Of a DNA stretch of 64,000 bases, positions 1 to 64,000 are shown one piece after another (the stretch's first letter is position 1; the number at the start of each line of letters is the position of its first letter). The notes under the pieces were generated by a model. That model was not told where the DNA came from. It made no database searches and worked only from the letters and a program-made list of their open reading frames with translations. This DNA is from Aminomonas paucivorans DSM 12260. Its GTDB lineage: Bacteria > Synergistota > Synergistia > Synergistales > Synergistaceae. The translations under genes and the position numbers were made by a program. The stretch covers positions 2,017,812 to 2,081,811 of the forward strand of contig NZ_CM001022.1 of NCBI RefSeq assembly GCF_000165795.1. Direction: 5' to 3'.

Positions 1-1010
1 TCCCGCAGGAGGGGCAGGGAAGAGCAGTGCAGCCCCCCGCCGTGCTTGCGGCACTCCTCGTAAGGGGTGGTCAGCACCGTGCAGCCTCGCTTCGTCAGCA
101 GCTCCGCCGTCCAGACCGCCGAGGCGTCCAGGATCACCTTCCCCGGGGCCACGGCCAGACAGTTGATGGCCGCTCCCCCGTCGTCCCGGAAATCCACGGG
201 AATCGCCTCGATGCCCAGCTCCGCCAGTTTTTCCAGGAACCAGAAGGGCAGCCGCTCCACCTGCACCAGGGCCTTGTCCCGGTCCACCATCAGAAGGGCC
301 CCGTCGATGTGCATGCTGTAGCCCACCAGGGGCACCTCCAGAAGCTCCGTATCCTGGTGCCGCAGGACGCACCGGAGCTGGTCCACCCCCGCGGCGTTCT
401 GCCGGGAGCTGGTGCCCACCACGGCGGTGCGCTCGTTGAGGAAGGTGAAGCTCCCTCCCTCCAGCAGCCCCGCCCCGTGGACGGTGTGGAGGATGGGCAT
501 CCCCAGCTCCGCCAGCTTGCGGGAAAGGAAGGCCTCCTCCCCCCGCCGTCCCGTCCCATAGGGTTTCCCCACGGGTCCCATGCGACCCACCACGGCTCCA
601 CCCTTGACCACGATCCCGTTGTCCCGGACGAACATGGCGTTGGGGTCCCGGGGACCTCCTTCCAGATAGACCACCTCCGTCCCGCAGCCCCGCAGGACCT
701 CCGCGAAGGCGTCGTGCTCCCTCTGCATGGCCCCCAGATCCGGCCCGCGATCGGAGCGGAAGTACCACTGTTCCTCGTCGTCGATGAGGGCGTCCAGCTC
801 CGGATCGTACCGGTCCGAGGTCATCCGCAGGATCTCCTCCCCCGGACGGTGGAGCAGCACCGTCCGCAGGGGCCCCACGTCGTCGTAGACCCCCCAGCGT
901 CGGCCCCAGACCCGGGCCTGCATGTCCTCGTCCTCGAAGGCCGGCAGGGCCCGGGAAGGGATCCTCCGGAGGACCAGATGGTAGTATTGGGCGCTGTCTC
1001 GCAGCTTCAT
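1..1010 (-). CDS. Amidinohydrolase/amidinotransferase-family enzyme (arginine deiminase/DDAH fold), 3' end beyond window
   Basis: 336 codons are visible; the gene runs off the left edge, so the C-terminus is missing. The start is the ATG at 1010, preceded by a GGGAGGGG ribosome site. Visible family landmarks are PNAMFVRDN (substrate-binding Asp region), LEGGSF, MHIDG with the catalytic His, and GGGLHCSS with the probable catalytic Cys at residue 329. The family hydrolyses or transfers guanidino groups (arginine deiminase, arginine dihydrolase, DDAH, glycine amidinotransferase). It is the last visible gene of a minus-strand operon, 31 bp after the NhaC-type antiporter, and a second enzyme of the same fold lies on the other side of that antiporter. 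The exact substrate cannot be read from sequence; an arginine-like compound is inferred. Confidence 0.85.
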   Translation of the reverse strand, partial: MKLRDSAQYYHLVLRRIPSRALPAFEDEDMQARVWGRRWGVYDDVGPLRTVLLHRPGEEILRMTSDRYDPELDALIDDEEQWYFRSDRGPDLGAMQREHDAFAEVLRGCGTEVVYLEGGPRDPNAMFVRDNGIVVKGGAVVGRMGPVGKPYGTGRRGEEAFLSRKLAELGMPILHTVHGAGLLEGGSFTFLNERTAVVGTSSRQNAAGVDQLRCVLRHQDTELLEVPLVGYSMHIDGALLMVDRDKALVQVERLPFWFLEKLAELGIEAIPVDFRDDGGAAINCLAVAPGKVILDASAVWTAELLTKRGCTVLTTPYEECRKHGGGLHCSSLPLLR

Positions 1011-1041
1011 GCTTCCCCTCCCTTTCCTTCGGACGTGCCCA

Positions 1042-2562
1042 TCAGGCTTCGTCGGGACGCCGCCGTCCCAGGATCGGTTCTCCCCTCTTGCCCAGCCAGG
1101 CGATGCCGATGCCCAGGTAGGCGGTCAGGATCGACACGATGGGGTTCATCCAGTTCAGGAACGCGTAGGGCAGGTACTCCAGGGTGGGCACTCCGAAGAG
1201 CCCCGCGTGGTAGGCCCCGCAGGAGTTCCAGGGCACCAGCACGGAGGTGATGGTGCCAGCGTCCTCCAGGCAGCGGGAGAGCATCCGGGGGTGCAGCCCC
1301 TTCTGGGCGAAGGTGGTCTTGTACATCCGCCCGGGGATCACGATGGCCAGGTACTGGTCCCCCAGAAGGATGTTGCAGGAAACGCTGGAGAGGATCACCG
1401 CCGTGACCAGGCCGCCCACGGTGCGAACCCTCGCCAGGACCTTCTCCAGGATCACATCCAGGAAACCGCACTTCTCCATGACTCCGCCGAAGGCCAAGGC
1501 GCAGAAGCTCAGGGAGACGGTCCAATTCATGGCCTGCAGCCCTCCCCGGGCGAGGAGGTCCTTGAGCATCCCTCCCACCTCCTTGGCCAGGTCCGGCCGG
1601 ATGGAGAGGTTGTTCTCTCCCAGCACCTTCAGGGCCGCGGCGGTGTCGGAGGCGTCCGCCAGGGCGGCGGACAGGGCGGGGGAATAGCCGTTCTGCAGCA
1701 CGTTCAGCATATCTGCGATCCCCACCCCCTGGAGCAACGCCATGGCGCTCCCCGCCAGAACTCCGGCCATGAGGCCGGGCAGGGCGGGGATCTTCATGGC
1801 CACCAGGGCGATGACCAGCACCGGGGGCAACAGTCCCCAGGGAGACACGTGGAACTCCCGGGCCATCACCGCCTGGATGGCCTGGATGCGCTCCACCTCC
1901 AGGGTCCCTCCGGCGAAACGCATCCCCAGTGCCAGGGCCAGGATCAGGACGATGACGTAGGTCGGGCCGGTGGTCCACAGCATGGCCCGGATGTGCTGGA
2001 ACAGGTCCGCTCCCGCCACGGCGGGGGCCAGGTTGGTGGTGTCCGACAGGGGAGACATCTTGTCCCCCAGGTAGGCCCCGGAGATGATGATGCCCGCCGC
2101 CAGGGGGGTGGGGATCTTCAGACCCGCGGCAATGCCGATGAGGGCGATCCCCACGGTTCCCGAGGTCCCCCAGGAGGATCCCGTGGCCAGGGAGACGATG
2201 GAGCAGATCAGCAGGGTGGACACCAGGAACACCCGGGGGGAGAGGATCGAAAGACCGTAGTAGATCATGCTCGGGACGATGCCCCCCTGGATCCAGGACC
2301 CCACCACGAGACCGATGGTGTACATGATCAGGATGGCCGTCATGGCCATGGTGATGCCTCCGACGATGCCTTCCTCGATGACCGCCCAGGGCCGACGGAG
2401 CACGAAGTAGCCAACCGCCGCGGCGAAGACCGTGGCCAGAAGCACGGGGATGTGGACGTCCACCTTCCACAGCAGCACCCCCGCCCCAATCACCGTCACG
2501 GAAAAAGCCACCACGATCAGCGCCTCCAGAAACGTGGGCGCCCGTCCGGTTCTCTCTGTCAT
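1042..2562 (-). CDS. NhaC-family Na+/H+ antiporter-like transporter
   Basis: A 506-residue, highly hydrophobic protein with about a dozen membrane segments. Residues about 162-181 carry the NhaC signature GAYLGDKMSPLSDTTNLAPA. A GGAGG ribosome site precedes the ATG. Members of this family exchange Na+ for H+, but some exchange organic anions or amino acids for protons or sodium. Its place between two amidinohydrolase genes in one operon suggests it moves the substrate or product of that pathway (inference), rather than serving only in pH control. The length is usual for the family and the frame is intact. Confidence 0.88.
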   Translation of the reverse strand: MTERTGRAPTFLEALIVVAFSVTVIGAGVLLWKVDVHIPVLLATVFAAAVGYFVLRRPWAVIEEGIVGGITMAMTAILIMYTIGLVVGSWIQGGIVPSMIYYGLSILSPRVFLVSTLLICSIVSLATGSSWGTSGTVGIALIGIAAGLKIPTPLAAGIIISGAYLGDKMSPLSDTTNLAPAVAGADLFQHIRAMLWTTGPTYVIVLILALALGMRFAGGTLEVERIQAIQAVMAREFHVSPWGLLPPVLVIALVAMKIPALPGLMAGVLAGSAMALLQGVGIADMLNVLQNGYSPALSAALADASDTAAALKVLGENNLSIRPDLAKEVGGMLKDLLARGGLQAMNWTVSLSFCALAFGGVMEKCGFLDVILEKVLARVRTVGGLVTAVILSSVSCNILLGDQYLAIVIPGRMYKTTFAQKGLHPRMLSRCLEDAGTITSVLVPWNSCGAYHAGLFGVPTLEYLPYAFLNWMNPIVSILTAYLGIGIAWLGKRGEPILGRRRPDEA

Positions 2563-2623
2563 GGGAAACCCTCCTTTCGGTCCTTCCGGTTCCGTTCCTT
2601 CCCGCTTTTCCTTCGGGGTGTCC

Positions 2624-3562
2624 CTAGATCGGGTCCCTCCTGAGGAACGCGGTGAGGCAGTGGGTGGCCCCCCAGGCCTTCACGATCTCCGAGAGGTCCG
2701 CCTCCACGCACTCCACCCCCGCCTCCTCCAGGAGGGCCCGGGTCCCGGGGTTCCCCGAGGGAAGCACCACCTTTCCGGGACGCAGGGTCACGAAGTTGAT
2801 CCCGAAGGTGAGCTTCACCTCCTCCACGTGGGGGTTCTCCAGGATCCGAAAGCCTCGATCGAGGAGGGGGCGGCAGACCTCGTAGGGCACCTGCCAGGGG
2901 AAGACCATGACTGTCTTCCGGTCCGGGAAGTTCATCAGCCCGTCCAGATGGGCGTGCCCGAAGGGGATGGGGAAGCGCAGGAAATCCGTCACCCCGATCT
3001 CCCGGAGTTCCCGTTCCACCTGCCGTGCCCCCGCCTCGTTTGCCCGGCAGCCCGTCCCCAGGATCACCGTCCTGCGGTCCACCCACAGGAGGCAGGCCCC
3101 CTCGAAGATCCCATCCCCGTTGACCGTCTTCAGGATGGGCACCCCCAGCCGGGCCAGGGCCTCAGCGGCGAAGCGCTCCTCCCCCCGCCGGGCCTCCATG
3201 GCGGGACGGCACACGATGGCCCCCTCGGGAGTCATGAGCACCTGATCCCGCATGAACAGGGCGTTGGGCCGGTCGGGGCGGTACCCCTCCACGTAGTGCA
3301 CCGTCACCCCGTGGGCCCGGTAGAGGTCCGCCAGCGCATCGTGCTGCCTTCGGGCCGTCTCCGGATCCACGGGGGCCTTGAAGCGCACCGCCGCAGGGTC
3401 CGTCACCCCGTCCAGCTCCGGCCCGGGCCGACGCATGAGCACCGCTTTCAGAACCCCCGCCTCGGAGTCGCAGTACCAGTCGCCCCAGTAGTCCCCCAGG
3501 CTCTCCGCAAAGTTCCGCTCGCTGGGGTACCACCGCTCCCCCCGTACCGTCACCTGCTGCAT
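2624..3562 (-). CDS. Amidinohydrolase (arginine deiminase/DDAH/arginine dihydrolase superfamily)
   Basis: A 312-residue enzyme of the guanidino-group-modifying superfamily. Visible motifs are PNALFMRDQ (about residues 99-107), FEGA with Glu154, HAHLDG with the catalytic His205, and GATHCLTA with the nucleophilic Cys302, so the triad looks complete. The ATG at 3562 has a GGAAGG site and overlaps the end of the upstream isoaspartyl-dipeptidase gene by 13 bp, implying translational coupling. Known family reactions turn arginine into citrulline or ornithine with ammonia release, or remove dimethylamine from dimethylarginine. It is only distantly similar to the paralogue at 1-1010, so the two may act in sequence or on different substrates. 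Confidence 0.87.
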   Translation of the reverse strand: MQQVTVRGERWYPSERNFAESLGDYWGDWYCDSEAGVLKAVLMRRPGPELDGVTDPAAVRFKAPVDPETARRQHDALADLYRAHGVTVHYVEGYRPDRPNALFMRDQVLMTPEGAIVCRPAMEARRGEERFAAEALARLGVPILKTVNGDGIFEGACLLWVDRRTVILGTGCRANEAGARQVERELREIGVTDFLRFPIPFGHAHLDGLMNFPDRKTVMVFPWQVPYEVCRPLLDRGFRILENPHVEEVKLTFGINFVTLRPGKVVLPSGNPGTRALLEEAGVECVEADLSEIVKAWGATHCLTAFLRRDPI

Positions 3563-4764
3563 GATCCTTCCCCCTTCCCGTCGTCCCTCAGGTCCCTCTC
3601 GAAGTAGCTGAACCGGCAGGGGCGTCCCTCTTCCAGCGCCGGTTCCCCCGCCAGGTAGACCCGCTCCAGTTCCCAGTTCTCCCCGAACACCGCCAGATCC
3701 GCGTCCGCCCCCGCCCGAAGGGCTCCCTTGCGGGGATACAGGCCCAGGCGCTTGGCCGGGTTGGCCCCCGTCAGGGCGAAAGCCGTCTCCGGGGGAAACC
3801 CTCCCCGAAGCAAGGCCTGCAGGTTTTCCAGAAGGGAATCCGTCCGCTCCAGGTACAGCCCCAGATAGGTTCCCTTCGCATCCCTCCGGGGCAGCCCCAC
3901 GTTGCCGTCGGAACTCAGGGTGATCCGTTCCGGAGCCACCCCCCCCGCCACCAGCTGCTCCACCGCCTTTGATGCCTTGACGGAAACCAGGCAGCCCCGA
4001 TCGGGTTCCAGGATGGTGCTCAGGTCCACGTTGCCCCCCCGGAGGGCATACCCCCGGGCCTGCTCCAGAAGGTCGGCGTTGGTGTTGCAGTGGGTGGGGA
4101 GGGAGCGGTCCAGGGGGACTCCGCTGCGGCGGTGCGCCTCCTCCAGGAAGGCGAAGGGATCCCCGTACTCCGCCACGTGGAGGTGCATCAGCCCGGGTTT
4201 GCCGCTCTGCAGCCCCGCCACGTACACCTCGCTGGAGAGGCGACAGAATTCCTCCAGGCTGGGATGGGAGGAGAACCGGTCCGTCAGGGCCACCTTGCAG
4301 CCCAGCACGTAGGGCAGAAACACCACGTCCTCCCCGGGGCTTCCCAGGATGGAAGGGGCGGGGAAGCGAAAATTCCCCGTGTGCATGTAGGCCCCCAAAC
4401 CCTCATCCCGGAGAGCGAGGACCTTGTAGGCCAGCGCCTTTAGGTCCTCGCATCCGTAGCCCATGCCCAGAAGCCCCACAGCGGTGGTGATCCCCGCACG
4501 AAGGAAGTGGGAGAGGAAAATCTCCGGGGTCTTGCTGGTGTACCCCTCGTCCCAGGTGGCTCCGGTGAAGTGCACGTGCCCGTCCACCAGTCCCGGGGCC
4601 GTCACCCGCCCCTCCAGGTCCGTCTCCTCCGCAGGGCACCCCGAAACCCGAAGTCCCCTTTCCATGGCCTGGATCCGTCCCCCCGCAAGCAGCAGGTCCA
4701 CGGTCCGCCACTCCCCCGTGCCCCCCGGCTCGGGGGCCACCCTCGCGTTGCGCAGGATCCTCAT
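3550..4764 (-). CDS. iadA: Isoaspartyl dipeptidase-like amidohydrolase (IadA family)
   Basis: 404 residues. An in-frame GTG at 4773 lies inside the ribosome site, so the ATG at 4764, eight bases after GGGAGG, is chosen. It is a metal-dependent TIM-barrel amidohydrolase: HVH at residues 63-65, LGCK with the likely carboxylated bridging Lys157, metal His in HLHVAEYGD and LPTHCN, and the catalytic Asp in SSDGN. The segment TPEIFLSHFLRAGITTAVG and the order of motifs match isoaspartyl dipeptidase, which splits beta-aspartyl dipeptides from protein damage or from cyanophycin. It is the first enzyme gene of the operon after the GntR regulator. Another dipeptide-like amide substrate is possible. Confidence 0.8.
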   Translation of the reverse strand: MRILRNARVAPEPGGTGEWRTVDLLLAGGRIQAMERGLRVSGCPAEETDLEGRVTAPGLVDGHVHFTGATWDEGYTSKTPEIFLSHFLRAGITTAVGLLGMGYGCEDLKALAYKVLALRDEGLGAYMHTGNFRFPAPSILGSPGEDVVFLPYVLGCKVALTDRFSSHPSLEEFCRLSSEVYVAGLQSGKPGLMHLHVAEYGDPFAFLEEAHRRSGVPLDRSLPTHCNTNADLLEQARGYALRGGNVDLSTILEPDRGCLVSVKASKAVEQLVAGGVAPERITLSSDGNVGLPRRDAKGTYLGLYLERTDSLLENLQALLRGGFPPETAFALTGANPAKRLGLYPRKGALRAGADADLAVFGENWELERVYLAGEPALEEGRPCRFSYFERDLRDDGKGEGSCSR

Positions 4765-4791
4765 GCTTTCCACCTCCCGATGATCGATCGT

Positions 4792-5505
4792 CTACTCCTC
4801 CAGAAGCGACACTCCCCCGTAGGCCCGGAGGGACTCGGAGTTGTGCAGCAGCATCGCCACGGTGGAGTGGATGTGGTCCTCCATGATCTCCTTGGCCTCG
4901 TTGGGACGGTTTTCGAAGATGGCCCGCACCAGGTCCCGATGCTCCCGGTGGCTTTTCGACCGGTCCGGATCCCGGAGCAGCTCCACCTTTCCCGCGCGTC
5001 GGAAGAAGTTGTCGAAGAACAGCACGTAGAGTTCGCAACGCCAGAAAAGCTGCTTCACCTGGTGTTCCATGTGCCGGTTTCCCGTGAGTCGGGCGATCCC
5101 CAGGTGGAGGTCCTTGTTCACCTCGTAGATCTTCGGGTCCCCGGAGAAGTAGCACTCCCGCTCCCGGAGGATCAGGTTTTCGAAGACCTCCCGCTCCTCC
5201 TCCCCGGCCTGTCGGGCCGCGTCGTAGGCCACCCAGGGCTCCGCGATGAGACGAACCCGGTAGAGATCCTCCAGGTCCTTCCGGGAAAGCCCCGGAAGCA
5301 CACAGCTCCGGCCGGTCCGGTTCTCCAGAAGCCCCTCCGCCGCCAGGCGGCGCAGGGCGTTGCGCACCGGGGTACGGCTCAGCCCCAGTTCCTCCGCCAC
5401 CTGCTGCTCCACCAAGGGAAACCCCGGCGGGATGCGCCCCTCCAGGATCAGGCGGATGACCCCCTCGTAGGCTTGCTCTTCCGCAGTGCTCTGGTCGCCC
5501 CTCAT
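4792..5505 (-). CDS. GntR-family transcriptional regulator (FadR/FCD subfamily)
   Basis: About 237 residues from the ATG at 5505; an upstream ATG at 5532 would add nine residues but has a poorer ribosome site and lies outside the conserved start. The N-terminus holds a winged helix (YEGVIRLILEGRIPPG, then SRTPVRNALRRLAAEGL), the GntR signature. The C-terminal all-helical FCD ligand domain has the expected metal/ligand His residues (LHLGIARLTGN, then a late DHIHSTV). It is first in the minus-strand operon and diverges from the cyclodeaminase gene, so it probably controls both arms in response to a pathway acid or amino acid (inference). Confidence 0.9.
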   Translation of the reverse strand: MRGDQSTAEEQAYEGVIRLILEGRIPPGFPLVEQQVAEELGLSRTPVRNALRRLAAEGLLENRTGRSCVLPGLSRKDLEDLYRVRLIAEPWVAYDAARQAGEEEREVFENLILRERECYFSGDPKIYEVNKDLHLGIARLTGNRHMEHQVKQLFWRCELYVLFFDNFFRRAGKVELLRDPDRSKSHREHRDLVRAIFENRPNEAKEIMEDHIHSTVAMLLHNSESLRAYGGVSLLEE

Positions 5506-5557
5506 CCCTCGCCCCCCCCAATTCTTAATCATTCGGTATCCCGTTTCGTATCCTGAA

Positions 5558-5585
5558 TCATTACGCAGGCCCGGCCTTCTGTCAA
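5558..5585 (-). promoter_or_regulatory. Predicted sigma70-type promoter for the left (iadA) arm
   Basis: On the minus strand, TTGACA (5580-5585) is followed after 16 bp by TAATGA (5558-5563). It would start transcription just ahead of the GntR gene. Downstream, the hexamer GGATAC occurs twice, about 12 bp apart, within 5540-5556 and is a possible regulator site. Confidence 0.6.
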
Positions 5586-5607
5586 CTTCTTTTTCCTTTC
5601 CCCAAGG

Positions 5608-5636
5608 TTGGCAAATCCCCCCGAAGGAGCTAAGGT
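5608..5636 (+). promoter_or_regulatory. Predicted sigma70-type promoter for the right (cyclodeaminase) arm
   Basis: TTGGCA (5608-5613), a 17-bp spacer and TAAGGT (5631-5636), followed 34 bp later by the ATG at 5671 with a strong GAAGGAGG site. Confidence 0.55.
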
Positions 5637-5654
5637 GAATCCACTGAATTCACC
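5634..5654. promoter_or_regulatory. Perfect inverted repeat, candidate GntR operator
   Basis: GGTGAAT (5634-5640), seven bases, then ATTCACC (5648-5654). The dyad overlaps the predicted -10 and start point of the right-arm promoter, the usual place for a repressor site. Which of the two neighbouring GntR proteins might bind is unknown. Confidence 0.5.
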
Positions 5655-5670
5655 ACGAAGGAGGGATTCC

Positions 5671-6663
5671 ATGGCCCGCATCCGCATCCTCAACGCGGCG
5701 CAGGTGGGACAGCTTCTGGTCATGAAGGACGTGGTCGAGGGGGTGGAGCGGATCTACCGGCTCTACTCCACCGGTCGGGCGGGGCTGTGGCCCACGGTGT
5801 TCCACGAGTTCGACCCGGGGGTCCGGGACATGGACATCAAGTCGGGCTACCTGGACGGGGCGGGGATCTTCGGCCTGAAGATGGTGGCCTGGTCGGCGGG
5901 CAACCCCGCCCGAGGGCTCCCCGCCCTCTCCGGGGTGGTGGTGGTGGCGGACACGGACACGGGGCTTCCCCTGGGGATCGTGGACGGCATGAGCCTCACC
6001 TCCCTGCGCACCGGGGCCGCCGGGGCGGTGGGGGCGGCCCGGCTTGCCCGGCCCGACGCGACCCGGGCCCTGATCTGCGGCACCGGGGCCCAGGGCCGGG
6101 CACAGCTGGCGGGCCTGGCGGAGGTCCTCCCCTCCCTGAAACACGTGGACGCCTCCAGCCCGGATGCGGCGGGCGCCCAAGCCTACGCGGAGGAGATGGG
6201 ACACCTCCACCCGAACCTGACGGTGCGGGCGGTGCCCTGGGAAGAACGGGGCGCGGCGGCGCAGCAGGCCCAGGTGGTGGTGGCCTGCACCCCCTCCCGG
6301 GAGGCCTACCTGAAATCGGAGTGGATCCGACCGGGAACCCACATCAACGCCATCGGCACCGACGCCCGCACCAAGCAGGAGCTGGAACCGGAGCTGGTGA
6401 GGCGCTGCCGCCTGGTGGCGGACTCCCGGGCCCAGACCCTGGACCACGGGGAGCTGTACCACGCCTATTCCGCGGGGCTGGTGCGGCGGGAGGACGTGGC
6501 GGAGATGGGAGAGGTGCTGGAGGGACTGGCCCCGGGGCGGAACTCCCCGGAGGAGATCACCCTCTTCGACAGCACCGGCATGGCCCTTCAGGACCTGATC
6601 TGCGCCCACCGGGCCCTCCAGAGGGCGGAGGAGCGGGGCGTGGGCACCCTGGTAGAACTTTAA
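5671..6663 (+). CDS. Ornithine cyclodeaminase/mu-crystallin family protein
   Basis: 330 residues from the ATG at 5671, which follows GAAGGAGG; a longer in-frame reading back to 5608 lacks a site. Family features seen are DIKSGY near residue 56, GLPLGIVDGMSLTSLRTGAAGAVGA-type substrate/NAD region (split across residues about 100-125), the Rossmann segment ALICGTGAQGRAQL near residue 135, and GTHINAIGTD followed by the catalytic-region DSRAQ. The family includes ornithine cyclodeaminase (ornithine to proline plus ammonia), lysine cyclodeaminase, ketimine reductase and alanine dehydrogenase. Being opposite two amidinohydrolases makes ornithine an attractive substrate (inference). It is 15 bp before the aminotransferase gene. 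Confidence 0.85.
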   Translation: MARIRILNAAQVGQLLVMKDVVEGVERIYRLYSTGRAGLWPTVFHEFDPGVRDMDIKSGYLDGAGIFGLKMVAWSAGNPARGLPALSGVVVVADTDTGLPLGIVDGMSLTSLRTGAAGAVGAARLARPDATRALICGTGAQGRAQLAGLAEVLPSLKHVDASSPDAAGAQAYAEEMGHLHPNLTVRAVPWEERGAAAQQAQVVVACTPSREAYLKSEWIRPGTHINAIGTDARTKQELEPELVRRCRLVADSRAQTLDHGELYHAYSAGLVRREDVAEMGEVLEGLAPGRNSPEEITLFDSTGMALQDLICAHRALQRAEERGVGTLVEL

Positions 6664-6678
6664 GAGGAGGAGAGACCC

Positions 6679-7812
6679 ATGAAGATCGCACCCTTCGGCG
6701 TGGAGCAGTGGATGAACGCCTACGAGGTCGGGGCAGACGCCAACCTGGGGGAAACCTGCGTGGACTCCCTCACCCTGGAGGGGCTGCTGGACCTCACGGG
6801 GCGGAAGGAGGAGATCCTTCGGGAACTCCTGGCCCTGCGGCTTTCCTACGGGGACATCCCGGGAAGCGACGAGCTGCGGGACCGGGTGGCGGGGCTGCAC
6901 GACCGCCAGGGACGGGAGAACGTGATGATCCTCAATGGGGGGTCCGCGGCCAACTTCCTGTCCCTGTACACCCTGGTGGAGCCGGGGGACGAGGTGGTGG
7001 CGGTCTACCCCACCTACCAGCAGCTCACGGGCATCCCGGAATCCTTCGGGGCGGTGCTGCGCACCCTGCCCCTGCGCCCGGAGCAGGGTTTCCTGCCGGA
7101 CCCGGAGGAGCTGGCCGCCCTGGTCACTTCCCGCACGAAGCTGATCTGCCTGAACAACCCCAACAACCCCACGGGGGCCCTGATGGAACGTCCCCTGCTG
7201 GAGCGGATCGTCCGGATCGCCCGGGATGCGGGAGCCTGGATCCTCTGCGACGAGGTGTACCGCTTCCTGGTGCACAATCCCAAGGTCCGGGTGCCCTCGG
7301 TGGCGGACCTCTACGAGCGGGGGGTGGTCACGGGAAGCCTTTCCAAATGCTTCTCCCTGGCGGGGCTGCGCATCGGCTGGGTCGTGGGGCCGGAGGCCTT
7401 CATCGGGGACCTGTTCTCCCACCGGGACTACACCACCATCAGCTGCGGCCGCTTGGACGACCGGCTGGGATGCCTGGCTCTGGAGCACCGGGGGGCCATC
7501 CTGGGGCGAAACCTGGCGCTGCTTCGACGCTGCGCGTCGGTCCTGGAACGCTGGGTGGACTCGGAACCCCGGGTCTCCATGGTGAAGCCCCGGGCGGGCA
7601 CCACCGCCTTCCTGCACTACGACCACAACCTGGACTCCCAGACCTTCTGCCGCCGTCTCTACGACCGGGACCGGACCCTCCTGGTGCCGGGAACCTGCTT
7701 CGACCGGGACCGGTGGCTTCGGGTGGGCTACGCCTTCGCCCCCGACGACCTGGAGACGGGGCTTGGGCGGGTGTCCTCCTTCCTGCGGCAGCTGGAGTCC
7801 GAGGGGCTGTGA
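6679..7812 (+). CDS. PLP-dependent aminotransferase, class I/II
   Basis: 377 residues with a GAGGAGGAG site before the ATG. Fold type I landmarks: NGGSAANFL (phosphate-binding region, about 86-94), NNPNNPTG (159-166), DEVY (191-194) and the Schiff-base Lys223 in SLSKCFSLAGLRIGW; a late arginine in RVGYAF binds the substrate carboxylate. The length is typical. It probably transaminates the amino acid made by the upstream enzyme, or aspartate or alanine, but specificity is not readable. It shares GTGA with the following regulator gene, so the three right-arm genes form one operon. Confidence 0.88.
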   Translation: MKIAPFGVEQWMNAYEVGADANLGETCVDSLTLEGLLDLTGRKEEILRELLALRLSYGDIPGSDELRDRVAGLHDRQGRENVMILNGGSAANFLSLYTLVEPGDEVVAVYPTYQQLTGIPESFGAVLRTLPLRPEQGFLPDPEELAALVTSRTKLICLNNPNNPTGALMERPLLERIVRIARDAGAWILCDEVYRFLVHNPKVRVPSVADLYERGVVTGSLSKCFSLAGLRIGWVVGPEAFIGDLFSHRDYTTISCGRLDDRLGCLALEHRGAILGRNLALLRRCASVLERWVDSEPRVSMVKPRAGTTAFLHYDHNLDSQTFCRRLYDRDRTLLVPGTCFDRDRWLRVGYAFAPDDLETGLGRVSSFLRQLESEGL

Positions 7813-8438
7813 GGGAGACGGAAGGGGCGGCGGAGCGGGCCTACGAGGGCCTGCTCCGCCTGATCCTCACGGAGGAGCTGGAGCCGGGGGACAACCTCCC
7901 CGCCCTGACCCTGGCGGCCCGGCTGGGCACCAGCCGCACCCCCGTGCGGGAGGCCCTGCGCCGTCTGGCGGGAGAAGGGATCGCGGAGCTGATCCCCGGC
8001 GGGGGTGCCCGCCTGGTGGACCCCACCCCTCGGGGCATCCGGGAGACCTTCGCCATCCGGGAGTGTCTGGAGGTCCTGGCGGTGCGGGAGGCGGCGGCAT
8101 ACCGGGACCCGGTGGCCCTGGCCCGGCTGGACCAGTGCCTCGGGGAACCGGAGGAGGTCCCCCTGGACCCCCTGGAGGCCTTCCGACGCTCCCTGGCCTT
8201 CCATCTCCTCCTGTCGAAGGCTTCGGGGAACCGGGAACTGCCCCGGGTTCTGGGGGGCGTCCTGGCCCAGGCCCAGGTATTCCTCCTCTTCTACCCTCCT
8301 CCTCCCGGGGAGACGGGAGCCTCCCGAGAGGAACACCGGCGGATCCTGGAGGCGATCCGTCGGGGAGACCCGGAGGGGGCGGAGGCCCGGATGCGGGACC
8401 ACCTGCGTCTGGGGATGGAGGAGCTGGGGGCCCCCTGA
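7809..8438 (+). CDS. GntR-family transcriptional regulator (FCD subfamily), second copy
   Basis: 209 residues. The GTG start at 7809 overlaps the stop of the aminotransferase gene as GTGA. The winged helix includes AYEGLLRLILTEELEPGD and TSRTPVREALRRLAGEGI; the FCD domain follows with RECLEVLAVREAA and a terminal region rich in acidic and His residues (EEHRRILEAI, RMRDHLRLGM). It is shorter than the regulator at 4792 but starts with the same AYEG.L.LIL pattern, suggesting an old duplication. It likely gives feedback control of the right arm or shared control of the divergent region (inference). Confidence 0.87.
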   Translation: MRETEGAAERAYEGLLRLILTEELEPGDNLPALTLAARLGTSRTPVREALRRLAGEGIAELIPGGGARLVDPTPRGIRETFAIRECLEVLAVREAAAYRDPVALARLDQCLGEPEEVPLDPLEAFRRSLAFHLLLSKASGNRELPRVLGGVLAQAQVFLLFYPPPPGETGASREEHRRILEAIRRGDPEGAEARMRDHLRLGMEELGAP

Positions 8439-8451
8439 GGGGGCCCCCACC

Positions 8452-8919
8452 CTACAGCATCCGGCGAACGTCCTCCAGGGCCATGGAGGTCCTTTCGGCA
8501 ATGGCCTCCGCCCCCATGCCCCCTTCGGCCAGACGGCGCACCAGGGTTTCCAGGGGCTCCGCCACCTCCACCAGATTGCCCTCCGGGTCCTCCACCCGCA
8601 GGGAGCGCTGTCCCCAGGGGGCCTCGTGAACCCCCTGCACCCACCGCACCCCGGCCGTCCGGAGTCTCTCCGCGAAGGCGTCCAGCTCCGGGGTCTCGAA
8701 GTACAGCTCCAGGTCCCGCCCTCCCCGAGGGACCGGGCCTTCTCCGGTGAGGGCCAGGGCGGCCTCCCGCAGCCAGAGGGAGAGCCCCCCCTCGAACCCC
8801 ACGCAGGGCCCGTAGTCCGTCACGACCTTCATGCCGAAAAGACCCTCGTAGAACCTTCGAGAAGCTTCCAGATCCCCCACCAGCAGCACCGAGCCCCCGT
8901 ATCGAGGTGTTTCGCCCAT
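8452..8919 (-). CDS. VOC-superfamily (glyoxalase/bleomycin-resistance fold) protein
   Basis: 155 residues from the ATG at 8919, preceded by GGGGGGAAGG; a GTG at 8934 would place the start inside that site. The N-terminal beta-alpha-beta-beta-beta unit reads SVLLVGDLEASRRFYEGLFGMKV, the classic VOC opening, and the second unit ends VEDPEGNLVEVAEPLE, holding the metal Glu. An extra C-terminal helical segment of about 35 residues is not part of the core fold. VOC proteins include glyoxalases, dioxygenases and antibiotic-binding proteins; no substrate can be assigned. It converges with the GntR gene, 13 bp apart. Confidence 0.82.
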   Translation of the reverse strand: MGETPRYGGSVLLVGDLEASRRFYEGLFGMKVVTDYGPCVGFEGGLSLWLREAALALTGEGPVPRGGRDLELYFETPELDAFAERLRTAGVRWVQGVHEAPWGQRSLRVEDPEGNLVEVAEPLETLVRRLAEGGMGAEAIAERTSMALEDVRRML

Positions 8920-9042
8920 GTCCTTCCCCCCCACCGCAGATGTGCCCCCATCCTACCCCACGGAAGAACCGGCGGGGAGGGGAAGGGGCAGGGAACTCTC
9001 CCTCCTGATCCTCTTCCTGCGCTGCCTCATCAGGGGGATAAT

Positions 9043-9055
9043 GGACCCATTCTCT
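9043..9055 (+). promoter_or_regulatory. Possible -10 region upstream of the TPR gene
   Basis: A GATAAT hexamer lies about 35 bp before the TPR gene start, with TTCCTG 17 bp upstream as a poor -35. Weak; listed because no other promoter-like sequence is visible in this gap. Confidence 0.25.
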
Positions 9056-9076
9056 CCGAGGAGGCGGTGATCCGTC

Positions 9077-10366
9077 ATGACCCGACGTTTTTCGTGGCTC
9101 TGCGCGACCCTTCTGGGAAGTCTCCTCCTTGCCCCGATTCCCGTCGCGGCGGCCCCCCTCACCCCCGAGGCGAACTACCGCAAGGCCCTGGACTATCAGG
9201 CCGCCTACCCCGGGGAATCCTGGACCATCAAGAACCTGGGATACGCCCTGTTGGCCCTGGGGAAGGGGGACGAAGCAGCCCGGGCCTTCCGTCTGTACCT
9301 GTACGACGAACCCCGGGACCCGGGAGGCTGGACGGGGCTGGGCTACTCCCTGGCGGCGGCGAATCGTCCCGCCGAGGCGGTGGAGGCCTTCCTGAAAGGG
9401 GAGGGTCTGCAACCCGGCAGCGCCGACCCCAACCAGATGGGGTACCTGTACCGCCTCCTGGGGCGTACCGACGACGCCGTCGCCTGGTTCGACCGGTCCC
9501 TGGCCCGAGACCCCCGGGACCTCCAGGCCCTGCTGGGCAAGGCCTACGCCTACGGGGAGGCGAAGCGCACTGAGGAGGCCGCGGCGGCCTTCCGGGCAGC
9601 CTTGGAAGCAGACCCGGCCCGGGGAGACTACGTGAGCCTGGGCTACGCCCTGGGGACCCTGGGGCGGTTCGACGAGGCGGAAGGGGCGTTTCAGGCGGGG
9701 CTGGACCGGGGACAGGAACCCTTCCCGCTTCTCCTGGGGCTGGGCTATGCCCGCATGGGGCAGAAGCGCTTCCCCGAGGCGGCGGAGGCCTTCCGCAAGG
9801 CCCGAGCTCTGCGCCCGGAGGACCCGGAGGCGGCGGCCAAGCTGGGCTACGCCGCTGGCGCCGCAGGGCTGCACCAGGAAGCCCTGGAGGCCTTCCTGAC
9901 GGTGCGCCGGGTCGCCCCGGAGCAGTGTCCCTGGACCAGCCTGGGCTACGCCTTCCAGGCCCTGGGGCGATACCCCGAGGCGGCGGAGGCCTTCGAGGAG
10001 GCGGTCCGCAAATCCCCCGACGACCCGGAACCCCTGAAGGGGCTGGGGTACACCCGGCTCTCCCAGGGTAAGACCGGGGAAGCCCTGACGGCCTTCCAGC
10101 GGCTCCTGACCCTGCGCCCCGACGGGGAAAGCTACGCCGCCCTGGGCCGAGCCTTGGGGGAACGGAAGGTCCCCGGCGAGGCGGCGGAGGCCTTCCGTCG
10201 AGGCCTGGCCCTCGCCCCGGGCAACCCGAACCTGGCGGAGGGGCTGGCCCGCGCCCTGGCGGCCTCGAGGAATCCCAAGGCGGCCCGGGAAGCCCTGAGA
10301 ATCCTCCTGGGGCTGGACCCGGCCCGGGGGGAGCGGGTGGCCCGGGAGCTGGGGCTGAAGCCCTAG
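9077..10366 (+). CDS. Exported tetratricopeptide-repeat (TPR) protein
   Basis: 429 residues with GAGGAGG upstream of the ATG. Residues 1-26 are a Sec signal peptide (basic MTRR, hydrophobic core, cleavage near VAAA). The rest is about ten TPR-like units, each roughly 34-36 residues, with a recurrent LGYALxxLGR first helix and an EAAEAFRxAL second helix. The repeats are unusually alike, especially the LGYA motif, so they probably grew by tandem duplication. TPR arrays bind other proteins; here it would sit in the periplasm, perhaps as an envelope assembly scaffold. No enzymatic domain is seen. Its end overlaps the convergent acyltransferase gene by 4 bp. Confidence 0.85.
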   Translation: MTRRFSWLCATLLGSLLLAPIPVAAAPLTPEANYRKALDYQAAYPGESWTIKNLGYALLALGKGDEAARAFRLYLYDEPRDPGGWTGLGYSLAAANRPAEAVEAFLKGEGLQPGSADPNQMGYLYRLLGRTDDAVAWFDRSLARDPRDLQALLGKAYAYGEAKRTEEAAAAFRAALEADPARGDYVSLGYALGTLGRFDEAEGAFQAGLDRGQEPFPLLLGLGYARMGQKRFPEAAEAFRKARALRPEDPEAAAKLGYAAGAAGLHQEALEAFLTVRRVAPEQCPWTSLGYAFQALGRYPEAAEAFEEAVRKSPDDPEPLKGLGYTRLSQGKTGEALTAFQRLLTLRPDGESYAALGRALGERKVPGEAAEAFRRGLALAPGNPNLAEGLARALAASRNPKAAREALRILLGLDPARGERVARELGLKP

Positions 10367-11460
10367 AAGACCCTCCTCAGCCCGGGAAGACGCCGAAGCA
10401 CCCGCAGCGACAGGAGCTGCCCCACCCAGAGGGTGGCTCCCACGGCCAGGAGGAACTTGACCCAGGGCGACCAGGGCAGGGGGACCAGCAGCGCCTCCAG
10501 GGGCAGGAGGAGCATCTGGTGCAGCCAATAGAGGCCGTAGGACCCCCGGGCTGCCTCGGAGACCCGGGCGCTCGGGGCGTCGCCGAACCGGCGCAACAAC
10601 GCCGCCAGGGCCAGGGGGACCAGCACCGCCGCCCCCTCGTGGGCCAGGGCGTACAGCCACAGCCCCCCTCCTCGGGGCGCTTCGGGCAGACGGAGCCGCA
10701 GGACCACCGACAGGAGCAGAAGCAGGGTCGCCGCTCCCCCCAGTCCCGCCAGGCAGCCCGGGGAGGGGGGGCGTTCGAGCCAGCGGTTCCGCCAGGCCAG
10801 GGCCCCCAGCAGGAAGAGGAAGAAGTATCCCCCCACCCGGAGGGGCTGGAAGACCAGCACGTAGGCCGGGTGGACCCACACGTCCAGGGGATAGCGGGTT
10901 CCCAGAGCGCCGAACCACAGGGCCGCACCGACGACGCAGCAGGCCAGGGGCAGCCCGATCGGCCGGGGCTCGGGGGTCCGCTCCCCGAGGCGCCTCCCCA
11001 GGGGGAGGAAGAGCAGGAAGAAGGCCAGCAGCACCCCCAGGAACCAGAAGTGGGCCTGCTGGTACGCGGGGCCCAGGAAGACGGTCCGGTAGAAGGCCCC
11101 CAAGTGCCCCACGGGGTACCCCAGCGCCAGCAGGCTGGCCCGGGCGAACCAGGGGGCGACGAGGAGGCTCCCCAAGACCCAGGGGATCCCCAGCCGCAGG
11201 GCCTTCTCCCCCAGGAACCCCCGCGTTCCCCGCCTGGCCAGGGAGGGGGGGGCGAAGTACCCCGCCGCCAGGAACATCCCCGGCATGAGGAAAACGTCCA
11301 GGGCCAGCACCATCAGGGTGAAGGCCGGAGACCGCACGGGATCCTGGACATACCACCACCCCGGGGCCCCGACCATGTAGGTCATGGCCCCGTGCAGCGC
11401 CACCACTCCGTAGACCGTCCAGGTGCGGAAACGGTCCCCATGCGCCAGGCGCTCCTCCAC
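10363..11460 (-). CDS. Acyltransferase family 3 integral membrane protein
   Basis: 365 residues, GTG start at 11460 after GGGAGGCGAGGGG. About ten membrane segments are visible. Near the N-terminus the arrangement VVALHGAMTYMV, then VFLMPGMFLAAGYFA followed by a basic loop, and GSYGLYWLHQMLLLP near the C-terminus match the acyltransferase-3/OpgC-like family, which moves acyl groups onto sugars of glycans, lipids or antibiotics. No polysaccharide genes lie nearby, so its substrate is unknown. It appears to be a single-gene unit. Confidence 0.8.
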   Translation of the reverse strand: MEERLAHGDRFRTWTVYGVVALHGAMTYMVGAPGWWYVQDPVRSPAFTLMVLALDVFLMPGMFLAAGYFAPPSLARRGTRGFLGEKALRLGIPWVLGSLLVAPWFARASLLALGYPVGHLGAFYRTVFLGPAYQQAHFWFLGVLLAFFLLFLPLGRRLGERTPEPRPIGLPLACCVVGAALWFGALGTRYPLDVWVHPAYVLVFQPLRVGGYFFLFLLGALAWRNRWLERPPSPGCLAGLGGAATLLLLLSVVLRLRLPEAPRGGGLWLYALAHEGAAVLVPLALAALLRRFGDAPSARVSEAARGSYGLYWLHQMLLLPLEALLVPLPWSPWVKFLLAVGATLWVGQLLSLRVLRRLPGLRRVF

Positions 11461-11491
11461 GGCCCCTCGCCTCCCTTCACGATGGGGGACG

Positions 11492-12559
11492 CTATTTCAG
11501 GTGCAGGAACAGGGGGATCACCTCAAGGGCGATGAGGAGGATGACGATCCACTCCAGCACCGTGGAGCGGCTGGTGTGGATCTCCCCCTCCATGAGGTCG
11601 CAGGCCTCCTTCATGGCCCGGAGCTTCTCCTCCACATTGGCGAGCCACTGGCCGGTGCGGAAGATCCGCAGTGCCCGGTTGTAGACCTGGGCGTAGTACA
11701 CGTCCTCGGTGACCCGCACGGAGGAGGTGAGGTGGTCCGTGGCCAGCCGGGTCTCCAACATCAGCTTCATGGCCCGTCGGGTGAGTTCCCGGTAGCGCTT
11801 GGTGAAGAGCACCTCCCAGACGGTGGACTTCTTGTCCATCTCCCGGTAGAGGGCCCGGAGCTTGTCGTTGAGGGTCTCGTCGTAGTAGCGGGCCTCCAGC
11901 ACCTGGGCCACGGCGTACTCCACCAGCAGCAGGATGTCCACGGGGTCCGCGTCGTCCACCACCAGGGCGTTGTCGTAGTTCAGCACCACCAGGTCGTTCT
12001 CGAAGAAGGAGAGGCTGTTCTCGCAGAGCAGGGCGGTCTGCTGGCCGCTCAGGGAACGGGACTCCCCGTGGAGCATGGCCACCAGCTCCGGGAACTCCTC
12101 CAGATTCTCCCGGCGAATGGGCCGGTCGGTCCTGCGGAGCACGTAGAAGGCGAACTCCTCCTCGAAGCCCTCGAAGTCGTGGGCTCCCACCACCGCATCT
12201 CCCATGACCCCCAGGATCTGCCGCAGCTCCCGGTCCAGCAGCTCGTCCACCCGGGGGTCGTAGTCCAGCTTCAGGGCTCGGTCGATGAAATCTTCCTGGG
12301 GCAGATCCCGGACGGGGAAGTGGGCCACCAGGGCCACCACCCCCACCTCGTAGAACCGGGCCCCCAGGCGCACCCGCTCCCGCCCCGTCTCGAAGGAGGA
12401 CTCCCGCTCCCCCAGCTCCACCACCATGGGGGGCCGGACCAGTTCGATGGATTGGATCTGGGCGCGGCTCAGGGGCTGCCGCACCGGAAGGCGCCCCTCG
12501 AACATGGAGGGGGCCAGGGCTTCCAGACGGATCTCCTCCGCCACGTCGTAGAGTTTCAT
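11492..12559 (-). CDS. RMD1/DUF155-family protein with C-terminal membrane anchor
   Basis: 355 residues from the ATG at 12559; a GTG two codons upstream (12565) sits seven bases after GGAAGG and could be the true start. The central region with ALVVDDADPVDILLLVEYAVAQVLEARYYD, read in parts, and the later helical region with EVIRRTGQ-like spacing match the DUF155/RMD1 family. The end, LEWIVILLIALEVIPLF, is a single membrane anchor. Eukaryotic relatives act in mitochondria and meiotic division; the bacterial role is not known. It diverges from the histidine kinase across a 184-bp gap with a palindrome. Confidence 0.8.
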   Translation of the reverse strand: MKLYDVAEEIRLEALAPSMFEGRLPVRQPLSRAQIQSIELVRPPMVVELGERESSFETGRERVRLGARFYEVGVVALVAHFPVRDLPQEDFIDRALKLDYDPRVDELLDRELRQILGVMGDAVVGAHDFEGFEEEFAFYVLRRTDRPIRRENLEEFPELVAMLHGESRSLSGQQTALLCENSLSFFENDLVVLNYDNALVVDDADPVDILLLVEYAVAQVLEARYYDETLNDKLRALYREMDKKSTVWEVLFTKRYRELTRRAMKLMLETRLATDHLTSSVRVTEDVYYAQVYNRALRIFRTGQWLANVEEKLRAMKEACDLMEGEIHTSRSTVLEWIVILLIALEVIPLFLHLK

Positions 12560-12632
12560 CCGCACGATCTCGCCTTCCAGAACCCTCAAGGGGAAGGCCT
12601 CCCTTCCGGAACCGGTTTCGGTGGATTCTATG

Positions 12633-12670
12633 GCGCAAAGGTTTGCGCAACCACCCTTTCCGCCTATAAT
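12633..12670 (+). promoter_or_regulatory. Promoter of the histidine kinase gene with overlapping palindrome
   Basis: The perfect 16-bp palindrome GCGCAAAGGTTTGCGC fills 12633-12648. Its right half contains a -35-like TTTGCG (12642-12647), followed by a 17-bp spacer and a perfect TATAAT (12665-12670). Transcription would run toward the kinase at 12744. The palindrome also lies upstream of the divergent DUF155 gene, so a regulator bound here could affect both. Confidence 0.6.
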
Positions 12671-12743
12671 AACGCCAACCCGCTCGACGCCAGTGTAGCA
12701 CCTTCGTAAACACCGAACGCCAGTCCGGAAATGAGGTTCGACC

Positions 12744-15158
12744 ATGGAACGAAACGACCCCGGTCCTTGTCGTCCTTCCTCCTCGCCCCCACGCGAGGGT
12801 TTCGCCTCCTCCGAGGACCGCGCCGCCTTCCTGTCCGCCCACCTTCCCCTCTTCGAGGGGTTCCCCCTGGCGTTGCTCCTGACGGACCAGGAGGACGGGC
12901 GCACGGTCTTCGCCAACCGGGAGGCCCTGTCCCTCCTGGCCGCGGCCCCGGAGGACCTGCTGGACCGGGTCTTTCCCCATGGATGGGAACCCCTCGCCAC
13001 CCTGGATGGGACCCCCCTGGTCCCGGAGAAGGCGATCCCCCGGGACTTCCGGGAGGGAACGACGGGCCCCCTGTCCTTCACCCTCCCCTCCCGGAAGGGG
13101 GAAACCCTGGCCTTAAGCCTTCGAAGCGCCCCCCTGCGCAACCAAGAGGGCGCCGTACTCTGCGGCATGATCCTCCTCATCAACGTCACCCCCCGTTGGC
13201 GCTACGAACAGGCCCTCCGGGAAAGCGAACGACGCCACCGGGAGGTCTCCACCCTGCTTCGCTCCCTCTGCGACAACGTCCCGGACCTGCTCTGGGCCAA
13301 GGACCTCCAGAAACGGTTCCTCTTCGTGAACCGGGCCCAGGCGAAGATGCTGCTCAACGCCAAGGACACGGAGGAACCCCTGGGAAAGACGGACCTCCAC
13401 TTCGCCCTTCGGGAGCGGGCGGCCCACCCGGAGGACCCGGGGTGGCACACCTTCGGGGAGATCTGTCGGGACTCGGACACCCTCACCCTGGAGGCCATGG
13501 CCCCCTCCCGGTTCGACGAGTGGGGCAACGTGAAGGGGGAGTTCCTCTACCTGGACGTGCACAAGGCCCCCTTCTTCGACGACCAGGGCAACCTGCTGGG
13601 CACGGTGGGGTGCGGCCGGGATGTGACCCGGGAACGACACATGGAAGAGGCCCTGGCGGAGAGCGAAAAGCGCCTCAAGCTGGCCCTGGAGGGGGGGGAG
13701 ATCCTGGCCTGGGACTGGGACATCCCCACGGGGCGGGTCCACCTCACCCCCCACCCTTTCGGGACGGACCTGCCGGAGAACCCGGAAGGCTACCCCCTGG
13801 AGCAGCTGGTGGGGATGGTGCACCCCGACGACCTGCCCGGCCTGGAGGAGACCTACCAGAACCTCTTCCAGAAGAAGGACCTCTCCCGGATCGACCAGGT
13901 CTACCGCTGCGCCCTGGGGGAGGACCGCTGGGTCTGGTCCCGAGGGTTTGTCAGCCAGAGGGACGAGGAGGGCAAGCCCCTGCGGGTCACCGGGGTGGCC
14001 CAGGACGTCACGGACCGGATGAAGATCCGACAGAGGCAGGAGCGCTCGGAGGCTCGCTACCGGACCCTCTTCGAGGGGGCGTTGGACGCCTTTTTGGTGG
14101 TGGACGAGAAGACGGACCAGATCCGGGAGGCCAACCGGGAGGCGGAGCGCCTGTTGGGCTACCCGGAACGGGGGCTTGTGGGCACCCCGCTGCGCCTGCT
14201 CCCCACCGCCACGGGACCGGAGGGCCCCCTGGCCCTGCGGGATCTCCTTCCCTTGAAGGGAAACGCCTCCCCCCGGGAGCTGTTCGTGCTGAACCGCCAG
14301 AACCGTCCCATCCCCGTCCAGACCACGGGCAAACGCATCGCCCTTCCCGACGGGGAGGAGGCCCTCCTGGTGATCCTTCGGGACCTGACCCCCATCCTCC
14401 GGCTCCGGGGGGACCTGCTCCAGAGCCAGAAGATGCAGGCCCTGGGGACCCTGGCGGAGGGGATGGGACACGAGCTGAACAACCTCCTGGCCCCCCTGCA
14501 GGGCTACGCAGAGATGGGGGCTTCGGGGCACCAGGACCCGGCCTTCTGTTTCTCCCGCATCCTGGAGGGCACCAAGCGGGCACGCAACCTGGTGCGCAAG
14601 CTCCTCCTCACCAGCCGCCCCTCCCGGGAAGACCACCCGAGGCTGGACTGGAGGCGGTTCCTGGAGGACCACGTCTCCTTCCTCCAGGACGGACTGCCCC
14701 CGGAGGTGCGGGTGGAGATCCTCCTGGGGAAGGAACCCTTCCCTCTGGCGGCGGACCCCGCCCATCTGCGACAGATCCTCCTCCACCTGTGGTCCAACGC
14801 CCTCTGGGCCACGGGCACCCAGGGCACCATCCGCATCCGCCTGGAGCGGGTGGAGGTGGACCCCACCCTGGCGGCCCTCCACCCGGGCCTGGGGCTGGGC
14901 CCCCACGGGATTCTCTCCGTGGAGGACGAGGGGTGCGGCATGTCCGAGGAGGTGCGCAGCCGGGCCTTCGAGCCCTTCTTCTCCACCCGGGAGGCGGGGC
15001 AGGGGACGGGCCTGGGGCTCTCGGTGGTCCACGGCCTGGCGATCCACTACCGGGGGACCGTGGAGGTCCTGTCCCGTCCCGGGGCGGGCACCCGGGTCCG
15101 CCTCCTGCTGCCCCTGGTTTCCGCCGATATCCCCCCAGAAGGAGGCGATGCGCCTTGA
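12744..15158 (+). CDS. Multi-PAS cytoplasmic sensor histidine kinase
   Basis: 804 residues with no clear membrane segment, so a soluble sensor. Four PAS-like modules are seen: about 30-155 (LLLTDQEDGRTVFANREAL), 175-310 (VPDLLWAKDLQKRFLFVNRAQ), 315-425 (ILAWDWDIPTGRVHLTP with a PAC ending VAQDVTDR), and 435-545 (LDAFLVVDEKTDQIREANREA). The transmitter follows with His576 in GMGHELNN, an N box HLWSNALWA, DEGCGMS, FEPFFSTR and GTGLGLSVVHG. It is of the hybrid-less NtrB-like type. No response regulator gene is in the window. The stop overlaps the TTG start of the next gene (TTGA), so kinase and envelope protein are made together. Confidence 0.9.
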   Translation: MERNDPGPCRPSSSPPREGFASSEDRAAFLSAHLPLFEGFPLALLLTDQEDGRTVFANREALSLLAAAPEDLLDRVFPHGWEPLATLDGTPLVPEKAIPRDFREGTTGPLSFTLPSRKGETLALSLRSAPLRNQEGAVLCGMILLINVTPRWRYEQALRESERRHREVSTLLRSLCDNVPDLLWAKDLQKRFLFVNRAQAKMLLNAKDTEEPLGKTDLHFALRERAAHPEDPGWHTFGEICRDSDTLTLEAMAPSRFDEWGNVKGEFLYLDVHKAPFFDDQGNLLGTVGCGRDVTRERHMEEALAESEKRLKLALEGGEILAWDWDIPTGRVHLTPHPFGTDLPENPEGYPLEQLVGMVHPDDLPGLEETYQNLFQKKDLSRIDQVYRCALGEDRWVWSRGFVSQRDEEGKPLRVTGVAQDVTDRMKIRQRQERSEARYRTLFEGALDAFLVVDEKTDQIREANREAERLLGYPERGLVGTPLRLLPTATGPEGPLALRDLLPLKGNASPRELFVLNRQNRPIPVQTTGKRIALPDGEEALLVILRDLTPILRLRGDLLQSQKMQALGTLAEGMGHELNNLLAPLQGYAEMGASGHQDPAFCFSRILEGTKRARNLVRKLLLTSRPSREDHPRLDWRRFLEDHVSFLQDGLPPEVRVEILLGKEPFPLAADPAHLRQILLHLWSNALWATGTQGTIRIRLERVEVDPTLAALHPGLGLGPHGILSVEDEGCGMSEEVRSRAFEPFFSTREAGQGTGLGLSVVHGLAIHYRGTVEVLSRPGAGTRVRLLLPLVSADIPPEGGDAP

Positions 15159-16651
15159 CCCCCCGAAACGGTCCCCGCACCCGTCGATGTGCCCTGCTTG
15201 CCGCCCTGCTCCTGGGACTTGCGGCCGCTCCCTCCGGAGCCGCCGCCCCTTCCCCGGAGGAGGCGCACCTCTACCCCCGGGGAGCCCAGGCGGTCTTCCG
15301 GATCCCCGTGACGGGAGAGACCACCCTGGAGATCCCCGGCACCTTCGACCCCGCAACCCTGGAGGTCTCCGTGGAGGGGACCTCCCTCCTGGGGTTGGAA
15401 ACCCAGCCGGTCCGGAGGGGCGGTTGGGTTCCTCCCTCCGCTTCGGAGCTGGCCGCCCGCATCGGCGCCCTCTCGGGGCGCCTGACGGGGGTGGAAGCCC
15501 GCCTGGCGGCGAAGCTCCAGAGCCGTCGGGACTACGAGAGCTGCCGCCCTGCCACCGCCCGGGAGCTTGCGGCCCGGCTGGCCTCCCGTGAGGCGGCCCG
15601 GACCCGCCTGGAGACGGAGATCCGCGCCCTGGAGGGGCAGAGGGACGCCCTGGGGCGGGACCTGCGGTTTCTCCAGGACCAGCTCCAGGCCCAGCTTCCC
15701 CCGGACCCGGAGCGGTTCCTCCAGATCCGCCTCCGCACCTCCGGAAGGGGCACCGCTCGGGTGGCCGGGACGGTGCAGGACGCCTCTTGGCGCCCCACCT
15801 ATCGGGCCTCGGTGGACACCGCCACCGGGAAGGTTCGCCTGGAGGAGTTCCTGGAGGTGCGCCAGAAGAGCGGCCTGGACTGGAAGGGCACCTTGGTGTG
15901 CCACACCGCCTCCCCCTCGGACCGCCACGGCCTGCCGGATCTGAACCCCTGGGTGGTGGACCTGGCCCGACCGGAGCGTCTGGATCGGGGCATGGCCAAG
16001 ATGGCCCTCTACGCCGGGGGAGCCCCGGCCCCGGAGGCGAACTTCGCCCTCTCGGAGACGGATCTCTCCTTCCGCACCCAGGGCCTCGTCCCCGGCACGG
16101 GCAACCCGGTACAGCTCGCGGGGGGAACCTTCGACCTGGCGGGGAACGTGGAAGTCCGGGCGGTTCCCGCCCTGGACCGGGAGGCCTGGATGACCGTGCG
16201 CACCTCCCCTCTCCCCCGGCCCCTCCTGGGGGGAGAGACGAGCCTCTCCGTGAACGGCCTGCCCACGGGCAAGGCATCCCTGCCCCCCACGGCGAAGGGG
16301 GAGGAGCTGACCCTGCCCTTCGGCCGGGTGCCGGGGGTGACGGCGGACCGCCGGGAGGAGATCCCTCGGACGTCCCGGTCCGGGGGAACCTGGACCTGGA
16401 CGGGAGGCTATTCCCTGCGGGTGCGCAACAGCCTGGACAAGCCCATGGACGTGACGGTGGAGGACCGGATCCCCCGAAGCGCCACCGACCGGATCCGGGT
16501 GGAGGCCACTCCCTCCCCCAAGCCGGACGACACGGACAGAAGGACCGGCGTGGTGACCTGGAAGCTGCGCCTCGCCCCGGGGGAGGAGCGGGTCCTCAAA
16601 ATGGAACTCCTCCTGCGGCACCCCGAGAACACGGAGCTGGCCTTCCGCTGA
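15155..16651 (+). CDS. Exported DUF4139-domain (MuiA-like) envelope protein
   Basis: 498 residues. TTG at 15155 is chosen because GAAGGAGG lies seven bases before it and a signal peptide (TRRCALLAALLLGLAAAPSG, cleavage near AAA) starts at once. An N-terminal beta domain (ARFRIPVTGETTLEIPG-like) is followed by a coiled coil at about 95-175 and then the DUF4139 beta region with ASWRPTYRASVDTATGKV and a final WKLRLAPGEERVLKMELLL. Relatives include the poorly understood mucoidy inhibitor A family. It is translationally coupled to the upstream sensor kinase, which hints that it takes part in the same signal or is its output. Confidence 0.8.
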   Translation: MTPRNGPRTRRCALLAALLLGLAAAPSGAAAPSPEEAHLYPRGAQAVFRIPVTGETTLEIPGTFDPATLEVSVEGTSLLGLETQPVRRGGWVPPSASELAARIGALSGRLTGVEARLAAKLQSRRDYESCRPATARELAARLASREAARTRLETEIRALEGQRDALGRDLRFLQDQLQAQLPPDPERFLQIRLRTSGRGTARVAGTVQDASWRPTYRASVDTATGKVRLEEFLEVRQKSGLDWKGTLVCHTASPSDRHGLPDLNPWVVDLARPERLDRGMAKMALYAGGAPAPEANFALSETDLSFRTQGLVPGTGNPVQLAGGTFDLAGNVEVRAVPALDREAWMTVRTSPLPRPLLGGETSLSVNGLPTGKASLPPTAKGEELTLPFGRVPGVTADRREEIPRTSRSGGTWTWTGGYSLRVRNSLDKPMDVTVEDRIPRSATDRIRVEATPSPKPDDTDRRTGVVTWKLRLAPGEERVLKMELLLRHPENTELAFR

Positions 16652-16668
16652 AGGCCCCGGAACGGTTC

Positions 16669-16705
16669 GAGGCGGGACCCCTCGGGGCCCCGCCTCGCTT
16701 TTTTT
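16669..16705 (+). terminator. Rho-independent terminator of the kinase/DUF4139 operon
   Basis: GAGGCGGG (16669-16676) pairs with CCCGCCTC (16689-16696), followed by GC and seven T residues. Confidence 0.88.
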
Positions 16706-16721
16706 CTCCCCGAGAAGCCCT

Positions 16722-17330
16722 TCAGCCGATCCGGGGGACCCAGTTGAGCCGCTCCGGGGCGAACCCGGCCTTGCCTCGGCGCAGCACGTGGACCCCGCAG
16801 TAGCCCTGGGGGAAGCGGCCGAACCGGTCCAGGGGCACGTCGGCGTAGCGGCTCACCAGGGTCCAGAAGAACCCCGTGTGCCCCACCAGCAGCACCGGCC
16901 CCTCCTCCGCCTCTTCCATGAGAACCTCGAAGGCGGCCACCGCCCGGGCCTGCAGGTCTCCGAAGCTCTCCCCCCCGGGGGGACGAAACCCCGCGAAGTC
17001 CGCCCCCCGGGCGGCGAAGGCCTCGGGCTCCCGGGCCGCCACCTCCTCCACCGGCAGGCCGTCCCACTCCCCCAGGAAGATCTCCCGCAGCTCCTTCCGG
17101 GGCTGGGCCTCCACCCCCAGAAGCTCCGCGGTCTGGCGGGTCCGGAGCAGGTCGCTGCACCAGACCCGTCGGAAGGGGATCCCCCCCAGGGCAGTCCCCA
17201 GCTCCCGGGCCTGCTCCTTCCCCTCCCGGGACAGGGGCAGGTCCGTCCAGCCCAGCAGGTAGGCCCGCCGGTCCGGGAAGTCCGGGCGACCGTGGCGGGC
17301 CAGGAAGACCCGTCCCTCCAAGGGGATCAC
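16722..17330 (-). CDS. Histidine phosphatase-family protein (phosphoglycerate mutase/CobC-like)
   Basis: 202 residues; the GTG at 17330 overlaps the TGA of the upstream gene (GTGA). The signature LARHGRP with the phospho-accepting His is at residues 10-16, with the partner arginine in CSDLLRTRQTAE and a second His in LLVGHTGF. The family contains phosphatases of alpha-ribazole phosphate, sugar phosphates and nucleotides. It is coupled to a MobA-like/HD protein and XdhC, so it may remove a phosphate in molybdopterin-cofactor modification, but this is inference. Confidence 0.87.
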   Translation of the reverse strand: MIPLEGRVFLARHGRPDFPDRRAYLLGWTDLPLSREGKEQARELGTALGGIPFRRVWCSDLLRTRQTAELLGVEAQPRKELREIFLGEWDGLPVEEVAAREPEAFAARGADFAGFRPPGGESFGDLQARAVAAFEVLMEEAEEGPVLLVGHTGFFWTLVSRYADVPLDRFGRFPQGYCGVHVLRRGKAGFAPERLNWVPRIG

Positions 17331-18454
17331 GACGCCACCTCCCCCACGTCCCGACGCAGCAGAGCCTCCACCCGCTCCTGGATGCCCTTGGCCCGGCGGA
17401 TGCGGGTTCGGGCGGCCTTCCACGCCTCCGGGTCCTCCCGGAAACGCTGGCGCATCCGCTCCATCCGGGCCTCCAGGGTGGAGAGGCGCTCCCCGTCCAC
17501 CAGTTTGTCCGCCAGGTAGAGCAGCTCCGCCTCGGGGGTCCGGGTGCGGGAGGGGAGGTCCTTGTGGGACCCCACCAGGGCAGCCAGATCCCGATACCCC
17601 AGGCGGCGGAGCCTTCGGGCCCCCTGGGCCTCGTGACGGGGCTGTCCCTTCGCCAGATCGTGGAGCAGCGCCCCCGCCTGGAGGAGGTCCAGGTCCAGGA
17701 CCATCCGGTCCTCCAGGGCCCGTCCCAGGGCCAGGGCCACACGGCAGACCTCCCGGGCGTGACGCGCCACCCGCTCCGGGGTCCCCTCCAGGGCCAGCAG
17801 GGCCTCGCACTCCTCCCGGTCCGGCACCCCTTCCCGGACCAGCAGCCCCCGAACTTCCCCGTAGGCCTCCGGGGTATCCATGTCCCGCAGCACCCCCCGA
17901 TCCGCCACGGGAACCTCCCGTACCCGATCCCCCCTCTGGACCAGAAGGGCCCGCAGCCCCCCCTCCCCCCGATAGCCCACCAGGGGACCGAAGAGGCGGC
18001 GGGAGAGCAGGGGCGGGTGCCCCCGGAGTCCCTGAAAGGTGGGGATCCAGGCATCCCAGGAGTCCTCCCCCTCCTCCCGGAAACGATCCAGGAGGGCCGC
18101 CACGGTTCGAGGCTTCACCAGGGGGACGTCCACGGGAAGGAGCACCGCTCCCCGCAGATCCAGCTCCTCCAGGGCCAGCACCCCCGTCCGGATGGAGCTG
18201 AACATCCCCTCGGGGTAGTCCGGGTTGGGCACCGGCACCGCCCCGTGCCGCCGGGCCTCCTCCGCCACCTCCTCCCCCCGGTGGCCCGTCACCACCAGGA
18301 GCGGGGAGGCGCCCCCCCCGCGGAGACGGCGCAGAACCTGCCCCAGCACCGTGGTATCCCCCAGGGGCAGCAGGGGCTTGGAGGTTCCCATGCGGCTGGA
18401 GTACCCCGCCGCCACCACCAGCCCCGCCACCCGAGACCGCGTCGCTTTGCCCAT
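17327..18454 (-). CDS. MobA/MocA-like nucleotidyltransferase fused to an HD domain
   Basis: 375 residues. Residues 1-190 are a nucleotidyltransferase of the MobA/MocA type: VAGLVVAAGYSSRMGTSKPLLPLG is the NTP-binding loop (seen in two parts), followed by VTGHRGEEV, PNPDYPEGMFSSIRTGV and LPVDVPLV. Residues about 215-370 form an HD phosphohydrolase domain with ALLHDLAKGQ and a conserved basic/acidic pattern. MocA enzymes add CMP to molybdopterin for xanthine-dehydrogenase-type enzymes; the neighbouring XdhC protein supports that role. The HD fusion suggests the same protein can also remove a nucleotide or phosphate. The molybdenum hydroxylase itself is not in the window. Confidence 0.82.
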   Translation of the reverse strand: MGKATRSRVAGLVVAAGYSSRMGTSKPLLPLGDTTVLGQVLRRLRGGGASPLLVVTGHRGEEVAEEARRHGAVPVPNPDYPEGMFSSIRTGVLALEELDLRGAVLLPVDVPLVKPRTVAALLDRFREEGEDSWDAWIPTFQGLRGHPPLLSRRLFGPLVGYRGEGGLRALLVQRGDRVREVPVADRGVLRDMDTPEAYGEVRGLLVREGVPDREECEALLALEGTPERVARHAREVCRVALALGRALEDRMVLDLDLLQAGALLHDLAKGQPRHEAQGARRLRRLGYRDLAALVGSHKDLPSRTRTPEAELLYLADKLVDGERLSTLEARMERMRQRFREDPEAWKAARTRIRRAKGIQERVEALLRRDVGEVAS

Positions 18455-18495
18455 GAACGCTCCCAGCTCCCTTCGTGCCGTCCTTCCCTTCGGGG

Positions 18496-19302
18496 CTACC
18501 AGCCCCGGCGCAGGGACTCCAGATCCGCCCCCCGGCGAACCGCCACCACCTCCGCCATCACCGACAGGGCGATCTCCTCCGGCGTCTCCGCCTTGATGGG
18601 CAGCCCCACGGGCTGGCGCACCCGGTCCAGGTGGGCCTGGGAGACCCCTCGGGCCAGCAGCGCCGCCCGCACCGCGGCGATCTTGCTCCGGGAACCGATC
18701 ATGCCCACGTAGGCCGCGGGGCGGCCGTCCAGCAGGGCCAGGGCCTCCCCGTCCAGGGCGTGTCCCCGGGTGGCCACCACCGCATAGGTGCGCCCGTGGG
18801 TGGACAGCTCCCGAGCGAACTCCTCCAGGGGCAAGGCCACGGTACGCCCCCAGGGGATGCGCTCCGGGTTGGCAAACTCCTCCCGATCGTCCCACACCGT
18901 CACGGCGAACCCCGCGAAGGCCGCCGCCTGGGCCAGGGCCCGTCCCACGTGCCCCCCTCCGAAGACCAGCAGCTCGTCGTCCTGTCCCAGCACCTCCAGG
19001 TAGACCCGCACGCTGCCCCCGCAGACCATCCCCTCCTCCCCCGCCTGGGAGGCGTCCAGGGCCTTGGAGAACAGCTTGGATCCCCCTCCGGAATCCAGCA
19101 GGGCCAGGGCCTCCCGGATGGTCTCGTGCTCCAGCAGTCCCCCCCCCACGGTCCCCTCGATGGACCCGTCGGGGCGCACCCACATGGAGGCCCCCCGGCT
19201 TCGGGGGGAGGATCCCTGCTCGTCCACCACCGTGGAGAGCACCCCGTAGCGCCCCCCGTCCAACTCCCGGTGCACCACCTCCAGCAGCCTTCGATCCACC
19301 AC
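18496..19302 (-). CDS. XdhC/CoxI-family molybdenum hydroxylase maturation protein
   Basis: About 268 residues. Three start codons in a row (TTG 19305, GTG 19302, GTG 19299) follow GAAGGAGG; the GTGs have the best spacing. The N-terminal part has SSPRSRGASMWV and GTVGGGLLE, the XdhC signature, and the C-terminal part is a Rossmann domain with LLVFGGGHVGRALA and the family motif YVGMIGSRSKI. XdhC inserts or protects sulfurated molybdenum cofactor for xanthine dehydrogenase and related purine or nicotinate hydroxylases. It is 41 bp upstream of the MobA-like gene, in the same operon. Confidence 0.9.
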   Translation of the reverse strand: MVDRRLLEVVHRELDGGRYGVLSTVVDEQGSSPRSRGASMWVRPDGSIEGTVGGGLLEHETIREALALLDSGGGSKLFSKALDASQAGEEGMVCGGSVRVYLEVLGQDDELLVFGGGHVGRALAQAAAFAGFAVTVWDDREEFANPERIPWGRTVALPLEEFARELSTHGRTYAVVATRGHALDGEALALLDGRPAAYVGMIGSRSKIAAVRAALLARGVSQAHLDRVRQPVGLPIKAETPEEIALSVMAEVVAVRRGADLESLRRGW

Positions 19303-19451
19303 CAAGCCCTCCTTCGTGCCGTCTCGTTCCGGCGGTCCGCCGTCGGTACGATTCTAGCCCCCCGGGGCAGGGAATCGCGAACCGCCGGGCATCTTCCTGG
19401 GGGTTTGGGGGAACTGCGGGATCCCATCGGGGCGTGGGAGGGGAGTCGGGG

Positions 19452-19967
19452 CTAGAGGGTCGTGGCGGCCCGGGCGAGGCGAAGCAGGGCTTCCCCCTCC
19501 ATCCGTTGGAGGAGGAACCGGTCCTGGGGGCACGCTCCCATGGAGGCGTAGAACTCCCGGGCGGGGGTGTTCCAGACCAGGACCCCCCATTCGAACCGCC
19601 CCCCCTTGCGCCCTGCCGTCAGGGCGGCCAGGTGCGCCAGGAGGGCCTTGCCGATGCCTCGTCCCCGGTAGGGGGGACGCACGTACAGGTCCTCCAGATA
19701 GAGACCCGGGCGTCCGGTGAAGGTGGAGAAGTTCCAGAAGTACAGGGCGAAGCCCACGGGTTGCCCGTCCCAACAGGCGAAAAGGACCTCGGCGCAGGGC
19801 CGCGGGCCGAAGAGGTGCTCTTCCAGCAGGGCCTCCGTGGCCTCCACCTCGTCCCCCAGGGTCTCGTACTCCGCCAGCTCCCGGATGAAGCCCAGGATCA
19901 GGGGGACCTCCTCCCGGGACGCGGGGCGAATTGAAAAGGCCCCTCCGGTTTCGTCACTCACCTGCAT
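19452..19967 (-). CDS. GNAT-family N-acetyltransferase
   Basis: 171 residues from the ATG at 19967, preceded by GGGGGAGAGGAG. Motif A is LYLEDLYVRPPYRGRGIGKALL, covering the acetyl-CoA pyrophosphate loop RGRGIG; a late NTPAREFYASMGA matches motif B. The sequence ALYFWNFSTFTGRPGLYLEDL resembles the spermidine/spermine or thialysine acetyltransferase subgroup. That would make it an amine acetylator, but the substrate is uncertain. It appears to be a single gene with its own promoter. Confidence 0.87.
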   Translation of the reverse strand: MQVSDETGGAFSIRPASREEVPLILGFIRELAEYETLGDEVEATEALLEEHLFGPRPCAEVLFACWDGQPVGFALYFWNFSTFTGRPGLYLEDLYVRPPYRGRGIGKALLAHLAALTAGRKGGRFEWGVLVWNTPAREFYASMGACPQDRFLLQRMEGEALLRLARAATTL

Positions 19968-20010
19968 GCTCCTCTCCCCCGTTTCGTCGACGAATCGCCT
20001 TGCTAACGGG

Positions 20011-20040
20011 AGATTACTCCTTCTTCTGGCAGGGAGGCAA
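20011..20040 (-). promoter_or_regulatory. Possible promoter of the GNAT gene
   Basis: TTGCCT (20035-20040), an 18-bp spacer and TAATCT (20011-20016) on the minus strand, about 44 bp before the ATG. It also lies just after the metX stop, where a new unit would begin. Confidence 0.4.
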
Positions 20041-20064
20041 GACGGCCGGCAGAGGCCCCCTTTC

Positions 20065-21159
20065 TCAGAATCCGGTGCGGAGCCAGAAACCCCGGAGGAT
20101 CTCGTCCAGCTGGTCGAAGTCGATGAGGAAGGAGTCGTGTCCGTTATCGCTTTCGATCTCCTCGTAGGCCCCCTCGGCCCCGGCGGAGGATGCCAGACGG
20201 GCAACCTCCTCCACCTGCCAGTTGGGGAAGAGGAGGTCGCTGGCGATGCCCACCGCCAGGAGGGGCTTGCCCCGGAAACCCCGAAGGGCCTCCACGGGGT
20301 CCCCCCGCCCCGCCGCCAAGTCATGGAGGTCCATGGCCCGGGTGAGGTAGAGGTAGCAGTTGGCGTCGAAGCGCCGCACCAGCTCCGCCCCGTGGTGGTG
20401 GAGGTAGCTCTCCACCTGGAACTGCCCGTCCCACTCGTGGGGGTTGCCCCGGGCCACGTCGCGCATCCAGCGGCTGGAGAAGGACCGTTCGCTTCGGTAG
20501 GTGATCATGGCCAGCATCCGGGCGTTGGACAGCCCGCGCACGGGGCCGGGGCCGGGGGCGTAGTTCCCCTCCCGCCAGTCCGGATCCGCCAGGATGGCCT
20601 GGCGCTGCACCTCGTTGTAGGCGATGGCCTGGGGGTAGACCCGGGCGGGGGCGGCGATGACGGCGCACCGGTCCACCCTCTCGGGGAACTGGGCGGCCCA
20701 CTCCAGGGCGATCATCCCCCCTAGGGAGCCCCCCACCACTGCCCCCAGGCGGGGGATGCCCAGGGCCTCCAGCCCCAGGGCCTGGGCCCGGGCCATGTCC
20801 CGACAGGAGACCACGGGAAAGGCCATGGCCCGGGGGCATCCCGTGGCGGGGTCGGGGGTGCAGGGGGCGGTGCTTCCGTAGGGGCTGCACAGGTTGTTGA
20901 AGGCCACCACGCAGTGGCGGTCCGTGTCCAGGGCCTTTCCCGGCCCCACCATGGTGTCCCACCAGGCCCCGGGGAGACCCGGCACGTCGGGTCCCACCAG
21001 ATGGTGGCTTCCCGTGAGGGCGTGGACCACCAGAACCACGTTGGAACCGTCCGGGGCGGGGTCTCCGTTGACGGAGTAGGCCAGCTCCAGGGGGGCCAGG
21101 GTCTTCCCGGAATCCAGGGTCAGTTCGGGCAGGACGAGGCGGCCGAGGCGCTCCGGCAA
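20065..21159 (-). CDS. metX: Homoserine O-acetyltransferase
   Basis: 364 residues; the TTG at 21159 lies seven bases after GGAGG and is the only start that fits the family's N-terminus. It is an alpha/beta hydrolase: HALTGSHH near residue 46, the nucleophile Ser145 in GGSLGGM, YNEVQRQAI, and the late Asp and His in ASDLLFPNWQ and DNGHDSFLID. The enzyme moves acetyl from acetyl-CoA to homoserine, the activation step of methionine synthesis; some family members use succinyl-CoA or serine. The gene is 11 bp after the sulfhydrylase gene, giving a metY-metX operon behind a SAM riboswitch. Confidence 0.93.
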   Translation of the reverse strand: MPERLGRLVLPELTLDSGKTLAPLELAYSVNGDPAPDGSNVVLVVHALTGSHHLVGPDVPGLPGAWWDTMVGPGKALDTDRHCVVAFNNLCSPYGSTAPCTPDPATGCPRAMAFPVVSCRDMARAQALGLEALGIPRLGAVVGGSLGGMIALEWAAQFPERVDRCAVIAAPARVYPQAIAYNEVQRQAILADPDWREGNYAPGPGPVRGLSNARMLAMITYRSERSFSSRWMRDVARGNPHEWDGQFQVESYLHHHGAELVRRFDANCYLYLTRAMDLHDLAAGRGDPVEALRGFRGKPLLAVGIASDLLFPNWQVEEVARLASSAGAEGAYEEIESDNGHDSFLIDFDQLDEILRGFWLRTGF

Positions 21160-21170
21160 GGGACTCCCTC

Positions 21171-22460
21171 CTACCGGGCGGCGGAGAAGGCCCGGTCCAG
21201 GTCCTCCACCAGGTCCCGGGGGTCTTCCAGCCCGACGCTCAGGCGGATGAGGCCGTCCTCGATGCCCCCGGCGAGGCGCTCCTCCCGGGTGAGCTGGGAG
21301 TGGGTGGTGCTGGCGGGGTGGATGGCCAGGCTCCGGGAGTCTCCCAGGTTGGCCATGTGGCCGAAGAGTTCCAGGGCGTCCAGGAACCGCCGTCCCGCCT
21401 CCACGCCCCCCCGGATGCCGCAGGCCACCATGCCCCCGCACCCGTCGGGAAGGTAGCGCTTCGCCCGCTCCCTCTGGGGGTGGGAGTCCAGGCCGGGGTA
21501 CCGGACCCAGTCGATCTGCCGGTGGTCCTGGAGGTACCGGGCCACGGTCAGGGCGTTCTCGCTGTGCCGGGCCATGCGCAGGGGCAGGGTGCCCAGGCTC
21601 TGGCGGAGCAGATAGGAGTCGAAGGCCGAGGGGGTGCCCCCCAGGTCCCGCAGGAGGGTGGCCCGCAGCTTCGCCGCCAGGGCGGCGGGGCCGAACCGGT
21701 CGGAGAAGACCACCCCGTGGTAGCTGGGGTCCGGCTGGGTCAGGAGGGGCCAGCGCCCCGATGCCTTCCAGTCCATGGTGCCCCCGTCCACCACCATGCC
21801 GCCGATGACGTTGCCCTGGCCGGAGAGGAACTTGGTGGTGGAGTGGACCACCACGTGGGCCCCCCACTCGATGGGACGGCAGAGGCAGGGGGTGGGGAAG
21901 GTGTTGTCCACCACCAGCACGGCGTCCCGGGCCCGGGCGATCCGCCCCAGCTCCTCCAGGGGAGCCACGTTGAGGGCCGGGTTGCCCACGGTCTCCGTGA
22001 GGATCGCCCGGGTGGCGGGGGTGCAGGCGCCCTCCACCTGATCGGGTTCGTCCGTGTCCACCAGGGTGTGGGTCACCCCGAACCGGGCGAAGGTGTTCTT
22101 CACCAGGGTGAGGGTCCCCCCGTAGAGCTTCCGGGAGACCACCAGATGATCCCCGGCGCTGCACAGGGCCGCCAGGAGATGGGTGAAGGCCGCCTGGCCG
22201 GAAGAGGTGGCCAGGGCCCCCACTCCTCCCTCCAGATCCGCCACCGCCGCCTCGTAGGCCGCCACGGTGGGGTTGGAGAGGCGGGAGTAGAGGTGCCCCT
22301 CCTCCTCCAGCTCGAAGAGGCGCACGGCGTGTTCGCTGTCCCGGAACTGGTAGGCCGCGGTGAGGTAGATGGGCAGCCCGAAGGCCCCCGTGGCGGGATC
22401 GCTGCGCCAGCCCGCGTGGAGCGCCCGCGTGGCCAGGCCCTGCTTGGTCCGATTCGTCAT
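21171..22460 (-). CDS. metY: O-acetylhomoserine sulfhydrylase
   Basis: 429 residues from the ATG at 22460, nine bases after GGGAGG. A Cys/Met-metabolism PLP enzyme: YSRLSNPT, SSGQAAFTHLL, TETVGNPALNV, DNTFPTPCLCRP and the Schiff-base Lys in VVHSTTKFLSGQGNVIGG. The length (about 430) and the insert after the PLP lysine favour O-acetylhomoserine sulfhydrylase, which makes homocysteine from O-acetylhomoserine and sulfide, over cystathionine gamma-synthase (about 380). It is the first gene after the riboswitch, so it is shut down when S-adenosylmethionine is plentiful. Confidence 0.92.
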   Translation of the reverse strand: MTNRTKQGLATRALHAGWRSDPATGAFGLPIYLTAAYQFRDSEHAVRLFELEEEGHLYSRLSNPTVAAYEAAVADLEGGVGALATSSGQAAFTHLLAALCSAGDHLVVSRKLYGGTLTLVKNTFARFGVTHTLVDTDEPDQVEGACTPATRAILTETVGNPALNVAPLEELGRIARARDAVLVVDNTFPTPCLCRPIEWGAHVVVHSTTKFLSGQGNVIGGMVVDGGTMDWKASGRWPLLTQPDPSYHGVVFSDRFGPAALAAKLRATLLRDLGGTPSAFDSYLLRQSLGTLPLRMARHSENALTVARYLQDHRQIDWVRYPGLDSHPQRERAKRYLPDGCGGMVACGIRGGVEAGRRFLDALELFGHMANLGDSRSLAIHPASTTHSQLTREERLAGGIEDGLIRLSVGLEDPRDLVEDLDRAFSAAR

Positions 22461-22521
22461 GGAGGTGCACCTCCCGTTTGGATGGTTCCACAAGGACACG
22501 GGTCGGAGGGAGGACACGAAA

Positions 22522-22549
22522 GAACCCCCCACCGAGAGGAAGGGGGTTC
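22522..22549 (-). terminator. Riboswitch-controlled terminator before metY
   Basis: On the minus strand GAACCCCC pairs with GGGGGGTTC, followed by TTTCGTG, a weak U tract. It lies just after the SAM-binding fold and 62 bp before the metY start, the standard place for the expression platform. Confidence 0.75.
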
Positions 22550-22563
22550 GCCAGACCTTGCCT

Positions 22564-22667
22564 CTCTTATCAATCGGTCGTCTCGACCGCAGGTGTTGGC
22601 ACCACGCCCCTTGCGGGCAGGTTGCCGGGCTTCATCGGGCCAGTCCCTCAGCCACTCTGGATAAGAG
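22564..22667 (-). promoter_or_regulatory. SAM-I (S-box) riboswitch
   Basis: The minus strand shows the S-box core: P1 strands CTTATC and GATAAG (22660-22667 with 22564-22571), GAGGGACTGGCCCGATGAAG, CCCGGCAACC, GGTGCCAA and the GGTCGAGACGACC hairpin. It is followed by a terminator and by metY-metX. SAM binding would favour termination. Confidence 0.95.
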
Positions 22668-22698
22668 CCGTATTCGATTGTGGGTTGCGTTGCCAGCG

Positions 22699-22728
22699 AT
22701 TCTACGAACAGGGCAGGGGGACTGTCAA
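22699..22728 (-). promoter_or_regulatory. Promoter of the riboswitch-metY-metX unit
   Basis: TTGACA (22723-22728), 18-bp spacer, TAGAAT (22699-22704) on the minus strand. It overlaps the last codons of the upstream amidohydrolase gene. Confidence 0.75.
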
Positions 22729-23562
22729 GCTCCCGAGAAGGCGCTGGGCGTTGCCTCCCAGCAGACGGGCCCGGTCCTCCTCCCCCAGGCGGGAGCCCTC
22801 CAGGAGGCGGCGGTACCGGGGCAGGCCCAGCAGGGGGAAGTCGCTGCCGTAGAGGAGCTTGCCCCCCACCCCGGAGGCGAAGAGGGCGTCGAAGACCCCC
22901 GGGCGGTAGAGAAACGGGGCGGCGGCGGTGTCGTACCAGGCGTTGGAGAGGATGCGGCGCATCTCCGGCATCTGCTCGTAGAGCCACAGCCCCCCGCCGA
23001 AGTGGGCGAACACCACGGGCGTCTCCGGGTGGTGCTCGCAGAAGGCGGCGGCCTCCCGGGGGCCCACGTCCCCTTTGCCGGGGTAGTCGTGTCCCACCGG
23101 TTCGGCGGTGTGCACCAGGGCAAACAACCCTCCCTCGTGGCAGACCCCGGCGAGACGCCAGGTCTGGCGCGGGTCCGTCAGGTCGAAGCCCTGTCCCTGG
23201 GGAAAGAGTTCCCCCACCCCGATGGCCCCCCGGGAGGCGGCCCGCTCGATCTCCCCCATCGCCCCCCGAGCCAGGGGAGGGACCACCGCCAGGGGGCGCA
23301 GGCGCCCCCCGGATCGCTCGGCGGCCTCCAGGACATAATCGTTGCAGAGACGGCACAGCCCCAGGTCTGCGAAGGCGAAGCCGCAGGCCCAGGACTGGTC
23401 CACCCCGTCGGCGTCCATGCGGGCCAGCAGGTCCTCCGCGGTACCCCAGCGGTGCACCGGGGAGGAGGTAAGTTTGCGGAAGTAGGGTTCCCTCTCCCCG
23501 ATGGATTCCGCGTCTCGGACCACCTCGGGGGGGTAGATGTGGACGTGGCTGTCGATGATCAT
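22702..23562 (-). CDS. Amidohydrolase-family (amidohydro-rel/TIM-barrel) protein
   Basis: 286 residues from the ATG at 23562 after GGGAGG. It opens with IIDSHVHIYPPEV, the His-x-His metal motif; further metal-ligand candidates are LVHTAEPVGHD, VVFAHFGGGLW and YGSDFPLLG with the catalytic Asp. This is the pattern of the aminocarboxymuconate-semialdehyde decarboxylase/2-pyrone-dicarboxylate lactonase group (amidohydro-rel 2). No pathway neighbour helps: it lies alone between the ribosomal cluster and the methionine genes. Confidence 0.85.
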   Translation of the reverse strand: MIIDSHVHIYPPEVVRDAESIGEREPYFRKLTSSPVHRWGTAEDLLARMDADGVDQSWACGFAFADLGLCRLCNDYVLEAAERSGGRLRPLAVVPPLARGAMGEIERAASRGAIGVGELFPQGQGFDLTDPRQTWRLAGVCHEGGLFALVHTAEPVGHDYPGKGDVGPREAAAFCEHHPETPVVFAHFGGGLWLYEQMPEMRRILSNAWYDTAAAPFLYRPGVFDALFASGVGGKLLYGSDFPLLGLPRYRRLLEGSRLGEEDRARLLGGNAQRLLGSLTVPLPCS

Positions 23563-23615
23563 GAAAAACCTCCCTTCGAACCCACGTGTTCGGCACACGA
23601 TGTTTTGTTCGTTAT

Positions 23616-23652
23616 ACCAAAAAACGGGGGCCGCGACCAGCGCGGCCCCCGT
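23616..23652 (-). terminator. Strong rho-independent terminator after rplL
   Basis: On the minus strand ACGGGGGCCGCG pairs with CGCGGCCCCCGT, followed by TTTTTT. It closes the rplKAJL unit before the amidohydrolase gene. Confidence 0.93.
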
Positions 23653-23677
23653 CGAGGTTCCCAGGGAAGGGAAAGGG

Positions 23678-24058
23678 CTACTTCAGTTCGATCTTCGCTC
23701 CCGCCTCTTCGAGCTTCTTCTTCATCTCCTCGGCCTCTTCCTTGGCGACGGCCTCCTTCACGGGCTTCGGGGGGGTGTCCACCAGGTCCTTCGCTTCCTT
23801 CAGGCCCAGGCCGGTGATCTCGCGGACCACCTTGATGACGTTGATCTTGTTCGCGCCGTGATCCACCAGCACCACGTCGAACTCCGTCTTCTCCTCCTCC
23901 GCGGCTGCGGGAGCGGCGGCTCCCATGGCCATCATGGGCATGGCCATGGCGGGGGCGGCGGCGGACACGCCGAACTTCTCCTCCAGGTCCTTCACGAGCT
24001 GGGACAGCTCCAGGACGGACATCTCTTCGATCGCTTTGATCAGGTCTTCGCGGGTCAT
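23678..24058 (-). CDS. rplL: 50S ribosomal protein L7/L12
   Basis: 126 residues, normal length, ATG after GGAGG. An N-terminal dimer helix ([21 protein letters not shown]), an Ala/Met/Pro hinge ([19 protein letters not shown]) and the conserved C-terminal factor-binding domain ([23 protein letters not shown], read in parts). Forms the L10-bound stalk that recruits EF-Tu and EF-G. It is followed by a strong terminator, not by rpoB. Confidence 0.98.
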
Positions 24059-24115
24059 GACATTTCCTCCTTAGGCGTTCTTCGCAAGATGGTCCCCTTG
24101 GGGACGGGGGGCCGC

Positions 24116-24646
24116 TTAGGCGGCCTTTTCCTTCTTATCCTGGATCTGGGACAGACAGGTGACGAGACCCCGGGCGGGCCCGGAGAGCACCGTGACGAAG
24201 CTGCGCAGGGGCGCGGCGATGGTGCCCACCACCTGGGCGAGGAGCACGTCCCGGGAGGGCAGATCCGCCAGGGCCAGAACCTGTTCCTTGTTCAGGAGGT
24301 CCTTGCCCATGACTCCTCCCTTGAGGATCAGGGCCTCGTTGCCCTTCTCCTTGGAATAGTCCCGAAGGGCCTTGGCCACGGCGGCGATGTCCCCGTAGAC
24401 GAGGGTGTAGGCGTTGGGCCCCGTCTCGTAGGGGTCCGCAGTGGGAAGCCCCGCCTGCTGGAGGGCCAGGCGCATGAGGGTGTTCTTGGCCACCTTCATC
24501 TCGCCTCCGGCCTTGCGGATCCGGGCACGCAGATCCGTGACCTTCTTCACCGTCAGGCCCCGGTACTCGCAGATGAACACCGCTTCGCTCTTGCCCAGCA
24601 TTTCCGCCAGTTCCGCGATCTTTTCCCTTTTCGCTTCTGTCGGCAT
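24116..24646 (-). CDS. rplJ: 50S ribosomal protein L10
   Basis: 176 residues; ATG at 24646. The conserved N-terminal fold FICEYRGLTVKKVTDLR and KNTLMRLAL binds 23S rRNA, and the C-terminal helix carries L7/L12 dimers. It follows a 223-bp leader with a terminator-like hairpin after rplA, and precedes rplL by 57 bp. Confidence 0.98.
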   Translation of the reverse strand: MPTEAKREKIAELAEMLGKSEAVFICEYRGLTVKKVTDLRARIRKAGGEMKVAKNTLMRLALQQAGLPTADPYETGPNAYTLVYGDIAAVAKALRDYSKEKGNEALILKGGVMGKDLLNKEQVLALADLPSRDVLLAQVVGTIAAPLRSFVTVLSGPARGLVTCLSQIQDKKEKAA

Positions 24647-24676
24647 GTAGTTTTCACCTCCTCCCGTGGCAGCTTG

Positions 24677-24715
24677 AAAAAAAGACTCCCGGCCTCAGGA
24701 TGAGGACCGGGAGTC
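24677..24715 (-). terminator. Terminator-like attenuator between rplA and rplJ
   Basis: On the minus strand GACTCCCGG pairs with CCGGGAGTC (24684-24715 hairpin), followed by seven T residues. It stands 31 bp before the rplJ start, so a share of transcripts should stop between rplKA and rplJL. L10 leaders are known sites of autogenous control. Confidence 0.82.
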
Positions 24716-24869
24716 GGCGCACGCCGTAAAGGGGCGGACCAGGCCGCCGCTTTCTCCGGACCTCGGCGGGGTGGGATTTCAAGCGCCCGAGGGCGCCCCC
24801 GCTGTCTTGAGTCCTGGGTACCTATGGGGCCGTCGCAAAAGGACCGCAACGGCGTCTCGAAAAGGGAGG

Positions 24870-25577
24870 TTACTCCCCGGAGACTTCCTTCTGGGCCAGG
24901 TTGGGATCCACGGAGATCCCGACGCCCATGGTGGACGACACGGTGAGGCTCTTCACGTACTGCCCCTTCACCGCGGAGGGCCGGGCCTTGAGGATCGCCC
25001 GAAGCAGGGTCGCGGCGTTCTCCTCCAGCTGTTCCTTGGAGAAGGATGCCTTGCCCACGGCGTTGTGGGTGATCCCGGTCTTGTCCACCCGGAACTCCAC
25101 CCGCCCCGCCTTGATCTCCGCGATGGCGGCGGCCACGTCGAAGGTGACCGTGTTGGTCTTGGCGCTGGGCATGAGGCCCCGGGGACCGAGGACCTTCCCC
25201 AGCTTCCCCACGACCTTCATGACGTCGGGAGTGGCGATGACCGCGTCGAAGTCGAGCCAGCCGCCCTCGATCTTCGCCACCATGTCCTCGCCGCCCACGA
25301 AGTCCGCTCCCGCGTCCTCCGCCTCCTTGACCTTCTCGCCCCCGGCGATGACCAGCACTCTCTTGGTGCGGCCGGTGCCGTGGGGAAGGACCACGGTGCT
25401 GCGGACCTGCTGGTCCGCGTGGCGGGGGTCCACCCCGAGGCGGACGTGGAGTTCGATGCTCTCGTCGAACTTCGCGGTGGCCAGCTCCTTCGCCAGGGCC
25501 ACTCCCTCGCCGAAGCCGTAGAGCCGATCCTCCACCTTTTCCTGGATACCCTTGAAACGCTTGCTCACCTTGGCCAT
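24870..25577 (-). CDS. rplA: 50S ribosomal protein L1
   Basis: 235 residues, usual size. Starts with [41 protein letters not shown] spread across about 34-57 and the [11 protein letters not shown] region are the conserved rRNA/mRNA-binding parts. Member of the L1 stalk at the exit site; in many bacteria it represses its own operon. It is 62 bp after rplK. Confidence 0.98.
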
Positions 25578-25639
25578 CCTTCGTACCTCCTCGTGGTCAG
25601 ACGGAGCCGGTCGGCCCCTCCCACAGCGGGGGATCGGCG

Positions 25640-26065
25640 CTAGCCGACCACCTCGACGCCCATGGAACGGGCGGTTCCCTCCACCATCCGCATGGCGGCC
25701 TCCACGTCGTTGGCGTTGAGGTCCACCATCTTGAGCTGTGCGATCTCCCGAACCTGGTTGCGGTTGATCTTCGCCACCTTGTTCTTGTTGGGGACCGAGG
25801 AGCCCTTCTCCACGTTCACGGCCTTCTTGATCAGGACGCTGGCGGGAGGGGTCTTCATGATGAAGGTGAAGCTGCGGTCCGCGTAGACCGTGATGACCAC
25901 GGGGATGATGAGCCCCGCCTGGTCCGCGGTCTTCGCGTTGAACTGCTTCACGAACTCCATGATGTTGACACCCCGCTGCCCCAGGGCCGGCCCGACCGGG
26001 GGAGCCGGAGTGGCCTTCCCCGCGGGAAGCTGCAGCTTGACTTCGCCCACGACTTTCTTTGCCAT
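25640..26065 (-). CDS. rplK: 50S ribosomal protein L11
   Basis: 141 residues. N-terminal [24 protein letters not shown] is the conserved proline-rich domain; the C-terminal domain ([32 protein letters not shown]) binds the GTPase-associated 23S region. It follows nusG by 69 bp. Confidence 0.98.
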
Positions 26066-26134
26066 GTATCCTGTGACCTCCTTAGACGCCTATGGCGCTT
26101 AAGGCGGGCGTTTCGGCCCGCCGATGGTTCGATG

Positions 26135-26680
26135 CTAGAGGATCTTCTCCAGGTCCGTGTGGTCCGCCTCCACCAGGGTTTCCCGTCCGAAGACGGTGAT
26201 GGTGAACTTCACCTTGCCCTTGTCCGGGACGATCTCCGCCACGGGCCCCACCTGACCCTCGAAGGGACCGGCCTTGACCCGCACGGTATCGCCGATCTTG
26301 AAGGCGATCTCCATCTTCGGCTTGGCCTGATCCTTGCCGATCTTCCCCATGATCTCGGCGACTTCCTTCTCCGTGAGGGGGATCGGGTGGTTCCCGGAAC
26401 CCACGAAACCCGTGACGCCGGGGGTGTGGCGCACCACGTACCAGGACTGGTCGTCCAGGATCATCTCCACCAGGACGTAGCTGGGAAACACCTTGCGGCG
26501 CATCCGCTTGGTCTTCCCATCCTTCACGTAGACCCGTTCCTCCACGGGAACCAACACCCGGAAGACCCGTTCCTCCATGCCCATGGTGGCGATCCGTTGA
26601 TCCAGATTCGCCTTCACCTTGTTCTCGTAGCCCGAATAGGTCTGTACGATGAACCAGCGTCGTTCGTTTTTTTCGCTCAT
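26135..26680 (-). CDS. nusG: Transcription elongation factor NusG
   Basis: 181 residues. The NGN domain (RRWFIVQTYSGYENKVKANL) leads, and the KOW domain ends the protein (FKIGDTVRVKAGPFEGQVGPV). It couples RNA polymerase to Rho and the ribosome. The ATG at 26680 has no clear ribosome site; instead a GC hairpin and four T residues stand directly in front of it, which may limit its own expression. Confidence 0.97.
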   Translation of the reverse strand: MSEKNERRWFIVQTYSGYENKVKANLDQRIATMGMEERVFRVLVPVEERVYVKDGKTKRMRRKVFPSYVLVEMILDDQSWYVVRHTPGVTGFVGSGNHPIPLTEKEVAEIMGKIGKDQAKPKMEIAFKIGDTVRVKAGPFEGQVGPVAEIVPDKGKVKFTITVFGRETLVEADHTDLEKIL

Positions 26681-26685
26681 CAGTC

Positions 26686-26706
26686 AAAAGGGGGCCTTGG
26701 GCCCCC
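26686..26706 (-). terminator. Terminator-like hairpin at the nusG start
   Basis: On the minus strand GGGGGCC (26700-26706) pairs with GGCCCCC (26690-26696), loop CAA, followed by TTTTG; the nusG ATG starts five bases later. It may attenuate transcription from secE into nusG or hide the translation start. Confidence 0.6.
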
Positions 26707-26758
26707 TCACCTCCAGGTTCGTATCGTCGTGACAGGACGCTTCAAGCGGCTGGCCCCG

Positions 26759-26944
26759 TCAGTGGATGATCTTGGAAAAGATGCCGGTCAAAACCACGTC
26801 GACCAAGCCGAGGTAGGCAGAGACCGCGAAGGTGACGAACAGGACGACGAGGGTGGAGTACCACACTTGCTGCTTGGTCGGCCAAGCGACTTTCTTCAGC
26901 TCCGCTCTGGCTTCCCGAAGGAAGCTGGAAACATTTTCCACCAC
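26759..26944 (-). CDS. secE: Preprotein translocase subunit SecE
   Basis: 61 residues, GTG start after GGGGAGG. Amphipathic N-terminal FLREARAELKKVAWPTKQQV is the SecE signature; one membrane segment (VLFVTFAVSAYLGLVDVVL) follows. It clamps SecY in the Sec channel. It lies between tRNA-Trp and nusG, as in many bacteria. Confidence 0.97.
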   Translation of the reverse strand: MVENVSSFLREARAELKKVAWPTKQQVWYSTLVVLFVTFAVSAYLGLVDVVLTGIFSKIIH

Positions 26945-26975
26945 GCTGGCCTCCCCATGATCGAAACGAATAAAA

Positions 26976-27053
26976 TGGCAGGCCCGGAAGGATTCGAACC
27001 TTCAACCCCCGCATTTGGAGTGCGGTGCTCTAACCAGTTCGAGCTACGGACCT
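26976..27053 (-). tRNA. tRNA-Trp (anticodon CCA)
   Basis: A 78-nt cloverleaf with encoded 3' CCA. Acceptor AGGTCCG pairs with CGGGCCT, anticodon stem CCGCA/TGCGG with loop CTCCAAA, and T arm GAAGG-TTCGAAT-CCTTC. Lies between rpmG and secE. Confidence 0.95.
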
Positions 27054-27074
27054 GCACGCAAACGGGATTTTACC

Positions 27075-27224
27075 CTATTTCGTCTCCTTGTGCAAGGTGT
27101 GCTTCCCGCACCACTTGCAGAACTTCTTCTTTTCCAGCTTCTTCTGGGACTTCTTCTTGTTGACCATGGTCACGTAGTTCCGCCGCTTGCACTCGGTGCA
27201 TTGAAGCCCGATGATGTCCGCCAT
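27075..27224 (-). CDS. rpmG: 50S ribosomal protein L33
   Basis: 49 residues, too small for simple ORF calling but plain by sequence: [19 protein letters not shown], a basic middle, then [15 protein letters not shown]. Both zinc CxxC pairs are present, so it is the zinc-binding form. It precedes tRNA-Trp and secE in the standard tuf-rpmG-trnW-secE-nusG order. Confidence 0.96.
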
Positions 27225-27262
27225 GTCACTTCACTCCAGACCGTTGGGATTGGCAAAGAGAC

Positions 27263-27287
27263 GCGGCCCGCGAAGCCCGCGGGCCGC
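27263..27287 (-). terminator. GC-rich hairpin between tuf and rpmG
   Basis: GCGGCCCGCG pairs with CGCGGGCCGC on the minus strand. Only TCTCTTT follows, so termination would be partial; it may lower transcription from tuf into the downstream secE-nusG set. Confidence 0.6.
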
Positions 27288-27306
27288 GCCGTCGGATACG
27301 GGATGC

Positions 27307-28500
27307 CTACTTCTCGAGGATTTCGGTGACGACTCCGGCGCCCACGGTACGGCCGCCTTCCCGCACCGCGAACCGAAGGCCCGGCTCCAGAGCCACCGGC
27401 ACGATCAGCATAACTTCGAACTGGCTGTTGTCTCCCGGCATGACCATCTCCACGCCCTCCGGAAGCTTGATGTCCCCCGTCACGTCGGTGGTCCGGAAGT
27501 AGAACTGGGGCTTGTAACCCGTGAAGAACGGGGTGTGACGGCCCCCCTCTTCCTTCTTCAGGACGTACACTTCCGCCTTGAAGTGCTTGTGCGGCTTGAT
27601 GCTCCCGGGCTTCGCCAGAACCTGGCCCCGCTCCACGTCGTCCTTGCCTGTCCCCCGAAGCAGCACGCCCACGTTGTCCCCCGCTTCGGCGTCGTCCAGG
27701 ATCTTCCGGAACATCTCCAGGCTGGTGGCCACGGTCTTCTGGGTGTCCTTCATACCCACGATCTCCACTTCTTCACCCGGCTTGATGATCCCCCGCTCCA
27801 CTCGCCCCGTCACCACGGTGCCGCGGCCGGTGATGGTGAAGACGTCTTCGATGGGCATCAGGAACGGCTTGTCCGTCTCCCGCGTGGGAGCCGGGATGTA
27901 GTCGTCGCAGGCGTTCATCAGTTCCCAGATCTTCGCCGTCCAGTCGTCTTCCGTCTCGCACTCCAGGGCCTTCAGCGCAGATCCCCGGATGATGGGGATT
28001 TCGTCTCCCGGGAACTGGTACTTGTTCAGCAGGTCCCGGATCTCCATCTCCACCAGGTCCAGCAGTTCCGGGTCGTCCACCATGTCGCATTTGTTCATGA
28101 ACACCACCAGCGCAGGCACGTTCACCTGGCGCGCCAACAGAACGTGCTCCCGCGTCTGAGGCATCGGACCGTCCGCCGCCGACACCACCAGGATCGCTCC
28201 GTCCATCTGCGCCGCCCCGGTGATCATGTTCTTGATGTAGTCCGCGTGACCCGGGCAGTCGATGTGCGCGTAGTGACGATGGTCCGTCTGGTACTCCACG
28301 TGGGCGATGTTGATGGTGATCCCGCGCTCCCGCTCCTCCGGCGCCTTGTCGATCATGTCGAACGGCGTGAAGTCCGCGTACCCCTTCTTCGCCAGCGTAC
28401 GAGTGATCGCCGCCGTCAGCGTCGTCTTCCCGTGGTCGATGTGTCCGATGGTCCCGATGTTCAGATGCGGCTTCGACCGGTTGAACTTCTCCTTCGCCAT
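27307..28500 (-). CDS. tuf: Elongation factor Tu
   Basis: 397 residues, normal length; the ATG at 28500 opens [20 protein letters not shown]. GTPase motifs are GHIDHGKT, the switch I region [16 protein letters not shown] and NKCD. The two beta-barrel domains follow to [14 protein letters not shown]. It delivers aminoacyl-tRNA to the ribosome. A terminator separates it from the tRNA genes upstream, and it has its own promoter. Confidence 0.99.
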
Positions 28501-28589
28501 CTCCTGCGTACCTCCCTGATGTACGTTATGAACCCTCTTCGGGGTTGGTGTCCACGACACAAAGAAGCGCCCGCAGGCGCCCATTTGCG

Positions 28590-28618
28590 ATTGTACCATA
28601 GGCCCGGCGTGCCCAAAA
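28590..28618 (-). promoter_or_regulatory. Predicted tuf promoter
   Basis: TTTTGG (28613-28618), a 17-bp spacer and TACAAT (28590-28595) on the minus strand; the leader to tuf is about 80 nt. The rest of 28501-28740 shows only a short GC hairpin (28564-28582) and no gene. Confidence 0.55.
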
Positions 28619-28740
28619 GGGCAACCAGCTCCCAGGAACGGCTGCAGGATGCGTTGCAAGAGGGGGTGCAGCCGTCGGCGCCGTCCATCTTACCGGATCG
28701 GGGGGGATTGGGGTAGGGGGAATCGGACGCCCGGAAGGAG

Positions 28741-28788
28741 AAAAAGCCCGTCCCCGTCAGCCCTCTGGAGGGGGCCGTACGGGGACGG
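28741..28788 (-). terminator. Terminator of the tRNA cluster before tuf
   Basis: CCGTCCCCGT pairs with ACGGGGACGG around an inner CCCTC/GAGGG hairpin, followed by GCTTTTT on the minus strand. Confidence 0.82.
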
Positions 28789-28797
28789 ATTGTGTTC

Positions 28798-28873
28798 TGG
28801 AGCCGACTTCCGGACTCGAACCGGAGACCCCATCCTTACCATGGATGTGCTCTACCTACTGAGCTAAGTCGGC
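28798..28873 (-). tRNA. tRNA-Thr (anticodon GGT)
   Basis: 76 nt with CCA. Acceptor GCCGACT/AGTCGGC, anticodon stem CATCC/GGATG with loop ATGGTAA, T arm TCCGG-TTCGAGT-CCGGA. Confidence 0.95.
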
Positions 28874-28883
28874 CCCCAAGAAG

Positions 28884-28969
28884 TGGTGGTGGGAGAAGGA
28901 TTTGAACCTTCGTAGGCGCTAGCCGGCAGATTTACAGTCTGCTGCCTTTGACCACTCGGCCATCCCACC
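28884..28969 (-). tRNA. tRNA-Tyr (anticodon GTA)
   Basis: 86 nt with CCA and the long variable arm of bacterial tRNA-Tyr. Acceptor GGTGGGA/TCCCACC, anticodon loop CTGTAAA, T loop TTCAAAT. Confidence 0.95.
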
Positions 28970-28988
28970 ACGTCAACGCTTGGTTCCT

Positions 28989-29064
28989 TGGAGCCGGCGA
29001 GAGGGTTCGAACCCCCGACCTGCTGATTACAAGTCAGCTGCTCTACCTGCTGAGCTACGCCGGC
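28989..29064 (-). tRNA. tRNA-Thr (anticodon TGT)
   Basis: 76 nt with CCA. Acceptor GCCGGCG/CGCCGGC, anticodon stem GCTGA/TCAGC with loop CTTGTAA, T loop TTCGAAC. First gene of the tRNA cluster. Confidence 0.95.
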
Positions 29065-29078
29065 ACGACGCGAGTGCT

Positions 29079-29106
29079 ATTATATCGGGCGCTCCGGGGT
29101 TGTCAA
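29079..29106 (-). promoter_or_regulatory. Consensus promoter of the tRNA cluster
   Basis: Perfect TTGACA (29101-29106) and perfect TATAAT (29079-29084), 16-bp spacer, on the minus strand. The -35 overlaps the stop codon of the TolC-family gene. Confidence 0.88.
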
Positions 29107-30494
29107 TGAGAAAAAGCGCCGTCCCCGGTCTCCCGCTTCTCCTGAACCCTCTCCCCCTCGGGAACCGGCTCCCCCAGGGCGTACCGCAGGTTGGAGATGG
29201 CCCCGGCGGTGTCGTACACCGCATCCACCAGCTGGGTGCGGGAGTTGTTCAGGGCCACCCGGGCGTCCAGCACGTCTAGGTTGGTGCCCACCTGGGCCTC
29301 GTAGCGCTTCAGGGCCATGCGGTAGTCTTCCTCCGCCAGGGTCACCTGGGTACGCGCCACCTCCACCCTGGCCCGTCCCTCCTCCAGCCGCTGGGTCGCC
29401 TCGATGACCTCCTGGCGCACTTGGATGCGCAGATCGTCCAGCTGATGCAGAAGCTCCTGGGCCGCCGCCTTTCCCTGGCGAACCTTCGCCTCCGTCTCCC
29501 CGAAGTCGAAGAACCGCCACTGGAGGTTCAGGGCCAGGCGGTAGTCGTCCTGCTCCGTGGGCCAGAACCCGTTGTCCGTCACGTTGGCTTCCCCTTGGAA
29601 GGACAGATGGGGGCGCCCCTGCCCCGCTGCGGCCTCCGCCACCTGCAGGGCCTGGTTGCGCGCCGAGGCGAGGCCCTTGAGTTCCGGTCTTCGGGTCTCC
29701 GCCAGGGAGACGGGGTCTCCGGGCACATCGTAGACGGGAGGGGTGGCTTCCGGAGGCGGCAGGACGTAGCGGTCCTGGGACAGGGGGGCCCCCACGGCCC
29801 GCTCGCAGGCCGTCCAGGCCTGCGCCACGGCGCTGTTGGCCCGGATCAGATCCAGCTCCGCGTTGGACACGGCCACCTGCACCCGAAGCACCTCGTTCTT
29901 CGCCACCACCCCGGCGCGGTGGAAGGCCTGAACCTTCAGAAGGTGCTGCTTCGCCAGGTCCAGGGCCTGGATCGCCACCGTCTTGCGGGCGGCGGCCCTC
30001 TGGTGGGCGTAGAAGGCCGCCCGAACGTGGTGCAGCACCGTCTGGACGGTCCGCTCCCCCTCCGCTGCAGCGGTCTGGACGCCGAACTCCGCCGCCTTGC
30101 GGTTCGCCGTCAGGGACCCTCCGGAGTAGAGCACCTGGGTCAGGGTGAGGGCTGCCTTGTACGTCTCCCGATACCCCAGGGGGACCACCGCCACCGCCTT
30201 CCCCGTCACCGGGTCCAGGGCCAGGGTCTGGGGGGCGTCCTGCACCCGGACCCCCGCCACTCCCGCGTCCAGCTTGGGGCCGAAAGCCGAACGGGCTTCC
30301 GCCAGCTTGGCCTCTGCCCGGTCCTGACGGCTTCGGGCGGCCTGGATCAGAGGGTGCCCCGAGAGGGCCAGGGATTCCAGACGGGGCAGGTCCAACAGGG
30401 TCCGCTCCTCCGCCCAGGCGTTCCGGCCCAGCAACAGCACCGCCAGGCACAGCCCCCCCAGGCACAGAAGGAGGGGCAAGGCTCTACGCTGCAT
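29103..30494 (-). CDS. TolC-family outer membrane efflux protein
   Basis: 463 residues with a signal peptide (basic MQRR, LPLLLCLGGLCLAVLLLG, cleavage near AWA). Two similar halves of long helices are seen, with the OEP pattern near LIQAARSRQDRAEAKLAEARSAFGPKLD and again near EATQRLEEGRARVEVARTQV (each read in parts), then ALKRYEAQVGTNLDVLDARVAL. TolC trimers form the outer channel of drug pumps and type I secretion. Its start overlaps the TetR gene by 11 bp. No inner-membrane pump or adaptor is adjacent, so its partner must lie elsewhere. It also shows that the cell has an outer membrane. Confidence 0.92.
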   Translation of the reverse strand: MQRRALPLLLCLGGLCLAVLLLGRNAWAEERTLLDLPRLESLALSGHPLIQAARSRQDRAEAKLAEARSAFGPKLDAGVAGVRVQDAPQTLALDPVTGKAVAVVPLGYRETYKAALTLTQVLYSGGSLTANRKAAEFGVQTAAAEGERTVQTVLHHVRAAFYAHQRAAARKTVAIQALDLAKQHLLKVQAFHRAGVVAKNEVLRVQVAVSNAELDLIRANSAVAQAWTACERAVGAPLSQDRYVLPPPEATPPVYDVPGDPVSLAETRRPELKGLASARNQALQVAEAAAGQGRPHLSFQGEANVTDNGFWPTEQDDYRLALNLQWRFFDFGETEAKVRQGKAAAQELLHQLDDLRIQVRQEVIEATQRLEEGRARVEVARTQVTLAEEDYRMALKRYEAQVGTNLDVLDARVALNNSRTQLVDAVYDTAGAISNLRYALGEPVPEGERVQEKRETGDGAFSH

Positions 30495-31086
30495 AGCTGG
30501 GGCCTCCTTCGATGATCCGCTTCATGGCCAGCCGCCACAGGGCCTTGCTGGTCTCCAGGTCCGTGCGCAGGGAGAGGTTCGCCACCATCCCGTCGAAGAA
30601 GGTCTCCACCAGCAGGGCCAGATCCTCCGATCGGGGGATCCCCGACCTCTTCCCCAGGGAGGGGAAGGCCCGCTCCAGCAGGGGCATGATCTCCCGGCGC
30701 ACCATCTCAAAGAGTTCCCGGGCCAGAACAATCATCTCCTCCCGCCCCCGGTGGCCTCCGGCGCACAGCTCCAGCCACAGCAGGTGGGACTGTCGGTCGG
30801 CGCTCATCCTCTCCAGATACTCCTCCCCCTTGCGCATCAGCGTCTCCAGGGGCCGGGCCAGCTCCTCCTCCGAGATGAGGAAGAACTCCCGCACCTGGCG
30901 GATTTCCTCCTCCAGCAACATGCGGAACAGGGAGAACTTGCTGTCGAAATGCCAATAGAAGGCTCCCTTGCTGACCCCGGCGGCCCGGACGATGGCGTCC
31001 ACGCTGGTGCCGTCGTACCCCTTCGCCGCGAACTGGACCCGCGCCTCCCCCAGGATCAGCTCCCGGGCGTCCGTCGTGCCTGCCAC
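30484..31086 (-). CDS. TetR/AcrR-family transcriptional repressor
   Basis: 200 residues from the GTG at 31086, seven bases after GGGGAGG; a longer reading lacks a site and runs through the promoter. The HTH is typical: ILGEARVQFAAKGYDGTSVDAIVRAAGVSKGAFYWHFDSKFSLF (residues about 10-53, seen in parts). The C-terminal ligand domain is variable. It precedes and overlaps the TolC-family gene, so it very likely represses this efflux operon. Confidence 0.92.
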   Translation of the reverse strand: MAGTTDARELILGEARVQFAAKGYDGTSVDAIVRAAGVSKGAFYWHFDSKFSLFRMLLEEEIRQVREFFLISEEELARPLETLMRKGEEYLERMSADRQSHLLWLELCAGGHRGREEMIVLARELFEMVRREIMPLLERAFPSLGKRSGIPRSEDLALLVETFFDGMVANLSLRTDLETSKALWRLAMKRIIEGGPSYAA

Positions 31087-31120
31087 ATCTTCACCTCCCC
31101 GTCGATTGCAGTGCGGCCAC

Positions 31121-31149
31121 ACGATCCCACATACCGACCGGTCTGTCAA
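31121..31149 (-). promoter_or_regulatory. Promoter and candidate TetR operator
   Basis: TTGACA (31144-31149) with a poor -10 GATCGT after 17 bp. The 8-bp palindrome GACCGGTC (31136-31143) in ACATACCGACCGGTCTGT lies directly beside the -35, where bound repressor would block RNA polymerase. Confidence 0.55.
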
Positions 31150-31157
31150 GCCGTCGC

Positions 31158-31183
31158 AAAAAAAGGAGGACCCCGAAGGGTCC
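31158..31183 (-). terminator. Rho-independent terminator of corA
   Basis: GGACCC and GGGTCC separated by TTCG on the minus strand (31168-31183), then CC and seven T residues. Confidence 0.88.
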
Positions 31184-31210
31184 CCTGCGCTGCCGGCTCG
31201 GAAGGGCAGG

Positions 31211-32161
31211 CTAGAACATCCGCCTCTTCCAGAGGTACAGGCCGCTTCCCGCCGCCAGGACGAGGGCTCCCGTCACCACCAGGAGGAACCCGGCGGGGTG
31301 GTTCTGGAACGGGACGGGGACGTTCATGCCGAAGAAGCTGGCCACCAGGTTGGGGACGGCGATGATGATGGTGGCCGCCGCCAGGAACTTCATCACCATG
31401 TTCAGGTTGTTGCTGATGATGGAGGCGAAGGCGTCCATCATGCCCGCCAGGATCTCCCCGTGCATCTGGACCATCTCGATGGCCTGGTCGTACTCGATCT
31501 TCACGTCGTCGAAGAGGTCCTCGTCCTCCTCCCGCAGCTTGATCAGGTGGTGGAGCTGCGTGTTGCCGCTGAGGCGCAGCAGTTTCTCGATGACCACCCG
31601 GTTGGACCGAAGGGAGGAGGTGAAGTACGTGAGCCCCTTCTGCAGGTCCAGAAGCTGGAAGAGTTCCTTGTTTTTCATGGACTTGCGCAGATCCCGTTCG
31701 ATGTCGTCGGTCCTCCGGTTCATCTGCTGGAGGTCCTTCAGGTACAGCGTGGCGGTCTTGTAGAGCATCTGCAGCAGGAAACGGGTCCGCTTGAAGGTGT
31801 GGAAGGCCTTCCGGGTGCGGACGTTGAAGTCCCCCAGGACCTCGTTCTCCTCCAGGCAGACCGTGACGATGTGCCCCTCCGAAAGGATGATCCCCAGGGG
31901 GAGGGTATCGTAGTTGTTCTTCTCCCGGGTCTTGGGGATGTTGGTGATCACCAGAAGGTGATGATCCTCCACCTCGATGCGGCTGGTCTCCTCCGGGTCC
32001 AGGGCGGCCTTGAGGAGGTCCATGGGGGCATCCGTGAGGGCCCGGACGGTGTCCAGCTCCTCCTGGGTGGGGTTCACCAGGCTGAGCCAAACCCCGGCCT
32101 CGCAGGTCTCCGGGGTCAGCTCCCGGTAGCCGTCGACGCTGCTTCTTACGATCTTGAGCAA
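31211..32161 (-). CDS. corA: CorA-family magnesium/divalent metal transporter
   Basis: 316 residues with a TTG start after AGGGGGG. The large cytoplasmic N-terminal domain ends in long stalk helices, followed by two membrane segments; the signature GMN is present in FFGMNVPVP, between them. CorA pentamers take up Mg2+ (or Co2+/Ni2+). The C-terminus ends in basic WKRRMF. It is preceded by a leader of nearly 300 nt containing a proline-rich mini-ORF and a long hairpin, so expression is probably controlled in the leader. Confidence 0.93.
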   Translation of the reverse strand: MLKIVRSSVDGYRELTPETCEAGVWLSLVNPTQEELDTVRALTDAPMDLLKAALDPEETSRIEVEDHHLLVITNIPKTREKNNYDTLPLGIILSEGHIVTVCLEENEVLGDFNVRTRKAFHTFKRTRFLLQMLYKTATLYLKDLQQMNRRTDDIERDLRKSMKNKELFQLLDLQKGLTYFTSSLRSNRVVIEKLLRLSGNTQLHHLIKLREEDEDLFDDVKIEYDQAIEMVQMHGEILAGMMDAFASIISNNLNMVMKFLAAATIIIAVPNLVASFFGMNVPVPFQNHPAGFLLVVTGALVLAAGSGLYLWKRRMF

Positions 32162-32445
32162 GGTTCATTCCCCCCTCGGGCGGGCCACACCCACCGGAGC
32201 CGAGCCCGGGGGGCACGGCAGCGCGGAGGACGGGGCACCGTCATGATCTGGATGTGATGTCGATCTGGGGCGGAAGGATGCGGCTCTTCCACGCCCGGCT
32301 GACCGCCGGGCGCCGCCGCGAGGGGAGGGAACCCGGAGGGTCAGGAGTTCAGGGTCGCCGGTTCAGGACCTTGAGGACTGGGACTAGGACTGCCTTCCAT
32401 CTCGAATTGGGTCCTCTCCTTCCAAGGGAGGATGGGTTCTTCCCT
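32162..32445 (-). promoter_or_regulatory. Long structured leader of corA
   Basis: About 280 nt separate the predicted start point (near 32444) from the corA start. Contents on the minus strand: a 19-codon mini-ORF (32341-32400), then a strong hairpin GCCCGGC-GGTCA-GCCGGGC (about 32309-32327), and further GC-rich repeats with no long U tract. The conserved M-box (Mg2+ riboswitch) motifs were not found. Confidence 0.5.
32341..32400 (-). CDS. Candidate proline-rich leader peptide upstream of corA
   Basis: A 19-residue reading frame, MEGSPSPSPQGPEPATLNS, starts with ATG at 32400 and ends with TGA at 32341. Six of the 19 residues are proline. GGAGAGG lies upstream but rather far (about 12 bases), so translation is not certain. 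Enteric mgtA and corA leaders carry similar short proline-containing ORFs (mgtL, corL) whose translation rate controls read-through; a like role here is inference. Confidence 0.4.
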   Translation of the reverse strand: MEGSPSPSPQGPEPATLNS

Positions 32446-32450
32446 GCGAA

Positions 32451-32479
32451 AGTCTAGCCACAGGGAAGAGGACGGTCAA
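32451..32479 (-). promoter_or_regulatory. Predicted corA promoter
   Basis: TTGACC (32474-32479), 17-bp spacer, TAGACT (32451-32456) on the minus strand, just after the rpsI terminator. Confidence 0.72.
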
Positions 32480-32490
32480 CCGGAAGGGAC

Positions 32491-32517
32491 AAAAAAAGGG
32501 CGCCCGAGGGCGCCCCT
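32491..32517 (-). terminator. Rho-independent terminator of rplM-rpsI
   Basis: Two GGGCGCCC blocks, each self-complementary, fold on each other, followed by seven T residues on the minus strand. Confidence 0.9.
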
Positions 32518-32543
32518 GCTTTCGTTCTTCGATGCCCTGCGGA

Positions 32544-32948
32544 CTAACGCTTGGAGTACTGGAACCGGGCGCGGGCACCCTTCTGGCCGAACTTCTTCCG
32601 CTCCACCATGCGGGAATCCCGGCAGAGCAGGCCCGCCTTCTTCAGGGCGGGACGGGACTGCGGGTTGAGCTTCAGCAGAGCCCGGGCCAAACCCAGACGG
32701 ATGGCTCCGGCCTGGCCGGTGAGGCCACCGCCGTGGGCGCGCACCAGCACGTCCACCTTGCCCTCCACGCCGGCGACCTTCAGTGCCTCCAGGGCCTGGG
32801 TCTTCCAGAAGAACCGGGGCAGATAGTCTTCGATGGTCCGGTTGTTGACGAGGATGGTACCCTCGCCGGGACGGATCCGGACCCGAGCCACGGCGTTCTT
32901 CCGTCGACCGGTACCCCAGAAATACATCGCGGGAGCTTGCACGTTCAT
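32544..32948 (-). CDS. rpsI: 30S ribosomal protein S9
   Basis: 134 residues, ATG at 32948 after AAGGGGGG. GTGRRKNAVARVRI, LVRAHGGGLTGQAGAIRLGLARAL (in parts) and the basic tail ARARFQYSKR, which reaches the P site, are all present. 13 bp after rplM, forming the standard pair. Confidence 0.98.
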   Translation of the reverse strand: MNVQAPAMYFWGTGRRKNAVARVRIRPGEGTILVNNRTIEDYLPRFFWKTQALEALKVAGVEGKVDVLVRAHGGGLTGQAGAIRLGLARALLKLNPQSRPALKKAGLLCRDSRMVERKKFGQKGARARFQYSKR

Positions 32949-32961
32949 TTCCCCCCTTTTC

Positions 32962-33399
32962 CTAGAGTTCCAGGGTCTCGGGCTTCTGGGCGGCGTGCGG
33001 GTGGTTCGGCCCAGCGTAGACCTTGAGCTTCTTGTACATGGCCCGCCCCAGGCGCGTCTTGGGGAGCATGCCCCAGACCACCCGCTCCACGAGCCGTTCC
33101 GGGCGCTTAGCCAACACCTCTCCATAGGTGGTGGTCTTGAGCCCGCCGGGATAGCCGCTGAAGTGATGCAGCACGGACTGCTGGCGCTTGTTTCCCGTGA
33201 GGCCCACCTTCTCGGCGTTGATGATCACGACGAAATCCCCCGTGTCCACATGGGGGGTGTAGGTGGGACGGTGCTTGCCTGTGAGGACCAGGGCGACCCG
33301 GGCCGCCAACCGGCCAAGATGCTTGTCCGTGGCGTCGATGACGTACCACTTGGGCTCGGTCTGTTCCTTTTTGGCCATGAACGAGCGAATTCCGATCAT
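32962..33399 (-). CDS. rplM: 50S ribosomal protein L13
   Basis: 145 residues from the ATG at 33399 after GGAGGAG; the internal ATG at 33378 is less well placed. KWYVIDATDKHLGRLAARVA and WGMLPKTRLGRAMYKKLKVYAG (in parts) are the family hallmarks. First gene of rplM-rpsI with a promoter directly upstream. Confidence 0.98.
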   Translation of the reverse strand: MIGIRSFMAKKEQTEPKWYVIDATDKHLGRLAARVALVLTGKHRPTYTPHVDTGDFVVIINAEKVGLTGNKRQQSVLHHFSGYPGGLKTTTYGEVLAKRPERLVERVVWGMLPKTRLGRAMYKKLKVYAGPNHPHAAQKPETLEL

Positions 33400-33476
33400 G
33401 GGGTCTCCTCCTTCGTGACTGCTGACGCAGGTACTCGACTTCGGGCGCTTGGTCTCCCCGCAGCAAAGCGTAGGAT

Positions 33477-33506
33477 AGAATACGGGAGAAGGCACATTCC
33501 TGTCAA
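33477..33506 (-). promoter_or_regulatory. Promoter of rplM-rpsI
   Basis: TTGACA (33501-33506), 18-bp spacer, TATTCT (33477-33482) on the minus strand, giving a leader of about 70 nt. Confidence 0.75.
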
Positions 33507-33576
33507 GGCCAAAAGCTGGACAGTCCCTCGTGGGGGCGAAGGAGCGCCGGCTCTCGCCTGCCTCTTCCGTTCGGGG

Positions 33577-34629
33577 TCAGCGCACGCGCTTCAGTCGTTC
33601 GTTCGGCAACGGACCGGGCAACCGGCCGCGCTTGGCCACCGGCTTCCCGTCCACTTCCTTCAGATCCATGGTCATGTCCCGGGGCGTGGCGTGGGTGATG
33701 TAGCTCCCCACCCCGAAGCCAGCAGCCCCCGCTTCCGCCAGGAGGCGAATCCGATCGGGACTCAAGCCTCCGGACACCAGGACCGCCACATGACCGTACC
33801 CCGCCAGGTTGAGGCGGTAGCGAACCTCCCGCACCAGGTCGGGGGTCACCCCTCCCCGTTCGCCGGGGGTGTCCAGCCGGACCGCCGAGAGGCGATCCCC
33901 CAGGGCTTCCGCCACGCGAAGGGCCTCCTCCGCCTCGTCCTTGAAGGTGTCCACCAGGACGGTGCGGGGCTCCCCTTCCGGGAGCAGACCGTCGTAGACC
34001 CGGGCCAACTCCACCGTGTCCCCCGCCAGAAGGATGGCGGCATGGGGGATGGTGCCCTTGGGGTCTTTCCCCAGGAGCTTGGCTCCCAGGATGCAGCTGG
34101 CGTCCACGCAGCCTCCCACCACCGCAGCCCGCTCCATCACCGGGGCCACGGCGGGGTGCACGTGTCGGGAACCGAAACAGATCACCGGAAGGCCCTCGGC
34201 TGCCTCGACGCAGCGCCGCGCCGCGGTAGCCCAGCCGGTGGAACTGGCCAACATGCCCAGCAGGACCGTCTCGTAGAGACCGAAGGCCTCGTAGGTCCCC
34301 CGGATCCGCACCAGGACCTCCTTGGAGGCGAAGGACTCCCCTTCCGGGAGGGCCTCCACGGCCAGATCCGTCCCTTTGCGGTCCAGGAGGCTCAGGACCT
34401 CCCCCAATCCCGCGAAGACCCCCTCCTGGCGGGCGAAGATCTCCGCCGTGACGGGCACGTCGAGACGCCCCGCGGCGCGCAGGACGTCCCGGGTCTTGAG
34501 GAAGTAGATGTCCGTGGTCCACCCCCCGAGGATTTCCTCGTGGGTGGCGGAATAGAGGCGCCCCGGATCGACCTTCAGGGCGCGGAGGTCCTCCAGACGG
34601 TCCAGACGGGGAGGGGATTGCAGATCCAA
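33577..34629 (-). CDS. pncB: Nicotinate phosphoribosyltransferase
   Basis: 350 residues; the TTG at 34629 is the only usable start, since a stop codon lies five codons upstream. Seen: the phosphoribosyl-binding FGSRHVHPA motif with the catalytic-type His, LVDTFKDEAEEALRVAE, RLDTPGERGG and LVSGGLSPDRIR, GFGVGSYITHA near the end. It makes nicotinate mononucleotide from nicotinate and PRPP for NAD salvage. It is the last gene of the PHP-to-pncB operon, 12 bp after secG. Confidence 0.9.
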   Translation of the reverse strand: MDLQSPPRLDRLEDLRALKVDPGRLYSATHEEILGGWTTDIYFLKTRDVLRAAGRLDVPVTAEIFARQEGVFAGLGEVLSLLDRKGTDLAVEALPEGESFASKEVLVRIRGTYEAFGLYETVLLGMLASSTGWATAARRCVEAAEGLPVICFGSRHVHPAVAPVMERAAVVGGCVDASCILGAKLLGKDPKGTIPHAAILLAGDTVELARVYDGLLPEGEPRTVLVDTFKDEAEEALRVAEALGDRLSAVRLDTPGERGGVTPDLVREVRYRLNLAGYGHVAVLVSGGLSPDRIRLLAEAGAAGFGVGSYITHATPRDMTMDLKEVDGKPVAKRGRLPGPLPNERLKRVR

Positions 34630-34641
34630 GGCTCCGTGCCC

Positions 34642-34872
34642 CTAGGAGGGAAGGACCACCAGGACCAGGGAGAACAGCATGAACAGGGCCGTGAGGACCA
34701 CCGTGGCCTTGTTCAGCCCGTTCATGCGCTGCCAGGAGCCGCCGCCGGCGTCCGCCTGGGTGCCGCCGCCGAACATGCCCGAAAAGCCGCCGGTCTTGCG
34801 GTGTTGCAGAAGGATCACTCCCATCAGTCCCACGCTCAGCAGGATCTGAAGAATGCTCAAGAAGGCTTTCAC
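34642..34872 (-). CDS. secG: Preprotein translocase subunit SecG
   Basis: 76 residues. GTG at 34872 is eight bases after GGGGG and gives KAFLSILQILLSVGLMGVILLQ as first membrane helix; an in-frame GTG at 34881 is also possible. A Gly-rich cytoplasmic loop (SGMFGGGTQADAGGG) and a second membrane helix (ATVVLTALFMLFSLVLVVL) complete the SecG pattern. Accessory part of the SecYEG channel. Confidence 0.93.
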   Translation of the reverse strand: MKAFLSILQILLSVGLMGVILLQHRKTGGFSGMFGGGTQADAGGGSWQRMNGLNKATVVLTALFMLFSLVLVVLPS

Positions 34873-34956
34873 TGGACGCACCCCCTGGATGATCGCCTTG
34901 CGGCGTGGTCGAACAAGGGAAGACCGCCCCTTCCGAGCCCACAGGCCGAAGGGACG

Positions 34957-35547
34957 TCAACCAAGCAATGATTCTACCACAGAGGGGAGAGCCTGGACCA
35001 TCCTTTTGGCCGCAGCCCCCCGATGAGAGAACCGTTCCTTTTCCTCCGGGCTCATTTCCCCGAAGGTCCGTTCCTCTCCCCGGGGGCAGAAGACCGGATC
35101 GTAGCCGAATCCCCCGTCCCCTCGGGGTTCCCGGGCGATGGTCCCCTCGCAGGTTCCCGTGAAGACCCAGCTTCGGCGGCGGTCCGGCGCCAGGAGCACC
35201 GCCGTGCAGACAAACCGGGCCTCCCGGCGGCGGCACGATCCCAGGGCATCCAGGAGCCAGCGGATCCGTTCTCCGTCGTCCCGGCCCATGCGCGCCGAGA
35301 AGACTCCGGGACGTCCTTCCAGGGCGTCCACCTCCAGCCCCGAGTCCTCCGCCAGGACGGGCAGGTCGGTGACGTGCCCCCAGGCCTCCGCCTTGATGCG
35401 GGCGTTGGCCTCGAAGGAGTCCCCGTCCTCCTCCACCGGGGGAAGATCCGCTCCCAGCGCCAGCCGCAACGGGGCCCCCCTCAGGAGGCGGCTCCACTCC
35501 CGCAGCTTGCCCGAGTTGGTGCTGGCCAGCAGGACCAGAGGCGTCAT
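34957..35547 (-). CDS. rdgB: Non-canonical purine NTP pyrophosphatase (RdgB/HAM1)
   Basis: 196 residues; ATGA overlap with the rph stop. ASTNSGKLRE near the start, DSFEANARIKAE, LAEDSGLEVDAL with metal-binding acids, and GDGGFGYDPVF and SHRGAA at the end are the family motifs. It hydrolyses ITP, dITP and XTP to keep damaged purines out of nucleic acids. Pairing with rph is common in bacteria. Confidence 0.95.
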   Translation of the reverse strand: MTPLVLLASTNSGKLREWSRLLRGAPLRLALGADLPPVEEDGDSFEANARIKAEAWGHVTDLPVLAEDSGLEVDALEGRPGVFSARMGRDDGERIRWLLDALGSCRRREARFVCTAVLLAPDRRRSWVFTGTCEGTIAREPRGDGGFGYDPVFCPRGEERTFGEMSPEEKERFSHRGAAAKRMVQALPSVVESLLG

Positions 35548-36290
35548 CCCCCCAGGATTCCTTCCTCCGGGGACAGGTCCAGGGTGGATCGCTGGAGCCG
35601 ATGGAGCGCGGCGATCCCCTGGCGCGCCAGGTCCAGGAGGGCATCGAAGGAGGCCCGGGAGAAGAGGGCGTCCTCCCCCGTCCCCTGGATCTCCACGAAA
35701 CGGCCGTCCTCGGCCATCACCACGTTGCAGTCCACCTCCGCCCCCGAATCCTCCTCGTAGCAGAGGTCCAGGAGGGGGCATCCCCCCAAAAGGCCCACGC
35801 TCACCGCCGCCACCTGGTGGCGCAGGGGAAGGGACGGCAGGCCGTTCCGGTCTCGGATCCAGCGCAGGGCGTCCACCAGGGCCACGAAGGCCCCGGTGAT
35901 GGAGGCGGTGCGGGTGCCCCCGTCCGCCTGGATCACGTCGCAGTCGATCCACACGGTACGCTCCCCCAGGGCTTCCAGGTCCACGGCGGCCCGCAGGGAG
36001 CGCCCGATGAGGCGCTGGATCTCCTGGCCCCGGGCATTGGGGCGTCCCCGGGTGCTGTCCCGGGGGGTCCTCTGGTGGGTGGCTCGGGGAAGCATGGCGT
36101 ACTCTGCGCTGACCCACCCCTTGCCGCTGCCCCGCAGGAAGGGGGGGACCTTGTCCTCCACCGTGGCGGTGCAGAGGACCTGGGTGTGGCCGAAGGCGAT
36201 CCGAGCGGACCCCTCGGCGTAGCGGTTGCAGCCCCGCTCAAGCTCCAGAGGGCGCAGGGCGTCGAAGGACCTGCCGTCGATGCGGTTCAC
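35544..36290 (-). CDS. rph: Ribonuclease PH
   Basis: 248 residues, GTG start after GGGGGAAG. RLELERGCNRYAEGSARI-type opening, YAMLPRATHQRTPRDSTRGRPNARGQEIQRLIGRSLRA in parts, the phosphate-site and catalytic Asp region DCDVIQADGGTRTASITGA. It trims tRNA 3' ends with phosphate. Upstream gerM-like gene ends 10 bp before it. Confidence 0.97.
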   Translation of the reverse strand: MNRIDGRSFDALRPLELERGCNRYAEGSARIAFGHTQVLCTATVEDKVPPFLRGSGKGWVSAEYAMLPRATHQRTPRDSTRGRPNARGQEIQRLIGRSLRAAVDLEALGERTVWIDCDVIQADGGTRTASITGAFVALVDALRWIRDRNGLPSLPLRHQVAAVSVGLLGGCPLLDLCYEEDSGAEVDCNVVMAEDGRFVEIQGTGEDALFSRASFDALLDLARQGIAALHRLQRSTLDLSPEEGILGG

Positions 36291-36300
36291 GGCTTCCCCC

Positions 36301-36987
36301 CTAGGACTTCAGGACCCAAGGCTTGCTCAGGTCCAGGGGCTTCCTGTCCGGAGCCTCCCGGCCCTCCACGTAGACCTTCACCTTCCGCAGGGGAGCGAAG
36401 TTGTCCCCCACGGTCTTCACCAGCCCGGTCATGACCAGCCCCGCCCTCTTGGGATCCAGGGCCTTGAGCCCCCCGGCGAAGGAGGACCCCAGGTCCAGGT
36501 ACAGCCACTCGCCGCTGCGGAACAGATGGCGGATCGGCACCTGGTCCGCCATCCACCCGGAACTCTTCAGCTCCGTCATGTAGGCGTCCAGGACCTTCTT
36601 CAGGTCCTCCTCCACCAGCCCGCCCCCCAGAACCTGGATGCTCCGGTTCTCGAAGGCCTCTCCCGCCGGGACGGACAGGGTGAAGGTCACCTGTCCCTGT
36701 TCGGGACGGTCCTGATCCTGGGAGACCAGCTCCTGGGCCTCCCGGCTGTTGGCCACGGTCTGGTCCGCCCGGGTTCCCTTGGCATCCAGCCACTGGAACA
36801 CCAGGGACGTGGCCCCGTAGCCCACGGCGAAGAAGATGGCCACCAGGGCCCCCCAGGCCAGAAGGCGAAGGGGCCAGGGGGCCTTGCGCGGGGGTTCCTG
36901 GTCCTCCTCCTCCCGGCGCGTCGCCCCGAAGTCCCTCCGGGGACGCTCCGTGGCTCGGTAATTCCGGTCTTCCTCTTGATCCCGCAT
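36301..36987 (-). CDS. GerMN-domain membrane-anchored protein
   Basis: 228 residues. A charged, proline-rich cytoplasmic N-terminus (about 1-40) is followed by one membrane segment (LRLLAWGALVAIFFAVGYGA) and an exported GerMN domain at about 95-225 (VTFTLSVPAG, RHLFRSGEWLYLDLGSSFAGGL, NFAPLRKVKVYVEGREA in parts). GerMN proteins bind the cell wall and were first found in spore germination, but this domain is common in non-spore-formers next to amidases, as here. Probably helps cell-wall turnover (inference). Confidence 0.87.
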   Translation of the reverse strand: MRDQEEDRNYRATERPRRDFGATRREEEDQEPPRKAPWPLRLLAWGALVAIFFAVGYGATSLVFQWLDAKGTRADQTVANSREAQELVSQDQDRPEQGQVTFTLSVPAGEAFENRSIQVLGGGLVEEDLKKVLDAYMTELKSSGWMADQVPIRHLFRSGEWLYLDLGSSFAGGLKALDPKRAGLVMTGLVKTVGDNFAPLRKVKVYVEGREAPDRKPLDLSKPWVLKS

Positions 36988-37052
36988 GGTCCGTACCTCC
37001 TCGACGATCTCCGTATCCTTCGGCTCCCGGGTTCAGGAGCCGTCCGGTTCCC

Positions 37053-38666
37053 TCATCGCTTCAGGTAGTTCACGATCCCCCGGGCCAGGGAGGAGGCGAT
37101 GCGCTCCTGGTAGCCCGGCTGGTTCAGCAACGCCGCCTCGTCCCTTTCCGTGAGGAAGCCCATCTCCACCAGGAGGGCGGGCATGGCGGCCCCGCGAAGC
37201 ACGAAGAAGGGGGCCTGGGCCACCCGCTTCATGGGGAGCCCCCCCTGCTTCCCCGCCGCGAAGAGGACCTCCGCCACGGAGGTGCTCTCGCTGATCTTCT
37301 CGTTCTGCTGCATGTCCCCCAGAATCTGGAGGAGGAGCTTGGTCCGCCTGTCCGAGGCGGCCTGGCCCTCCTTGCCCCCCTCCCCCAGCTCCTTGTTCTC
37401 GAAGAGGGCCAGACGCATGGCGTCCTTGTCGGAGGGCAGAGCCATGAGGTAGAGTTCCACTCCCTTGGAGTGGCGTCCCGCGGGAAGGGCGTTGCAGTGA
37501 AGGCTGACGAAGAGATCGGCGTTCCAGTTGTTGGCCAGCTGGGTTCGCTCTCCCAGTTTCAGGTAGCGATCGTCCCCCCGGGTCAACCGGGCGTCCACGC
37601 CGTACTGCTCCAGGATGCTCCGAAGGAGGAGTCCCACCTTCAGGTTCACGTCCTTCTCCCGGAGGCCGTTGGCCATGGCTCCGGGGTCCTTGCCCCCGTG
37701 TCCCGGGTCCAGGGCCACCACGGGGCGTTTGCCCTTGAAGACCCGTTCCATCCGTTCCGTCCCTCCAGTAGGTTCCGGGGCCGCCGTGGGAGCGGAGGGC
37801 CGTTCCCCTTCCGAGGCCGCCGTGGGGACGGGGGACAGGGCCGCGCCTCCCCCTCCGGTTCCCCGAAAGTCCAGCACGAGCCGGGGGGGCTTCTGGAGGG
37901 TGACGGCCCGCACCCCCGAGGTCCGGTGCGGGAACGCCAGCACCGTCCGATCCCCGTAGACCGTGGCCTGCACCTTCACCCGATCCTCCTGGGGGGAAGT
38001 CAGCAAGACCCCTCCGGGAACCGCACCGGGGAGGATCACCTCCACCCGTCCCGGGAGGTTGCGCACCTCCACTCCCTCCGAGGTCTCCAGATCCAGCACG
38101 GCACGCAGGGCGTCCCCCTGGTCGCCCCAGCGGAGCCCCTTGAGGACGTTCTTCGTTCCTCGGGAGGCGGAAGCGGGGGAGGGCGAAGTCGCCCCCCGAG
38201 AGGGGGGGGGAGAAACCGCCCGTTCCGGAGCGGGGGAGGGAAGCTCACCCACTCCCTTCCACTGGAGATCTCCCGGGCGTCCCGCGGAGACCAGGAACTG
38301 GTTGAACAGCCGGAGGGCCGCCGCGGCGTCCACCCACCAGCGATCCCCTTCCTGGACGGGGGGGGAGGGCAGGGGGACCAGGGCGCCGTTGAGGCGCGCC
38401 ACGGGAGAGTCCACCCAGAACTCCAGCTTCTTTCCCTCGAAGGCCACCACCAGGGCGTCGTTTCGCCCCCGGGGGGCCAGCCCCAGGGAGGAAACCATCA
38501 CGTCCGCCGCCGCCAGGGTCTGCCCGGCCTCCCGGCGCACCGGAACCTCCCCCTTGCGGACCGACCCGCTCCAGAGAATCCAGGTGTCCTGTCCCGCCGC
38601 CACCCCCGCCGCCCATAGACAAAGCAGGGCGGCCAGGAGAAGCCTAACTGCCCGCGACGGCCACAT
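37053..38666 (-). CDS. N-acetylmuramoyl-L-alanine amidase with AMIN domain
   Basis: 537 residues. A signal peptide (VRLLLAALLCLWAAGVAAG) comes first, then a copper-amine-oxidase-like N-terminal region with the charged LNGALVPLPSPP loop, a Ser/Pro linker, an AMIN domain at about 165-265 (LRAVLDLETSEGVEVRNLPGR) and a Pro/Ala linker. The amidase-3 domain (about 315-537) has VALDPGHGGKDPGA, RLTRGDDRYL, FVSLHCNALP and VEMGFLTERDEA, so zinc ligands and the catalytic Glu are in place. It splits septal peptidoglycan. It overlaps the previous gene by 23 bp. Confidence 0.94.
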   Translation of the reverse strand: MWPSRAVRLLLAALLCLWAAGVAAGQDTWILWSGSVRKGEVPVRREAGQTLAAADVMVSSLGLAPRGRNDALVVAFEGKKLEFWVDSPVARLNGALVPLPSPPVQEGDRWWVDAAAALRLFNQFLVSAGRPGDLQWKGVGELPSPAPERAVSPPPSRGATSPSPASASRGTKNVLKGLRWGDQGDALRAVLDLETSEGVEVRNLPGRVEVILPGAVPGGVLLTSPQEDRVKVQATVYGDRTVLAFPHRTSGVRAVTLQKPPRLVLDFRGTGGGGAALSPVPTAASEGERPSAPTAAPEPTGGTERMERVFKGKRPVVALDPGHGGKDPGAMANGLREKDVNLKVGLLLRSILEQYGVDARLTRGDDRYLKLGERTQLANNWNADLFVSLHCNALPAGRHSKGVELYLMALPSDKDAMRLALFENKELGEGGKEGQAASDRRTKLLLQILGDMQQNEKISESTSVAEVLFAAGKQGGLPMKRVAQAPFFVLRGAAMPALLVEMGFLTERDEAALLNQPGYQERIASSLARGIVNYLKR

Positions 38667-40005
38667 GGTCCACCACCACCGTGCAGGCCCCCACGGAGCC
38701 GAAGAAGGTCAGGTCGTTGCCCACCGCCACGATGCGCTGCAGGAAATCCACCAGGTTTCCCGCCATGGTGACGCCCCCCACGGGTCCTCGGGGCTCCCCT
38801 CCCCCGATGGCCCACCCCTTGACCCCCAGGGAGAACTCCCCGCTCACCGGGTCCAGGGTGTGCAGGCCCAGCAGCTCCGTCACGTAGACCCCCCGGCTTA
38901 CCCCGCGAAGCAGGGTCTTCGGCGAATCGGTTCCCGGCAGGAGCACCAGGTTCGTGGTGCCCACGTCGGGGAGGGAGGAGAGGCTGCGGCAGGCGTTTCC
39001 CGTGGAGGAAACCCCGTCCCGCCGGGCGTACTCCAGGTTGTAGAGGAAGCCCCGGGCCACGCCCCCCTCCACCAGGACGGTGCGCCCCGTGGGAACCCCT
39101 TCTCCATCCAGCAGGGACGAACCGATGCCCCAGGGGATGCGTCCCTGGTCCTCCAGGAAGACCGCGGGAGACGCCACGGGATGGCCGAGCTGCCCCTTCA
39201 TGAGGGATCGGTTCTTGTGGACGTTGGAGACGCAGAAAAGGTCCCCCACCTCGTCCACCAGGGAGGCCGCCACCTCCGGGTCCAGGATCAGGGTGTAGGT
39301 CCCCGTGGGGACCGGCTCGCCTCCCAGAACGCACCGGGTGCGGTCCACCGCCTTTCGGGCGATGGAAACCTCCTGGAGGTCCGCCAGCCTCCGGGACTGT
39401 TCCCCGAAGCCCCCCATCTCCACCTGATCCCCCTCCTGCAGCACCACCGCCGCCGAGCACCCGGCGAAGGTCCCCCGCTCCCAGGAGGCGTGCCCCGCCG
39501 TGGAGGCGTAGAAGGACTCCCCCCATCCGTCGTGCCAGGAGGCCCCCCGAACCGAAACCACCCGGGGATCCGCCTCCCGAGCCGCTTCGGTCATGCGAAG
39601 GCACCTTTGTGTCCGCTCCTGAGGGGTCAGCCCCCCCATCGACGGGTCCTCCAGGGGAAGGGGTTCCCCTCCTGGAGCCTCCGGGCGTCCCAGGGCGATG
39701 CCCTCCCGGGGCTCTCCCCGGCGACAGTTGTTCCAGCTCCACTGGACCAGATCCAGCAGGGTCCGTCGGTCCAGGGCGTTGGCGTAGGCCACCCCCTGTC
39801 GTCCCTGCCCGTCCAGGGTCCGCAGGCCGATCCCCTGAGACACGCCGGAGGACTGGTCCTCCGGTTCTCCGTCCCGAAGCTCCAGGCTGTGGGACTCTCC
39901 CGTGGAGTAGATCAGGTCCGCCTCCGCGACCCCCGTGGACCGTGCCGCGTCCAAAAGCCACTCCCCCAGGGATTCCACCTCCCCCCGGGACGGGAAAAAG
40001 CTCAT
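38644..40005 (-). CDS. TldD/PmbA-family metallopeptidase-like protein
   Basis: 453 residues from the ATG at 40005, overlapping the stop of the aldolase gene (ATGA). Conserved parts: ALDRRTLLDLVQWS, SRRLADLQEV, TLILDPEVAASLVDEVG, and the C-terminal GFLYNLEYARRDG with GNACRS and LGVKGWAIGGGE. PmbA forms a dimer with TldD that degrades unfolded peptides and helps mature modified peptides and CcdA-like toxins. This is the PmbA-like half (no HExxxH visible), so the zinc-binding TldD partner would be elsewhere. Its neighbours are unrelated. Confidence 0.85.
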   Translation of the reverse strand: MSFFPSRGEVESLGEWLLDAARSTGVAEADLIYSTGESHSLELRDGEPEDQSSGVSQGIGLRTLDGQGRQGVAYANALDRRTLLDLVQWSWNNCRRGEPREGIALGRPEAPGGEPLPLEDPSMGGLTPQERTQRCLRMTEAAREADPRVVSVRGASWHDGWGESFYASTAGHASWERGTFAGCSAAVVLQEGDQVEMGGFGEQSRRLADLQEVSIARKAVDRTRCVLGGEPVPTGTYTLILDPEVAASLVDEVGDLFCVSNVHKNRSLMKGQLGHPVASPAVFLEDQGRIPWGIGSSLLDGEGVPTGRTVLVEGGVARGFLYNLEYARRDGVSSTGNACRSLSSLPDVGTTNLVLLPGTDSPKTLLRGVSRGVYVTELLGLHTLDPVSGEFSLGVKGWAIGGGEPRGPVGGVTMAGNLVDFLQRIVAVGNDLTFFGSVGACTVVVDHVAVAGS

Positions 40006-41030
40006 GGGCAAGCCACCGTTTCCAGAACGATCCGGGCCGCGGCCTCCACATCCTGCCGGGACACGTCCAGGTGGGTCACCATCCGGATGCGCTCGGGCCC
40101 CGCGACCCCCAGCTGCAGCCCCCGCTCCTCGCAACGCTTCTGGAACGCCCCCTCGGACACCCCCGTGCCGGAGAGACGGAAGTACACCATGTTGGTGCGC
40201 ACCCCACAGGGTTCCACAGCCAGTCCTCCTTCGGAGAGGAGTCGCGCCAGCAGGGCCGCGTTCTCGTGGTCCTCCGCCAGCCGGCTTCGCATGTCCCGCA
40301 GGGCCATCAGGCCAGCGGAGGCCACCACCCCCGCCTGCCGAAGCCCTCCCCCGATGCACTTCCGCCAGTGTCGGGCCTCCTCCACGAACCCCCGGGGACC
40401 GCACAGCACCGATCCCATGGGGGCGCCCAATCCCTTGGACAGGCAAAGCTGCACCGAATCCACGAAACGGACGTACTCCCGGGCCTCCACCCCGAAGGCG
40501 GCGCAGGCGTTGAACAGACGAGCCCCGTCCAGATGCACCTTCAGCCCCAGACAATGCCCTTCCTCCGCCACCGCCCCCAGGGCCTTAGGGGAAACGGCCA
40601 CCCCTCCCGCCCGATTGTGGGTGTTCTCCAGACAGAGCAGGGAGGTGGGGGCAAAGTGCACGTTGTCCCGTCCCCGAACCGCCCCCGCCAGGGAGGCCAC
40701 CTCGGGCAGACCGCTTTCATCGTCCAGCGCGTAGGGCAACAGCCCCGCCAGGGCGGAGAGCCCCCCCACCTCGTAATGGTAGATGTGGGACTGGGCCCCC
40801 AGGAGGACGCTTTCCCCCCGGCGACCGTGCACCAGGAGGGCCAGAAGGTTCCCCATGGTCCCGGAGCAGGCGAACAGGGCCGCCTCCGTCCCCGTCAGAT
40901 CTGCGGCGTACCGCTCCAGCTCCGCCACGGACGGGTCGTCCCGGTAGACGTCATCCCCCACCGGGGCCGCCGCCATGACGGCGCGCATGCTCTCCGTGGG
41001 GCGGGTTACCGTATCGCTTCGGAAATCCAT
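40002..41030 (-). CDS. ltaE: Low-specificity L-threonine aldolase
   Basis: 342 residues. DFRSDTVTRPTESM opens the protein, as in all threonine aldolases. PLP binding: CSGTMGN, SHIYHYEVGG, LENTHNRAGG, HLDGARLFNA and the Schiff-base Lys199 in CLSKGLGAP; RTNMVYF is a late conserved strand. It splits L-threonine or L-allo-threonine to glycine and acetaldehyde, useful in amino-acid fermentation. It follows the PHP gene by 25 bp. Confidence 0.93.
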   Translation of the reverse strand: MDFRSDTVTRPTESMRAVMAAAPVGDDVYRDDPSVAELERYAADLTGTEAALFACSGTMGNLLALLVHGRRGESVLLGAQSHIYHYEVGGLSALAGLLPYALDDESGLPEVASLAGAVRGRDNVHFAPTSLLCLENTHNRAGGVAVSPKALGAVAEEGHCLGLKVHLDGARLFNACAAFGVEAREYVRFVDSVQLCLSKGLGAPMGSVLCGPRGFVEEARHWRKCIGGGLRQAGVVASAGLMALRDMRSRLAEDHENAALLARLLSEGGLAVEPCGVRTNMVYFRLSGTGVSEGAFQKRCEERGLQLGVAGPERIRMVTHLDVSRQDVEAAARIVLETVACP

Positions 41031-41055
41031 CCGTCTCTCCCCTTCCTCTTTTCTT

Positions 41056-41886
41056 CTATCCCAGACGAATCCCCAGGCGCGCCCAGGGAAGCAAGTCTTC
41101 GCTCACCGGCACGCCCAGGTCCACGCCCGGTCGGTTCTCCCCGTGGAAGTCCGATCCCGCGGTGGGGTACAGACCGAAGCGGGAGGCCCGCTCCAGGTAC
41201 CGGAAAATGGTCTCGGAGGAGTGGTGGGAGGAGAGGCACTCCAACCCCCACAGTCCCTCGTCCGTCAGCTTTCTCAAAAGGTCGTCCAGCGCATCGTCGT
41301 CCAGGTTGGTCTGGCCGGGATGGGCCAGCACCGGGAAACCGCCGCTCTCCCGGATGAGGCGCAGACAGTGGGCAGGGGAAAGACGCCTTCGCGGAACGTA
41401 GGCGACCCCGTCTCGCCCCAGGTAACGGGCAAAGGCGGCGAGCAGGTTCGGGACATAGCCCTTGCGAACCAGCACCCGGGCCATGTGGGGCCGGGCCACC
41501 ACCTCCCCCCCCGCTTCCCGCTCCACCTCCTCCAGGTCCACCGCGCACCCCGCCTCCCGAAGACGGCGGCAGATGGTCTCGTTCCGTTCGTCCCGGTAGA
41601 CCCGGATCTCCTGGAGGGCCGTCTGGAGGGGTACATCATGGGGGTTGATGCGGTAACCCAGGATGTGGAGGGTGTAGGGCGCCTCCGCGGAGAGCTCCAC
41701 CCCCGTCAGGCTCTGAACCTCCGCCCGGGCGCAGGCGCGGCGGAACTCCTCCTGCCCCGAGGTGGTGTCGTGGTCCGTGAGGGCCACGACGGAGACCCGC
41801 CTTCGCCGGGCCAGTTCGGCCAGGGAGGCGGGGGAGAGGGTGCCGTCGGAACAGCGGCTGTGGATGTGCAGGTCGATGAGGATCAT
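41056..41886 (-). CDS. PHP-domain metal-dependent phosphoesterase
   Basis: 276 residues. Metal motifs: DLHIHSRCSDG near the start, LTDHDT, GVELSAE, VLAHPGQT and GSDFHGENR, in the order typical of the stand-alone PHP phosphatases (3',5'-bisphosphate nucleotidase or oligoribonuclease-like). The ATG at 41886 lies directly seven bases after a TATAAT, and no ribosome site exists, so the message is probably leaderless. It heads a nine-gene operon reaching pncB. Confidence 0.92.
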   Translation of the reverse strand: MILIDLHIHSRCSDGTLSPASLAELARRRRVSVVALTDHDTTSGQEEFRRACARAEVQSLTGVELSAEAPYTLHILGYRINPHDVPLQTALQEIRVYRDERNETICRRLREAGCAVDLEEVEREAGGEVVARPHMARVLVRKGYVPNLLAAFARYLGRDGVAYVPRRRLSPAHCLRLIRESGGFPVLAHPGQTNLDDDALDDLLRKLTDEGLWGLECLSSHHSSETIFRYLERASRFGLYPTAGSDFHGENRPGVDLGVPVSEDLLPWARLGIRLG

Positions 41887-41893
41887 GACCCTG

Positions 41894-41921
41894 ATTATAG
41901 GAGCGCGGCGGGAACGCGCAA
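41894..41921 (-). promoter_or_regulatory. Promoter producing a leaderless PHP mRNA
   Basis: TTGCGC (41916-41921), a 16-bp spacer and perfect TATAAT (41894-41899) on the minus strand. Seven bases separate it from the ATG at 41886, so transcription should start at or beside the A of ATG. Confidence 0.72.
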
Positions 41922-41926
41922 GGAAA

Positions 41927-41948
41927 GGGGCCTCCTGCAGGAGGCCCC
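41927..41948 (-). terminator. Terminator of the GGDEF-cheW operon
   Basis: GGGGCCTCC and GGAGGCCCC with loop TGCA, followed by TTTCCTT on the minus strand; the U tract is short. Confidence 0.75.
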
Positions 41949-41977
41949 GGGGGAGCGCTTCCAGGGACAGAGAGGGG

Positions 41978-42490
41978 TCAGATCTCCTCCTCCACCAGTT
42001 CGGTGATGCCGAAAAGACCCGCCAGGTCCAGGAGGACGATGAGCCGGCCGTCCTCCAGCTTCGCCACCCCGAGGACGTAGTCCTTGCCGATGCCCACGTC
42101 GTTGCTCATGCCCGACTCCACCTGGGCCTCGTGGATGGTGCGGACCTCCCGGACCGCGTCCACCAGGACCCCGAAGAGGATCTCCTCGAACTCCGCCACC
42201 ACGATGCGGGACTCGTTGGTCTTCTCCGAGGCTTGATTGCCCATCTTCACCGCCATGTCCAACACGGGGATCACCGTGCCCCGAAGGTTGATGACCCCCC
42301 GCACGTAGTTGGGGGCGTTGGGCACCCGGGTGATGGAGGGGGGCACATGGACGATCTCCCGCACCATGTTGACATCCAGGCCGCAGTACTCCCCCACCAG
42401 ATCGAAGACCAGCAGGATCCGCTCCGCCCCGGTCGCCTCCTTGTCATGGTCGGGCTTCTGCAGGTTAAGGGTTTCGAGGTTCGTCGCCAC
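41978..42490 (-). CDS. cheW: CheW-family chemotaxis coupling protein
   Basis: 170 residues from the GTG at 42490 with GGGAGGGATGG upstream. LVFDLVGEYCGLDVNMVREIV, PNAPNYVRGVINLRGTVIPVLDMA and VLVDAVREVRTI are the CheW SH3-like core; a short terminal tail is acidic. It links chemoreceptors to the CheA kinase. Its start lies inside the end of the upstream cyclase gene (26 bp), so the two are translationally coupled; no cheA or receptor is in the window. Confidence 0.93.
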   Translation of the reverse strand: MATNLETLNLQKPDHDKEATGAERILLVFDLVGEYCGLDVNMVREIVHVPPSITRVPNAPNYVRGVINLRGTVIPVLDMAVKMGNQASEKTNESRIVVAEFEEILFGVLVDAVREVRTIHEAQVESGMSNDVGIGKDYVLGVAKLEDGRLIVLLDLAGLFGITELVEEEI

Positions 42491-44900
42491 GTTCCATCCC
42501 TCCCTGTTCGTTCTGCCGTTTCCGGTCGTTTTTCTCCTGATACATGCGTTCATCCGCCCGTCGGATCAGCACGTCCCCGTCCTGTCCGTCCTGGGGGTAC
42601 AAGGAGATTCCCACATCTATGGGCAAGGGGCCGATCCCCTCGATCACCAGGCTGCGGACCCCGGAGCGGATCCGATCCGCAGCGCTTCTCGCCCCCGCCT
42701 CGTCGGTTTCCGGGAGGACCAGGACGAACTCGTCCCCCCCGTACCGGGCCAGTACATCGTACTCCCGCAGGTTCCTTTCGAGAAGCCGGGCCACCTTCTT
42801 CAGCATCTCGTCCCCGAAGAGGTGTCCCATGAGGTCGTTGACCACCTTGAATCCCCCCAGGTCCATCATCAGGAAGGCGAGGGGAACCTGGCGGCGTTCC
42901 GCCCGGGCCAGCTCCTCGGCGAAACGGATGCGGAAGTGGCGGATGTTGGCCAAGCCCGTGAGGGCGTCGTGGGTCGCCTCCTCCCTGATTCTCTCAAAGG
43001 AATCGATGAGACGCCACGTGGTTCCCAGATGTCGGGCGAGGATGGAAAAGAGTTCCTCGTCCTCCCCGTGGAACGCCCTGGGGCGGGAATCCTCCAGACA
43101 GAGGACCCCGTACCCCTTCCCCTGAAACTCCACGGGGATGTCCAGCTGGCTTCGCACCGTGGGGACCAGGGGGATCCACTCCCGCACCTCCGCCACGTCG
43201 GGGGTGTTCTGGAGGACCCCCGTCCGGGCACAGCGACTGGTGAGGCTGGCCCCTCGAAGGAGCAGCTCCTCCGCCGCCTCGGGCTGCTCGTAGGGTTGGG
43301 AGGTGGCCACCACGCGGACTCCCCCCTGGGGGTTGACGGTCCGAAAGAGGGTCACCGCCTGGTAGCCCAGACGGTCGGCGATGAGCCGCACCGCGCAGGC
43401 CCCCATCTCCTCCACGTCGGTGCACCGGGAGGTCTCCTGCACCACGTCGTGGAGCATCCTCATCTGCCTGGCCCGACGGGCCATGGCCTTCACCTGGTAG
43501 GCGTGCTCCAGGATGCCCCCCAGGTGGTAGGCGATGCCCTCCAGGAGGCGCAGGTCGTCCTCGTCGAAGGCATCCGGTTCCTCCGCCTGCAGGTCCAGGA
43601 TGCCCCACAGCTCGTCGCTGGAGAGGATGGGCATGGTGAGTTCCGAAAGCACCGAGGCGTTCCCCTTGCGGTAGTGCGGGTCCTCCCGGGTATTCCGGCA
43701 AAGGTAGGGCTTCCGGCTGGACACCACCTGCCCCCAGATTCCCTCGGGGTTCTCGAAGGACAGGGTGTGCACGTACTCGTCCTGCGGCAGACCGCAGGAC
43801 GAGGCGAGGCGGAAGGCCGGGTCCTCGTCCCGGGACTGCTGGAGGTTGCGCACCAGCAAGTACACGTTGGGGTAGCTGAGCTTCTCGTGGATCAGGTCCA
43901 CCACCCGACAGCACAACCGGGGGATGTCCTGGAGGTTGGTGGGATCCTCCAGCAGGGAGAGAAGGGTGTTGGCGATGCGGGCCTTGCGCTCCAGCTCGTC
44001 CCCCGTCCGCCCCTGCTCCTGCAGGGCCTGCTGCAGGGTGGTGCTGCACTCCTTCTGCTCCGCCGCCGCGGTCTTCTGCCGTTTGAGGGACTGTTCCAGG
44101 TTCAGCCGCTGTTCCAGGTTCAGCAGGGCATGGGAGAGCATGGAACCCAAGATGGAGAGGAACCACAAGTCCCGCAGGGAAAGGCGCCGGGGGCTGCCGG
44201 ATTCCACGTTCAGCACCCCCAGGCGCCGCCCCCCCACCAGGAGGGGCACCGCCACCTCCGAACGGGTGGGCATCTGGCTGGGGACGAAGTCCGGATCGCA
44301 GGTGACGTCCTTGACCAGGATCGGCTTGCCGGAGGCGAAGGCCCGCCAGACCACCCCTTTCCCCCGGGACAGGCGAAGCCCCACGTCGAAATGCTCCGAC
44401 CCCGCCACCTGGTGAAGCTCGTCTTTCTCCTTTTCCCAGAGAAACACGGAGGCGTCGGAATACCACCCCAACCCCTGGAGGGACCGCAGGGCGGATCGGG
44501 CGGCGTCCTCCGGGGAGGCGCACTCCGACACCTGCTGGGAGAAGGCGTCCAGGAGCTTCAGAAGTCGGTCCGAAAGGGATCGGAAGCGGTGGAGAAACAG
44601 CGCGGGGACCCCCATGATGAACAGCACCATGATCAGCTCCCAGGGCTTCATGCGCGACAGGGCGGCGGTGAAGGCCGCGGCGCTGCCCAAAAGCAGGTAG
44701 AGAACCGGCGTGGGGAACAGGCCCCGCCCGTGGAGCAGGAGGAACGCGGTCATGCCCGTCACGGCCACCAACACCGGGGAACCGTAGTACCCCGCAGCGA
44801 CGAAGCCCAGGGCGGCGGCGGCCAAAACCGTCCCCTCCCAGAGGAACTCCCCCCGCCCGACGATCCGACGCCCGCCTTTCCCCTTCCAGAAGGGAGCCAC
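42465..44900 (-). CDS. Membrane GAF-GAF-GAF-GGDEF diguanylate cyclase
   Basis: 811 residues, GTG at 44900 after GGAGG. Three or four membrane segments fill residues about 20-105. Three GAF domains follow (about 115-275, 300-465, 480-620), separated by a coiled coil near 270-300. The GGDEF domain (about 640-790) has DALTGLANIRHF, an intact YGGDEF active site, and RxxD (REYD) five residues before it, the inhibitory I-site, so it should make c-di-GMP with product feedback. Its end overlaps cheW, suggesting a link between c-di-GMP and chemotaxis. Confidence 0.92.
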   Translation of the reverse strand: MAPFWKGKGGRRIVGRGEFLWEGTVLAAAALGFVAAGYYGSPVLVAVTGMTAFLLLHGRGLFPTPVLYLLLGSAAAFTAALSRMKPWELIMVLFIMGVPALFLHRFRSLSDRLLKLLDAFSQQVSECASPEDAARSALRSLQGLGWYSDASVFLWEKEKDELHQVAGSEHFDVGLRLSRGKGVVWRAFASGKPILVKDVTCDPDFVPSQMPTRSEVAVPLLVGGRRLGVLNVESGSPRRLSLRDLWFLSILGSMLSHALLNLEQRLNLEQSLKRQKTAAAEQKECSTTLQQALQEQGRTGDELERKARIANTLLSLLEDPTNLQDIPRLCCRVVDLIHEKLSYPNVYLLVRNLQQSRDEDPAFRLASSCGLPQDEYVHTLSFENPEGIWGQVVSSRKPYLCRNTREDPHYRKGNASVLSELTMPILSSDELWGILDLQAEEPDAFDEDDLRLLEGIAYHLGGILEHAYQVKAMARRARQMRMLHDVVQETSRCTDVEEMGACAVRLIADRLGYQAVTLFRTVNPQGGVRVVATSQPYEQPEAAEELLLRGASLTSRCARTGVLQNTPDVAEVREWIPLVPTVRSQLDIPVEFQGKGYGVLCLEDSRPRAFHGEDEELFSILARHLGTTWRLIDSFERIREEATHDALTGLANIRHFRIRFAEELARAERRQVPLAFLMMDLGGFKVVNDLMGHLFGDEMLKKVARLLERNLREYDVLARYGGDEFVLVLPETDEAGARSAADRIRSGVRSLVIEGIGPLPIDVGISLYPQDGQDGDVLIRRADERMYQEKNDRKRQNEQGGMERGDEPRNP

Positions 44901-45467
44901 CTAGTCCCAACCTCCTTGGGACAGGATCTCCCCGTCCAGCGTTCGGATCTCCATCCCCGCCTCCGAGATCAGGGCAAAGCTCTCCGGGTCCTTGCCCTTG
45001 GGAAGGCTCAGGGAGCCGGGATTCAGGAACCAGGTGCTTCCTTCCCGCACCAGGGAAGCCACGTGGGTGTGCCCGGAAAGGGCCAGGTGCGCTCCCATGC
45101 GCAGAGCTTCCTCCCGAAAGGTGGTGAAGTCCTCCCCATGGGCCGCCAGGACCGTGCGTCCCCTCCACCAGAAGGCCACCCGGGAACAGAGGGGACGCTG
45201 GAGGACCAGCGCGTCCACGTCCGCATCGCAGTTGCCGCGAACCAGAAACAGGGGGAGAGACTCCTGGAGCAGCAGAGAGGCCAGGGAAGCGGGATCGTGG
45301 GCTGAGGGCAGGGGATTTCGGGGACCGTGATAAAGCACATCGCCGCAGTGAAGGATGGCCTCCGCCCCGGACCAGAGGGGGCGTGCCTTCGTCCAGGCTC
45401 CGACGCTGCCGTGGGTGTCCGAAAGGACCGCGAAAAAGGGGTGGTCTCGGTGCGGGCGACACGTCAT
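44901..45467 (-). CDS. YfcE/MJ0936-family metallophosphoesterase
   Basis: 188 residues from the ATG at 45467 after GGGAGAAG. Motifs: VLSDTHGS, LHCGDVLY, VRGNCDAD, AAHGED and LSGHTHV, in the calcineurin-like order, with a late NPGSLSLPKG. Phosphodiesterase of unknown natural substrate. It directly abuts the GGDEF gene, in which it forms the first gene of the operon. Confidence 0.93.
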   Translation of the reverse strand: MTCRPHRDHPFFAVLSDTHGSVGAWTKARPLWSGAEAILHCGDVLYHGPRNPLPSAHDPASLASLLLQESLPLFLVRGNCDADVDALVLQRPLCSRVAFWWRGRTVLAAHGEDFTTFREEALRMGAHLALSGHTHVASLVREGSTWFLNPGSLSLPKGKDPESFALISEAGMEIRTLDGEILSQGGWD

Positions 45468-45506
45468 GTTTCTTCTCCCTCCTGGGTTCCCCATTCCATC
45501 CCCTCG

Positions 45507-45536
45507 ATTATAAAATGAACATTGCAAACCTGCGAA
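45507..45536 (-). promoter_or_regulatory. Promoter of the phosphoesterase-GGDEF-cheW operon
   Basis: TTCGCA (45531-45536), 18-bp spacer and perfect TATAAT (45507-45512) on the minus strand, about 40 bp before the ATG at 45467. Confidence 0.65.
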
Positions 45537-45581
45537 CCCCGCAGGATGATTTCCTTCCCTACTTTTCTGGAGGTGTCTGCG

Positions 45582-45938
45582 GTGGAAGAGAAGCAACGAA
45601 ACGCAACGGAAGACCTGATCCAATCCCTGGAGAAGGTGTCGGCGCGGATGATCGAAGCGGTGCTGCAGACCGCGCAGCTCGCCGCCACCGCCTCCCCGGA
45701 GGTGCAGTCCCTGTTCCACCAGTGGGTTTCCTGCCTGGAGGAGCAGATCCTGGAGGAGTTCCGGGGGGAGCGGAAGACCCTGGACCTGGAGGCCTGGGCA
45801 GGGCGCATCGGCGTGACCCCCACCTCCCTTGCCTCCCTCCTCTTGTCCCTTCAGCGGAAGGGCTCGGTGCGCATCCTCCGGATGGAGGTGGAACCGGGGG
45901 GCGGAAGAAACGAGGACCTCTGCGACTGCCTCCGCTAG
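45582..45938 (+). CDS. Small hypothetical protein with possible winged-helix C-terminus
   Basis: 118 residues from the GTG at 45582, eight bases after GGAGG; an earlier ATG at 45522 lacks a site. The first half is helical and amphipathic (LIQSLEKVSARMIEAVLQTAQ, then EQILEEFRGERKT). The second half, LDLEAWAGRIGVTPTSLASLLL followed by a basic strand, looks like a small helix-turn-helix. The end has an unusual CDCLR. I do not recognise the family. It lies between the phosphoesterase and the rRNA operon and ends at a strong terminator. Confidence 0.75.
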   Translation: MEEKQRNATEDLIQSLEKVSARMIEAVLQTAQLAATASPEVQSLFHQWVSCLEEQILEEFRGERKTLDLEAWAGRIGVTPTSLASLLLSLQRKGSVRILRMEVEPGGGRNEDLCDCLR

Positions 45939-45989
45939 GGGCCTGGACAGGCTCCCTCCCGAAGGCCGAGTCAGGTCTCCTCACGAAAC

Positions 45990-46027
45990 GAGTAGGGGGG
46001 CCGTCCGGATGGACGGCCCCCCTACTC
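45990..46027. terminator. Strong bidirectional hairpin between the small gene and the rRNA operon
   Basis: A perfect 17-bp inverted repeat, GAGTAGGGGGGCCGTCC with its complement at 46011-46027, loop GGAT. Only short T runs follow on either strand. It closes the rRNA operon (minus) and may also end the small gene (plus). Confidence 0.8.
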
Positions 46028-46041
46028 TTGGGGTAACTAAT

Positions 46042-46156
46042 TCTGGCGGCGACCTACTCTCCCACGGGTACCCCCCGTAGTACCATCGGCGCTGGAGGGC
46101 TTAACGGCCGGGTTCGGCATGGATCCGGGTGTGTCCCCTCCGCTAGGGCCACCAGA
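46042..46156 (-). rRNA. rrf: 5S ribosomal RNA
   Basis: About 115 nt. The minus strand shows the terminal stem TCTGGTGGCC/GGTCGCCGCCAGA, the loop ACACCCGGATCCATGCCGAA and CCCGTGGGAGAGTAGGTC. It follows 23S rRNA by about 70 bp. Confidence 0.95.
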
Positions 46157-46228
46157 AACTTGTCTGCAATCGCTCCTCCAAGATCCTGTCCTTCCGGACA
46201 GGCCGGAGACCGACCACAAGAGAAAGAT

Positions 46229-49210
<2,982 letters not shown>

Positions 49211-49355
49211 TCATCTTTCCCCTATGGTCCCGCCTCCGCAGACAAAACATCCCCCCTCGCGAGGGGATCTCTTGATTCCGCTTGGTCGGTGTCATGGTGC
49301 GTCACGTTCCGGCGACAAAGAAGGGTGGGCGGTCCCGTACTTGGGCTTTCGTGCT

Positions 49356-50885
<1,530 letters not shown>

Positions 50886-51082
50886 ATACTGGTCTTTTGC
50901 ACACTCAAAGGTACGGGGTCTTGCTATGCCCCCCCGGAAATCCCTCGCTTTCGAAGCTCTCGCTCCGGCCGCTTGCGGGCCCCTGGAATGGGCTTGCCCT
51001 TCCTTCTTCGTCGCCTTTATCAGGAACGTGTCATGGTGCATGTCCGCCCCGCGCTCGCTGCCCGCCGAGGCGAACAGGGCGT

Positions 51083-51111
51083 AGTGTAGTACGCCCCCGG
51101 ACCTTCGTCAA
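51083..51111 (-). promoter_or_regulatory. Promoter of the rRNA operon
   Basis: TTGACG (51106-51111), 17-bp spacer, TACACT (51083-51088) on the minus strand, about 195 bp before 16S. The leader between holds only the GC-rich processing stem; no gene is seen in 50886-51161. Confidence 0.78.
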
Positions 51112-51161
51112 GGCCGGGGGCGTGGATACTTTTCAGGACGCACGGCCCCGTGGTGGAGGCA

Positions 51162-51422
51162 CTAGGCCGTAGTGTCCTTGGCCACCGCTTCTAGGGCCGC
51201 CAGGGCCTCCTGAACCTGCTCCCCCTCCGCACGGATGCGGATGGTCTCCCCGGGCTCGATGGCCAGGGACATGATGCCCAGGATGCTCTTGGCGTCGGCG
51301 CTTCGCTCCCCCTTGAGAACCTGGACGGAGCAGGGGAAGGAGGCGGCCTTCTGCACGAAGAGGGCGGCAGGACGGGCATGGAGGCCGTGGGGGTTGCGGA
51401 CGGTCACTTCGATTTCGGGCAT
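51162..51422 (-). CDS. ptsH: Phosphocarrier protein HPr
   Basis: 86 residues. His15 in NPHGLHARPA receives phosphate from Enzyme I; Ser46 in AKSILGIMSL matches the regulatory serine of Gram-positive-type HPr. No sugar EII gene is in the window, but EI (ptsI) and DhaM are, so this HPr most likely feeds the dihydroxyacetone kinase. It is the last gene of the glycerol operon and directly precedes the rRNA promoter. Confidence 0.95.
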   Translation of the reverse strand: MPEIEVTVRNPHGLHARPAALFVQKAASFPCSVQVLKGERSADAKSILGIMSLAIEPGETIRIRAEGEQVQEALAALEAVAKDTTA

Positions 51423-51423
51423 G

Positions 51424-51798
51424 TCAGGACTCCTTTCTTTCGAGGCTGCGGCTGGCCACCAGGTCCACCCCGGTGCCGCAGACGTCCGGGAGGATCACCT
51501 GTCCGATGCGGACGGGGGCGGGGAGGACGACCTTTGCCAATTCCCGGGCCACGTCGAAGACCTTGGCCAGGGGCAGGGGAGCCCGGCTGCGGACGGGACA
51601 CACGGAGAGGGCTCCGCCCTCCACCCGGACGGTGGAGGCAAAGACCCGAAGGGGATTGCTCACCTCCGCCTCCGCGTAGGCCACCCCCCTGGGGCAGGTG
51701 TTGCCCTCCACGGAGAGGACCCTCGTGCCCTCCACCTCCACGGTGAGGGCGCAGCCCACGGGACAGGACACGCACAGGAAGCGTTTCGTCTCGCTCAT
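51424..51798 (-). CDS. DUF1667-family cysteine-rich protein
   Basis: 124 residues. The ATG at 51798 overlaps the stop of the upstream gene by one base (TGATG). CVSCPVGCALTV and GNTCPRGVAYA near the N-terminus hold four cysteines, likely an iron-sulfur or zinc site, and later CPVRSRAPLP and PDVCGTGVD add two more. In many anaerobes this small protein accompanies a GlpA-like/FAD oxidoreductase pair; probably an electron-carrier subunit of the glycerol-3-phosphate dehydrogenase (inference). Confidence 0.87.
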   Translation of the reverse strand: MSETKRFLCVSCPVGCALTVEVEGTRVLSVEGNTCPRGVAYAEAEVSNPLRVFASTVRVEGGALSVCPVRSRAPLPLAKVFDVARELAKVVLPAPVRIGQVILPDVCGTGVDLVASRSLERKES

Positions 51799-53060
51799 CA
51801 GCGCACCTCCTCCAGGCTCACCCGGACGACGTCCACTTCCGGAGGAAGGGCACGAAGCTGCTCCGCCTTGAGGTGGATCTCGTTCATCTCCCCGGGACGA
51901 GCGTACCGGAGCACGGAGCTGGAAAGCCCCGGCTCGGCCACAAGGCGACACCGGGTCTCCACGGGTACCGCCACCCGCAGGAAGAGGGTGACGTCCTCCT
52001 CCCCGTGGAGCGTCTGGGGGGAGAGGATGCGCACCCCCTTGCCCGCCTCCACCCGAAAGGTCCGTTTCGGGGAGGGCAGGGACCCGGCGGCGTAGCGGGC
52101 GGCGTTGCGCCCCGCCCTCAAGCCCTCCTCGCTGACCCAGTCCACCAGATCGTACACCACCACCACGTTCCCCGCCGCGAAGACCCGGGGCTGGGTGGTC
52201 TGGAGCCATTCGTTCACCACGGGCCCCCCGGTGACGGGGTGGATCTGGATGCCCGCCATGCGGGAGAGTTCGTTTTCCGGGATGAGCCCCACCGCCAACA
52301 GGAGGGTGTCGCAGGGGATGGTGCGTTCCGTGCCGGGGATGGGACACTTGCAGGCGTCCACCCGGGCCACCGTGACGGCCTCCAGCCGGTCCTTTCCGTG
52401 GAGTTGGGTGACTGTGTGCTCCAGATGGAAAGGGACTCCGAAGTCGTCCAGGCACTGGGCGATGTTCCGCTTGAGCCCCCCGGGCCAGGACAGGAGCTCG
52501 AAGACCCCCTCCACCTTGGCCCCCTCCAGGATCATGCGGCGCACCATGATGAGGCCGATGTCCCCGGACCCCAGGACCACCACCCGTTTGCCCGGCATGA
52601 AGCCCTCCATGTTGACGAAGCGCTGGGCGGTCCCGGCGGTATAGACCCCCGCGGGACGGGAACCGGGCACCGCCAGAGCCCCCAGGGGGCGCTCCCGGCA
52701 CCCCATGGTGAGCACCACCGATCGGGGAGACACGTGTTCGATCCCCCGTTCGGGGTTCATGGTCCAGAAGGACCCGTCGGGCTCCATGTGGAAGACCATG
52801 GTGTTGGTGACAAACTCCACCCCCGCCTCCCGGGCCCGCTCGATGTAGCGGTGCACGTACTCCGGACCCGTAAGCTCCTCCTTGAAGGTGTGCAGGCCGA
52901 AGCCCGGGTGGATGCACTGCTGGAGGATGCCCCCCAGGTCCCAGTCCCGTTCGAAGACCACCACCCGCTCCGCCCCCTGGCGTCGGGCTCCCACCCCGGC
53001 GGCGATGCCCGCAGGCCCTGCGCCGATGACCGCCACGTCGATGTTCCGGGCTGCGCTCAT
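51798..53060 (-). CDS. FAD-dependent NAD(P)H-type oxidoreductase of the glycerol-3-phosphate oxidation set
   Basis: 420 residues. The FAD dinucleotide fold is VAVIGAGPAGIAAGVGAR near residue 10, the second (NAD-type) fold is RVVVLGSGDIGLIMVRRM near 155, and a third conserved element AAGNVVVVYDLVDWVSEEG near 300. The arrangement resembles GlpB-like and nitrite-reductase-like disulfide oxidoreductases. Lying between the GlpA-like and DUF1667 genes with ATGA and TGATG overlaps, it probably passes electrons from glycerol-3-phosphate to NAD or another carrier. Confidence 0.88.
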   Translation of the reverse strand: MSAARNIDVAVIGAGPAGIAAGVGARRQGAERVVVFERDWDLGGILQQCIHPGFGLHTFKEELTGPEYVHRYIERAREAGVEFVTNTMVFHMEPDGSFWTMNPERGIEHVSPRSVVLTMGCRERPLGALAVPGSRPAGVYTAGTAQRFVNMEGFMPGKRVVVLGSGDIGLIMVRRMILEGAKVEGVFELLSWPGGLKRNIAQCLDDFGVPFHLEHTVTQLHGKDRLEAVTVARVDACKCPIPGTERTIPCDTLLLAVGLIPENELSRMAGIQIHPVTGGPVVNEWLQTTQPRVFAAGNVVVVYDLVDWVSEEGLRAGRNAARYAAGSLPSPKRTFRVEAGKGVRILSPQTLHGEEDVTLFLRVAVPVETRCRLVAEPGLSSSVLRYARPGEMNEIHLKAEQLRALPPEVDVVRVSLEEVR

Positions 53061-54544
53061 GCCTCCTCACCTCCCAGCCAGGGTTCCTTGGTGGCTCCGG
53101 TGAGGAGCCGGGAATGGCCTCCGTGACGGGTGATCTCCTCCGGGGAGACCCCCAGCTCCCGGGCCAGGATCTCCACCACCCGGGGACCGCAGAAGCCCCC
53201 CTGGCAGCGCCCCGCTCCGGCGCGGGTCCAGATCTTCACCGCCGCCAGGGTTCGGGCGCCCCGGCGGATGGCCTCCAGCACCTGGGCCTCCGTGACGGTC
53301 TCGCACCGACAGACGATCTGTCCGTACCGGGCATCCTGACGGGTCAGGGCGATGCGCTCCTCCATGGGCAGCTCGGCAAAGCGGGGGATGTGACGGCGCT
53401 CCGGCACGAAGGCGGGGTCTTCCGCCAGGGGGATCCGGTCCCCCAGTTCCTCGCGGAGCAGCTCCACCACGTGGAGGGCGAGGGCGGGAGCGCTGGTGAA
53501 TCCGGGAGACTTGATGCCCGCCACGTTGACGAAACCCCGAAGGCTCTTCACCGCGCCGATGTGGAAGTCCCCCGTGTCCGTGTTGGCCCGGATCCCCGCA
53601 AAGGTGGTGATGGCCAGGTTTCGGGGGATGGAGGGGATGAGCTTCTTCGCCCCTTCGAAGACCTCCTCCAGCCCCTCCCGGGTGGTGGAGGTATCCTCCC
53701 GAGCCTCCTGGGGCACCGAGTTGGGACCCAGCAGGAGGTTGCCGTCGGCGGTGCGGGCCACGGTGATCCCCTTGCCCCTCTTGGAGGGACAGGGGAAGAA
53801 GAACCCCTTCACCAGACCGTCGGTGGCCTTGTCGAAGATGTAGTACTCCCCCCGGGTGGGGGTGATGCGGAAGCTCTCGTCCCCGGCCATGCGGGACAGT
53901 TCGTCGGAGTGGATCCCCGCGGCGTTCACCACCACGGGAGCCCGGAACTCCCCTCGGTTGGTGGCCACCCCCTGGACCTCCCGGCCGTCGGGGGACTTGA
54001 GGAGACCCGTGACGTCCGTCTCCAGGAACAGCTCCGCCCCGTTGGCCTGGGCGTTGTCCAGGAAGGCCAGGACGGCCTCGAAGTTGTTCACGATGGCCGC
54101 CGAAGGACACCAGAGGGCGGCGGTGATGGCTTCGGAGGCGTGGGGCTCCCGGCTGCGCAGTTCGTCCCCCGAGAGGATCTCCAGCTTCGGAACCCCGTTG
54201 GCCCGCCCCTGCTCCCGCAGAAGCTCCAGGTGGGCGTGTTCCTCCTCCCCCACGGCGCACACGTAGGAACCGCAGGGAACCAAACGGAAGTCCAGAAGAT
54301 CGCAGAGTTCGTGGTACAGGCGGTTCCCGGCGGCACAGAAGGAAGCCTTCACCGTTCCGGGCTTGTCGTCGAAACCCCCGTGGACCATGGCGCTGTTGGC
54401 CCGGCTGGCCCCGGAGGGCAGGTCCGAGGCCTTGTCGAGGACGGCGATCCGCAGCCGGTAACGGGACAGTTCCCGAGCGATGGCGGCGCCGACGATCCCC
54501 CCCCCGACGATGATCACGTCGTGCTGTCTGTAGCCTTGCGACAT
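53057..54544 (-). CDS. GlpA-like glycerol-3-phosphate dehydrogenase with BFD-type [2Fe-2S] domain
   Basis: 495 residues from the ATG at 54544 after GGGGAGG. FAD site: DVIIVGGGIVGAAIARELS near residue 9, DLPSGASRANSAMVHGG, and TPTRGEYYIFDK. Residues about 410-480 hold a BFD-like iron-sulfur domain (IVCRCETVTEAQVLEA, then GAGRCQGGFCGPRV), as in GlpA and related proteins. It oxidises glycerol-3-phosphate to dihydroxyacetone phosphate (or a similar 2-hydroxy acid). It follows glpK after a terminator-like hairpin and heads the three-subunit set. Confidence 0.9.
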   Translation of the reverse strand: MSQGYRQHDVIIVGGGIVGAAIARELSRYRLRIAVLDKASDLPSGASRANSAMVHGGFDDKPGTVKASFCAAGNRLYHELCDLLDFRLVPCGSYVCAVGEEEHAHLELLREQGRANGVPKLEILSGDELRSREPHASEAITAALWCPSAAIVNNFEAVLAFLDNAQANGAELFLETDVTGLLKSPDGREVQGVATNRGEFRAPVVVNAAGIHSDELSRMAGDESFRITPTRGEYYIFDKATDGLVKGFFFPCPSKRGKGITVARTADGNLLLGPNSVPQEAREDTSTTREGLEEVFEGAKKLIPSIPRNLAITTFAGIRANTDTGDFHIGAVKSLRGFVNVAGIKSPGFTSAPALALHVVELLREELGDRIPLAEDPAFVPERRHIPRFAELPMEERIALTRQDARYGQIVCRCETVTEAQVLEAIRRGARTLAAVKIWTRAGAGRCQGGFCGPRVVEILARELGVSPEEITRHGGHSRLLTGATKEPWLGGEEA

Positions 54545-54572
54545 CCCTTCACCTCCCCGCCTCGCTCCCGAC

Positions 54573-54621
54573 AAAAAGGGAGAGAGGACATGCACGTTCG
54601 TAACGTGCATCCTCTCTCCCT
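54573..54621 (-). promoter_or_regulatory. Leader terminator between glpK and the glycerol-3-phosphate dehydrogenase set, probable GlpP target
   Basis: On the minus strand a long hairpin (AGGGAGAGAGGA... with matching ...TCCTCTCTCCCT, stem about 20 bp, 54577-54621) is followed by TTTTT. It stands 28 bp before the GlpA-like start. The same AGAGAG-rich stem pattern and T tract occur before glpF. Confidence 0.75.
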
Positions 54622-54701
54622 CTGGTCCGCACGAACCCCGATACGATCACGCTTGTTCTACAGGGGGGCGCCGCCTGCTGGGCGACGCCCCGAAAAGGGG
54701 C

Positions 54702-56231
54702 CTAGTCGATCCAGCCCTTGGCCTTGGTGACGGCCTTCTGCCAACCCTTGTAGCGCTCCGCCCTCTTGTCGGCGGCGAGGAGCGGGTCGAAGCGGCGGTC
54801 CTCCGCCCAGTGGTCCGTGAGTTCGTCCGTGGACTTCCAGAAGCCCGTGGCCAGTCCCGCCGCATAGGCCGCCCCCAGGGCGGTGGTCTCGTTGACCTCC
54901 GGACGCACCACCTTGGTGCCCAGGATGTCCGCCTGCATCTGCATGAGCAGGTCGTTCTTCACCGCCCCGCCGTCCACCTTCAGCTCCGCCAGGGGCACGC
55001 CGGAATCCTTGTTCATGGCCTCCACCACGTCCCGGGTCTGGTAGCAGATGCTCTCCAGGGTGGCCCGGATGAGGTGCTCCTTGCGGATGTACCGGGTCAG
55101 CCCCACGATGGCTCCCCGGGCCTCCATGTCCCAATAGGGGGCGTACAGACCGGAGAAGGCGGGGACGAAGTAGATGCCCCCGGAATCCTCCACCTTGCGG
55201 GCGAAGTACTCGCTGTCCGGGGCCTCGTCGAAGAGGCGCAGGTTGTCCCGCAGCCACTGCACCGCCGCGCCGGTGATGGCGATGGAACCCTCCAGGGCGT
55301 AGGTGCACTTGCCCTCCTGGAGGCTGTAGCCCGCCGTGGTGAGCAGGCCGTTCTTGGAGAGCACCGGATCCTCGCCGATGTTGAGGAGCAGGAAGCTGCC
55401 GGTGCCGTAGGTGTTCTTGGCGTCTCCCTTGCCGAAGCAGGCCTGGCCGAAGAGGGCCGCCTGCTGGTCTCCCAGGTCTCCCGCCACGGGGATGGCGGCG
55501 CCGAAGGGGCCGTCCGCCTTGGTGTGGCCGTAGACGAAGCTGGAAGGCTTGATGGCGGGCAGCATGGCCGCGGGGACGTCGAGGAACTTCATCATCTCCT
55601 GGTCCCACTGGAGGGTCTTGATGTTCATGAGCAGGGTCCGGGAGGCGTTGGAGACGTCGGTGACGTGCACGCCCCCGTTGGGGCCTCCGGTGAGGTTCCA
55701 GATCACCCAGGTGTCGATGTTGCCGAAGAGGATCTCTCCCTTGGCAGCCCGCTCCCGGGCGCCGGGCACGTTGTCCAGGATCCACTTGATCTTGGTCCCG
55801 GAGAAGTACGGGCTGATGAGAAGCCCCGTGTGGTCCTTCACCTTGCCTTCCCCGGAAGCGGTCTGCTGCCAGCCGGGGGTGCGCTGCCACTCGCCGCAGA
55901 AGTCCTGGGTGCGCATGCACTGCCAGACGATGGCGTTGTAGATGGGCTTGCCCGTGGCCTTCTCCCACACCACGGTGGTCTCCCGCTGGTTGGTGATGCC
56001 GATGGAGGCGATCTCGTCGGGGGCGATGCGCCCCTTCTCCAGCGCTCCACGGATCACGTCCTGGGTTCGGGACCAGATTTCCAGGGCGTCGTGCTCCACC
56101 CAGCCCGGCTTGGGATAGATCTGGGCGTGCTCCATCTGCTGGGAGCACACGGGGAGCCCCTTCGCATCGAACACCATGCAGCGGGTGCTGGTCGTGCCCT
56201 GGTCAATGGCCACCACGTACTTCTTCGCCAT
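54702..56231 (-). CDS. glpK: Glycerol kinase
   Basis: 509 residues, normal length. [15 protein letters not shown] (phosphate-1), [56 protein letters not shown] (phosphate-2) and [14 protein letters not shown] are the family signatures. It phosphorylates glycerol to glycerol-3-phosphate for the GlpA-like enzyme. A His near 230 in the region VYGHTKADG could be the HPr phosphorylation site of Gram-positive-type GlpK. It follows dhaM by 45 bp. Confidence 0.97.
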
Positions 56232-56276
56232 CCAGATCTCCTCCTTCGTATCCCTCCGACCCGGCTCCCCGAAGGG

Positions 56277-56678
56277 TCAATGTCGGGTCTTCTCCAGGTT
56301 CCGGGCGCCCTCGGCGGTGGCCACCACCTTCGCCAGATCGGACCCCAGACTCGACTCCACCGCCCCCATCATGGCCCCTTCCAGGGCGGGGGCGTCGGCC
56401 ACGGCCACCCGGGCCGCCTCCGACGGATCGAGAAACTCCAGGGCCGACCGGGCGGAGAGCACCGCGCTGCCCAGGTCCGGAACCACCGCCACGCCTTCGC
56501 AGGCCCCCAAAAGCTCCTGCAGGACCTCCAGGATCTGGGGGACGCTGGTGCCCAGCCCCCCGTCTTCGGAACCTCCCACCCCGCGCACGAACGCCCCGCC
56601 CCCGGACATCTGGGAGGCGATGAGGGCGATGCCCCGGGCCGCTTCGGCGCTGTGGGAGACCACCAGGATGCCGATCAC
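56277..56678 (-). CDS. dhaM: Dihydroxyacetone kinase phosphotransfer subunit DhaM (EIIA-Man type)
   Basis: 133 residues with a GTG start one base after the dhaL stop. GILVVSHSAEAARGIALI places the phospho-accepting His at position 9, and GVAVVPDLGSAVLSA and VVATAEGAR are the family motifs. It is the single-domain form without fused HPr or EI, so phosphate must come from the separate HPr (ptsH) and EI (ptsI) nearby. It rephosphorylates the ADP bound to DhaL. Confidence 0.93.
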   Translation of the reverse strand: MIGILVVSHSAEAARGIALIASQMSGGGAFVRGVGGSEDGGLGTSVPQILEVLQELLGACEGVAVVPDLGSAVLSARSALEFLDPSEAARVAVADAPALEGAMMGAVESSLGSDLAKVVATAEGARNLEKTRH

Positions 56679-56679
56679 C

Positions 56680-57312
56680 TCAGGATTCCCCCAGCGCCGC
56701 AGCCCGAAGGCAGTTCAGCAGCAGGTAGGTGGACGTGGCCCCCGGGTCCTGGTGCCCCGCGGAGCGCTCCCCCAGGTAACTGGCGCGCCCTTTTCGGGCC
56801 ACCAGGGGGATGGTGGAGGTCATCCCCTGCTCCGCCGCCGCCACCGTCTTGTCCCAGGCGGACCGTTCGTCTCCCTCCGCCTCCGCGGCCAAGGTCGACA
56901 GAGCGGGCACCAGGGTATCCACCATGGTCTTGTCCCCCACCTGGGCCTTCCCCAGGGCCACAATCCCGTTGAGCCCCTCTTGAAGGGCCTCCGCCAGCTG
57001 GGGAAGCTCCACCTGATCCTTGCCGGCGAGCTTCTGGGAAACCTTCATGAAGAAGGTCCCGTAGAGGGGACCCGAGGCCCCCCCCACGCTGCCCATCATC
57101 ACCATGGCCACATCCCGGAACAGAGCCCCCAGATCGGGGTGCTCCGCCCCCTGGATCTTCTCCATGGTCTTGCGGAATCCCCGGCTCATGTTGATGCCGT
57201 GGTCGGCGTCCCCGATGGCGGAATCAAGCTCCGTGAGGTACTCCCGGTGGGACTCCACGGCCTGGTCCATCTTCGCCAGGGCGATGCGGCCCATCTCAAG
57301 GGTGAAGGGCAT
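56680..57312 (-). CDS. dhaL: Dihydroxyacetone kinase ADP-binding subunit DhaL
   Basis: 210 residues. Asp-rich metal/ADP motif LDSAIGDADHGINMSRG, GGASGPLYGTFFM, GDKTMVDTLVPAL and SYLGERSAGHQDPGA are the DhaL signature. The bound ADP is a fixed cofactor that shuttles phosphate from DhaM to the substrate on DhaK. It lies 4 bp after dhaK. Confidence 0.96.
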   Translation of the reverse strand: MPFTLEMGRIALAKMDQAVESHREYLTELDSAIGDADHGINMSRGFRKTMEKIQGAEHPDLGALFRDVAMVMMGSVGGASGPLYGTFFMKVSQKLAGKDQVELPQLAEALQEGLNGIVALGKAQVGDKTMVDTLVPALSTLAAEAEGDERSAWDKTVAAAEQGMTSTIPLVARKGRASYLGERSAGHQDPGATSTYLLLNCLRAAALGES

Positions 57313-57316
57313 GGAT

Positions 57317-58315
57317 CTACTTCCCCCACCGCAGCGCCGGGGTGTGCACCGGGTAGTCCCAGAGGGCCTTCAGCTGGCTGTCCAGTTTGAGCAGGGTGAT
57401 GGAGCACCCCTGCATCTCCAGGCTGGTGATGTAGTTCCCCACCAGGTTGCGGGCTACCTGAATCCCCTTCCCGTTCAGGAACCGAACCAGGTCGTTGTAG
57501 ACCAGGTACAGCTCCATGAGGGGAGTGCCCCCCATGCCGTTGACGAAAGCCAGGACCTCGTCCCCCTTCTGGAAGGGCAGGTCGTTCACGATGACCTCCG
57601 CCATGGACTCCACGATCTCCCGGGCGGTCTTCATCTTGAGACGTTGCCGCCCCGGCTCCCCGTGGATGCCGATGCCCAGCTCGAACTCGTCCTCCCCCAG
57701 CTCGAAGGTGGGCTTGCCCGCCGCCGGGACCGCGCAACTGGTGAGGGCCATGCCCATGCTCCGCACCTGAGCGTTGCACTTCTCGCAGACCTGCTTCACT
57801 TCCTCCAGGGGTGCCCCCAGCTCCGCCAGGGCCCCCACGATCTTCTCGATGAGCACCGTGCCGCCCACGCCGCGACGCCCCGCGGTGTAGAGGGAATCCT
57901 GCACCGCCACGTCGTCGTTCACCACCACCTGGGCCACGGGGATGCCCTCGGCGGCCAGCATGTCCGCCGCCATCTGGAAATTCATCACGTCCCCGGTGTA
58001 GTTCTTGACGATGAAAAGGACTCCCTTGCCGCCCTGCACCGCCTTGGCGGCCTCCAGCATCTGGTCGGGAGTGGGGGAGGTGAACACCTCGCCGGGGCAA
58101 GCCGCGTCGAGCATCCCGAACCCCACGAATCCCCCGTGAAGGGGTTCATGACCGCTGCCGCCGCCGGAGATCACCGCCACCTTGGGGTTGGGCGCATCCG
58201 CCCGAAGCACTCCCTTGACGGAGGGATGGAGCCGCACCAGATCGCCGTGGGCCGCCTGCATCCCCGCCAGGGACTCGACCACCACGTCGTCGACCTTGTT
58301 GATGAGCTTCTTCAC
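57317..58315 (-). CDS. dhaK: Dihydroxyacetone kinase substrate-binding subunit DhaK
   Basis: 332 residues. GTG at 58315, eight bases after GGGAGG, is chosen over the GTG at 58324 that lies inside the site. [17 protein letters not shown] opens the protein; [28 protein letters not shown] and GIGIHGEPG (with the His that binds dihydroxyacetone covalently) follow, then [16 protein letters not shown]. With DhaL and DhaM it turns dihydroxyacetone into its phosphate at the expense of PEP. Confidence 0.97.
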
Positions 58316-58339
58316 TCGGTTCACCTCCCGGATAAAATG

Positions 58340-58361
58340 GGGGTCCTGCGAAGAGGACCCC
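58340..58361 (-). terminator. Weak hairpin between glpF and dhaK
   Basis: GGGGTCCT pairs with AGGACCCC, followed by CATTTTATC on the minus strand. The U tract is interrupted, so this may be a partial terminator or an mRNA processing/stability hairpin that lowers dha expression relative to glpF. Confidence 0.5.
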
Positions 58362-58378
58362 TTCGTTCGAAACGAAGC

Positions 58379-59107
58379 CTAGAGGATTCCCACAGCCTTG
58401 GCGACCGCGTAGGCCACCAGACCGCCGAGGAACGGACCCACCACGGGCACCCAGGAATAACCCCAGTCGGAATCGCCCTTGCCCGGGATGGGCAGGATCG
58501 CGTGGGCGATGCGGGGACCCAGGTCACGGGCGGGGTTCAGGGCATACCCCGTGGGGCCGCCCATGGCGGAACCCAGCACGTAGATCAGTCCGGCCACCAT
58601 GAAGGGGCCGACTCCGGGGGCGATGCCCCCCACCTGCTTGGAGAAGATGCAGAAGATGCCGACGATGAGGAACGTGGTGGCGATGACTTCGGTGAGGAGG
58701 TTCGCCATGGGGTTGCGGATGGCGGGACCCGTGGAGAAGACCGCCAGCTTCAGGCCGGGATCCTTCGTTTCGCCCCAGTGGGGAAGGTAGAGGAGGTAGA
58801 CCAGGACGCCGCCCACGATCCCCCCGACCAGCTGGGCCACCATGGTGATCAGAGCCTGACTGCCGGTGTAGACGCCGTTGAGGGCCTTGGCCAACGTGAC
58901 CGCCGGGTTGATGTCCGCCTGGGGGGCACCCGTGGCGATGGCGGCGAAGACCCCCAACATGACCGCGAAGGCCCATCCCCAGTTGATGTGGACCCAACCG
59001 GCGTTCTGTCCCTTGGACTTCTCCAGGAGCGCGCAAGCCACCACTCCGTCGCCGAAGGCGATCAGAACCATGGTGCCGAAGAACTCGCCGAATACCTGAC
59101 CGTTCAT
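58379..59107 (-). CDS. glpF: Glycerol uptake facilitator (aquaglyceroporin)
   Basis: 242 residues, six membrane segments. Both half-helix motifs are present: INPAVTLAKAL near residue 66 and LNPARDLGPRI near 190, the second with the Asp of glycerol facilitators after NPAR. AFGDGVVACALL at the start is typical. Passive entry of glycerol, dihydroxyacetone or glyceraldehyde. It heads the glpF-dhaKLM-glpK unit and follows a GlpP-type leader. Confidence 0.96.
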   Translation of the reverse strand: MNGQVFGEFFGTMVLIAFGDGVVACALLEKSKGQNAGWVHINWGWAFAVMLGVFAAIATGAPQADINPAVTLAKALNGVYTGSQALITMVAQLVGGIVGGVLVYLLYLPHWGETKDPGLKLAVFSTGPAIRNPMANLLTEVIATTFLIVGIFCIFSKQVGGIAPGVGPFMVAGLIYVLGSAMGGPTGYALNPARDLGPRIAHAILPIPGKGDSDWGYSWVPVVGPFLGGLVAYAVAKAVGIL

Positions 59108-59199
59108 GTCCTATCCCTCCTTCGTTGTTTCGTTGCCCTCGTCCTTACGTCCGCTGCGATGTACCCCAAACGTCTCCTGCGATCCACCTCCTCTCCATC

Positions 59200-59252
59200 A
59201 AAAAAAGAGCAAGTACCCTCTACCGGCGCAGGCCGACAGCGGACACTTGCTC
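59200..59252 (-). promoter_or_regulatory. glpF leader terminator, probable GlpP antitermination target
   Basis: GAGCAAGT (59245-59252) pairs with ACTTGCTC (59207-59214) around a GC-rich 30-base loop that can fold on itself, followed by seven T residues. It lies between glpP and glpF, 93 bp before the glpF start. An AGAGAAGAAGAGAGC run just upstream could be bound by GlpP. Confidence 0.82.
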
Positions 59253-59311
59253 TCTTCTTCTCTTAGGGAGCCCCTATTCGGTTGTCGTCGTCCCCTAGGG
59301 GAGACGTGGCA

Positions 59312-59884
59312 CTACCAGAGCGAACGAGTGCTTGTGGAGACCCCCAGGACCCCTCTCTTGAGAATGGCCCCGACCTGGGACTTGTCCTCCACCAGCCCCC
59401 CGGCGATGAGCCCTGCCCCGAACTCCCGCAGCCGGGACTCGCCAAGCCCCACCAGCGCCACGCCGGGAAGCAGCTCCAGCAGGTCCGGGCGCAGATGGGA
59501 GACCAGCTGGCGCCCCTTGCGGAGCGCCTCGGAATCCAAAAGGAAGACTCGAAGGATCGTGAGCAGCCCCTGTTCCCGGGCCTGTTCCACCACGCTGCGG
59601 TGGGTGCTGATGACCCCCGTGGGCTTGGCGTGCTCCGCCAGGAAGCTGAGACCTGCGGCGTCGGGCTTGAGCCCTTCCACCAGGTCCACGTGGACGAAGA
59701 CGCTGTGTCCTTTGGCAGAAAGGGAGGACACGGACTGGGGGACTTCGCGCAGAGTGGTCCCCAGGAGGAAGACGCACCGGGGACCCTCCAGCTGTTGCGC
59801 ACAGCGCAGATCCTCCGAAGTGCGGACGGCGCAGATGACGGGGTGCTCGGCAAGGCGCTGCCGTAAAACCTGTAGGCGATTCAT
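59312..59884 (-). CDS. glpP: Glycerol uptake operon antiterminator regulatory protein
   Basis: 190 residues from the ATG at 59884, eight bases after GGGAGG. It is a small TIM-barrel-like protein: VFLLGTTLREV, VFVHVDLVEGL, GVISTHRSVVEQA, LTILRVFLLDSEAL, ELLPGVALVG, AGGLVEDKSQVGAILKRG and VSTSTRSLW match GlpP throughout. With glycerol-3-phosphate bound, GlpP lets RNA polymerase read through leader terminators of glpF and glpD in Bacillus. It sits just upstream of the glpF leader. Confidence 0.93.
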   Translation of the reverse strand: MNRLQVLRQRLAEHPVICAVRTSEDLRCAQQLEGPRCVFLLGTTLREVPQSVSSLSAKGHSVFVHVDLVEGLKPDAAGLSFLAEHAKPTGVISTHRSVVEQAREQGLLTILRVFLLDSEALRKGRQLVSHLRPDLLELLPGVALVGLGESRLREFGAGLIAGGLVEDKSQVGAILKRGVLGVSTSTRSLW

Positions 59885-59938
59885 CAACGGCACCTCCCGG
59901 GCGATTTGATCAGGCAATTCCGGATGCCGCACACCGCA

Positions 59939-59997
59939 GCGTCACGGGTTGATCGTGACGGCGGATTCATCGTAGCCCATCCTCTCGGTTTCGACAA
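59939..59997 (-). promoter_or_regulatory. glpP promoter and leader hairpin
   Basis: TTGTCG (59992-59997), 17-bp spacer, TACGAT (59969-59974) on the minus strand. A perfect inverted repeat CGTCACG/CGTGACG (59940-59960) lies just downstream in the leader and could be an operator or RNA hairpin. Confidence 0.65.
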
Positions 59998-60075
59998 GTC
60001 GGGAAAAGAAACGGGACGCCACTTGAGGAGCCCCACTGCATCGCCACTTCCCCACCCTCGGCCGTGGGGGAACGC

Positions 60076-60113
60076 AAAAATGGGGCCGAGAGGGGCTCCC
60101 CCCTCCCGGCCCC
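60076..60113 (-). terminator. Rho-independent terminator of the 302-residue orphan gene
   Basis: GGGGCCGGGAG pairs with CTCTCGGCCCC, followed by ATTTTTG on the minus strand. It separates the gene from glpP. Confidence 0.82.
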
Positions 60114-60139
60114 GACGCAGGTCCCTTGAGGGAATCCCC

Positions 60140-61048
60140 TCAGACCGCGGTCGCCGTCTTGCCCTTTTCCGTAGGGATCTCCAGGCCGTAGAACCGCCAG
60201 CTCCGCCACGTCTCGTAGGCGTCGGCGTAGCCCCAGGCGGCATGGACCATCTCCTTGAGGGAGAGGCCGTGCTTGCCCCTGAGGTCCGTCCAGGCCGTCA
60301 GGGGGACGAAGAGGAGCAGCCGCAGGGAGGTTCCCTCCAGGCCGGGCTCGTCGTGGGTGCTGTTCCAGAACTGGATCAGGTATCCCCGGTCGTTGCGAAG
60401 GACGCAGGGATTGGTGTCCTCCAGATCCAGCTGCCGGATGCGCTCCGGAAGGAAGCCCAGAGCGGCCAGGTCCTGCACCACGTCCTCCTCCAGGGAGGGG
60501 GGAAACCGCTTCCACAGGCGAATCCCCGAGGAGGGACCGAAGGCGTCCCGGGCCTCCCGAAGCCAAAGGGCGATGCGCGTCAGGCAGGCCCGGTCGTTCC
60601 AGAACAGGGCCGACCGGATGCCGCAGTAGGCCATCCGCCTCCAGGGCCGATCCTCCTCCCCCGAAAGGGCGGGATTCTTGGATCGGGTCAGGCACTCCGC
60701 CAAAAAGGACTCCGTCTTGCCGTGGTCTCCCGGGGGGGCCACGTGGGCCTGAAGGGTCGCGAGGAGCTGGTTGACCCCCGGCGCAGGAAGTTCCACCCGC
60801 TCCCCCTCCAGGGTCAGGGCGGCGGGCAGATCGGGATAGAGGAACACCTCGCGCCACTGGACCCGGGGGCCGGAGCGCCCCACGTACCACGCGTCGAAGC
60901 GTCCCAGGAGGCGGACCCCCAGAAGACGATGGTTCCAGGGAAGGTACACCAACACCAAGGGCTCCCCGTCGTTCGGGGGACTCAGGCGTTCCTCCTGGTC
61001 GGGCAAGGGAGCCAACAACCCCGTGGACAGCCATTCGAACTGTTTCAT
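60140..61048 (-). CDS. Hypothetical protein, 302 residues, family not recognised
   Basis: ATG at 61048 with GAGAGGGGGG upstream. No signal peptide, membrane segment or motif that I recognise. It begins MKQFEWLSTGLLAPLPDQEE; an early half has LVLVYLPWNHRLLGVRLLGRFD with a likely beta core, and a later half is helical and tryptophan-rich (RIALWLREARDAFG, MVHAAWGYADAYETWRSWR). Codon use is like its neighbours, so it is probably a resident gene. It has its own promoter and terminator and diverges from ptsI; function unknown. Confidence 0.75.
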   Translation of the reverse strand: MKQFEWLSTGLLAPLPDQEERLSPPNDGEPLVLVYLPWNHRLLGVRLLGRFDAWYVGRSGPRVQWREVFLYPDLPAALTLEGERVELPAPGVNQLLATLQAHVAPPGDHGKTESFLAECLTRSKNPALSGEEDRPWRRMAYCGIRSALFWNDRACLTRIALWLREARDAFGPSSGIRLWKRFPPSLEEDVVQDLAALGFLPERIRQLDLEDTNPCVLRNDRGYLIQFWNSTHDEPGLEGTSLRLLLFVPLTAWTDLRGKHGLSLKEMVHAAWGYADAYETWRSWRFYGLEIPTEKGKTATAV

Positions 61049-61073
61049 CGTCGACCCCCCCTCTCTTCTCACG

Positions 61074-61102
61074 AGTCTATCGCTTTACTTCGACAGACAC
61101 AA
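61074..61102 (-). promoter_or_regulatory. Predicted promoter of the 302-residue orphan gene
   Basis: TTGTGT (61097-61102), 17-bp spacer, TAGACT (61074-61079) on the minus strand. Confidence 0.55.
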
Positions 61103-61110
61103 GGTGTGAA

Positions 61111-61140
61111 TTGAAACGCGAGGGACGAAGCGGGTAAACT
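61111..61140 (+). promoter_or_regulatory. Predicted ptsI promoter
   Basis: TTGAAA (61111-61116), 18-bp spacer, TAAACT (61135-61140). The ptsI ATG follows 40 bp later; its ribosome site (AGGTGATGGGA) is weak. Confidence 0.55.
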
Positions 61141-61180
61141 GGGAAAAACCCCCACGAGAAGGGCCAGGTGATGGGACAGC

Positions 61181-62935
61181 ATGAACACCCCGAAGCGCGC
61201 CGACGTGATCCTCAAGGGCATCCCCCTCTCCCCGGGGCTGGCGGAGGGACGCATCTGCCGGGTCCGGTCGGTTCCCTTCCAGAAGACCGGAGGCGGCGGG
61301 GCCGCGTCCGATCCCGCCGGGGAAGAGGAGCGCTTCTCCCGGGCTCGGGAGCGGGCACTGGAGGAGCTGAAGGCCCTGGAAGAGGCCACCCGCCAGACCC
61401 TGGGCTCCGACAAGGCGGCCATCTTCCAGGCCCACCAGTGGATGGCCCAGGACCCCTTGCTGGTGGACGGGGTGGCCTCGGGCATCCGGGAGGGACAGTC
61501 CGCGGAGGACGCCCTGGTGGAGACCACCCTGGCCCTCAAGGCCCAGTTCGAAGCCCTCTCGGACCCCTACTTTCGGGAACGGGCGGCGGACATCCTGGAC
61601 GTGGGACAACGGCTCCACCGGATCCTCACGGGATCGGAGGACTTGAGCCGCCTGCCCGAGGAGGACTGCCTCCTGGCGGTGGAGGAGCTGGCCCCCTCCG
61701 ACGCGGCCCTCCTTGGCACGAAGAAGGGCGTCCGGGGGGTGCTCACCGCCGAAGGCGGCCCCACCAGCCACTTCGCCATCCTTCTCAAGTCCCTGGAGCT
61801 GCCCGGAATCTCCGGCCTTCCCCTGCGGGACGACCTGTTCGTCCCGGGGGAGACGGCCCTCTGCGACGGGGAGACGGGGGAGGTGGTGGTCTCCCCGTCC
61901 GAGGAGACCCGATCCCGATTCCGGGATCGGATGGAACAGCAGGAGCGGACCCGAAGCAGGCTGAAGGCGGGGATCGACGCCCCCGCCCGCACCCGGGACG
62001 GACACTCCGTGGGCCTGTGGGGCAACATCGCCTCCCCCCACGACGCCTCGGGGGTGCTCGACGCGGGGGGCACCGGGGTGGGGCTCTTCCGCACGGAGTT
62101 CCTCTTCATGGGGCGCACGACGCCCCCGGATGAGGAAGAACAGTTCCAGGCCTACCGGGAGGCCCTGACGGCCCTGGCTCCCTTCCCCGTCACCATCCGG
62201 ACCCTGGACGCGGGGGGGGACAAGGAAGTTCCCTACGTGAAGGGCCTGGTGGGGGAGGAGGCCAACCCCTTCCTGGGGCTTCGGGCCCTGCGGGTCTGCC
62301 TGCAGCATCCGGACCTCTTCCGGACGCAGCTCCGAGCCCTGGTGCGGGCCTCCGCCCACGGGAACCTGCGGATCATGCTTCCCCTGGTGTCCAGCCTGTG
62401 GGAGGTGCGTCAGGCCCGGACGCTCCTGGAGGAGGTCCGGGCGGAGTGCCGGGACCAGGGGAACCCCACGGCGGAGCGCATCCCCCTGGGGATCATGGTG
62501 GAGGTCCCCTCCGCGGCGATCCTGGCGGACCGGCTTGCCCGGGAGGTGGACTTCTTCTCCGTGGGCACCAACGACCTGATCCAGTACACCCTGGCGGTGG
62601 ACCGGCAGAACCCCCGGCTGCTTTCCTGGTACGACCCCTTCCACCCGGCGGTGCTGCGCCTGCTTGCCCTCACCGCACAGGGGGCCCGGGCGGCGGGGGT
62701 GGAGGTGGGCATGTGCGGGGAGATGGCGGGAGACCGGCTGGCCCTTCCCCTGCTGGTGGCCCTGGGGTACGACGACCTGTCCATGTCCTCCGCCCGGATC
62801 CCTTGGGTGAAAGAGACCCTCCTGCGCCTGGACCGGCCTTCGTGCCAGGCCCTGTGGGAGGAGATCCAGGGGATGGAGTCGGGCTCCGCCATCCGGGACC
62901 GTCTGGCGGCCTTTCAGGAGACAACGGGAGAGTAG
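61181..62935 (+). CDS. ptsI: Phosphoenolpyruvate-protein phosphotransferase (PTS Enzyme I)
   Basis: 584 residues. N-terminal HPr-binding helical domain (about 25-145), the phosphohistidine domain with His197 in GGPTSHFAIL, then the PEP-binding TIM barrel: GVGLFRTEFLFM, IRTLDAGGDKE, NPFLGLRALRVCL, MVEVPSAAILAD, SVGTNDLIQYTLAVDR and the catalytic Cys in VGMCGEMAGD. Starts the relay EI to HPr to DhaM. It is on its own transcript, apart from ptsH, which lies about 10 kb away in the glycerol operon. Confidence 0.97.
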   Translation: MNTPKRADVILKGIPLSPGLAEGRICRVRSVPFQKTGGGGAASDPAGEEERFSRARERALEELKALEEATRQTLGSDKAAIFQAHQWMAQDPLLVDGVASGIREGQSAEDALVETTLALKAQFEALSDPYFRERAADILDVGQRLHRILTGSEDLSRLPEEDCLLAVEELAPSDAALLGTKKGVRGVLTAEGGPTSHFAILLKSLELPGISGLPLRDDLFVPGETALCDGETGEVVVSPSEETRSRFRDRMEQQERTRSRLKAGIDAPARTRDGHSVGLWGNIASPHDASGVLDAGGTGVGLFRTEFLFMGRTTPPDEEEQFQAYREALTALAPFPVTIRTLDAGGDKEVPYVKGLVGEEANPFLGLRALRVCLQHPDLFRTQLRALVRASAHGNLRIMLPLVSSLWEVRQARTLLEEVRAECRDQGNPTAERIPLGIMVEVPSAAILADRLAREVDFFSVGTNDLIQYTLAVDRQNPRLLSWYDPFHPAVLRLLALTAQGARAAGVEVGMCGEMAGDRLALPLLVALGYDDLSMSSARIPWVKETLLRLDRPSCQALWEEIQGMESGSAIRDRLAAFQETTGE

Positions 62936-62936
62936 C

Positions 62937-63731
62937 CTACCCCCAGGGCCAGGAGGAGGCGAAGCCGAACCAGTCCAGGACCCGGTTCCCCAGGAGAAGC
63001 GCCCCCACCGCCCCCAGGGCGAGGAAGGGCCCCAGGGGGATCGGGTCCTTTCTCTTGGCCTTGCCTCGGAGGAGCAGGGTCACCGCCCAGACGCCCCCCA
63101 CGGCGAAGCCTCCGTAGAGGGCCAGAAGGGCCGCCTTCCACCCCAGGAAGGCCCCGAAACCCAGCATGAGCAGGGCGTCTCCCCAGCCCATGCCCCCTCG
63201 GCTGGCCAGGATGACCGCCGCCAGGACGCCCCAACCCGCGGCGGCCCCGGCGACTCCGTCCAGCAGGGCGGGGACTCCCCCGGGGAGGCGCAGGGCCAGC
63301 CCCAAGGCCAGGGTGACGACCACCGGCAGGTCGTAGATGTAGCCGCACTCCAGGTCCGTCAGGGCGTGGAACAGGGCCAGGGCGGAGAGGGACAGGGCGG
63401 GGATCAGGGGGTAGAGGGGGCCGAAATGCCAGGCGAGGAGCCCCCAGACCAGAGCCAGGACCGCCTCGGAGATCCCGTGGCGCAGGGGGATGGGGGCGCC
63501 GCAGTGGCGGCAGCGGCCCCGGGAGGCCAGGGCGGAGAGGAGGGGGATCAGGTCCCGGGGGCCCAGGACGGCGCCGCAGGACTCGCAGACCGACCGGGAG
63601 GTTCCCCACCAGGATCGGCCCTGCACGGACCGGTGCGCCGCGGTCTCCAGGAAGGAGGCGGCGCAGGCTCCCCCGGCGGCGCAGAGGAGGAGGAAGGCTC
63701 CTTCGACGAACCCCAGGGCGGAACACTCCAT
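62937..63731 (-). CDS. Type IV prepilin peptidase (A24 aspartyl protease)
   Basis: 264 residues from the ATG at 63731. The N-terminal zinc-like region has CESCGAVL and CRHCGAPIPLRHG, the PilD cysteine pairs, after a first membrane segment. Active-site Asp residues are in LTDLECGYIYDLP and GMGWGDALLMLGFGAFLGW (GxGD motif). About seven membrane segments. It cleaves and methylates prepilins of type IV pili or type II secretion; no pilin or secretion genes are nearby. It ends one base from the convergent ptsI stop. Confidence 0.92.
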   Translation of the reverse strand: MECSALGFVEGAFLLLCAAGGACAASFLETAAHRSVQGRSWWGTSRSVCESCGAVLGPRDLIPLLSALASRGRCRHCGAPIPLRHGISEAVLALVWGLLAWHFGPLYPLIPALSLSALALFHALTDLECGYIYDLPVVVTLALGLALRLPGGVPALLDGVAGAAAGWGVLAAVILASRGGMGWGDALLMLGFGAFLGWKAALLALYGGFAVGGVWAVTLLLRGKAKRKDPIPLGPFLALGAVGALLLGNRVLDWFGFASSWPWG

Positions 63732-63800
63732 GACCTTGTCAACTCCTCGGACAGCTTCGAGAATGAGGGGGCACCGACCCCACGGAAGGAGAGGAAGCCC

Positions 63801-63989
63801 ATGCCCATCGTCCAGATTCATCTGCTGGAGGGACGCACCCTGGAGCAGAAGCGCAAGGTGGTGGCGGACGTGACGAACTGCATCTGCCAGGACCTGGAGG
63901 TACGCCCGGAACAGGTGCGCATCATCCTGGAGGAGATGCCCCGGGAGCACTACGCCATCGCGGGGACCCTGGTCTCGGACCGGGCCTGA
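63801..63989 (+). CDS. 4-oxalocrotonate tautomerase-family enzyme
   Basis: 62 residues, ATG after GGAGAGGAAG. PIVQIHLLEGRTLEQKRKVV opens the protein; the Pro after Met is the catalytic base once Met is removed. QVRIILEEMPREHYAIAGTL matches the rest of the family, with the substrate arginines. Small homo-oligomeric tautomerases act on keto-enol acids or dehalogenate. No aromatic-degradation genes are near, so its role is not clear. It diverges from the prepilin peptidase gene. Confidence 0.9.
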   Translation: MPIVQIHLLEGRTLEQKRKVVADVTNCICQDLEVRPEQVRIILEEMPREHYAIAGTLVSDRA

Positions 63990-64000
63990 CCGGGGGGATC

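Follow-up and report, generated by a model that had tools for sequence, protein, structure and literature searches.

A divergent locus of Aminomonas paucivorans with a putative guanidino-compound operon and a separate predicted transdeamination unit

The window, a stretch of 64,000 nucleotides from Aminomonas paucivorans DSM 12260, opens with two divergent gene units, here called arm 1 and arm 2 (Table 1). The open reading frames and profile searches bear out the preliminary description of this DNA in gene content, coordinates and two-arm layout, and also in its assignment of one GntR regulator to each arm: GntR1 belongs to arm 1 and GntR2 to arm 2. Arm 1 is close-packed, with a 13-base overlap between the genes for the IadA-like amidohydrolase and DDAHb, and its last gene, DDAHa, overruns the left edge of the window by 10 bases (complete gene L003:17803-18822, 339 aa). 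The order GntR1-IadA-DDAHb-NhaC-DDAHa is repeated in another genome (L054) at 59-78% identity, with a GntR1 orthologue (60% identical) in the equivalent place. The clustering of the arm-1 genes is far above chance. No RNA family or riboswitch was found at the gathering threshold in positions 1-12000.

Table 1. Genes and predicted regulatory features of the two arms (positions in the window)
Feature	Position	Strand	Remarks
DDAHa, guanidine-modifying (ADI/DDAH superfamily) Cys hydrolase	1..1010	-	Last gene of arm 1; ORF 3-1010
NhaC-family antiporter	1042..2562	-	TIGR00931 match; putative amino-acid/guanidino-acid exchanger
DDAHb, second guanidine-modifying Cys hydrolase	2624..3562	-	Checked catalytic residues all present
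Neofunctionalised IadA-family (M38) amidohydrolase	3550..4773	-	Metal ligands retained, residues for beta-aspartyl recognition changed; in-frame ATG at 4764
GntR1, GntR-FCD regulator	4792..5532	-	First gene of arm 1
Sigma-70-like promoter match, TTGACA-17-AATGAT	5557..5585	-	Positioned to drive arm 1; 10/12 consensus match only
Operator-like palindrome GGTGAATCCACTGAATTCACC	5634..5654		Upstream of arm 2
OCD/mu-crystallin family oxidoreductase	5671..6663	+	Closest to archaeal alanine dehydrogenase and imine reductases
PLP fold-type I aminotransferase	6679..7812	+	PRK07324 type; relatives GntC, VioD, PDB 3op7
GntR2, GntR-FCD regulator	7809..8438	+	Last gene of arm 2; start inferred, probable GTG in a GTGA overlap with the aminotransferase stop; frame ends at 8438

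The amidohydrolase of arm 1 is an Amidohydro_1/isoaspartyl-dipeptidase-like protein whose nearest solved homologue is IadA, and its TIGR01975 score of 246.6 bits lies under the equivalog cut-off of 331.25. Among 58 sequences of IadA homologues it falls into a monophyletic clade of five members (support 1.0), in which the binuclear metal site (H68, H70, K162, H201 and H230, position 162 being K or E) and Asp285 are present. E77, T106, Y137, R169, R233 and S289, each retained in 52-53 of the 53 other IadAs, are replaced in all five clade members, the window protein carrying D, M, F, F, T and G at E77, T106, Y137, R169, R233 and S/C289. In EcIadA, E77, T106 and R233 contact the substrate (PMC10206079); in CpsIadA, Tyr140, Thr109, Glu80, Arg173, Arg237 and Cys297 touch the beta-isoaspartyl ligand, and a change of Tyr to Phe strongly lowers catalysis (PMC5517026). 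Since six recognition residues are replaced across the clade, a beta-aspartyl dipeptide appears an unlikely substrate of the window enzyme. The IadA-like gene is clustered with a DDAHb gene in four of the five clade genomes; in the fifth, DDAHb lies on a different contig. The predicted structure of the IadA-like protein was poor (pLDDT 46, shallow alignment) and was left out of the comparison.

A search of the source genome revealed no canonical IadA, and the divergent enzyme could in principle fill the missing role; this argument is weakened because 111 of the 188 Synergistota searched had no match to the IadA family at E <= 1e-20. The cyanophycinase family (Peptidase_S51) gave no match in the source genome, with 10 of 14 control genomes positive, and no Asparaginase_2 protein was found there either. 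A cyanophycinase in the genome is not strictly required for scavenging a dipeptide. On the pocket residues and the absence of both gene families from the genome, we rejected a link to cyanophycin, and with the TIGR01975 cut-off also missed, the earlier proposal that the locus degrades beta-aspartyl-arginine, the cyanophycin dipeptide, is not upheld.

The same proposal had allowed for a related guanidino compound, and this part is retained for arm 1, where the checked catalytic and carboxylate-binding residues are all kept in both guanidine-modifying enzymes. The two proteins, previously described as amidinohydrolases, are Cys-dependent members of the ADI/DDAH superfamily and not metal ureohydrolases; DDAHb is 33% identical to DDAHa. 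N100, R105, D106, H205, D207, R125 and R173 are present in 143/143 guanidine-modifying proteins compared, C302 is likewise kept wherever the sequence end is present, and Asp stands in place of Glu154 in 11. The Cys-His-Glu/Asp catalytic set is retained together with the carboxylate-binding Arg residues of the RRGEE and GxRxN motifs. That either hydrolase might have become catalytically inactive was considered and rejected, the checked residues being intact in both. The predicted model of DDAHb (pLDDT 86) is closest to nnhA (TM 0.85), arginine deiminase (0.80) and DDAH (0.87, target length), and DDAHb reaches neither the arginine deiminase cut-off (TIGR01078, 68.1 bits, cut-off 489.1) nor that for dimethylargininase (NF045660, 99.5 bits, cut-off 340). 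In Bacillota and Synergistota, such enzymes recur near NhaC-like carriers, amino-acid ABC importers, other amidohydrolases, and PuuE-like or M28/M20 hydrolases. Many of the neighbourhoods compared in this work derive from MAG fragments and related genomes and do not count as independent. Two canonical arginine deiminases (ArcA) and one OTCace gene are located elsewhere in the genome. We therefore rejected arm 1 as an arginine deiminase pathway, and the presence of both ArcA proteins suggests that its substrate is probably a modified arginine. The literature search returned no paper on arginine metabolism of A. paucivorans. The carrier of arm 1 is above the cut-off for the Na+/H+ antiporter NhaC (TIGR00931, 460.7 bits, cut-off 370) and under that for the NhaC-like ArcD arginine/ornithine exchanger (NF052307, 390.8 bits, cut-off 650).

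Arm 2 has a different character. Its OCD-family protein did not reach the cut-offs for ornithine cyclodeaminase PRK07589 (129.8 bits, cut-off 350) or PRK08291 (222.6 bits, cut-off 408), and scored 196 bits for alanine dehydrogenase versus 101 bits for ornithine cyclodeaminase, the latter over residues 67-330 only. By these scores the protein is judged closer to alanine dehydrogenase and imine reductases than to ornithine cyclodeaminase. In some relatives an ornithine-racemase-like gene adjoins the OCD orthologue (NF040742, 371 bits, below the cut-off of 480), so arm 2 may still have a link to ornithine. The aminotransferase, of class I, scores 462.2 bits for PRK07324, slightly short of the cut-off of 476 (a relative in L199 reaches 519.1), 301 bits to GntC and 260 bits to VioD. 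The palindrome core TGAATYCASTGAATTCA also stands immediately upstream of OCD in three further genomes (G021, G022, G023), and in all four genomes there is a single copy, solely before OCD. We take the palindrome to be the predicted operator of arm 2 itself.

A search of gene neighbourhoods in other genomes, which the preliminary description had suggested, recovered the arm-1 order (in L054) and showed both arms together in none of the fetched loci: an OCD gene was present in 0/90 relatives of the deiminase locus, and arm-1 genes in 0/18 OCD loci. Because of this lack of co-occurrence, and because the arm-2 palindrome is found only before OCD, the arms are best read, on sequence grounds, as two independent transcription units placed back to back. 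A single regulon across both arms was rejected on the same two observations. The preliminary description had joined them into one pathway from dipeptide to proline, and this chain does not survive the separation of the arms in all other fetched loci, the dedicated operator and the affinities of the OCD protein.

That chain would have an isoaspartyl dipeptidase cleave beta-Asp-Arg to aspartate and arginine, two deiminases convert arginine to citrulline or ornithine, and OCD convert ornithine to proline. It fits the family-level annotation of every gene, IadA as the nearest solved relative of the amidohydrolase, the genome's lack of another IadA and the Orr-like racemase next to some OCD orthologues, but the clade-wide loss of all six tested recognition residues, the missed TIGR01975 cut-off, the absent cyanophycinase-family and Asparaginase_2 genes, the unlinked arms and an OCD protein closest to alanine dehydrogenase leave it very improbable. 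A reading in which arm 1 breaks down methylated arginines (ADMA, MMA) or peptide-released arginine by DDAH/ADI action, the IadA-like protein being an unrelated peptidase or an N-acyl-arginine amidohydrolase that supplies the free amino acid, is a tentative possibility that we hold to be somewhat unlikely. ADI and DDAH are the closest characterised folds, the RRGEE and GxRxN motifs are retained, and M20/M28 peptidase-like genes adjoin DDAHb in Bacillota; against this, the NCBIfam dimethylargininase and arcA cut-offs are missed by far, and the genome already has two canonical ArcA.

The substrate of arm 1 could also be a cyclic guanidine resembling creatinine, a hydantoin or a hydroimidazolone; the amidohydrolase would open the ring and the guanidine hydrolases would cut the linear product. 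DDAHb recurs with a TRZ/ATZ amidohydrolase, Amidohydro_3, PuuE-like proteins and an Asp/Glu/hydantoin-racemase-like gene, types known in the opening or deamination of cyclic ureide or amidine rings, and IadA shares its superfamily with hydantoinase and imidazolonepropionase. This support is indirect, however, the neighbours of DDAHb vary by lineage and none of the genes known for creatinine or hydantoin scored up to its cut-off, so we consider the cyclic substrate unlikely. It is more speculative still, and in our view quite improbable, that the IadA-derived clade has a new activity opening a cyclic or acylated arginine derivative, which the paired guanidine hydrolases would then cleave to citrulline and an amino acid in a so far undescribed anaerobic breakdown of modified arginine. 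An example of such a substrate is arginine hydroimidazolone from glycated protein, which would give carboxyalkyl-arginine. The literature search found nothing on anaerobic degradation of ADMA or hydroimidazolone by such genes.

The explanation that we prefer, and to which we give about an even chance, separates an arm-1 operon for an arginine-like guanidino compound, with a rebuilt IadA paralogue, from an arm-2 transdeamination unit; its substrates, direction of transport and both reaction schemes are proposed by homology, and what the sequences themselves show is the gene content, the order of genes in the operon, the lost beta-aspartyl recognition residues, the kept guanidine-hydrolase residues, the separateness of the arms and the dedicated operator. 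Arm 1 would be an operon induced by its substrate, an arginine-like guanidino amino acid with an extra amide or cyclic-amide group, which the NhaC-type carrier would swap for the product. The binuclear-metal amidohydrolase, its pocket rebuilt, may remove or open the amide, and DDAHb and DDAHa would next hydrolyse the guanidinium via a Cys-thiouronium intermediate, yielding a citrulline-type ureido acid and ammonia or an alkylamine. Arm 2, with GntR2, would serve separate amino-acid transdeamination: the aminotransferase would load a keto acid, pyruvate for instance, with the amino group, which the alanine-dehydrogenase-like OCD protein would free as ammonia. The need for two intact guanidine hydrolases is not accounted for by this explanation.

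The automatic label "isoaspartyl dipeptidase" is probably misleading for the five-member clade, which offers a small, testable target for enzyme discovery through its altered pocket, its fixed metal site and the consistency of its partner gene. Pairs of guanidine hydrolases appear to form a recurrent catabolic module in Synergistota, Bacilli and Clostridia, with varying partner hydrolases; as far as the literature was searched, no description of it was found. A false two-arm pathway, suggested by adjacency in one genome, is also removed.

Among known systems, the closest to the window aminotransferase are ArcT, the proposed arginine-pyruvate transaminase of L. lactis, as a candidate relative, and by score GntC and VioD, which act on hydroxyarginines; it differs in that a hydroxylase or deiminase is absent from its conserved neighbourhoods. 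The OCD protein shares full-length homology and the conserved Lys and Asp with archaeal alanine dehydrogenase, BhcD iminosuccinate reductase and Delta1-pyrroline-2-carboxylate reductase, its top scorers among solved relatives, yet lies under every equivalog cut-off. An NhaC-type protein of the Halobacterium ADI cluster is reported to exchange arginine and ornithine (PMC5300872), and the window likewise has an NhaC family carrier clustered with guanidine hydrolases, although one that fails the ArcD cut-off. ArcA, DDAH and 2-nitroimidazole nitrohydrolase (nnhA) share with DDAHa and DDAHb the fold, the catalytic set, the PNxxFxRD motif and the carboxylate-binding Arg motifs, whereas the window enzymes are ~20% identical to them, miss all equivalog cut-offs and belong to a type found in pairs of paralogues beside transporters and amidohydrolases, arcB and arcC being absent nearby. 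With IadA (M38; E. coli 1onw, Colwellia 5xgw, LmIadA 8dqn) the window amidohydrolase has in common full-length homology, all ligands of the two metals and the catalytic Asp285; it is set apart by its sub-equivalog score, by the change of every substrate-contact residue tested and by a gene context of guanidine hydrolases.

The preliminary description tentatively joined both arms of the locus into one pathway from the cyanophycin dipeptide beta-Asp-Arg to proline. Every gene that it named lies where it was placed in the complete 2.63 Mb source genome (window: bases 2017812-2081811), but the pathway itself was not borne out. We contend that the locus is not a cyanophycin-dipeptide pathway and that its two arms are independent; a modified, arginine-like substance is the most likely substrate of arm 1, which would act on it through an amidohydrolase put to a new use and a pair of guanidine hydrolases.

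Features of the two-arm locus (window positions)
Feature	Position	Strand	Remark
DDAHa, second guanidine-modifying enzyme	1010 to just past window edge	-	whole gene in L003, a locus overlapping the left edge
NhaC-family carrier	1042-2562	-	
DDAHb, guanidine-modifying enzyme	2624-3562	-	
Isoaspartyl-dipeptidase (IadA)-like amidohydrolase	3550-4773	-	in-frame ATG at 4764
GntR1	4792-5532	-	
Palindrome (operator candidate)	5634-5654		upstream of OCD
OCD/mu-crystallin-family protein	5671-6663	+	
Aminotransferase	6679-7812	+	
GntR2	7809-8438	+	probable GTG start

A Glyoxalase/bleomycin-resistance-fold protein (8452-8934, minus strand) is convergent with GntR2. Just left of the window lies a convergent GntR3 operon (L003:14051-17726) with an Asp/Glu-racemase-like frame and two saccharopine-dehydrogenase-like genes, of which the first is short (236 aa, C-terminal domain partial); saccharopine-dehydrogenase relatives also adjoin DDAH pairs in two further genomes (G009, G010).

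The closest solved relatives of the IadA-like protein are isoaspartyl dipeptidases, yet it scores 246.6 bits with TIGR01975, below the cut-off of 331.25. Among 188 Synergistota, close relatives occur in only two more genomes, G006 (60%) and G146 (54%), the next best match being 41%. The DDAHb-profile scan added a fourth member immediately upstream of DDAHb in a Bacillota MAG (locus L113), and a profile search a fifth in another (L213), whose genome also has DDAHb. These five proteins form a single clade (support 1.0, 58-sequence alignment) and all keep the metal ligands H68, H70, K162, H201 and H230 as well as Asp285 (E. coli numbering). Six substrate positions are replaced in the clade (E77 to D, T106 to M/L/F, Y137 to F, R169 to F/Y, R233 to T/W, S289 to G/A), each canonical in 52 or 53 of the 53 non-clade sequences. 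E. coli IadA binds its substrate by E77, T106 and R233 (PMC10206079); in CpsIadA the beta-isoaspartyl ligand is contacted by Tyr140 (E. coli Tyr137), Thr109, Glu80, Arg173, Arg237 and Cys297, and changing this Tyr to Phe strongly reduces catalysis (PMC5517026). These replacements and the missed cut-off argue against the proposed isoaspartyl dipeptidase function. Most simply, the protein is read as a paralogue that has kept its hydrolytic centre intact and taken on a new substrate; G146 and G189 each carry a clade member plus a second homologue in the canonical range.

That both arms serve one pathway is contradicted by their neighbourhoods: in locus counts that are not independent trials, many loci being MAG fragments and several pairs near-duplicates, an OCD match occurs in none of 90 DDAH-centred loci, and DDAHa, DDAHb, NhaC and the IadA-like gene in none of 18 OCD-centred loci. 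An aminotransferase of the window's family accompanies OCD in 12 of these 18, and threonine-ammonia-lyase-like, homoserine-dehydrogenase-like and, in some genomes, ornithine-racemase-like genes also recur. The palindrome core (at most one mismatch, eight genomes) matched once each in the source genome and G021, G022 and G023, every time just before OCD, with one further, one-mismatch hit away from OCD in G122; the reversed control pattern had no match in the eight. Arm 1 is absent from this place in G021, G022 and G023.

The OCD protein scores highest against archaeal alanine dehydrogenase (196 bits), ahead of Delta1-pyrroline-2-carboxylate reductase (170), iminosuccinate reductase (135) and ornithine cyclodeaminase (101), and the aminotransferase resembles PRK07324 (462 bits, just below cut-off), GntC and VioD. 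A transaminase with an alanine-dehydrogenase-like enzyme fits transdeamination; an ornithine role is possible because of the racemase-like neighbour in some genomes. The L. lactis aminotransferase ArcT is a proposed arginine-pyruvate transaminase (PMC5300872), but the ArcT proteins of different species do not all share one function. Six Synergistota OCD loci (L203-L206, L208, L209) have the threonine-ammonia-lyase-like and homoserine-dehydrogenase-like genes, with the racemase-like gene additionally in L203, L206 and L209; this set is an undescribed amino-acid cluster.

The two supposed amidinohydrolases exist as genes, but both belong to the Cys-dependent ADI/DDAH superfamily. DDAHa and DDAHb (33% identity) keep the ADI-type PNxxFxRD motif, Glu, HxD and Cys, and, in alignment with PaDDAH, their RRGEE and GxRxN motifs coincide with its carboxylate-binding Arg residues; the roles of DDAH residues are established. 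Across 143 homologues, one a fragment without its end, the only departures at the checked positions are Asp for Glu154 in 11 and a single change at Arg126. A predicted DDAHb model (pLDDT 86) matches nnhA, arginine deiminase and DDAH. Both proteins miss every equivalog cut-off, so they probably act on an amino acid resembling arginine, though not necessarily on arginine itself. Canonical ArcA is already encoded twice in the source genome, once next to an OTCace gene, and there is a second DDAHb/DDAHa pair (G000:C1:2446665-2448609; L077:9665-11618), whose neighbours encode an MBL-fold protein, a TRZ/ATZ-type amidohydrolase and Leu-type ABC substrate-binding proteins.

Among 188 Synergistota, 40 have DDAHb-type genes (E <= 1e-15), and such genes are also widespread in Bacilli and Clostridia. 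Often two paralogues lie together, with amino-acid ABC importers, NhaC-like carriers and sigma-54 regulators next to them. The hydrolase partner of these genes varies: IadA-like clade, TRZ/ATZ amidohydrolase, Amidohydro_3 plus PuuE-like, or M28/M20 peptidase-like. DDAHb is present in all five genomes with a clade member, in the same cluster in four; G006 matches the window in gene order, G146 shares the gene set but with another regulator and with DDAHb following DDAHa, and in G188 an ABC importer follows DDAHb.

Among related loci, where genes were called heuristically, Bacillus-type L115-L121 and L124 have an amino-acid ABC importer flanked by guanidine-hydrolase genes (two copies in all but L115), the upstream copy having its active-site Glu changed to Asp. 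Clostridia loci, Emergencia included (L134, L142, L145, L148, L150, L154, L179), carry mostly tandem guanidine-hydrolase genes with PrdR-like sigma-54 regulators, NhaC-like carriers, and M28 peptidase-like or Amidohydro_3 plus PuuE-like partners. The only aminotransferase/guanidine-hydrolase neighbourhood noticed besides the window is L073:7746-9749, a 256-aa DDAH-like gene divergent to a PRK07324-type aminotransferase, with an adjoining Lrp-like regulator.

The arm-1 NhaC carrier may plausibly act as an exchanger, by analogy, since the Halobacterium ADI cluster has an NhaC-type arginine/ornithine exchanger (PMC5300872).
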